A DNA stretch of 33,314 nucleotides, taken from assembly GCA_029260935.1 (NCBI GenBank), contig JAJDCJ010000012.1, forward strand, positions 1 through 33,314, written 5' to 3'. The translations under genes and the position numbers were made by a program. The notes under the pieces are model-generated. The model did no database searches. It had not been told where the DNA came from and saw only the letters and a list, made by a program, of their open reading frames with translations. How positions within the stretch are numbered: position 1 is the first letter of the stretch; the number at the start of each line of letters is the position of its first letter. Source of the DNA: Patescibacteria group bacterium. Lineage in GTDB: Bacteria > Patescibacteriota > Minisyncoccia > Phycocordibacterales > Phycocordibacteraceae. Below are positions 1-33,314 of the stretch, one piece after another.

Positions 1-2
1 AA

Positions 3-932
3 TATATCCCGAATACGGTTATTTCTGGTTTTATAAACGGCGTGGCAATTTTACTGATGTATAAACAAATACAAAAGATATTCAATATTGATAGTGTTGC
101 CTTTTTCCAAAACTTCGTTGCAGGCGGCTTTGCGGTCACCCTTAGTACTGAAGCATATATTGCGCTCGGCACTGCGATTATTCTTCTCTCGTGGCGTAAA
201 ATAACGGCGCTACCACGTATGGGTTCAATAGGTAATTTTATTTCGGGCTCGCTTCTGGTGATGATCTTTGGTGGCGTATTGCAATTTTTCTACCACTTTA
301 ATATCCCAACTGTTTCAGTCACTCTTTCTTCACTGAAGAGTATTATTACCGCGCCATCATTTACATCACTTACCAGTGACCCTCTTGGTATTGCCGTACA
401 AGCAGTGGTTATTGCTTTTATTGTCCTTGTTTCCACACTGATTACGGCGCGTGCTCTTGACCCGAACATGTCGTCAGGTATTGAATTAAAAAATCAATCT
501 CTCGTAAACGCAGTGTCTGGACTTCTTGGGGGGTTCCCGACGAGTATTGGTTTTATTCGCACCACTATTCTAAAGAGAAACCACGCCACCTCTATACTGT
601 CAGGTACGTTAGTTGGAGTGTTTACACTTCTCATCACTTTTACCCTCTCGGGTTTTCTTGCTCTTATTCCGACAGCTATTTTCACCGGCATTCTTTTAAT
701 TGCCGGCTACCGCGCACTTGACTATAGTATTATCCCCGCACTCAGGCACGGAGAAAGTCACTATCTTGGGATTATTATATTTCTCTTGGCAACATACCTC
801 ACCTTTATCGGGCAATTAGCGCTTGCGGTTATTATAGGATCACTTCTCTGGAGAATGTGCATCTTTATTCCCCATCTACACCTCCCTGATCTACCTCACA
901 ACAAAAAAGGAAGTGTTGGCATTTCAGATTAA
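3..932 (+). CDS. SulP-family anion permease, 5' truncated by window edge
   Basis: Reading frame is open from the first bases (YIPNTVISGFINGVAILLMYKQIQKIF...), SulP-like IPNTVISGF...NGVA motif and multiple TM segments; the listed ORF start at 42 is internal. Confidence 0.8.
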   Translation, partial: YIPNTVISGFINGVAILLMYKQIQKIFNIDSVAFFQNFVAGGFAVTLSTEAYIALGTAIILLSWRKITALPRMGSIGNFISGSLLVMIFGGVLQFFYHFNIPTVSVTLSSLKSIITAPSFTSLTSDPLGIAVQAVVIAFIVLVSTLITARALDPNMSSGIELKNQSLVNAVSGLLGGFPTSIGFIRTTILKRNHATSILSGTLVGVFTLLITFTLSGFLALIPTAIFTGILLIAGYRALDYSIIPALRHGESHYLGIIIFLLATYLTFIGQLALAVIIGSLLWRMCIFIPHLHLPDLPHNKKGSVGISD

Positions 933-945
933 GTATGACGTGTAC

Positions 946-1245
946 CTACAATCCCCCGCGACTACTGAAAAAAGTCAGTGCATCAATTCCCGCTGATATA
1001 AGCCCAGCGCCAATCGCAACAATCGCAAAAATGTTGGCGCTGTGCGCAAGTCGGTTTGACGCGCGTTGTTGAAGTTCAGACTGTGCAACCTGCACTACTG
1101 GCCCGAGGCGCGATACGATGTCTTTATGAAACTCATGGTGCGCGATAGTATTATGCGCAAGTCTTATTACTTTGTGTAGCTCTTTTTCAGTCAGGTCAAT
1201 TGGGAACCCTTCAGGTATATCTTTTCTTTTGAAATCTATGATCAT
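946..1245 (-). CDS. Small hypothetical protein with C-terminal TM segment
   Basis: 99-aa ORF, hydrophobic C-terminal stretch (ANIFAIVAIGAGLISAGIDALTFF), compactly placed between genes. Confidence 0.6.
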   Translation of the reverse strand: MIIDFKRKDIPEGFPIDLTEKELHKVIRLAHNTIAHHEFHKDIVSRLGPVVQVAQSELQQRASNRLAHSANIFAIVAIGAGLISAGIDALTFFSSRGGL

Positions 1246-1260
1246 AGTAATGTGGCGTTG

Positions 1261-2124
1261 CTACCCTGACCACACCTCAGTGTCCGGATGGAACGCCGCC
1301 CACGCAAACCAGAAAAGACCGAGACCTACTACTGCTGTACCCTTCTCGTCAACAATATCAACACTACGTGCTGTTTCGTCCCATGAAATGGTGAGTGCAA
1401 CGCCACCGACGGTATCTTTCAACTCGTGGCCTGAGTGTGCAAGAAGTGTTTTCCGTGGATATGCTTTAAATGCGCCATGTTGCTCAACTCCAATCACCCA
1501 CTCTTTCTTTGAAAGTCGCTCGTCGCTGTTTGCAACAGGAAAGAACGTGCTGTCACTTTCTGCATACCCACTGTACGGGCTTCGGGTATAGTCACGAGAA
1601 AATCCTGTTTTAGTGTCCAACACAAGTGTGTCAGGATGCGCCTTCTTCCATACACCGAGTGTAGTGTGTTGTGTGGGAATAGTTATCAATTCAGTACCTT
1701 TCATTTTTCCTGAAACACCTTTGCTCATTATTTGAGACCAGAGAGAGTCCGTGTTGCGGTCATACAAAAGAACATCGCTGTTAAACAAGAGCCCTGAGAC
1801 ACCAAACTCGGTGCGCGTACCATCAATGGTTGCCTCATAGGAAATACCACTGCCACATAATGGACAAAATGTTATTGCAACAGGGGCGTCTCCAAAAAAA
1901 TCGTTCACGATTTCGTGCCAATTCATAATGCCGATAGGGTATGCTTTGACAATCCCGTTATGCACGACACCGAGTACCTCGTCATCATCTCCATATGAAG
2001 TCTCACCCAACGCAACAAAAGAAGGATTGTCAATTGAAGGTATGCCGTCCTTCGGTGGACCACCGCTTAATACATCTCCTTCAGGGATAAGTGCGTCAGT
2101 TAAATCAAAGCCATTTTTTTGCAT
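1261..2124 (-). CDS. DUF3179-domain protein
   Basis: CPLCGSGISYEATIDG and NWHEIVNDFFGDAPVAITFCPLC motifs typical of DUF3179. Confidence 0.85.
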   Translation of the reverse strand: MQKNGFDLTDALIPEGDVLSGGPPKDGIPSIDNPSFVALGETSYGDDDEVLGVVHNGIVKAYPIGIMNWHEIVNDFFGDAPVAITFCPLCGSGISYEATIDGTRTEFGVSGLLFNSDVLLYDRNTDSLWSQIMSKGVSGKMKGTELITIPTQHTTLGVWKKAHPDTLVLDTKTGFSRDYTRSPYSGYAESDSTFFPVANSDERLSKKEWVIGVEQHGAFKAYPRKTLLAHSGHELKDTVGGVALTISWDETARSVDIVDEKGTAVVGLGLFWFAWAAFHPDTEVWSG

Positions 2125-2178
2125 ATGTTTTTTAGTTAGTGTGTTCTTACTTTCAGTATATCAAATGCCCTGGAACCC

Positions 2179-2670
2179 TTAAGCAACACCGAGATATGTA
2201 TTTACTGTCGTCGCATCAATATGGAAATCGTTAAATACCACCCGATGTTTTTCGTCCAGAATAATAAACCACGGCGTTCCCCCTGAGTGATAATGGTACA
2301 TAATACTTGAGCGGTTTCCTGTTGTTTCATCTCCTACGTCGTGTCCAAACGGGATGTGTAAGTTGTACTGTTTTTTTGTTTCCAGCATTTTCTCATACGT
2401 GTTTGATTCAAACCCCTCAAACACTGTTTGTGCTGCCAGAAACACAATATCGTCATGGTTTTTGTATTTCTCTACTAGTTTCTGTAGTGTTGGGAGCCCA
2501 CGACTGTGGCACCCTGGACACCAGCTCTGAAATCCATAGAGCACTACTTTCTTTCCTTCGTAGTCAGACAAATGCACCGGGGCTCTTTCTGTACCATTCT
2601 CATCAACCCACCGTGCAACGTTAAGTTCAGGAGCATCGCTCCCTACAATACCAAAATTATTCATAGACAC
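2179..2670 (-). CDS. Thioredoxin-like/TlpA-type redoxin
   Basis: Thioredoxin fold with SWCPGCHSRGLPTLQ active site, GGTPWFIILD. Confidence 0.8.
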   Translation of the reverse strand: MSMNNFGIVGSDAPELNVARWVDENGTERAPVHLSDYEGKKVVLYGFQSWCPGCHSRGLPTLQKLVEKYKNHDDIVFLAAQTVFEGFESNTYEKMLETKKQYNLHIPFGHDVGDETTGNRSSIMYHYHSGGTPWFIILDEKHRVVFNDFHIDATTVNTYLGVA

Positions 2671-2696
2671 TCTCTGTTAGTTTAATAAATAAAACT

Positions 2697-3476
2697 CTAC
2701 GCAACACCAACGTCGTGTTTTTTATACAACTCAATTTGTCTCTCAGTAAGGTTGCTGGTGCTTAGAAACTCTTTACGTACTGCAGGGTCCGATGCATTTA
2801 CACGAAGTTTCTTGTCTGCTTTTGCTTCTTCCCTTTTTCGCGTTATAAAGTTATTTAGTGTGGTGTATACAATTCCAACTTCAAGCGAAACCTTAATATG
2901 ATCTTCAGGAATAACGAGAATTGCATTTTTGTCACCAAAAATATAATCACCCGGCCGCACCAAGACACCATGTACTGAAATAGGCACATTCACATCACTT
3001 GGGTAAAGCGCCGAGTATGTTCCTGACTGTACCGTCCAGTCAGCGCACGCCGTTTTCATATCGTAGGTTTCTGCATATCGTTCAAACTCACCTTTGTCAC
3101 GGAGTGCGCCGTCAGTCACTAACCCCACCGCATTGCGCGCTGCAAGTTCCGACATACGTGTACCGCCCCCTATTGCGCTGTGATTATATCCTGACGCATC
3201 AACCACTAAAACACTCTCTTTACCACACAGAGAAATGGCGTGTCCTAATGGACCATCTACTTTTCCATCTTTTTGTGAGTGTTCATTTACTTCTTTTATA
3301 TGGTCAGTACGTGCAGGAAGTGAACGGAGTGTAACGGCGCGACCAAAAAACTGTCCATCGCCAATATAGTGGAGCCCATTGATTACCTTTTGGCTTTGCT
3401 TGCCCACAATAGAGGCAAGTGCATCATAGGTGTCAGCCGGTGTAGTTTCTTTTGCTAAATCAAATACATTGTGCAT
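2697..3476 (-). CDS. RraA-like family protein
   Basis: GHAISLCGKESVLVVDASGYNHSAIGGGTRMSELAARNAVGLVTDGALRD resembles RraA/HMG-aldolase family. Confidence 0.8.
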   Translation of the reverse strand: MHNVFDLAKETTPADTYDALASIVGKQSQKVINGLHYIGDGQFFGRAVTLRSLPARTDHIKEVNEHSQKDGKVDGPLGHAISLCGKESVLVVDASGYNHSAIGGGTRMSELAARNAVGLVTDGALRDKGEFERYAETYDMKTACADWTVQSGTYSALYPSDVNVPISVHGVLVRPGDYIFGDKNAILVIPEDHIKVSLEVGIVYTTLNNFITRKREEAKADKKLRVNASDPAVRKEFLSTSNLTERQIELYKKHDVGVA

Positions 3477-3486
3477 ATTATTTTTT

Positions 3487-4428
3487 TTAATTAACGTATG
3501 TCAACCACTGCTCATACCCTGGAAGAGTCCCGGACGTTACTTTTCCATAAAGGTCAGTTAGTTTCTGTGTAACGTCTCCTATTTTTCCATTACTAATTTG
3601 TGTGCCATCAATTTCAACTACAGGGTCAATTTCAGCAGCGGTTCCTGAAAGGAATATTTCATCTCCGCTGCGCAGATCTTCGGGACTCATTACAACTTCG
3701 TGAGTTTTCATACCAAGTTCCTTTTCCGCAAGCTCCAGCAATGTTTTACGCGTAATACCTTTCAGAATATATCCTGTTTTTGGCGTATACAACTCGCCGT
3801 CTTTTACATAAAAAACGTTAGAGCTTGAAGCTTCCGCAACGTTGCCATTGATGTCAAGCATAATTGCCTCGTCAGCGCCTTTTTTGTTTGCAAACAAGTG
3901 ATTGTAGTGTGGGTTGGTGTAGTAACCCGCTATTTTTGCTTCAACGTCTCCTGACTTTGGAGAAATACGTTCTACTTCAGAAGTAACTACCTTCAGCTCT
4001 TTTGTTGCACGATATTGACCAAGCGGTTGAAAAATAATAGTGACATCGGTTGCGTCAGTTGCGGCCAACGTAATTCGTGAAGAAACACCAAATTGAATCT
4101 GTGGGCGCAGATAGCCATGTGCATGTCCTGACGCACGCACTACTTCTTTATGCGCCTCAACAAACTCGTGTCGAGAGTATGGCAGTTTCATACCAAATGA
4201 TTTTGCAGATAGGTCAAGGCGATCAAGGTGATCTGTAAGATGAAAAATTGCGGTTCCTTTTGGTGTTTCGTATACGCGGACACCTTCAAATACACCAGAG
4301 CCGTAACTGATCACATGTGAAAAGATGTGAATGTAAGCATTTTTCCAGTCCACAATTTTCCCATTTATCCAAACGGGCGTCTGAGATGCCTCAGGGACCA
4401 CTGATAAATCTTGCATAATTTTATACAT
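3487..4428 (-). CDS. ilvE: Branched-chain amino acid aminotransferase
   Basis: YGSGVFEGVRVY, GADEAIMLDINGNVAEASSSNVFYVKDG, GITRKTLLELA motifs of class IV aminotransferases. Confidence 0.9.
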   Translation of the reverse strand: MYKIMQDLSVVPEASQTPVWINGKIVDWKNAYIHIFSHVISYGSGVFEGVRVYETPKGTAIFHLTDHLDRLDLSAKSFGMKLPYSRHEFVEAHKEVVRASGHAHGYLRPQIQFGVSSRITLAATDATDVTIIFQPLGQYRATKELKVVTSEVERISPKSGDVEAKIAGYYTNPHYNHLFANKKGADEAIMLDINGNVAEASSSNVFYVKDGELYTPKTGYILKGITRKTLLELAEKELGMKTHEVVMSPEDLRSGDEIFLSGTAAEIDPVVEIDGTQISNGKIGDVTQKLTDLYGKVTSGTLPGYEQWLTYVN

Positions 4429-4532
4429 TAGTTTTTTTAATGAGAAACCCTGCCCCGTACGGCAATGTCAGTACCTTAAATAATATCATATCCATAAACT
4501 CAACAGTCAAAAAAACACCTGTCAAACTAAAA

Positions 4533-5093
4533 CTAAATAATGATATTTGAAGAAGAAATTGCTCCTTCTCTAAGTATTATTGGTTTCTCACCACGTGCGT
4601 CTACCACCGTTGAGGGTGTGTTGAGTGGAAGTTCTCCCCCGTCAATGACCCTAGAAATCATCCCTGCCTTTTCACCGAACTGTGTAAGAATTTTCTCAAC
4701 GGTGTTCTCTGGGAGCATACCGGAAACATTGGCACTTGTTGCGGTAATTGGTTTTCCTATTTTTTGTATCAAAGCAAGTGCCTGAGGGTGGTTTGGAATG
4801 CGCACCCCCACTGACCCATCACTACCCACCACCCCCTTTGTGCGAATCCCGGGATTCGCACAAAGGATGAGGGTGAGTTTGCCAGGAAGGAACTTTTTTG
4901 CAAGTTTGCGCGCAAGTGCTGTTACTTGGGCATACTGTTCAAGCATTTCCAGTGAATCAACTGCAATAGAAATAGGTTTTTTATCATCCCTCCCTTTCAG
5001 CTCCTGCAAACGCAAAACGGCCTCAGGGTTCGTTGCGTCAACCCCAAGACCGTAAAGTGTATCCGTTGGATAGAGTATTATGTCATTATTCAC
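4533..5093 (-). CDS. tsaC: Threonylcarbamoyl-AMP synthase (Sua5/YrdC family)
   Basis: YPTDTLYGLGVDA, KGRDDKKPI, VGVRIPNHP, ITATSANVSG motifs. Confidence 0.92.
   Translation of the reverse strand: MNNDIILYPTDTLYGLGVDATNPEAVLRLQELKGRDDKKPISIAVDSLEMLEQYAQVTALARKLAKKFLPGKLTLILCANPGIRTKGVVGSDGSVGVRIPNHPQALALIQKIGKPITATSANVSGMLPENTVEKILTQFGEKAGMISRVIDGGELPLNTPSTVVDARGEKPIILREGAISSSNIII
4835..4866. repeat. 32-bp perfect palindrome inside tsaC
   Basis: CCTTTGTGCGAATCCC|GGGATTCGCACAAAGG. Confidence 0.95.
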
Positions 5094-5275
5094 TTTTTAC
5101 GTTTTAACTTTCTATTATTTTCTTTGATCTTTAAACGATTTCTCTTTTTTATATATTCTTTCTCTTCTCTCTCAGAAAGTGGGCTTGGCTCAAAAACATC
5201 TCCCGAACCGCGTTTTTTTTCTAACTCTTCCGCTCTTTTCTTTGTGCTCTGCACAAGCATTTTCTCAAACGACAT
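5090..5275 (-). CDS. Small highly charged hypothetical protein
   Basis: 61-aa K/E/R-rich ORF overlapping tsaC start by 4 nt (probable operon). Confidence 0.6.
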   Translation of the reverse strand: MSFEKMLVQSTKKRAEELEKKRGSGDVFEPSPLSEREEKEYIKKRNRLKIKENNRKLKRKK

Positions 5276-5332
5276 ATTATATTTAATTACTTATTGAAAA
5301 TAAAGCAGAGAGATGTTTTATCTCTTATCCGA

Positions 5333-5497
5333 CTACATTTTTCTTCCAGCAGGTCTTGCACCACCTTTTTTATATGGACCGCCAGGTATATCTTTTGCCC
5401 TCTCATTCTGCTCTGTGATTTTTCGAGCGCGGTTTCTTCGCTCAGCTGTTTCCTCTTCAGAAGGGTTGTATGATACGCTATAGTTTTCCTTTTTCAT
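5333..5497 (-). CDS. Small basic hypothetical protein
   Basis: 54 aa from internal ATG (MKKENYSVSYNPSEEET...GGPYKKGGARPAGRKM); the longer ORF start at 5548 is a GTG overlapping a terminator. Confidence 0.55.
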   Translation of the reverse strand: MKKENYSVSYNPSEEETAERRNRARKITEQNERAKDIPGGPYKKGGARPAGRKM

Positions 5498-5536
5498 ATA
5501 TTTAAAATAGCACACAAAGCAAGAAAAGCAATATTG

Positions 5537-5566
5537 AAAAAACCACACCGTGTGGTGTGGTTTTTT
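5537..5566. terminator. Rho-independent terminator hairpin
   Basis: AAAAAACCACACC-gtgt-GGTGTGGTTTTTT. Confidence 0.85.
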
Positions 5567-5580
5567 ACTAAGAAACGAGA

Positions 5581-5706
5581 CTAGTGTTTTGGATTGTGTC
5601 CGGCACCGCCTTTTTTTGGACCAGTGTTCCCTTCTCTTTCTTTGTTTGACTCCTTAATTATCGGTGTTCTTTTTTTCCCAAAAGAAAGCTCAAGATTCTT
5701 GAACAT
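5581..5706 (-). CDS. Small basic hypothetical protein
   Basis: 41-aa ORF MFKNLELSFGKKRTPIIKESNKEREGNTGPKKGGAGHNPKH; C-terminus GPKKGGA resembles the neighbouring ORF's GPYKKGGA. Confidence 0.5.
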   Translation of the reverse strand: MFKNLELSFGKKRTPIIKESNKEREGNTGPKKGGAGHNPKH

Positions 5707-5825
5707 AAAATACTTCGTGTATTAACTATTAATACTGAGATAGATTATACTCTTTATATTTCATATGTCAAGTGTCTCTATTATATCGAAATAACCCACT
5801 ATATATGGCACAATTGGTTTTGTAC

Positions 5826-5898
5826 GCGCGGTTAGCTCAGCTGGTAGAGCGCCTCATTGACGTTGAGGATGTCGGGGATTCGAGTTCCTCACCGCGCA
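5826..5898 (+). tRNA. tRNA-Val(GAC), CCA not encoded
   Basis: Acceptor GCGCGGT/ACCGCGC, D-arm GCTCAGCTGGTAGAGC, anticodon arm CCTCA-TTGACGT-TGAGG, T-arm GGGGATTCGAGTTCCTC. Confidence 0.95.
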
Positions 5899-5905
5899 CA
5901 CGGCA

Positions 5906-5931
5906 AAAAAGGCACACTGCTTTGCCTTTTT
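5906..5931 (+). terminator. Terminator hairpin after tRNA-Val
   Basis: AAAAAGGCA...TGCCTTTTT. Confidence 0.75.
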
Positions 5932-5980
5932 GTGCACGTGTGCGGGGCGCCACCAAAAAAAATACCCAGAGTCAAAAGTT

Positions 5981-7183
5981 ATGAAAATCCTATCCATAGA
6001 AACATCGTGCGACGAAACCGCGGTTTCAGTTATTGAAGCGTCAAACGATCATACACACCCTGCCTACACTATTTTAGGGGATGCACTCTATTCGCAAGCC
6101 ACACTTCATGCGAAATACGGTGGCGTCTACCCAACACTGGCAAAACGCGAACACCAAAAAAACCTTGTGCCACTAACCATTAACTCACTTACGAGCGCCA
6201 CCCTCTATACAAAAGCAGCACCTACTATGATTAATCATAGTAGGTTGGAGAAGGGTGTAGAGAACGTGCGAGAAGAAGAATTTAAAAAAGATATTCTAGA
6301 CTTCCTCAAAACAATACAAAAGCCCGATATTGACCTTATCGCGGTAACCCATGGCCCCGGACTTGAGCCAGCACTCTGGACTGGCGTTTCTTTTGCGCAC
6401 GCACTGAGCCATGCGTGGAATATTCCCCTTACCGGCATTAACCACATGGAAGGACATATTACTGCGGCTTTAGTAAGGAAAAATAAAACGACTGACAAAA
6501 ACCTAAAAGCTATCACCTATACTATTTCACCTGTTGCCCTCCCTATTCTTTCACTTCTTATTTCAGGCGGGCACACTGAACTGGTTTTGATGAAAGAGTG
6601 GTTTAAATATGAGCTAGTGGGACGGACACGAGATGACGCGGTGGGAGAAGCGTTTGATAAGGTGGCACGTCTCCTCGGACTACCCTACCCTGGAGGACCT
6701 GAAGTGAGTCGTTTAGCGCAATTGGCACGAGATAAAGGAACAGTACACGACATAACACTTCCCCGCCCCATGATTCATGAAAACAGTTGTGACTTCTCTT
6801 TTTCTGGTTTAAAAACAGCAGTGTTGTATACACTAAAAGATAAAAAAGAACTTTCGGAAAATGAAAAAGTGAATATGGCACAAGAGTTTGAAGACGCGGT
6901 GCGTGACGTACTCGTCACCAAAACAAAACGCGCACTAGAATTTCACCACCCTAAGACATTAGTGGTAGGAGGCGGAGTTTCCGCAAATACACACATTAGA
7001 AAAGGGTTAGAAACTCTTATTGATGAAAGTTTCCCCGACACTTCCCTACACTATCCAGAACATGGTCTGACTGGCGATAATGCGGTGATGATTGCCACAG
7101 CCGCATACGTACGAGAAATTCATAACGCAACGGTCACTTCAGAAAAACTAGAGGCACACGGCTCACTGTCCCTCGTTCAATAA
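5981..7183 (+). CDS. tsaD: tRNA N6-adenosine threonylcarbamoyltransferase
   Basis: MKILSIETSCDETAVSV, NHMEGH, LLISGGHTELV, DDAVGEAFDKVARLLGLPYPGGP, VVGGGVSAN; start set at 5981 rather than the ORF start 5930. Confidence 0.95.
   Translation: MKILSIETSCDETAVSVIEASNDHTHPAYTILGDALYSQATLHAKYGGVYPTLAKREHQKNLVPLTINSLTSATLYTKAAPTMINHSRLEKGVENVREEEFKKDILDFLKTIQKPDIDLIAVTHGPGLEPALWTGVSFAHALSHAWNIPLTGINHMEGHITAALVRKNKTTDKNLKAITYTISPVALPILSLLISGGHTELVLMKEWFKYELVGRTRDDAVGEAFDKVARLLGLPYPGGPEVSRLAQLARDKGTVHDITLPRPMIHENSCDFSFSGLKTAVLYTLKDKKELSENEKVNMAQEFEDAVRDVLVTKTKRALEFHHPKTLVVGGGVSANTHIRKGLETLIDESFPDTSLHYPEHGLTGDNAVMIATAAYVREIHNATVTSEKLEAHGSLSLVQ
6220..6245. repeat. 26-bp perfect palindrome inside tsaD (copy 1)
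   Basis: ACCTACTATGATT|AATCATAGTAGGT; exact second copy at 24415-24440. Confidence 0.95.
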
Positions 7184-7242
7184 CTCCCCAGTAAGGCGGT
7201 ATCTTTATGGTGATTTACTGCCAATGAGGGTATTATAGAAAA

Positions 7243-9432
7243 ATGCACGACATATTCCTTACACCATATGACCCGCAGGCAACTGAAGGTGCTATTTATA
7301 AAAAATGGGAAGAAAGTGGCTATTTCAACCCCGATAATTTGCCCCCAGTAAACGGCTCACCACGGACTGAGCCGTTTAGTATCGTACTTCCCCCACCAAA
7401 CGTAACGGGAGTTCTTCATATTGGTCATGCGTACGAAGATTCTCTTCAGGACGTCGTAATTCGTTATCAAAGAATGCGCGGGAAAAAAGTACTATGGGTC
7501 CCAGGGACTGATTCAGCCGCCATTGCAACCCAAGCACGTGTTGAAAAAAATATTCAAAAAGAAGAAGGGAAAAACCGACACGACCTAGGACGTGAAGAGT
7601 TAGTGCGACGAGTTTCTGAATTTGCAAAAAATAGCGAAAACACCATTTTAAATCAAATTCGGAAAATGGGGGCTTCGCTCGACTGGAGCCGATATGCATA
7701 CACCATGGACGAGAAGCGGTACCGAGCTGTTATGGAAGCATTTATACGAATGTTTAACACTGGTCTTATTTATCGAGGACACCGTATCATTAATTGGGAC
7801 TCCAAGGGACAAACCACCATTTCTGATGATGAAGTTGTATACAAAGAGGAGAAATCTAAGTTTTACTATTTCCAATACGGGCCATTTGTGATTGGCACTG
7901 CTCGTCCTGAAACAAAGTTTGGTGACAAATATGTGGTCATACATCCGGATGATAAACGCTATAAAGAGTATGAGCACGGTCAAAAAATTGAACTTGAATG
8001 GATAAACGGACCCATTACCGCAACAGTCATAAAAGATGAAGCCTCTGATCCTGAAATAGGTTCAGGTGTTATGACTATTACCCCATGGCACTCACAAGTA
8101 GATTTTGAGCTGGCTGAAAAACATAATTTAGAAAAAGAACAGATAATTGACCAATACGGGAAACTTCTCCCTATCGCCCAAGAATTCGCAGGAATGAAAA
8201 TAACCGAGGCACGAGAAAAAATTGTAGAGAAGCTGCATAAGAAAGGTCTTTTGGTAAAAATAGACGAAAACTACGTTCACAACATTTCCACTTCAGAAAG
8301 AACGGGGGTAACTATAGAACCCCAAATAATGGAACAGTGGTTTGTTGGCGTTGATAAACCTTTTATCATTCCCCACTCTGAAATCCCTGGTATTGAAAGT
8401 GGTTCGGAAACAACCTTAAAGAAAGTGATGCGCATGGCGGTTGAAAGTGGCGCAATACAAATACCACAAGAACGTTTCAAAAAGATTTACTTTCATTGGA
8501 TAAACAACTTGAATGATTGGAATATATCTCGACAAATTTGGTTTGGGCACCGTATACCTATTTGGTACAAGAGTGGAGAAATAAAAGCACAAGTTGATTC
8601 ACCGGGTGCAGGTTGGGAGCAAGACCCCGACGTTTTGGATACGTGGTTCTCTTCTGCGTTGTGGACATTTTCAACGCTCGGCTGGCCTGAAAAAACAACG
8701 GACATAGAAACATATCACCCTACTTCGTTCATGTCACCAGCATACGAGATTTTACCTCTCTGGGTGTCACGAATGATTCTCATGAGCGGTTTTCATCTCG
8801 GACAGATTCCTTTCCGTACTGTAATGATTCACGGTTTGGTTCGTGATAAACAAGGACGAAAGTTTAGTAAATCGCTAGGAAATGGTATTGACCCGTTGGA
8901 CCTTATAGAAAAGTACGGCGCCGATGCAGTTCGTATGGGTTTGTTAGTTGGTACTGCAATTGGTAACGATATTAGTTTTGATGAACAAAAAGTAAAAGGG
9001 TACAAAAACTTCGCAAACAAGCTTTGGAACATTACACGATTTACTTTGGAGGCCACAGAGAAACTTGATATATCAAGTTTCTCTGTGGGTAAGGTGTCTG
9101 AACAAGATAAAAAAATACTTGAAAAACTCAATGACACTGTTAAAGATGTTACTAAAGATTTGGAAGGCTCTAAGTATCACCTTGCCGCAGAGAAAATATA
9201 CCACTACATCTGGCATGAGCTGGCTGACAAAATTATTGAGGAGTCAAAGCCCATTCTTAATGGCGACAATACACAAGAAAAACTTTCACGACAGCACACA
9301 CTTTATATACTCCTTACGGTATCGCTCAAAATGTTGCACCCGTTTATGCCGTTTGTGACCGAAGAAATCTGGCAACACCTTCCTGAAAAAGAAACCGAGC
9401 TCTTAATGGTAGCTGGGTGGCCCACACACTAA
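7243..9432 (+). CDS. valS: Valine--tRNA ligase (short form)
   Basis: PPPNVTGVLHIGHA, GTDSAAIATQ, GRKFSKSLGNGIDPLDLI (KMSKS-like) and class I aaRS features; 729 aa with the usual C-terminal extension not apparent. Confidence 0.95.
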   Translation: MHDIFLTPYDPQATEGAIYKKWEESGYFNPDNLPPVNGSPRTEPFSIVLPPPNVTGVLHIGHAYEDSLQDVVIRYQRMRGKKVLWVPGTDSAAIATQARVEKNIQKEEGKNRHDLGREELVRRVSEFAKNSENTILNQIRKMGASLDWSRYAYTMDEKRYRAVMEAFIRMFNTGLIYRGHRIINWDSKGQTTISDDEVVYKEEKSKFYYFQYGPFVIGTARPETKFGDKYVVIHPDDKRYKEYEHGQKIELEWINGPITATVIKDEASDPEIGSGVMTITPWHSQVDFELAEKHNLEKEQIIDQYGKLLPIAQEFAGMKITEAREKIVEKLHKKGLLVKIDENYVHNISTSERTGVTIEPQIMEQWFVGVDKPFIIPHSEIPGIESGSETTLKKVMRMAVESGAIQIPQERFKKIYFHWINNLNDWNISRQIWFGHRIPIWYKSGEIKAQVDSPGAGWEQDPDVLDTWFSSALWTFSTLGWPEKTTDIETYHPTSFMSPAYEILPLWVSRMILMSGFHLGQIPFRTVMIHGLVRDKQGRKFSKSLGNGIDPLDLIEKYGADAVRMGLLVGTAIGNDISFDEQKVKGYKNFANKLWNITRFTLEATEKLDISSFSVGKVSEQDKKILEKLNDTVKDVTKDLEGSKYHLAAEKIYHYIWHELADKIIEESKPILNGDNTQEKLSRQHTLYILLTVSLKMLHPFMPFVTEEIWQHLPEKETELLMVAGWPTH
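7349..7378. repeat. 11-bp-stem inverted repeat inside valS
   Basis: TAAACGGCTCA-ccacggac-TGAGCCGTTTA. Confidence 0.9.
9053..9088. repeat. 36-bp perfect palindrome inside valS
   Basis: CCACAGAGAAACTTGATA|TATCAAGTTTCTCTGTGG. Confidence 0.95.
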
Positions 9433-9505
9433 GTATGGTCTAGTCATGTTCTATCTGTATGTTTTAAAAAGTAAAAACCTGTAATTTTCGCGATACAATA
9501 GAGTC

Positions 9506-10222
9506 ATGCTCAACATAGAAGCAGTTTCTCTCGCGTTCCTTTTTGGATTTGTCCCTATTTTAATATGGCTTATTTTTTGGCTCTTCCAAGACTTAAAGCA
9601 TCCTGAGCCAAAACGCTTGATTGCACTTACCTTTTTAGTGGGGATGCTTTCGGTATTCCTTGTTATTCCTCTGCAAAAAATTGCTGCAAACCAGCTTCCT
9701 ATAGGATTTCTTTTGATTCTCATTTGGGCTGCAATTGAAGAGGGAATGAAATTCTTTGTGGTATGGCTTGTTGTACTTCATAGCACTGCCGTTGATGAAC
9801 CTATTGATATCCCTATTTATATGATTACCGCAGCGCTCGGGTTTGCTGCACTTGAAAATACACTCTTTTTACTTACACCCCTTTCAGGTGGTGATCTACT
9901 ACAAGGGTTGGTTACCGGAAATTTGCGGTTTATTGGCGCTACATTAATTCATGTACTTTCTTCAGCTGTTATTGGTGGGGCATTAGCGTTTGCGTTCTTT
10001 AAAAGCAAGTCTCGGAAATTTGTGTACGGCACGATTGGAGTTATCCTCGCGGTGTCGTTGCACACTCTATTTAACTTATCTATAATCAATACAGACGCAA
10101 GTTTGTTGTTGATTGTTTTCTCTGGCGTATGGGTGGGAATTGTATTCCTTCTCCTTGCTCTTGAGAAAATAAAACTCATTACACGACCGGCGTGGTGGGA
10201 AAAAGCATCTATTAAAAAATAA
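9506..10222 (+). CDS. PrsW-family intramembrane metalloprotease
   Basis: EEGMKFFVVWLVV, ALGFAALENTLFLL, HVLSSAVIGGALAFAF, SLHTLFNLS motifs with multiple TM helices. Confidence 0.85.
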   Translation: MLNIEAVSLAFLFGFVPILIWLIFWLFQDLKHPEPKRLIALTFLVGMLSVFLVIPLQKIAANQLPIGFLLILIWAAIEEGMKFFVVWLVVLHSTAVDEPIDIPIYMITAALGFAALENTLFLLTPLSGGDLLQGLVTGNLRFIGATLIHVLSSAVIGGALAFAFFKSKSRKFVYGTIGVILAVSLHTLFNLSIINTDASLLLIVFSGVWVGIVFLLLALEKIKLITRPAWWEKASIKK

Positions 10223-10236
10223 CGTTTAATACTACT

Positions 10237-10716
10237 ATGGCAAAAAAACCTTCTTTCTTTGACCGACTCACTGGAACTCAATACGAAGATAATTTTGATT
10301 CTTTTGAAGAAGAGACCCCTTCACATGTGGAGGTAAAAAGCGCTGCACAGCCGGCACACACAGAGGTGGCACACGAAGAGCAAGGAGAAGCACAACTAAC
10401 CGTTGATGTGTATCAAAATGAAGATGAAATCGTCATTCGTGCACTTGTCGCAGGCGTACGCCCTGACGATTTAGATGTTTCAATAACACGTGACTTAGTT
10501 ACTATCGCTGGTAAGCGAATAGAGCAGAAAGAAGTGACTGAAGAAGATTATGTATACCGCGAACTATTCTGGGGTGCGTTTTCCAGATCTATTGTACTTC
10601 CCGCTGAAATTGATGTTGACGCGGCAATAGCAAATGAAAAACATGGACTGCTGACCATTACCCTACCGAAGTTAACCAAAGACCGCCAAACAAAACTCAA
10701 AGTGAAAGGAACATAA
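10237..10716 (+). CDS. Hsp20/alpha-crystallin family small heat shock protein
   Basis: LTVDVYQNEDEIVIRALVAGVRPDDLDVSITRDLVTIAGKR and GLLTITLPK. Confidence 0.92.
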   Translation: MAKKPSFFDRLTGTQYEDNFDSFEEETPSHVEVKSAAQPAHTEVAHEEQGEAQLTVDVYQNEDEIVIRALVAGVRPDDLDVSITRDLVTIAGKRIEQKEVTEEDYVYRELFWGAFSRSIVLPAEIDVDAAIANEKHGLLTITLPKLTKDRQTKLKVKGT

Positions 10717-10717
10717 T

Positions 10718-10746
10718 AAAAAAAACCCGCTCACGCGGGTTTTTTT
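10718..10746. terminator. Terminator, possibly bidirectional
   Basis: AAAAAAACCCGC-tcac-GCGGGTTTTTTT. Confidence 0.85.
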
Positions 10747-10748
10747 AT

Positions 10749-10880
10749 TTATACTACTGCGTTCTCACAAATCAACCTTGCTTTGCTTCTAGATACTTCA
10801 GCTTCTTTCATTACTCTTTTGATACACGGACCTAAATTTTCTTCACCACTAAAAAATTGAAAAGCTTCTGGTTTTGACAT
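10749..10880 (-). CDS. Putative 43-aa small protein
   Basis: ATG...TAA: MSKPEAFQFFSGEENLGPCIKRVMKEAEVSRSKARLICENAVV, ends at the shared terminator. Confidence 0.4.
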   Translation of the reverse strand: MSKPEAFQFFSGEENLGPCIKRVMKEAEVSRSKARLICENAVV

Positions 10881-10966
10881 GGAATTTATTTTTTATTGAT
10901 ACTACTTTTTTATACCATGCCATATATAAAAATACGCCACGTTATGCACCTTTTACCTGAAAATTG

Positions 10967-11578
10967 CTAGATTTTCCTCAATAAAGCTAGTAATTCAGGG
11001 AAATCTCTCCCGTTTATATGCTTGTAGCCGTCCAAAGCAAGTAGATGCGCATTGGGGATTTTTTCCTTATAACTCTGTAGTGCGTCAATGGACACCACAG
11101 GATCGTCTTTACTATGGAATAAATACACCGACTCTATATTTTGTTCTATCCGCGAAAGATCATCACTCAGGGTAAAATCAAACCCTTTCGCTTCAATTGC
11201 AAATGGTGCAGCAACTGACACGAGTGCTTTAACTTTTTTAGACGGTATATTTTCGGAGAGATATTTCATTAAAAATAATCCACCGAGAGAGTGCCCAATT
11301 ACGATCAGGTTATCCTCAAGAAGGTTGAGTGTCTTTTCAAAAATAACCTTCCACTCTTCATAATGAGGCCGATCAGGAAAAGGCATACGGGGTGAGAATA
11401 CTTCAAAATGTTCCCCGAGATCATCCTGCAGTGCCGATTTCCACCCTACTCCACATCGTATGCGGTCAAGTGAAATAGTAAACGTTTCTAATGACTCAAG
11501 GAAGTTACCCTGATCAAGGAGCGCATAGGAACCTCCTCCATGGAGCGCAAGTATGTGTTGTTTTTTAGTTGTTGTCAT
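10967..11578 (-). CDS. RBBP9/YdeN-like alpha/beta hydrolase
   Basis: HILALHGGGSY, LIVIGHSLGGLFLMKYL, HSKDDPVVS, GYKHING. Confidence 0.8.
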   Translation of the reverse strand: MTTTKKQHILALHGGGSYALLDQGNFLESLETFTISLDRIRCGVGWKSALQDDLGEHFEVFSPRMPFPDRPHYEEWKVIFEKTLNLLEDNLIVIGHSLGGLFLMKYLSENIPSKKVKALVSVAAPFAIEAKGFDFTLSDDLSRIEQNIESVYLFHSKDDPVVSIDALQSYKEKIPNAHLLALDGYKHINGRDFPELLALLRKI

Positions 11579-11610
11579 AGTGAGTCAGCTCTATACGGCA
11601 AGATTTTTTA

Positions 11611-11769
11611 TTAACTGAGAAAAGGTTTTGACCCTCCACACTTTGTACATTTTTCGTACCATACTCCCAAAATCATACTATCTTTTTCCCCACTCCACGT
11701 ATGATTTCCTTCTTTTGCGCATGCCTGCCCAGGAATAACGTTCTCTGGTTGCAAAAATGCCTCAAACAT
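11611..11769 (-). CDS. Small CxxC-containing protein
   Basis: 52 aa: MFEAFLQPENVIPGQACAKEGNHTWSGEKDSMILGVWYEKCTKCGGSKPFLS. Confidence 0.5.
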   Translation of the reverse strand: MFEAFLQPENVIPGQACAKEGNHTWSGEKDSMILGVWYEKCTKCGGSKPFLS

Positions 11770-11807
11770 ATATTCATATAGTATACGTTCTGAATGGATA
11801 TCGTAAA

Positions 11808-11827
11808 GTGGTGCCCCACCAGGAATC
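11808..11827 (-). repeat. Duplicate of tRNA-Arg 3' end
   Basis: gtggtgccccaccaggaatc versus tRNA gtggtgcccccaccaggaatc at 11906-11926 (one C deleted). Confidence 0.9.
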
Positions 11828-11906
11828 CCCTATGGGCCGGGACATACTGGTACACATCAGTATGTCCTTCGCTTCCTGACACACGCAAAGCAGTTTGCGT
11901 GTTGTG

Positions 11907-11981
11907 TGGTGCCCCCACCAGGAATCGAACCCAGATTTTCTCCTTAGGACGGAGCTGCTCTATCCATTGAGCTACAGGGGC
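11907..11981 (-). tRNA. tRNA-Arg(CCT), CCA encoded
   Basis: Minus strand GCCCCTGTAGCTCAATGGATAGAGCAGCTCCGTCCTAAGGAGAAAATCTGGGTTCGATTCCTGGTGGGGGCACCA; anticodon loop GTCCTAA. Confidence 0.93.
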
Positions 11982-12006
11982 ATTTATATGTTGTACACTA
12001 TTGTAT

Positions 12007-12336
12007 ATGAATGAGCAAAGAAAAAAAGCACCCCCAAGCATAGATGAGGTTTATAAATTAGCAAGAGACAACAACCGCATGCTTCATGCAATGCGCCGAA
12101 GTGCGTTGATTGGAGGTATTGTTAAGTTCGTGTTTTGGATTGCATTATTTTTTGTCCTACCATACGTTATCTTTGTTATCTACCTTCAGCCCTATCTTAC
12201 TAACATTCAGTCTGCCTACAGCGACTTCAACAACACTGTGGACACAGTCGGTCAGACAGCAGATGATCTCAAGAACGTCAGGGATAATATCCCCAATTTT
12301 GGTGACTTTTTTGGCAGATTTGGAGGAGAGAATTAG
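12007..12336 (+). CDS. Hypothetical single-TM protein
   Basis: MNEQRKKAPPSIDEVYKLARDNNRMLHAMRRSALIGGIVKFVFWIALFFVLPYVIF...; ATG at 12007. Confidence 0.7.
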   Translation: MNEQRKKAPPSIDEVYKLARDNNRMLHAMRRSALIGGIVKFVFWIALFFVLPYVIFVIYLQPYLTNIQSAYSDFNNTVDTVGQTADDLKNVRDNIPNFGDFFGRFGGEN

Positions 12337-12398
12337 ATGGTAATTTGAGTGGTTTTTGGTAGAATATGGAAGCAAACGTGGTATTATACTCCTCGTTT

Positions 12399-12475
12399 GC
12401 CGAGGTAGCTCAGTTGGTTAGAGCACTGGTTTGAAGAACCAGGTGTCGGCGGTTCGAGCCCGCCCCTCGGCACCA
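12399..12475 (+). tRNA. tRNA-Phe(GAA), CCA encoded
   Basis: GCCGAGGTAGCTCAGTTGGTTAGAGCACTGGTTTGAAGAACCAGGTGTCGGCGGTTCGAGCCCGCCCCTCGGCACCA. Confidence 0.95.
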
Positions 12476-12517
12476 CATAAAAGAGCCGTATGCGAGTAGC
12501 ATACGGTAATTTTATTT
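12471..12517 (+). repeat. 47-bp direct repeat copy 1: tRNA-Phe tail plus terminator-like hairpin
   Basis: caccacataaaagagCCGTATGCgagtaGCATACGGtaattttattt; identical at 15185-15231. Confidence 0.9.
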
Positions 12518-12696
12518 GTGGCCGTGAGGAAGGGTTCGAAGGACGGAGGCGGTATACAAGACGAGGAGGCACGACGAGTGCTTGTCGCCTCACCTGTCTT
12601 CGCAGGGGCACACGCTTCCTGCTGTCGCATGTGCCGGGTCGAGAGCACTTAGTATTTTTCGAAACGAAGTGAGAAAAATATTTAGTGACTCGTGAC

Positions 12697-12715
12697 CGAG
12701 CCCGCCCCTCGGCAC
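12697..12715 (+). repeat. 19-bp duplicate of tRNA-Phe 3' end
   Basis: cgagcccgcccctcggcac, identical to 12455-12473. Confidence 0.93.
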
Positions 12716-12772
12716 AGATTGAAACTTCGTCCAAAGATAGGGCGGAACCAGCGCGTGCCACAGGCACGCGCT

Positions 12773-12981
12773 GGTGCGTTATATCGCGCGCGCTCACCCG
12801 CCTCCGCTAGCGCTCCAGCGGAACCTCAGAGCACCATTCTTTTTGCTTTTCCTTTTTCAAAAACCCGCCGACAAAAAATGAGGAAAGCGGAAAAAAGAAT
12901 GGTGCTCTTCGGTGACACTCGAGACACGGCGTTGTGGTGGGGGCAACGCCGTGTTTCGCTTTTAATTAAAGACTTTCCAAA
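12773..12981. repeat. Composite palindrome, copy A of a large inverted repeat
   Basis: Inverted relative to 14932-15148: e.g. ttcgcttttaattaaagactttccaaa (12955-12981) is the exact reverse complement of 14932-14958. Confidence 0.85.
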
Positions 12982-13852
12982 CATACCCTTCAGGAAAAGT
13001 TTTTCTAGAATCTTTGTATAGCTCACAGGCATACACTGGATTAATCTTTGCGTTATTTAAAAACTGCTTCTTAAATTCATTATTAATCGCTCCAATGTAT
13101 AATCCTTCAATACCTTTTTCATAAAGCATTTTTGCACGTTCAACAAACGTGAAAACTCCGAGCTGAGTATATCCCCGTAAAATCTTATTTATTGGGCCAA
13201 TCCAGTTATCATCTAATGCTGGCACCGAAAACGTAATAGCAATGACTTTTGTTTCATCCATCACAACACCACCTAAGACGTTTTCGTTATTTTGATACAA
13301 TTCTAGAAAACGAAAATCGTTTTCTATTTTTGCATGTTTATTTTGTACTTCGGTTCTAGTAGTACTCCATTCATTAATAAAATTCTCAATGTTTTTTGAA
13401 AGTGCAGGAGTATAAGGCACATATTTTAAATGCGGATGTGTATTTACACATTTCTTGTACTTCCTTCTAACATCACTGCTTTCCAGAAGTGCAATTTCTT
13501 TTAATGGCAAAAACACATCCTCACCTTCTACATAAAAAGCTTTTTCTTTTGGAGGTCTCGAAGCTTCGTTTACACCGATATAAGTTGGAGTAAAGTGTTC
13601 CATTACTGCTTCCTTCATTCGATTGCTTGGGTAATCAAAAAGAAAGCGTATTTCATCTAACTCTTTTTTATAAACAAATAGTATTTTTTCTTTTTCAAAC
13701 TCTGCGAAGCAAAGCTCTTTTCCGTGATGGGTAAGCCACGTGTTGAGCGTATATGGAGAGAAAAAGAATAGAGGTAAAAAAAGATGTTTTTCTAAGTAGG
13801 TTTGTAGTTCTTGGTGTATAGATTTCTCGTGTAGTTTTTTAATAACAAGCAT
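12962..13852 (-). CDS. DUF2156/GNAT-like protein
   Basis: 296-aa ORF; GGVVMDETKVIAITFSVPALDDNWIGPINKILRGYTQLGVFTFVERAKMLYEKGIEGLYIG resembles the DUF2156 acyltransferase fold; stop codon lies within the inverted repeat. Confidence 0.6.
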   Translation of the reverse strand: MLVIKKLHEKSIHQELQTYLEKHLFLPLFFFSPYTLNTWLTHHGKELCFAEFEKEKILFVYKKELDEIRFLFDYPSNRMKEAVMEHFTPTYIGVNEASRPPKEKAFYVEGEDVFLPLKEIALLESSDVRRKYKKCVNTHPHLKYVPYTPALSKNIENFINEWSTTRTEVQNKHAKIENDFRFLELYQNNENVLGGVVMDETKVIAITFSVPALDDNWIGPINKILRGYTQLGVFTFVERAKMLYEKGIEGLYIGAINNEFKKQFLNNAKINPVYACELYKDSRKTFPEGYVWKVFN

Positions 13853-13885
13853 AGAGACTGTTTAGAATTTTAAATTGACAACCGA

Positions 13886-14470
13886 CTAGATATTCAAAAT
13901 TATAAAAGGTTTTTCAACATCAGTATTAAATTTTGCAGCCGCTTCTAACGCAATACGAATACGGTCTTTTGGTGATTTTTCTTCTGATGTATACAAAGAA
14001 CCAAGTGCGACCTGTTCACCGCAACCCAAAGCAGTATACTCACCTGCTCGTTCCTCAATTTGGTAATCGTTGTAGACAGTGAAAATTCGACCACTCACAC
14101 CGACAATAAAGCTTCCTGTAAAAATCGCGTCTTTTTTCTTTTCTTCCCAAGGATATTGATTGAGGCAGGTACCGAGAGAAGGAATAAATTGTGTAACCAA
14201 AAAGCGCATGACATCTTTCTCGCCCTTTTTCATTTCAGGTAACTCTAACGTATATTGCATTAATTGACCCATTCGGTAATCTCCACTGAAACCAAAAATC
14301 CACTTGGTTCCTTGAGGATCTTCTTTTATAAAAACCTTAGGATCAGCTCGTTCAGTGAGCTGCAGTTCTGATGTGGCCGCAGAATCCCCACCAATCCAAA
14401 TATTCCCCTTGTCTTTCAGGGCAACAATACAGGTTGAGGTTTTGGGAGGCATACTGATAGATATTATCAC
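13886..14470 (-). CDS. Proteasome/HslV-like Ntn hydrolase
   Basis: TSTCIVALKDKGNIWIGGDSAATS (candidate nucleophile Thr after short propeptide), FGFSGDYRMGQLM, FIVGVSGRIFTVYND, YTALGCGEQVALGSLY. Confidence 0.7.
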   Translation of the reverse strand: MIISISMPPKTSTCIVALKDKGNIWIGGDSAATSELQLTERADPKVFIKEDPQGTKWIFGFSGDYRMGQLMQYTLELPEMKKGEKDVMRFLVTQFIPSLGTCLNQYPWEEKKKDAIFTGSFIVGVSGRIFTVYNDYQIEERAGEYTALGCGEQVALGSLYTSEEKSPKDRIRIALEAAAKFNTDVEKPFIILNI

Positions 14471-14580
14471 ATTTAAATATTACGAAGGTTTTTGCTTTCA
14501 AACTATTGAACCATTGCGGCCGCTTGACTTCTCATACTTTATCTGATATATTATTCACATAGTATCTAAACACTTTATGT

Positions 14581-14904
14581 ATGTCTGAACGAATGTTTAA
14601 AGCCGGAGCACCACAGCCTGAAAGGTTTGTAAATGAAATTGAGGTTGCTGGAGTAATTGTGCACGTTAGTGAATCGTACAAATTTTATTATATAGATGGA
14701 CATCCCGTTGGAGATTCTGAGCGAGAATCTTACCGAATGGGGAAAATTAAAAAGATAGAATACACGAAACATAATGCTGGTAACCCGCCAGGGTACCGTA
14801 TTTTCTTTGAAAAAGAAGGTTTTCAGACCGATAGTGATTTGGAGATTCTTTCCATCGGTGTTGCGTCAGTCGAAAGAGTTGAACCAATTACAACAGAAAA
14901 GTGA
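14581..14904 (+). CDS. Hypothetical protein
   Basis: 107-aa ORF, TGA stop, between the two inverted repeat arms. Confidence 0.55.
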   Translation: MSERMFKAGAPQPERFVNEIEVAGVIVHVSESYKFYYIDGHPVGDSERESYRMGKIKKIEYTKHNAGNPPGYRIFFEKEGFQTDSDLEILSIGVASVERVEPITTEK

Positions 14905-14931
14905 TTTAGTTCGAAAATTGCCAGAGAATTA

Positions 14932-15148
14932 TTTGGAAAGTCTTTAATTAAAAGCGAAACACGGCGTTGTGGTGGGGGCAACGCCGTGTCTGGAGCGTCA
15001 CCGAGCAGAACCATTCTTTTTGCTTTTCCTTTTTCAAAAACCCGCCGACAAAAAATGAGGAAAGTGGAAAAAAGAATGGCGCTGCGAGGTTCCGACGGAG
15101 CGCTAGCGGAGGCGGGTGAGCGCGGCGGCGCGCGCGCTATTAGCTGGT
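14932..15148. repeat. Composite palindrome, copy B of a large inverted repeat
   Basis: See copy A; also contains ggttccgacggagcgctagcggaggcgggtgag matching the reverse complement of A. Confidence 0.85.
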
Positions 15149-15184
15149 ATGCTGAAAATAGGTTCGAGCAAGCTCGTAAAGAGA

Positions 15185-15231
15185 CACCACATAAAAGAGC
15201 CGTATGCGAGTAGCATACGGTAATTTTATTT
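15185..15231 (+). repeat. 47-bp direct repeat copy 2
   Basis: Identical to 12471-12517; no intact tRNA precedes it, only ggttcgagc...cacca remnants. Confidence 0.9.
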
Positions 15232-15247
15232 TAAACTAGTGAGTAAA

Positions 15248-15490
15248 TTACAAACCAAGCACACTGGTTACTTTTTCCTTGTCAAAACCGATGATCACGT
15301 CATCTCCTATTTTGATAACCGGCACACCCATCTGACTGGTCATATCAATCATTTCCTGTCTTTTTTCAGAGTCGCCCGACACATCGTATTCGGTGTACTC
15401 AATATTATTTTCTACAAAAAAAGCCTTTGCTTCCTGGCAAAAATGACAGGTTGGCGTTGAATAAATGGTTACGTCTTTTTTATCATCCAT
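15248..15490 (-). CDS. Glutaredoxin-like protein
   Basis: TIYSTPTCHFCQEAKAFFVENNIEYTEYDVSGD, GVPVIKIGDDVIIGFD. Confidence 0.88.
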   Translation of the reverse strand: MDDKKDVTIYSTPTCHFCQEAKAFFVENNIEYTEYDVSGDSEKRQEMIDMTSQMGVPVIKIGDDVIIGFDKEKVTSVLGL

Positions 15491-15547
15491 ATATTTATAT
15501 TTTAATTTCTTAAGCCCACCTATTCTAACACGGAGAGGTATAGCACC

Positions 15548-15925
15548 CTAAAAATCAAAAAACTCCTTCAGGCGTGTCCAAAGATTCGTAGTGCCACTCA
15601 CGCTAGTATCCACTACAGGGTCTTGGGCGTCAACAAGTACAATAACTTCCTCGCCTTCCTTTACCACAGGAAATCGCTCTCGGACCTCTTTCTCTATTCC
15701 TCTCTGGCTTTGAAACTGCTGTACATCTTTGGTGAGTGTACTATGTCGCTCCTGTACCTCTCTGTACGCATATTCAGCGTTTTTACGTTCTTTATGAGCA
15801 TTACCCTGCTTTCCTTTTACTTCCCAAATAGCACCAGCAAACAATACCAAGAGACCAATTAAGCCAAGCGACACCACCCATAATAAGCCACGGAAAAATA
15901 AGCGCTCAAACCTATTCTTTAACAT
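15548..15925 (-). CDS. Septum formation initiator (FtsB/DivIC-like)
   Basis: N-terminal TM followed by coiled coil and EVRERFPVVKEGEEVIVLVD; start likely MLKNRFERLF at 15925 rather than 15958. Confidence 0.7.
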   Translation of the reverse strand: MLKNRFERLFFRGLLWVVSLGLIGLLVLFAGAIWEVKGKQGNAHKERKNAEYAYREVQERHSTLTKDVQQFQSQRGIEKEVRERFPVVKEGEEVIVLVDAQDPVVDTSVSGTTNLWTRLKEFFDF

Positions 15926-16035
15926 ACTGATAGTATTGTACCTCAACCGAGCAACCACCTAACTCAACCCCACAACACAACTAGAAACCAAGATGCTAGA
16001 TTTTTATTTAAACACACGATATACTCATATGTAGT

Positions 16036-16149
16036 ATGCTTTTTCATAAAAAAACAAGAGGGGTGATGAAGTGGATTTGGGCGGTTTTGGTATTTTTTAT
16101 TATCATCAGTATGGTGCTCCTATTTACACCAGTACACCTCCTTATCTAA
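16036..16149 (+). CDS. 37-aa single-TM microprotein
   Basis: MLFHKKTRGVMKWIWAVLVFFIIISMVLLFTPVHLLI; not in the ORF track (below cutoff). Confidence 0.5.
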   Translation: MLFHKKTRGVMKWIWAVLVFFIIISMVLLFTPVHLLI

Positions 16150-16150
16150 T

Positions 16151-17953
16151 TTATTTGTTCTCGTCCGACCGTACCATTTTCATAAACACATCAGGCGGAA
16201 TATTCACTTTGGCATGACCCGCTCGGCGTTCTTTTCCCTTTTTCTGTTTTTCTAACAGTTTTTTCTTTCGTGTTACGTCGCCTCCATATAAATACCCTGT
16301 TACATCTTTACGCTTTGCCGAAAGAGTTCGCGAGGAGACAATTCTACCATCAACGCGCGCCTGGATTTTCACCACAAAAAGTTGTTTCGGAAGTTTTTCA
16401 TATAATTTTTTCACCACTGCCTTTGATTCTTCTTCAACTCGCCTACGCGATACAATTCTTGAAAATGCCGGAACCACTTCTTCAGCAACAAGAACATCAA
16501 GTTTTACTACATCTGCTTGGCGCATTTCTAAAAACTCATAAGAGAGTGATGCAAAACCACTTGAAACACTTTTTAATCGGTCAAAAAAACCACGCATCAG
16601 CTCACGGAGTGGCATTTCTGCAACCACCGACATACGCCCGTCACTAAATAAATCAGACGACTGTACCAGTGCTTCATACTCGTACAGAACCTGTGTAATT
16701 GGCGAAAGATAATCAGGTGGAGCAATGATCATCACCTTCACCCACTGCTCTTTTATTGATGTAATAAGGCCATGCTCGGGAAACTGAGATGGACTGAGTA
16801 TACTCTCAACGCTACCATTTTTAGTGGTTATCTCATACTCTATAGTTGGTGTAGTCAAAATCGGAGCGACATCAAACTCACGTTTAAGTCGCTCTGTGAT
16901 AATTTCAAGGTGAAGCATTCCCAAAAAACCACAACGGAAACCTTTTCCTAAAATACTTGAGCCGTCTTCCTCATATGAAAATGCCGCATCGGTAAGCTGG
17001 AGGCGCGACAGGGCTAACTTTAACTGTACGAAATCTTCCTGACTTTCAGGATACACACTCGCCCATACAACCGGACGGGGCGTTTGATAACCAGGGAGTG
17101 CCTCAAGAGTACTTTCAACTGAAGTCAGTGTGTCGCCCACTACCGCAACGCCGGGCTCTTTTACTCCAGATACCACATAGCCAATTTCGCCTGAATTGAG
17201 TTCGCCACTTGCAACCTGCTCTGGCATAAACCACCCAACATCGGCAATAGTGAAGCGTGTAGTGTGTGCGGCAAGCTGTACTATATCTTTTACTTTAAGT
17301 GTTCCATCAGTGACCCGAACAAACATAGTAACCCCGCGATGCTCAGAATATGAAAAATCAAAAATGAGTGCCCGCCCGCCCGGACCAGTATAGGTAGACG
17401 ACGGAGCGGGTATTATATCAATGAGTGCGCCCAAGAGCTCCTCTACCCCTTCACCTGTTTTACCCGACACATGGAAGACATCATCTTCTTCCACCCCAAG
17501 TAAATCAACGAGTTCGGACACTGTTTCTGAGACACGTGCCATTGGCGAATCTATTTTTGAAACTACGGGAATAATCACACACCCTGTCTTACGGGCCATG
17601 GTAAGCGTTGCAAGCGTTTGAGCCTGTACTCCCTGAGTGCTGTCAACAAGAAGAATCACTCCTTCAACGGCGGTGAGTGCACGCGAAACTTCATAGGCAA
17701 AATCAATATGACCAGGAGTGTCAATAAGATTCAGTATGTACTTCTGCCCATTCTGAGAATAAATCATACGTGCTGGTTGCATTTTAATAGTGATGCCACG
17801 CTCACGCTCAAGGTCCATAGAGTCCAGCATCTGATCACGCATTTTCCGCTTTTCAACAGTACCGGTCACTTCAAGCATCCGGTCGGCAAGCGTACTCTTG
17901 CCATGATCAATATGGGCAATAATTGAAAAATTGCGTATATAATTTTCTGACAT
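16151..17953 (-). CDS. lepA: Elongation factor 4
   Basis: IRNFSIIAHIDHGKSTLADRMLE, RERGITIKMQ, DTPGHIDFAYEVSR, GYLYGGDVTRKKKLLEKQKKGK, IPPDVFMKMV. Confidence 0.97.
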   Translation of the reverse strand: MSENYIRNFSIIAHIDHGKSTLADRMLEVTGTVEKRKMRDQMLDSMDLERERGITIKMQPARMIYSQNGQKYILNLIDTPGHIDFAYEVSRALTAVEGVILLVDSTQGVQAQTLATLTMARKTGCVIIPVVSKIDSPMARVSETVSELVDLLGVEEDDVFHVSGKTGEGVEELLGALIDIIPAPSSTYTGPGGRALIFDFSYSEHRGVTMFVRVTDGTLKVKDIVQLAAHTTRFTIADVGWFMPEQVASGELNSGEIGYVVSGVKEPGVAVVGDTLTSVESTLEALPGYQTPRPVVWASVYPESQEDFVQLKLALSRLQLTDAAFSYEEDGSSILGKGFRCGFLGMLHLEIITERLKREFDVAPILTTPTIEYEITTKNGSVESILSPSQFPEHGLITSIKEQWVKVMIIAPPDYLSPITQVLYEYEALVQSSDLFSDGRMSVVAEMPLRELMRGFFDRLKSVSSGFASLSYEFLEMRQADVVKLDVLVAEEVVPAFSRIVSRRRVEEESKAVVKKLYEKLPKQLFVVKIQARVDGRIVSSRTLSAKRKDVTGYLYGGDVTRKKKLLEKQKKGKERRAGHAKVNIPPDVFMKMVRSDENK

Positions 17954-17958
17954 ATTGT

Positions 17959-19611
17959 CTATTTTATATGTGTGGCAAGTAGTTTTGTTGCAATAGTGCG
18001 CACTTCAAGAAATTCCCGACTGCCAAGCAGTATTAAAGCCCACCCCCACACAAGAATACCTACAATACCACCTGCGAGCCCTTGAGTAAAAATACCCAAA
18101 AAAGTGTTGGTTTGAAGAAGTGGACCAAATAACTGCAACGTTGCATACGTTGCAGTTCCTGCGAGTACTGAGGCGAGAAATGAATGAAGTATTGATTTTA
18201 AGACATGTGCCTCGTATCCAAAGCGTCGTGCATACAAAACAGCAAACACAAATGCCGCAAGGAGCATAACGAGCGAATATGAGAGTGCAATCATAACGAC
18301 TTCAGTCCCCTCTATACCTGAAATACGAAACAGGTCTTCAAAAAAGAATCGCATAAAGGTCGCCTCTTGAAACCACCGCAGTGATGCAAAAGCAAAGAAA
18401 GCGGCAACTAATGACGCACCAACATTAACCACAATGGGCTCCCATGAACGGCCGGCGGCATAATAGGCGCGCGAGAAAATCAGTAGCACCGCTTGGGCAA
18501 CCAAAGAAAGTACAAATCCTGCAAGTATGGCAGCAGTGAGGCGCGTATCAGGCCATGTGAAGGCACCACTCCCTAAAATAACGCGCACAATATGTGCACG
18601 AAGCACCACCATTAAAGAAATAGCTAATGTAATCCATAGCACGATATGGCGCACGGCAGACCACACTTCACGAACAAACGTTTTGTGATCACCTCGGGCA
18701 AACAAAAGTGCAAGTGACGGAAACAGAGCTGAAGCATAGCTCACCCCAATGACTGCAAGTGGAACCGACTGGAGATTAAAAGCAAAGGTGACCACCGAAA
18801 CGGATCCAATAGCAGAAAGTGAGGCTGCGCCGACAAACGCCAACAAGAGAATGTTATGAGAAGAAAGTGCCAGTGCACGTGGCAAAGAAAGCACGGCCAC
18901 TTCGCGGATATCACGCATCCAATGTCCTGAAAAAATAGGGAGACTGGCGCCTTTATAGAAAAATACTGGAATAACCTGAACGGCAACATGCAACACCGCA
19001 CCGGCAACCACTCCCCACGCCAAACCCACGATCCCAATAAACGGAAAGAGGAAAAGTGCCCCCACAATAATACCGACATTGTAAAAAATCGGCGCCAGTG
19101 CATAAATAAAGAACTTACGTGATGCCTGTATGAGACTCGCAACAATTGACGATACACCAAGTAGAATCGGCTGTAGCAACATTATTTTAGAAAGAGTAAT
19201 ACTGGTTGCCTGAACTTCACCTGAAAACCCCGGGAAAAGTAACGGATACAATGTTGGCAATACAACATACAGTGCCGAGACAACAAGGATACTAATAATG
19301 CCAAAAATAGCCAGAACGGAACCAATTAAATTCCGAGACTCTTGAGTATGTACCCCGCCTCGCTTTGCAAGTAGCGGAACCAACGCGAACGAAGATACAA
19401 AAAGCGTTAAAAACGCAAACGTAAGGTCTGGAATACGGAACGCGGTAAAATATGCATCTAATTGAGAGCTCGCACCAAAAATGTTCGCAAATATCCTATC
19501 ACGGAAGAGTGCGAGAATTTGTGAAAGGAACGTGAAAATTGCAAGAATATACGCGGCCTCATGGAGACCGCGTATTTCTCTATTCATTGCCGCAAGCACT
19601 CTTCCTACCAT
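17959..19611 (-). CDS. murJ: Lipid II flippase MurJ/MviN family
   Basis: About 14 TM helices, SQILALFRDRIFANIFGASSQLDAYFTAFRIPDL, RAYYAAGRSWEPIVVNV. Confidence 0.9.
   Translation of the reverse strand: MVGRVLAAMNREIRGLHEAAYILAIFTFLSQILALFRDRIFANIFGASSQLDAYFTAFRIPDLTFAFLTLFVSSFALVPLLAKRGGVHTQESRNLIGSVLAIFGIISILVVSALYVVLPTLYPLLFPGFSGEVQATSITLSKIMLLQPILLGVSSIVASLIQASRKFFIYALAPIFYNVGIIVGALFLFPFIGIVGLAWGVVAGAVLHVAVQVIPVFFYKGASLPIFSGHWMRDIREVAVLSLPRALALSSHNILLLAFVGAASLSAIGSVSVVTFAFNLQSVPLAVIGVSYASALFPSLALLFARGDHKTFVREVWSAVRHIVLWITLAISLMVVLRAHIVRVILGSGAFTWPDTRLTAAILAGFVLSLVAQAVLLIFSRAYYAAGRSWEPIVVNVGASLVAAFFAFASLRWFQEATFMRFFFEDLFRISGIEGTEVVMIALSYSLVMLLAAFVFAVLYARRFGYEAHVLKSILHSFLASVLAGTATYATLQLFGPLLQTNTFLGIFTQGLAGGIVGILVWGWALILLGSREFLEVRTIATKLLATHIK
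18131..18157. repeat. 11-bp-stem hairpin inside murJ
   Basis: AACTGCAACGT-tgcat-ACGTTGCAGTT. Confidence 0.9.
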
Positions 19612-19617
19612 GCACGC

Positions 19618-21957
19618 TTATTGTATTACTTCATCTTCCGTCTCAGGTGCTACTGGTACTTGATTGAAAGGATTCCTTCCCTCGGACAATGCACTTCGGT
19701 ATTCAATAATAAGTTCATTATCTGGGTTAGTTGGAATAAGTGAACTCATAAGCGCCGCTGCCTCATCATATCTATCAAGAAATGCATACGCTTGCGCGAG
19801 GAAAAACGATGCGTTTGCAAAGTCTGGTGTTTGCTGGAGCGATGCTTCAAGTGCCTGCGATGCTTCAATATACGATTCATTTTGTAGGGACAAAATACCG
19901 AGCTGGTAGAGCAACGTTGAGTTTCGCGGCTCAAAGAAAATTGCATTTTTAATAGACTCAATTGCTTTTTCTAGATTACCGTCGTCTAATTCAATTTGTG
20001 CGCGAAGTAAAATTGCATTGGTATAATCTGCCTTCCTCTGTAGAGCTGCATCAATTGAAAGTCTGGCGTTTTCTGTGTCGCCCAAGTCCCGATACATTTG
20101 TGCCAAACGCCAACTGATTTCAGGGTCGTGTGGGTTGAGCGCTTGTGCACGGGCATAGACTGAAAGCGTGTTTTCAAGTGATCCTTCAATCTGAAGTGGT
20201 ACAACACTTTGGAATACAAGGCCGCGCACTATCCAGTTCTGGAAGCTTTGATCATTTTGCGCTAATGCAGCGTCAGTATTTTGAACGGCACCTGCTAACG
20301 TACTTTGGAATCGTTGTTGTGTTTCTGTGTCAGATGTGCCAGTTGTGACAATTTGATTAACTTGAGCCAAGTTAATCAATGCCGCTGTTCTGTAAAAACG
20401 GTCTTGCGCATCAAGGCGTACTGCAGTTGAGAGCGTAGCAAAACTTTTATCAAAATCACCTGCGTTTGCATACAACACTGCCTGGTTATGATACACAACG
20501 CTGATGTATTTCTTTCCAACTACGTATACTCCACCGAGTAACACCAAAGAAACAGAAACTCCAATAAGAACAAAAGCAAACCCTGCCCGAGGCGAATTTT
20601 TCAGATCCAAACGTAATGAATGAGCAAGTGATGTGTCGTTAATTGAAACAAGAAACAAACCAATAAACAAAAAGAGGAGGAGGGAGAGAGTCTGACTTGG
20701 TGCATAGACGATATGCGAGGCAAGTAAATACAACACCCCGAGTATGGTCATTGATAATATAAAGTATGCCTGCTTGTTTGATCCGTCCGCAACGAAAAGA
20801 CTGCGAACTGTTGTGAAGAGAATAAGTATAATCAACACCAGCCACCCCAGAGTTACCAGAGCCCCTCCTGTTGCAAAACTTGATAAGATAAAGCCAGAAC
20901 CACTGTCAAACGCTACGTTCCAAAACGGGGTTTGAACAATGTCACTAGGTCTATGAAGCAACCATTGTGAAGCAAAGGTATTAGGACCTGAGCCAACCAC
21001 TGGACTGTCCTTATACACCGACGCTGCAATGCCAATAGTGGACTGAACTGACGGCCGTGCTTCAAAAACACTAATTGAAGCGCTCTCTTGTAGGAACGTT
21101 GCGACACCACCGCCAAAAGACAAAAAGAAAATAGCGGTCACTAATCCAATAAGTGAAGGTATTCTCTGCCAGAAAATAGGGTGCTGATTCTCTCTACTAA
21201 AGAATGTGCTCGTGAGCGCAAAAATAAGTGTTGCAAAAGAAGTGATTCCAAACAAAATCCATGCCTCTCGTATGTTAACAAGAGCTAGAAAAAACAACGA
21301 AACAATGAATGTTCCAAAAAGTAAGTGATAGTGTTTTTTAGGAAGCGGGAGTGACTCAAGAGTAAGTAGGGTGAGCACACCAACGAGACCCGCAAAAAGT
21401 CCAAAATCATTCCACGTTCCAATTAAGTTACTTGATGGATTACTTAAAAAAGAAAGAGAAAACGGTGCTCCAAAAATGATCTGAATGGCCTGGAAAATAA
21501 ACACCACCCATGCCGCAACCATAAAAGTAAGGAGGAGTGTAAAAACATTTCGCCTACCGTGTAATGTCCATGCAATTACTGTACTGAGCGCAACTCCGAG
21601 AAATATAAAACCGAATGTATCTGTTTCTAATTGATATCCTAGAAACGAAAGAGACGGTTGAGTTGAAAATAGAGCAGCAATAAGGTACAAGGATGGCAAT
21701 ACCAACAGTGCTATATGAAGATATGACCAGGAAAAAGTGACAGTGCCTCGTTGAAATGAGTTATACAGAAATAGAAGTGCCACAACAACCACTCCTATAA
21801 AAACCAAAAACGTCCGTGAAAACTGAAAAGGAATAATTTCCAATGGAATAAAGAAGAGCGGTGTAAGTAATGTGATTCCAATAAGTACATAGAAACCAAT
21901 GTGCTGTATGCGTTTCTTTACTGGTGCTCTATCTGGAGTATTGTGTGCCTGTTCCAT
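19618..21957 (-). CDS. O-antigen ligase-like polytopic membrane protein with C-terminal TPRs
   Basis: N-terminal multi-TM Wzy/WaaL-like region and C-terminal TPR repeats (ALNPHDPEISWRLAQMYRDLGDTENARLSIDAAL...). Confidence 0.8.
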   Translation of the reverse strand: MEQAHNTPDRAPVKKRIQHIGFYVLIGITLLTPLFFIPLEIIPFQFSRTFLVFIGVVVVALLFLYNSFQRGTVTFSWSYLHIALLVLPSLYLIAALFSTQPSLSFLGYQLETDTFGFIFLGVALSTVIAWTLHGRRNVFTLLLTFMVAAWVVFIFQAIQIIFGAPFSLSFLSNPSSNLIGTWNDFGLFAGLVGVLTLLTLESLPLPKKHYHLLFGTFIVSLFFLALVNIREAWILFGITSFATLIFALTSTFFSRENQHPIFWQRIPSLIGLVTAIFFLSFGGGVATFLQESASISVFEARPSVQSTIGIAASVYKDSPVVGSGPNTFASQWLLHRPSDIVQTPFWNVAFDSGSGFILSSFATGGALVTLGWLVLIILILFTTVRSLFVADGSNKQAYFILSMTILGVLYLLASHIVYAPSQTLSLLLFLFIGLFLVSINDTSLAHSLRLDLKNSPRAGFAFVLIGVSVSLVLLGGVYVVGKKYISVVYHNQAVLYANAGDFDKSFATLSTAVRLDAQDRFYRTAALINLAQVNQIVTTGTSDTETQQRFQSTLAGAVQNTDAALAQNDQSFQNWIVRGLVFQSVVPLQIEGSLENTLSVYARAQALNPHDPEISWRLAQMYRDLGDTENARLSIDAALQRKADYTNAILLRAQIELDDGNLEKAIESIKNAIFFEPRNSTLLYQLGILSLQNESYIEASQALEASLQQTPDFANASFFLAQAYAFLDRYDEAAALMSSLIPTNPDNELIIEYRSALSEGRNPFNQVPVAPETEDEVIQ
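20353..20379. repeat. 11-bp-stem hairpin inside the TPR gene
   Basis: TTGATTAACTT-gagcc-AAGTTAATCAA. Confidence 0.9.
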
Positions 21958-22022
21958 ATACTATATAAGAGAATATATCGTTAATTATTTACTAAAATAT
22001 ACAATGATTATATCATTTAAAA

Positions 22023-22057
22023 TGAAAACACCGGTGCTATTAACACTGGTGTTTTCA
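22023..22057 (-). terminator. Probable rnpB terminator
   Basis: Hairpin TGAAAACACCGGTG...CACTGGTGTTTTCA followed on the minus strand by a T-rich stretch. Confidence 0.7.
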
Positions 22058-22179
22058 TACAGTCAAGCGTGAATTGTTTGCGCCGATAAGCCGAATTCTG
22101 TATCCCACCCTCCTTGCGGAAGGTGGGACGACAATCATTTATCTTGATTATAGGTTGCCCTATAATTCTTTGCGGCTCT

Positions 22180-22392
22180 CCCGCACACCAACTTTGGCAT
22201 CGTTGCTCGTCCGCACACTAACTTTTGGATTGTTCTGACTTTGCCAGAACGCACAAAGTGCAATCTAAAAGTTAGTGTGCGGGCATAGTGTTTTCGTGGA
22301 TTTCCATTCCATCGTTTACGTTCCAACTGATAGCACGTACCTGCTGACTTCTTCGATGCAACAAAAACACAATGCCAAAGTTGGTGTGCGGG
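22180..22392. repeat. 213-bp nested palindromic element, copy A, inside rnpB (P15-P17 region)
   Basis: 21-bp TIRs CCCGCACACCAACTTTGGCAT/ATGCCAAAGTTGGTGTGCGGG; nested inner arms CCGCACACTAACTTTTGGATTG/CAATCTAAAAGTTAGTGTGCGG. Confidence 0.95.
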
Positions 22393-22635
22393 CGCGGCCT
22401 TGCATGCAGGTACACATTTAGCCGTTTCACCTCCCTATTACTAGAGAGTTCATCCCGATAAATCGGGAGTCGTTGGCTTTAGCCGCGGACGTCTCTGCTC
22501 GCAGCACTCACTCCCCAATTCACATGATGTAGGAGTGTATGGGCGTTACCCATTACCCTTCCAACTTTGCCCACCGAAAGTGAACAAAATTGGCGCATGT
22601 TCGGACTTTCCTCACTTTTGTTCTCAAGGAACCAG

Positions 22636-22848
22636 CCCGCACACCAACTTTGGCATCGTTGCTCGCCCGCACACTAACTTTTGGATTGTTCTGACTTTGC
22701 CAGAACGCACAAAGTGCAATCTAAAAGTTAGTGTGCGGGCAGAGTGTTTTCGTGGATTTCCATTCCATCGTTTACGTTCCAACTGATAGCACGTACCTGC
22801 TGGCTTCTTCGATGCAACAAAAACACAATGCCAAAGTTGGTGTGCGGG
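22636..22848. repeat. 213-bp nested palindromic element, copy B, inside rnpB (P3 region)
   Basis: About 3 substitutions versus copy A, same orientation, same TIRs. Confidence 0.95.
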
Positions 22849-22925
22849 CAAGCGCGATTGTCTGGCGCTGATCTCATACTATATCATAACGCCATATTTC
22901 CAGCTATAGTACATAGTGGAAAAAA

Positions 22926-22955
22926 CAAAAAACCGCTCTGTTGAGCGGTTTTTTG
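22926..22955 (-). terminator. Terminator hairpin of RRM gene
   Basis: AAAAAACCGCTC-tgtt-GAGCGGTTTTTT. Confidence 0.85.
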
Positions 22956-22972
22956 TTGAGAGAAAACGAGTA

Positions 22973-23278
22973 CTAGTAGCCTCCGCGATCTCTACCACCG
23001 AAACCTCCGCGATCACCCGCTGGGCGATCTTCACGTGGTTTTGCTTCGTTTACATTCAAAGCGCGACCATCAACTTCCTTACCGTCAAGCGTTTCAATTG
23101 CTTTCTGAGCACCTTCTTCTGTTGTCATTTCAACAAAAACAAAGCCTCGTGGACGACCGGTCATTTTATCGGTGATAATAGCCACTGATTCAACTTCTCC
23201 GGCTTCCGAAAAAACCTCTTTTAGCTGATCTTCAGTAACGTTGTACGGCACGTTGCCGACAAATAATTTCTTACCCAT
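22973..23278 (-). CDS. RNA-binding protein with RRM and glycine-rich tail
   Basis: KLFVGNVPYNVTEDQLKEVFSEAGEVESVAII..GRPRGFVFVEM; GGFGGRDRGGY. Confidence 0.95.
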   Translation of the reverse strand: MGKKLFVGNVPYNVTEDQLKEVFSEAGEVESVAIITDKMTGRPRGFVFVEMTTEEGAQKAIETLDGKEVDGRALNVNEAKPREDRPAGDRGGFGGRDRGGY

Positions 23279-23438
23279 GAACTTTTGCTCAATCTCTTTC
23301 CCTAACTAAGTAATGGAGGAACTAGCGAGCTGAAGACAAGCATACCTTCTTTTCAGATAAAAGCAACGTTGTTTTCCTACTAGTAACCTTTCCTTCACAT
23401 AAAGGGTCTTATTAGTATTAATCATAATAATTGTATAT

Positions 23439-23564
23439 ATGGGAGAAAAAGCACCACAGTATGAACAGCACTATACCAGTGCTGTGGAGGCAGCGGCACA
23501 TGTCGCTGATCAAGCCGCGCAAGAATGGGCTAAAACAGCCGCAGAGTTGAGATCAAAAAAATAA
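23439..23564 (+). CDS. Putative 41-aa small protein
   Basis: MGEKAPQYEQHYTSAVEAAAHVADQAAQEWAKTAAELRSKK followed directly by a strong terminator. Confidence 0.5.
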   Translation: MGEKAPQYEQHYTSAVEAAAHVADQAAQEWAKTAAELRSKK

Positions 23565-23584
23565 TACGCTCATTATCCGGCATT

Positions 23585-23622
23585 AAAAAAGAATAACGGT
23601 ATTAATACCGTTATTCTTTTTT
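23585..23622. terminator. 38-bp perfect palindrome, terminator-like
   Basis: AAAAAAGAATAACGGTATT|AATACCGTTATTCTTTTTT. Confidence 0.85.
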
Positions 23623-23752
23623 AGGATGTACGTCTGGATATTTTATTTTTCTAAAAACAAAAACTATCTGTAACTAAAGACTTCCCACAAGGGTAAGTTA
23701 AGTGTAAAGGTCGAATATTTATAAATAATTAAAAACTAATATAAAAACATTT

Positions 23753-23902
23753 ATGGAAAGAGAAAGATTTAACGGACTACAGCAAACTTTTGGTGTTTCT
23801 GAAAGTTCAGTTGGAGTAATAGTAGGTGCTGAGCAAACACCAAGCGGAAAAGGAGCAGGTGTATTTGCTCGCATCGGAGTCCGTAAGGAAGACGACAAAT
23901 AA
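23753..23902 (+). CDS. Putative 49-aa small protein
   Basis: MERERFNGLQQTFGVSESSVGVIVGAEQTPSGKGAGVFARIGVRKEDDK. Confidence 0.5.
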   Translation: MERERFNGLQQTFGVSESSVGVIVGAEQTPSGKGAGVFARIGVRKEDDK

Positions 23903-23922
23903 CAACCAATAGGGATTGATTC

Positions 23923-23956
23923 CAGACAGTACCTAGTTAATTCTAGGTACTGTCTG
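23923..23956. repeat. 14-bp-stem hairpin
   Basis: CAGACAGTACCTAG-ttaatt-CTAGGTACTGTCTG, without a T-tract. Confidence 0.85.
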
Positions 23957-24005
23957 TGTGCACTAAGATTTTTATGCAGGAGATTTTATACACTCCCCAA
24001 TCAAA

Positions 24006-24024
24006 GCGGAGACGGAGGGATTCG
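24006..24024 (-). repeat. 19-bp duplicate of tRNA-Ser 3' end
   Basis: gcggagacggagggattcg, identical to 24232-24250. Confidence 0.95.
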
Positions 24025-24190
24025 GCTACAGATAATTTCCTCGTCGCCACTCGGAAATTTCCGCAACCCGACAAAAGTGACAGCAGGCAACTTTTGTCCG
24101 TGAGAGCAAGAGCGATACACGCGAATGACTTCGTATTTGCTAATGCTCATTGCATTCCGGCTTTCCAATCCCATCACCTCGGTAAAATAT

Positions 24191-24221
24191 AAAAACCTCC
24201 AATACTTCGTATCGGAGGTTT
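24191..24221 (-). terminator. Terminator downstream of tRNA-Ser
   Basis: Minus strand AAACCTCCGATACGAAGTATTGGAGGTTTTTATATTTT. Confidence 0.75.
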
Positions 24222-24232
24222 AACATTTTTTG

Positions 24233-24317
24233 CGGAGACGGAGGGATTCGAACCCTCGAGAGCTTTCACCCTACTCACTTTCCAAGCGAGCTCACTAGGC
24301 CACTATGCGACGTCTCC
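24233..24317 (-). tRNA. tRNA-Ser(GGA), CCA not encoded
   Basis: Minus strand GGAGACGTCGCATAGTGGCC...CTCGC-TTGGAAA-GCGAG...long variable arm...GAGGGTTCGAATCCCTCCGTCTCCG. Confidence 0.93.
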
Positions 24318-24414
24318 ATGTTGTGTGAAATATCATCCACACTCCAATTCTACTCCATATACGACAAAAAATGGGAAACAATCGCTCTTTAGTGATATCT
24401 GACATCACTATGTT

Positions 24415-24440
24415 ACCTACTATGATTAATCATAGTAGGT
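24415..24440. repeat. 26-bp perfect palindrome (copy 2), intergenic
   Basis: ACCTACTATGATTAATCATAGTAGGT, identical to 6220-6245. Confidence 0.95.
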
Positions 24441-24517
24441 GGCACACAGATAAAGTAGGATCTTATATATTCAGACATTTGGAAGACAAAAGGAAAGTCT
24501 TTGCAACTATGTGCTAC

Positions 24518-24540
24518 ATATGGACACGGCGTGTCCATAT
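24518..24540. repeat. 23-bp near-perfect palindrome
   Basis: ATATGGACACG-G-CGTGTCCATAT. Confidence 0.9.
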
Positions 24541-24566
24541 TTCCATACCTTATACGAAAAAATGCT

Positions 24567-25457
24567 TTATGTTAAAAGCGCCTTTATTCGCTCTTCAATC
24601 GGTGGGTGGGTGGCAAATAATCTATTGAACCCTTTTGTTGCTTTGGCACCAAAGGGATTGCCAATATACAGGTGTGCGGTTGCATGGTTTGCATTGCGCA
24701 TGGGCTGTGTGTACGCACTAATCTTTTTTAAGGCGCTCGCGAGACCTTCAGGGTAGCGCGTAATAAGCGCTCCACTGGCGTCGGCTAAAAACTCTCGTTT
24801 TCTTGAAATAGCAAACTGGATGAGTTGCGCCGCAATAGGTGCAAAAATGGCAAGTGCAAAACCAGCGACGATTAAAATAATTTGTAAACGCCCATCACGA
24901 TCACCTCCATTTCCTCCTCCATACAACATACCCCTCAAAAAAAAGTGGGAAAGCAGTGTTACAAACCCGAGTAGTACCACCACCACTGTCATCACTAATG
25001 TATCGCGGTTTTGAATATGCGACAGCTCATGCGCCAGCACTCCTTCAAGTTCGCTACGCTCCAGTGTTTTAAGTAGGCCGGTAGTTACTGCAACTGCAGC
25101 GTGCTTCGGGTCACGTCCGGTTGCAAATGCATTTGGCGCTGGGTCAGTAATAACAAAGAGTCGCGGTTTTTGTATTCCGACAGTAATAGAAAGGTTTTCA
25201 AGAATACGATGTATTTCTTGAAATTGTTTTTCATCTGCTGGTTTTGCGCCACTCGTTTTAAGGGCAAGCTTGTCTGAGTACCAGTAACTACCAACATTCA
25301 TTACGATTGAAAACGCAACTGCAACATAAAGAATGACAGGGCTATTGAAAATAAATGAAAATGCCCACCCAAGCCCAATGACGGCGATAAAAAACGAAAG
25401 CATAAGAACCCACGTTTTTCTAATGTTGCTATCTGCCTGTGTGTAAAGAGATGCCAT
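24567..25457 (-). CDS. htpX: Zinc metalloprotease HtpX homolog (M48)
   Basis: GVLAHELSHIQNRDTLVMT, NAFATGRDPKHAAVAVTTGLL, SRKREFLADASGA, FATHPPIEERI. Confidence 0.95.
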   Translation of the reverse strand: MASLYTQADSNIRKTWVLMLSFFIAVIGLGWAFSFIFNSPVILYVAVAFSIVMNVGSYWYSDKLALKTSGAKPADEKQFQEIHRILENLSITVGIQKPRLFVITDPAPNAFATGRDPKHAAVAVTTGLLKTLERSELEGVLAHELSHIQNRDTLVMTVVVVLLGFVTLLSHFFLRGMLYGGGNGGDRDGRLQIILIVAGFALAIFAPIAAQLIQFAISRKREFLADASGALITRYPEGLASALKKISAYTQPMRNANHATAHLYIGNPFGAKATKGFNRLFATHPPIEERIKALLT

Positions 25458-25558
25458 AATTTAAAAAGATACTAGGTTTTAGGTGCTAGGTATAGTGTAT
25501 AGAAGACAGTGAATAATTTCCAGTTAAAACCACTCTGGTTTTAACTTTTGTAATTTAT

Positions 25559-25912
25559 TTACACTTCCTCGTCGGGTGACTCAACTGACTCAAGATATAC
25601 GCGCCCCTTAAAACCACCTCGTTTTTTTAGACGCTCCATACGCACACGCGCAACCTCTTTCATGTCTAGGTCAAAAGCAGAAGTAATTGAATCCAAAACC
25701 TCTTGCACGTCCCCTATTTCTTTAGTAATTTCTTTGAGGTCATTCTCTTCAAGGGCACCAAACACTTCAGCTGCTTCCTCTAGAAGCTTCTTTTTTAACT
25801 CATTTTTATATTCGTCTTCTCCCAAGACGCGAGCAACAGGGTCTTCGCCGTTTTTCCTTATAATATCCGGTACATTATCGCGAACTAATTTGTTATAAGA
25901 AACAACGCCCAT
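25559..25912 (-). CDS. MazG-like/phosphoribosyl-ATP pyrophosphohydrolase-like protein
   Basis: VSYNKLVRDNVPDIIRKNGEDPVARVLGEDEYKNELKKKLLEEAAEVFGA; start at MGVVSYNK likely. Confidence 0.8.
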   Translation of the reverse strand: MGVVSYNKLVRDNVPDIIRKNGEDPVARVLGEDEYKNELKKKLLEEAAEVFGALEENDLKEITKEIGDVQEVLDSITSAFDLDMKEVARVRMERLKKRGGFKGRVYLESVESPDEEV

Positions 25913-25919
25913 ATTCAAT

Positions 25920-26480
25920 TTAGAAGTTAACTTTGACTGGGTCTTTTGCCGTTTGTTCATCTTCTGCGAGTTCAAAGAAATCGCGCGGTGCAAACTTGAA
26001 CATACCTCCAACAACATTTGCGGGAAATTGTTCCAGCATGGTATTCAGGTCGCGCACATTGGTGTTGTAGAAACGTCTCGCCGCCTGAATTTTATTTTCC
26101 GTGTCAGAAAGCTCACGTTGCAGTTCAAGGAAGTTTTGGTTTGCTTTCAGGTCGGGGTACGCTTCCGCTATCGCGAACAAACTTTTCAACGCACCCGAGA
26201 GCATATTTTCTGCCGCCCCTTTTGCGCCAGCGCCAGTTACTCCCATTGCAGCTGAACGCGCTTTAGTGACATTTTCAAATGCCTCTTTTTCGTGCGCTGC
26301 ATACCCTTTCACGGTTTCTACCACGTTAGGAATCAGGTCATAGCGACGTTTCAACTGAACATCAATGTCGCTCCACGCTTCTTTTGCCCGGTTAATAAGA
26401 CGGATAAAGCCATTATATGTTGCAACGAACCAGCCCAACACGACTGCAACAATCGCGATAAGAATATATAGTAATGTCAT
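25920..26480 (-). CDS. lemA: LemA family protein
   Basis: YNGFIRLINRAKEAWSDIDVQLKRRYDLIPNVVETVKGYAAHEKE, ARRFYNTNVRDLNTMLEQFPANVV. Confidence 0.95.
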   Translation of the reverse strand: MTLLYILIAIVAVVLGWFVATYNGFIRLINRAKEAWSDIDVQLKRRYDLIPNVVETVKGYAAHEKEAFENVTKARSAAMGVTGAGAKGAAENMLSGALKSLFAIAEAYPDLKANQNFLELQRELSDTENKIQAARRFYNTNVRDLNTMLEQFPANVVGGMFKFAPRDFFELAEDEQTAKDPVKVNF

Positions 26481-26552
26481 ATACCAGTTAGTATACCAAA
26501 AATATAGAAAATGTTTTTATCACACACTTTTAAAAACCAACCCTACCTCTAT

Positions 26553-26720
26553 TCAACGATGGATCCTGTGAGGGACTATTCCTGACCCTTTACATCTGCG
26601 ACAATTTTCTTGCTGAGCTTTACTCTTATCTTTGCACTCAGTGCATGGTATAAACTCAAATTTTTGCTCAGGAGTTTCCTGTTTTAGTTGTCCTTGGAGT
26701 TTAAAACACTCTCGTGACAT
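26553..26720 (-). CDS. 55-aa DnaJ-type zinc-ribbon microprotein
   Basis: MSRECFKLQGQLKQETPEQKFEFIPCTECKDKSKAQQENCRRCKGSGIVPHRIHR; CxxC...CxxCxGxG. Confidence 0.65.
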   Translation of the reverse strand: MSRECFKLQGQLKQETPEQKFEFIPCTECKDKSKAQQENCRRCKGSGIVPHRIHR

Positions 26721-26791
26721 AGATATCTACACTATACTCCTCAAAAACGAGTGGTTACTAATAAAAATGATGGAAGTTTGCATGTCTTCTA

Positions 26792-26968
26792 CTACCATAC
26801 CTTTTGGTGATATTTTCCGTTACGCCTCTTCCCTGTCCCCTTACATCGCTTGCACTCAAATCCATTGAACTTCTTAGTACCATGGCAGTCACGACACTCT
26901 TCCATACCATCTTCAGTAGAAGAACTTTCCTCTAACTGTTTGTATGGCTGAAAAAATTCTTGTGACAT
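26792..26968 (-). CDS. 58-aa DnaJ-type zinc-ribbon microprotein
   Basis: MSQEFFQPYKQLEESSSTEDGMEECRDCHGTKKFNGFECKRCKGTGKRRNGKYHQKVW; CxxCxG twice. Confidence 0.65.
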   Translation of the reverse strand: MSQEFFQPYKQLEESSSTEDGMEECRDCHGTKKFNGFECKRCKGTGKRRNGKYHQKVW

Positions 26969-27007
26969 ATCTACTCACACTGTACTCCTCAAAAACAAGC
27001 AGTCAAT

Positions 27008-27042
27008 AAAAAATCCACAGTTAATTGTACTGTGGATTTTTT
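27008..27042 (-). terminator. groEL terminator
   Basis: AAAAAATCCACAGT...ACTGTGGATTTTTT. Confidence 0.85.
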
Positions 27043-27062
27043 GTTGAAAAATGGCTCTATTC

Positions 27063-28724
27063 CTACATCATTCCGGGCATACCGCCACCCATACCACCCA
27101 TAGCGCTCATATCAGGACCAGCACCTTTCTCTTCAGGTTCATCAGCAATAGCAGCTTCAGTGGTCAGCAGAATGGCAGCAGCTGAAACTGCGTGTTCAAC
27201 ACCACCTCGGGCAACCTTAACTGGGTCAATAATCCCCGCTGCGATCATGTCAGGAACCATTACATCGTTTCGCGCATCGTATCCGATGTTTCCTTTTCCT
27301 TTTTCAACTTCACCAACAATCACTGCGCCTTCTTTACCTGCGTTTATAGCTATTTGTTTGAGTGGTTGCTTGAGTGCAGAAAGCACAATACGGTAGCCAA
27401 TTTCCTGTTCCTGATCCATACTTTCAAAATCAGCAACTTTTTCTGCTTTGAGTGACGCTTTTACTAATGCAGCTCCTCCTCCGGCAACAATACCCTCAAC
27501 GATAGCGGCTTTCGTTGCGTTGACTGCGTCATCAATTTTATCTTTTAAGTATTTCATTTCAGTTTCAGTAGCAGCACCCACACGAATAACCGCCACACCT
27601 CCTGAAAGTTTTGCAATGCGCTCTTCAATTTTTTCCTTGTCAAATTTTGAATCGGAAGCGGTGTGCTGTGCGCGAAGAGCCATCACCCGCTCTTCAATAG
27701 TTGCTTTCTTTCCTTTTCCTCCCACAACAGTCGTAGTGTCTTTTGTGGCAATCACTTTTTGTGCACGCCCCAACATAGCCAGCTCAACATCTTCTAGTTT
27801 GACACCAATGTTGTCAGAAATAACGGTGCCTCCCGTGGTGATAGCAATGTCTTCAAGAAGATCATTTTTCCGATCTCCATATCCGGGCGCTTTTATCGCA
27901 AGCACTGAAAATGCACCGCGTAGTTTGTTTACCACAAATGTTGCCAGCGCCTCTCCTTCAACATCGTCGGCAATAATGACCAGCTCTTTCTTTCCTGCTT
28001 GTGCAATTTTCTCAAGCAACGGTAATATCTCTTGGACTGATGCTATTTTTTTATCGGTAATTAAAATAGATGTATCTTTATATTCACTTTCCATTCTTTC
28101 TTGGTTGGTGACCATGTATGGTGAAATGTACCCACGGTCAAACGCCATACCCTCAACAAACTCGGTCTCAATTTCAGTGCCTTGTGACTCATCAACAGTA
28201 ACGACACCATCCTTACCCACTTTTTGGATAACCTCAGCGATTTTAGCGCCAATTTCCTCACTTTCAGAAGAAATAACGGCAACCTGCTTAATTTCTTCTT
28301 TTGAGTTCTCTGGAATATTTTTTGCAAGTGACTTCAAAGCAGCGACCACATCACGTGACGCCATTTCCATACCACTTCGCACGCCCATTGCAGAGAGTCC
28401 CATCGCAGTATGTTTCATTCCCTCTTCAACAAGTGACTGAAGAAGTACGACCGAAGTGGTGGTACCGTCGCCGGCTAATTCGTTAGTTTTATTTGCAACT
28501 TCTTTTACGATTTCGGCGCCCATATTTTCAAACTTATCGCTGAATGATATTTCTTTTGCAATAGTGACACCATCGTTAGTCATGTGTGGGCCACCGAAAC
28601 CACGGTCAATAATTACATTACGCCCACGTGGACCCAAAGTTACCTTCACCGCGTCGGCTGCTTTGTCTAGCCCGTCTTTTACACTGGTGCGCGCCTGGGT
28701 GTTGAATAAAATTTTCTTTGCCAT
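27063..28724 (-). CDS. groEL: Chaperonin GroEL (60 kDa)
   Basis: MAKKILFNTQARTSVKDGLDKAADAVKVTLGPRGRNVIID..., GDGTTTSVVL, C-terminal GGMGGGMPGMM. Confidence 0.98.
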   Translation of the reverse strand: MAKKILFNTQARTSVKDGLDKAADAVKVTLGPRGRNVIIDRGFGGPHMTNDGVTIAKEISFSDKFENMGAEIVKEVANKTNELAGDGTTTSVVLLQSLVEEGMKHTAMGLSAMGVRSGMEMASRDVVAALKSLAKNIPENSKEEIKQVAVISSESEEIGAKIAEVIQKVGKDGVVTVDESQGTEIETEFVEGMAFDRGYISPYMVTNQERMESEYKDTSILITDKKIASVQEILPLLEKIAQAGKKELVIIADDVEGEALATFVVNKLRGAFSVLAIKAPGYGDRKNDLLEDIAITTGGTVISDNIGVKLEDVELAMLGRAQKVIATKDTTTVVGGKGKKATIEERVMALRAQHTASDSKFDKEKIEERIAKLSGGVAVIRVGAATETEMKYLKDKIDDAVNATKAAIVEGIVAGGGAALVKASLKAEKVADFESMDQEQEIGYRIVLSALKQPLKQIAINAGKEGAVIVGEVEKGKGNIGYDARNDVMVPDMIAAGIIDPVKVARGGVEHAVSAAAILLTTEAAIADEPEEKGAGPDMSAMGGMGGGMPGMM

Positions 28725-28742
28725 ACTTTTTATTAATTTTCT

Positions 28743-29090
28743 TTAGTTAACAATTGCTAATATATTTGACTCAGAGACAATAAAAAATTCTTTGCCTTCT
28801 ATTTTCACCTCCTCGTGTCCGTATTTACTAAACATCACACGGTCGCCTACTGAAACTGTCATCGGCACCACTGTTCCATCATCATATTTACCTGGACCCA
28901 CTGCAACTACCATTCCTTCGCTTGCCTTTTCTTGTGCTGAGTCCGGAATAATAATTCCAGAAACTGTTTTTGTTCCCATTTCCTCAGGAGAAAGCGGACG
29001 CACGACAACCCTGTCCGAGAGTGGCTGAATAGGAACTATTTTCTTTACTGCTGTAGTTTTTTTGCTTACTACTTTCTTTTTTGTTGCCAT
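28743..29090 (-). CDS. groES: Co-chaperonin GroES
   Basis: IQPLSDRVVVRPLSPEEMGTKTVSGIIIPDSAQEK...GDRVMFSKYGHEEVKIEGKEFFIVSESNILAIV; start MATKKK at 29090. Confidence 0.97.
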   Translation of the reverse strand: MATKKKVVSKKTTAVKKIVPIQPLSDRVVVRPLSPEEMGTKTVSGIIIPDSAQEKASEGMVVAVGPGKYDDGTVVPMTVSVGDRVMFSKYGHEEVKIEGKEFFIVSESNILAIVN

Positions 29091-29250
29091 AGTAAAATTC
29101 ACTTTTAAATTATTTTTGATAACGACTACCGAGCCGAAAGGATAGACACCACAAAAACATCATTTAAGTTTTAATGCTGTGCGTCCCTATGTGGAATGTA
29201 TTATACGGATGAGTGAGCAGCGACGCAAGAGCACCCCTATATTAAGGGGT

Positions 29251-29814
29251 TTAAATTTCACGCCGTGAAGCGACGTCTACTGTTTCCTTAAGCATTTCAT
29301 ACCTAGCGCGACAATCTTCTAATGCTACTTCTAACTTCTCAATAATCTGCCCTCGTTCATACCCCTGTAACAACCTACCCATTTCAGCTTGACCTCTTGC
29401 CCCGTCCATAAGTGTTGCCTCTGCGTAAGAAATCGTAACATGTAGTTGAGCTATATTGCTTTTGAGTGTATCTAATTCGTCATGCAATTTATGCAATTCA
29501 TGGCTAGATAGTTCTGAGGTAGCGTTAAAATTAGAAGTATCATAAAGGTCAATCTCTTTTTCTAAATAGATAACATCTACAGCGAGACTTTTAACCTCAC
29601 TCTTAAGTGCTTTTATTTCCTCTAAATCACTTGCGAAATTTTCCTCTGCATAACGTGTGTCGGAGTTATTTTCTACATCAATAGCTTTCGGTGTTTCAGT
29701 TTCTAAAACTATTTTTTTATACTCTACATCTGAATCCAAACTTACATCAATATCAAAAATGTTTTCAAAAAAATCTGGTAACAAAAGGTCAATAATAAGA
29801 GACTCAAAGGCCAT
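29251..29814 (-). CDS. Coiled-coil hypothetical protein
   Basis: 187-aa ORF with extended heptad-like segments. Confidence 0.6.
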   Translation of the reverse strand: MAFESLIIDLLLPDFFENIFDIDVSLDSDVEYKKIVLETETPKAIDVENNSDTRYAEENFASDLEEIKALKSEVKSLAVDVIYLEKEIDLYDTSNFNATSELSSHELHKLHDELDTLKSNIAQLHVTISYAEATLMDGARGQAEMGRLLQGYERGQIIEKLEVALEDCRARYEMLKETVDVASRREI

Positions 29815-29937
29815 AAAATGTTTTTAATACTATATATAAAACGAAAGAATTTCGCAAGTATCATTGTTTTTAGAACATACACATGTCTTGCGCAGACCAA
29901 TAGGTGTGCTATACTCCCTACTAAAGATTAAGCCGAT

Positions 29938-30168
29938 ATGGGTTCCCTCGAGAATGTACTCTCTCTAATTCAAATTATCCTGGCACTACTGTTAGTGGTG
30001 GGTATTCTGTTACAACAAAGAGGCGCTGGTCTTGGAGGGGCTTTTGGAGGAGGAGATGCTGATCAGTCGTACTATACACGGCGTGGTGCTGAAAAATTCC
30101 TATTCCAGGCAACCATACTCGTTGCGATACTCTTTGCGCTATCATCTCTCATTGTGCTCTTTATTTAA
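29938..30168 (+). CDS. secG: Preprotein translocase subunit SecG
   Basis: Two TM helices with LLQQRGAGLGGAFGGGDADQSYYTRRGAEKFLFQ. Confidence 0.92.
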   Translation: MGSLENVLSLIQIILALLLVVGILLQQRGAGLGGAFGGGDADQSYYTRRGAEKFLFQATILVAILFALSSLIVLFI

Positions 30169-30174
30169 TCTCAA

Positions 30175-30206
30175 GGAAAGATACTGATGGTAATCAGTAT
30201 CTTTCC
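30175..30206. terminator. 13-bp-stem hairpin downstream of secG
   Basis: GGAAAGATACTGA-tggtaa-TCAGTATCTTTCC, weak T-tract. Confidence 0.55.
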
Positions 30207-30246
30207 TCATGTCACACGACCTAAAGACTAATTATTTTAAAAAACT

Positions 30247-31977
30247 ATGTCATTCCTAAGAATGCTGGTGAAAAACCGTACGATCACTGCTTTTGAGAAA
30301 GCAGAACAAAAAATAAAAAAACATCTCACCCCTTCTGATTGGTTCATCATTGGGTTTTTCTCTGTGCTGACCATCTTTGGTATTGGCACCATGCTTGCCC
30401 AAACCAGTCTCAGACTTTCAGTTGAAGTGCCGGTACACGCAGGAACTCATATTGAAGGAGTTATAGGAACTCCTCGTTTTATTAATCCACTGCTTACCAC
30501 ATCTGAAATTGATAATGATCTTACCGCGCTCGTTTTTGGCGGACTTACAAAAATAAAATCAGACGGTACTGTCGCTCCCTACCTTGCCGAAAGATATGAA
30601 ATTTCAGAAGATGCCTTAGAGTATACATTTTATCTTAAAGATGCCATCTTCTTTGATGACGGCACTCCCATCACCGCAGAAGATGTTGTGTACACCGTTC
30701 AAGCAACAAAAGACCCTACTATCAAAAGTCCACGGAGGGCAAACTGGGAAGGCGTAGAGGTAATTGCAATTGATGAAAAGACTGTGGTATTTACTCTACG
30801 GACTCCCTATGCACTGTTTTTGGAAAACACAACACTCGGTATTATGCCAAAACATCTATGGAGCGAGGTTTCTATGGATGAGTTTCCATTTAGCGAACTT
30901 AACACTAAGCCGGTAGGGTCAGGGCTGTACCGTGTTTTAAGTATCAAGAAAAACCCATCTGGAGTGCCGGCTGAGTATATGTTGCGTGCGTCAAAAAATA
31001 GTACCGTTCGTCCATTTATAAAAAACATGGGGTTTAAGTTTTTCTCTAATCAAGAAGCTCTTGAAAACGCGCTACTGTCAGGTGACATTGATGCAGCACA
31101 TTCACTTCCTCCACCTCCTTCAGATAAAATAAGTTCCGAGGAAGCTATTTTTTCGCGCGTGTTCGGTGTGTTCTTTAATCAAAACCAGCAGGAGCTGTTT
31201 GCAGACGAAGCAATACGCCGAGCACTTGACCGAGTAATTGACAAACAAAAGATTGTTGATACTGTGGTGAGCGGTTATGGATCAGTTCTTGATGGTCCTC
31301 TTCCTCCTGATCGCGTGGGACCAAAAACCCCCCTATCCCCTAAAGATTTTGAAGAGCGTGTGCTCAGTGCACAGGTACTTCTCGAAAAAAACGGATGGGA
31401 GAAAGGAGAAGATGGAGTTTTCCAAAAGACCACAAAAAAACAGACTCAGCGCTTGCAGTTTTCACTCGCAACGGCAAACGCACCGGAGCTGAAGCAGTCA
31501 GCGGAATTGGTTGCTGAAATGTGGCGTTCGTTCGGTGCTGACGTCACGCTACAGTTCTTTGATCACAATGATCTTAACGTTGAGGTAATCCGTCCTAGAA
31601 AATATGATGCGTTACTATTCGGATTAGTGGTTGGTCGTGAACTTGATTTGTTTGCATTTTGGCATTCCAGCCAAAGAAACGACCCTGGTCTCAACATTGC
31701 TCTGTATGCAAACATACGTGCAGATAAATATCTAGAAGAGGCGCGTAATGAACTTGACCCAAAAAAGAGAAAAGAAAAAGCAAAGCGTGCGGCAAAAGAA
31801 ATTGTTAACGAAACAGCAGCGGTCTTTCTTTATGCTCCTCATTTTACATACATCCATGAACCAGAACTTCGTGGTGTCAGTCTACAAACAGTCTCAGTGC
31901 CGAGCAACAGGTTTGCTGGCGTTGAAGAATGGTATGTAATGACCGAACGCGTATGGCCTCTATTTATAAGAAATTAA
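30247..31977 (+). CDS. ABC transporter substrate-binding protein family 5 (peptide/nickel type)
   Basis: GTHIEGVIGTPRFINPLLTTSEIDNDLTALVFGGLTK..YTFYLKDAIFFDDGTPITAEDVVYT. Confidence 0.9.
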   Translation: MSFLRMLVKNRTITAFEKAEQKIKKHLTPSDWFIIGFFSVLTIFGIGTMLAQTSLRLSVEVPVHAGTHIEGVIGTPRFINPLLTTSEIDNDLTALVFGGLTKIKSDGTVAPYLAERYEISEDALEYTFYLKDAIFFDDGTPITAEDVVYTVQATKDPTIKSPRRANWEGVEVIAIDEKTVVFTLRTPYALFLENTTLGIMPKHLWSEVSMDEFPFSELNTKPVGSGLYRVLSIKKNPSGVPAEYMLRASKNSTVRPFIKNMGFKFFSNQEALENALLSGDIDAAHSLPPPPSDKISSEEAIFSRVFGVFFNQNQQELFADEAIRRALDRVIDKQKIVDTVVSGYGSVLDGPLPPDRVGPKTPLSPKDFEERVLSAQVLLEKNGWEKGEDGVFQKTTKKQTQRLQFSLATANAPELKQSAELVAEMWRSFGADVTLQFFDHNDLNVEVIRPRKYDALLFGLVVGRELDLFAFWHSSQRNDPGLNIALYANIRADKYLEEARNELDPKKRKEKAKRAAKEIVNETAAVFLYAPHFTYIHEPELRGVSLQTVSVPSNRFAGVEEWYVMTERVWPLFIRN

Positions 31978-32004
31978 AAACTAACAATATATAAACCTAA
32001 TACC

Positions 32005-33314
32005 ATGAATACAGATAAACCAGCACCTCGTCGTGCCCGACCTACTACACGACCTCACTCAAAACCATCAAACAAACCACATACTCACAAAAGAGTACCT
32101 CAAAAGCGTGCACGTCGCGACTTAAGGTTCCGACCCAGCCCTCGCCCACTACGAGACTCTGGAATGGCAGTGCTGAAAGAAACAGAGATCATTACACTAC
32201 CACCTATTGACAGTGACACTGTCCGGGTTATACCGCTCGGAGGGGTTGAAGAGGTGGGACGTAACATGATGGCAATTGAGCTCCCCGAAGGAATTATTAT
32301 TTCAGACGCTGGATTTCAGTTTATGAGCGAAGAAGAGGCACCAGGCATTGACTATGTGCTTCCTAACACACGATACCTAGAGGCAAACAAAGACCGTATT
32401 TTAGCGCTCTTTATCACTCACGGACACCTTGACCATATTGGCGGTATTCCCTATCTTATTGACCGCATTGGAAACCCACCAATATATACACAGTTCCTTA
32501 CAAGTCTCATGATTAAAAAACGTCATGAAGAGTTTCCACACCTCCCTGAAATCAATATGAACACCGTTGAAGTAGGGGGTCGTGTGCAACTGAAATCGCC
32601 TGAAGGCACACTCGTTACAGTAAAGACGTTCCCGGTAACCCACTCTATTCCAGATTCAATGGGACTTTCAATTGCCACAAAACACGGCAACGTTGTAATT
32701 TCTGGAGACCTCAAGCTTGAACACGTCGACGGTGAGCCGACCGACGAAGAGAAGAAAGTGTGGGGAGGACTTGGGAAAGATAACAATATTCTATTTGTTG
32801 CCGACTCAACTAATGCTGAGCGCAGTGGTTTCTCAATTCCTGAAACAAAAGTATACGCGACGCTTGCAGAAATTATCACTCAAGCCAAAGGGCGACTTAT
32901 CATTGGCTTGTTTGCTTCAAACTTCCACCGCATGATTCACATTATTGAAACTGCTGAGAAACTTGGAAAGAAAATTGTTGTTGAAGGAAGGTCAATGAAA
33001 ACAAACATTGAAATTGCAGACCGAGGAGAAATCTTTAGGGCAAAACCCGGGACCATTATCCCCGCCGAGCAAGTGAGCGACTATTCACCTGACAAAATAG
33101 TAATTATTGCAACGGGTGCTCAAGGTGAAGAGCAAGCAGCGTTAATGCGTATTGCAACGGGTAGGCACAAGTCACTCAGACTTACTGCACGCGACACTAT
33201 TGTCCTTAGTTCATCGGTTATTCCTGGTAACGAAGTGTCTGTACAAAAACTCAAAGATAACATGTACCGACACGACCTCACTATTGTGCATTACCGTTCA
33301 AGTGAAGTTCACTC
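32005..33314 (+). CDS. rnj: Ribonuclease J, 3' truncated by window end
   Basis: ATG at 32005; VRVIPLGGVEEVGRNMMAIE, FITHGHLDHIGGIPYLI, HSIPDSMG, ATGAQGEEQAALMRIA; absent from the ORF track because no stop is in the window. Confidence 0.95.
   Translation, partial: MNTDKPAPRRARPTTRPHSKPSNKPHTHKRVPQKRARRDLRFRPSPRPLRDSGMAVLKETEIITLPPIDSDTVRVIPLGGVEEVGRNMMAIELPEGIIISDAGFQFMSEEEAPGIDYVLPNTRYLEANKDRILALFITHGHLDHIGGIPYLIDRIGNPPIYTQFLTSLMIKKRHEEFPHLPEINMNTVEVGGRVQLKSPEGTLVTVKTFPVTHSIPDSMGLSIATKHGNVVISGDLKLEHVDGEPTDEEKKVWGGLGKDNNILFVADSTNAERSGFSIPETKVYATLAEIITQAKGRLIIGLFASNFHRMIHIIETAEKLGKKIVVEGRSMKTNIEIADRGEIFRAKPGTIIPAEQVSDYSPDKIVIIATGAQGEEQAALMRIATGRHKSLRLTARDTIVLSSSVIPGNEVSVQKLKDNMYRHDLTIVHYRSSEVH

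Follow-up and report, generated by a model that had tools for sequence, protein, structure and literature searches.

RNase P RNA is the essential RNA enzyme that matures tRNAs. In Rickettsia, palindromic repeats known as RPE have been described in the genes for tmRNA and RNase P RNA (Ogata et al. 2002, summarized in the review PMC2229807), so that rnpB inserts have a precedent. Among CPR bacteria, RNase P RNAs without P16/P17 and the UGG motif have been published, one of them drawn with an extended P15 in the portion of that paper considered here (PMC8172020). A survey of CPR rRNA genes (Tsurumaki et al. 2024, PMC11270868) reports GIY-YIG inserts that match neither intron type, which it treats as rare and outside homing, together with short ORF-less inserts left unclassified; the terms inverted repeat, palindrom, target site duplication and RNase P are all absent from its text.

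The window analysed here is a 33,314-nt stretch of the genome of an uncultured CPR (Patescibacteria) bacterium, a metagenome-type assembly of 695 kb in 21 contigs that is 98% complete. It carries a class A-like rnpB gene of ~789 nt, or ~361 nt without its two inserts, in agreement with the first-pass annotation, which had predicted an RNA of ~790 nt rather than ~350-400. Searching the whole genome with RF00010 returned this locus only, at 38.5 bits (E 4e-11) and aligned end to end over model positions 1-367. The inserts bring the score under the 100-bit cut-off, although it is still well clear of noise, and an Rfam scan of the whole window at the gathering threshold reports neither rnpB nor an intron. 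The first-pass annotation had named two results that would speak against it, a second intact rnpB and a covariance-model placement of one copy outside the RNA; the RF00010 search revealed no second rnpB elsewhere in the 98% complete genome, and neither copy was placed outside the RNA.

We aligned the locus with a nucleotide HMM built on 13 uninterrupted rnpB genes from the same family as the host. The gene is matched in three pieces (118.6, 52.7 and 8.4 bits) that break at the inserts. After joining out both copies, a single match of 186.2 bits covers nearly the whole model, confirming that two near-identical insertions, 214 nt long with three differing positions, lie in one rnpB. All landmarks are found in the conserved order (P1/P2 5', P4 5', GCAAGGCCGC, CR-IV-like AAGATAAATGATTGTC, P18 and P4 3'; Table 1), and the P1, P2, P4 and P18 strands are indeed retained as had been claimed. 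The ordered P4 strands, P1 and CR elements, together with the model match, place the RNA in class A. Adjoining rnpB is a gene for a small glycine-rich RRM-type RNA-binding protein (22973-23278, named from sequence). The window also holds four tRNA genes (5826-5899, 11907-11981, 12399-12475 and 24232-24317), with CCA encoded in Phe and Arg and absent in Val and Ser.

Table 1. Features of the interrupted rnpB gene (positions in the window).
Feature	Position	Strand	Evidence
rnpB, RNase P RNA, class A-like, interrupted	22080-22868	-	RF00010, HMM with copies joined out, landmarks
P1/P2 5' strands	22854-22868	-	landmark
Element copy 2, composite, 214 nt, in P3 of rnpB, 3 differences from copy 1	22636-22849	.	
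Outer right TIR, copy 2	22825-22848	-	
Inner element nested in copy 2, 74 bp, complete CCCG...CGGG ends	22666-22739	.	
Outer left TIR, copy 2	22636-22659	+	
P4 5' strand GAGGAAAGTCCGAAC	22599-22613	-	landmark
Conserved GCAAGGCCGC, directly 5' of P15 element	22394-22403	-	landmark and sister comparison
Element copy 1, composite, 214 nt, forms P15 hairpin of rnpB	22180-22393	.	
Outer right TIR, copy 1	22369-22392	-	
Inner element nested in copy 1 (CCGCACACTAACTTTTGGATTG ... CAATCTAAAAGTTAGTGTGCGG), ~74 bp, related TIR	22210-22283	.	
Outer left TIR, copy 1 (CCCGCACACCAACTTTGGCATCGT)	22180-22203	+	
CR-IV-like AAGATAAATGATTGTC	22130-22145	-	landmark
P18 hairpin	22104-22127	-	landmark
P4 3' and P1 3' strands ACAGAATTCGGCTTATCGGCGC	22080-22101	-	landmark

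Each copy is a nested palindrome, with outer arms of 24-25 nt at 96% complementarity and inner arms of 22-24 nt at 95-96%. The TIRs of the rnpB inserts read CCCGCACACYAACTTT, and the form that defines the family here is CCCGCACACYAACTTTGGCAT. The predicted RNA fold of the element reaches -103 kcal/mol (z = -10.8), a value that none of 200 shuffled sequences equalled. The inner element is missing from the copies in the genome's own 23S and 16S rRNA genes and from the homologous elements of two sister species. Copies in the 23S and 16S genes and on contig C9 measure ~133-141 bp without it, and those in rnpB are therefore composites.

Comparison with sister genes refines the sites of insertion. 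Uninterrupted rnpB genes of the same genus and family have a short hairpin at P3 and another at P15, the latter between GCAAGGCCG and AGTGCCGC, with no P16/P17. In the window, the insert is flush with GCAAGGCCG and AGAGCCGC; such P15 elements take the place of the short hairpin and do not lie within its loop. P15 of this RNA is now formed by the element's own repeat arms, and the sites proposed earlier, P3 and the P15 region, hold with the second narrowed to P15 itself. Both copies are flanked by imperfect direct repeats only, with no clean target duplication. The further proposal that the second insert alters recognition of the tRNA CCA end is weakened by these comparisons: the GGU motif of the P15 loop, which binds the CCA, is absent here, and the uninterrupted sisters, with their plain P15 hairpin, already lack both P16/P17 and the GGU loop. 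Since the CCA-contact loop has been published as missing in CPR RNase P RNAs (PMC8172020, in the portion considered), the P15 insert alone does not remove it.

What the first-pass annotation did not contain is that the inserts belong to a dispersed TIR family, with members in the genome's own 16S and 23S rRNA genes and at P15 of sister species. A search of the host genome with the element recovered further copies at C8:32277-32417, C8:15436-15575 and C9:31602-31736, which have common ends (CCCGYACACYAACTTTNGCAT) and divergent middles. The first interrupts the 23S rRNA gene (E. coli ~1704-1763), the second interrupts the 16S rRNA gene in its 5' domain (approximate insert mapping), and the third lies at the 3' end of a DNA-glycosylase-like ORF. 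A pattern match at C7:59082 was discarded as a chance partial match inside other sequence. The element thus has TIRs at both ends and several dispersed copies, as is typical of MITEs. The sister species G002 and G006 each have a homologous element of ~137 bp with the same TIRs, placed exactly at rnpB P15, where seven other sisters have the short hairpin. Elements sharing these ends are present in 12 of 397 genomes of the order, from 11 genera, with reversed-pattern controls near zero, and the exact end pattern was also found in Kaiserbacteria, Nomurabacteria, Doudnabacteria and two further MAGs. A distant-mode DNA search of a plasmid collection with the element gave no match.

The host's own 23S rRNA gene exceeds the model by ~830 nt. 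In addition to the TIR element, it has a 433-nt insert after E. coli ~2633 and one of 83 nt after ~1163 that starts near the TIR-like GCCACACCAATTTT. Another 23S rRNA gene, in genome G055, contains three TIR elements.

Insertion into rnpB recurs at the same two helices. TIR elements of different variants and subfamilies occupy P15, directly abutting AGGCCGTG on one side and AGTGCCGC on the other (or close variants of these), in G000, G002, G006, G031, G067, G299, G401, G407 and G359, and probably also in G297; as the rnpB sets were partly chosen by length, these counts are not a rate. In G031, an intact GIY-YIG ORF lies within a 306-bp element at P15, and P3 is occupied by a non-coding element of 107 bp whose ends are nearly identical, so that the two sites of the window are both filled by another subfamily. 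GIY-YIG elements also lie at P15 in G067 and in P3 in G443, a genome of the same phylum as the window and of another class. Long P15s such as L064, L066, L068, L162 and L163 lack a TIR of this type and were left out of the count, and the long P15 intervals of L014, L021 and L164 look like mis-parsed ends. P15 of L021 (genome G028) reads CCGAGCACCACGTGCTCGG, resembling two joined TIR ends. Palindromic inserts with TIR-like ends were also noted at P18 of one rnpB (96 bp, L166 in G139) and just after CGGACACG of another (112 bp, L160 in G297).

Beyond rRNA and rnpB, six elements (L103, L127, L128, L136, L147 and L149) lie a few bases into tRNA genes or tRNA-like starts, where the duplication combines with the right TIR end (..GGGGC or ..GCGGG) to restore the tRNA 5' end. 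For L103 (1501-1576) the Rfam tRNA match begins inside the TIR; the other five were judged from tRNA-like flanks. In a Doudnabacteria MAG, a whole tRNA gene lies, cargo-like, between inverted repeats of the CCCGCACACTAACTT type (L093, 3902-4016).

Longer members of the family, of ~265-320 bp, have as their sole ORF a GIY-YIG nuclease of ~85 aa. Coding relatives with the same TIR as the short copies exist, since CCCGCACACTAACTTT flanks intact GIY-YIG ORFs in G006 and G068: the former has a 299-bp element with TIRs CCCGCACACTAACTTTCG and one ORF for an 87-aa nuclease (PF01541, E 4.1e-15), and the latter an element of 297 bp whose ends are almost identical and which likewise has one ORF. The G006 element (L077, 1501-1799) abuts the start of a MurB-like gene, with an in-frame GTG start inside the TIR. 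Small ORFs homologous to the nuclease are present in 291 of the 397 genomes of the order. Calling TIRs at a score of at least 11, we found them on both sides of the ORF in 26 of 29 close homologues and 16 of 20 mid-rank ones (42/49), compared with 0 of 746 windows of the same size from the same loci; this same-locus control was used in place of earlier control pairs, which were inflated by TIRs common to families. In a phylum-wide sample, 14 of 29 GIY-YIG ORFs were bracketed. TIRs went undetected for the other three close, four mid-rank and 15 phylum-wide ORFs. TIR variants include CCCGCACACTAAC, CCCCCACACCTTT, GCCCCTCACCCAGAA, CCCAGCACCTT, TCCCGTTAGAGAT and TCCCGTACGAAAT, and most begin with CCC or TCCC.

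Perfect direct repeats ≥4 nt long border 31 of 55 elements, compared with a mean of 3.2 and a maximum of 9 when left and right flanks were shuffled among elements. Target-site duplication is therefore a property of the family, of which the two rnpB copies show only the imperfect repeats. The catalytic Y, YxG, R, H and E are conserved at 92-100% across 66 of the proteins, which, with the PF01541 match, identifies them as GIY-YIG nucleases. Within the host genome no GIY-YIG element with CCCGCACAC ends was found; of its two GIY-YIG ORFs, the better has a different TIR (ACCCTGTTAAAT) and the other none detected. Protein searches gave no match in phages and four weak matches in plasmids, so those collections give no indication that phages or plasmids carry the nuclease.

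The inserts have the anatomy of a mobile element and recur across genomes. Taken as a whole, the explanation we consider likely is that they are MITE-like insertions of a palindromic CPR element into rnpB, that GIY-YIG members mobilise them in trans, and that the RNA is probably functional. The family is apparently widespread and undescribed. Defined by TIRs of ~16-25 bp and target-site duplications of 4-5 bp, it would comprise non-autonomous copies such as those in rnpB and autonomous members of ~280-320 bp with a single ~85-aa GIY-YIG endonuclease. From sequence, we infer that this protein is the mobilising enzyme, which most likely cuts the TIR, the target DNA or both, and would move its own element and the short copies in trans. 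Insertions would be tolerated in genes for structured RNAs because the TIRs pair with each other and so form a hairpin or lengthen an existing one. In rnpB, the inserts would be accommodated at the periphery, in P15 and P3, leaving the catalytic core able to fold. The RNA probably retains its function, whether it stays a single ~790-nt molecule or is cut at the long hairpins into pieces that the fold keeps together. Several observations weigh against this explanation: the host genome has no GIY-YIG element with CCCGCACAC ends, the rnpB copies show no clean target duplications, the P15 elements stand in place of the short hairpin and not inside its loop, and some GIY-YIG ORFs in each of the three samples have no detected TIR.

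At P15, an outer element may have received a second one, giving the composite, which may then have been copied to P3; alternatively, gene conversion may have made the two copies alike. P15 is common to G002 and G006 and is therefore probably the older site; this order of events is tentative, since the P3 and P15 flanks have only imperfect repeats. More broadly, we put at about even the chance that CPR bacteria host an undescribed class of minimal DNA transposon of ~300 bp, with TIRs, 4-5 bp duplications and a lone ~85-aa GIY-YIG nuclease, whose ORF-less palindromes prefer structural RNA genes (rRNA, tRNA starts, rnpB P15 and P3) with the paired ends replacing a helix; some short P15 hairpins may then be fossil ends of elements.

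RNase III may cut out the palindromes, as in an IVS, without religation, leaving mature RNase P RNA in pieces. The 24-bp near-perfect stems (z -10.8) suggest this, as do the positions at helix ends, which resemble those of short unclassified CPR rRNA inserts, some suggested to be RNase III-cut IVSs (Tsurumaki et al., PMC11270868). However, the known 23S-IVS protein family is uninvolved, the linked protein being GIY-YIG, and inserts are also found outside rRNA, at tRNA-gene starts and intergenic sites. We therefore hold excision as an IVS to be a tentative reading, somewhat short of an even chance; as it concerns RNA fate, it is compatible with a mobile-element origin. Removal with religation, as self-splicing group I or II introns, would fit the richness of CPR rRNA genes in such introns (PMC11270868), but no Rfam intron family appears in the window or the other element loci at the gathering threshold, palindromes of 68-143 bp are too small for such ribozymes, and the GIY-YIG inserts of CPR rRNA were reported to be unlike either type (PMC11270868), all of which makes introns very improbable.

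The mobilising enzyme is less firmly assigned than the element. GIY-YIG enzymes usually work in homing or with a second enzyme, and we know of no transposon of this design. A host enzyme or a separate transposase might thus move the TIR elements, the GIY-YIG ORF being a passenger or a homing-type helper, and the host genome does have CCCGCACAC copies without a matching nuclease element. We nevertheless find this unlikely, given that the GIY-YIG ORF is the only one in TIR-bounded elements of ~300 bp across many TIR variants and genera and that its catalytic residues are conserved. A dead rnpB or a misassembled second copy might be suspected in a single metagenome-type assembly with copies 99% identical and 456 bp apart; yet the 98% complete genome has no other rnpB, all core landmarks are kept, both copies stop exactly at TIR boundaries and differ at three sites, and independent genomes have inserts at the same sites, so a pseudogene or artefact is improbable. 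Growth of P3 and P15 by local duplication, with an incidental likeness to dispersed repeats, has in its favour that both helices vary in length in CPR and that an earlier published structure shows an extended P15 (PMC8172020). The same ends in 16S, 23S and unrelated genomes, the nuclease ORFs inside P15 or P3 inserts elsewhere and the target duplications speak against it; pure helix expansion is contradicted by the dispersed copies, and we accord it hardly any probability.

MITE-like insertion of a CPR element would give one explanation for three oddities of these bacteria, namely short unclassified rRNA inserts, GIY-YIG rRNA inserts and diverged or undetected RNase P RNAs. Selfish elements have repeatedly entered two defined helices of a single-copy essential ribozyme that apparently survives them, so whether RNase P RNA is split or oversized can be tested directly. 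In practice, standard models miss rnpB in such genomes. If the GIY-YIG protein alone drives movement, these would be among the smallest autonomous transposons, with a chemistry that, to our knowledge, belongs to no described class of transposase.

The elements share features with several known systems. Like RPE, which measure 105-146 bp and are presumed neutral to function, they are short palindromic TIR-bearing repeats in conserved RNA genes including that of RNase P RNA, a likeness by description only, and RPE belong to a different lineage; unlike RPE, for which the part of the review considered lists the duplication as unknown and mentions no nuclease partner (PMC2229807), they have 4-5 bp duplications, nuclease-coding relatives, two copies in one rnpB and recurrent targeting of P15 and P3. 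They resemble RNase III-cut 23S IVSs in their palindromic ends and their position at helix tips of structural RNA, but extend beyond rRNA and are linked to a GIY-YIG protein instead of the IVS protein. With MITEs and TIR DNA transposons they have in common TIRs, 4-5 bp target duplications and short non-coding copies alongside longer coding relatives, whereas the coding relative here has only a GIY-YIG nuclease and no DDE, HUH, serine/tyrosine recombinase or Cas1; no bacterial precedent joining GIY-YIG with TIRs or MITEs was recognisable in open-access titles and abstracts, a scope outside which most subscription papers and preprints fall. The CPR RNase P RNAs of Lui et al. 2021 (PMC8172020) likewise lack P16/P17 and UGG, and no mobile origin is proposed for them in the portion considered. 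The closest match is the set of CPR rRNA inserts (PMC11270868), short, non-intron, some with GIY-YIG and located at the tops or bases of stem-loops, which are very likely the same elements; beyond that survey, the TIRs, the duplications and the targeting of RNase P RNA and tRNA genes unite the ORF-less and GIY-YIG forms as one family.
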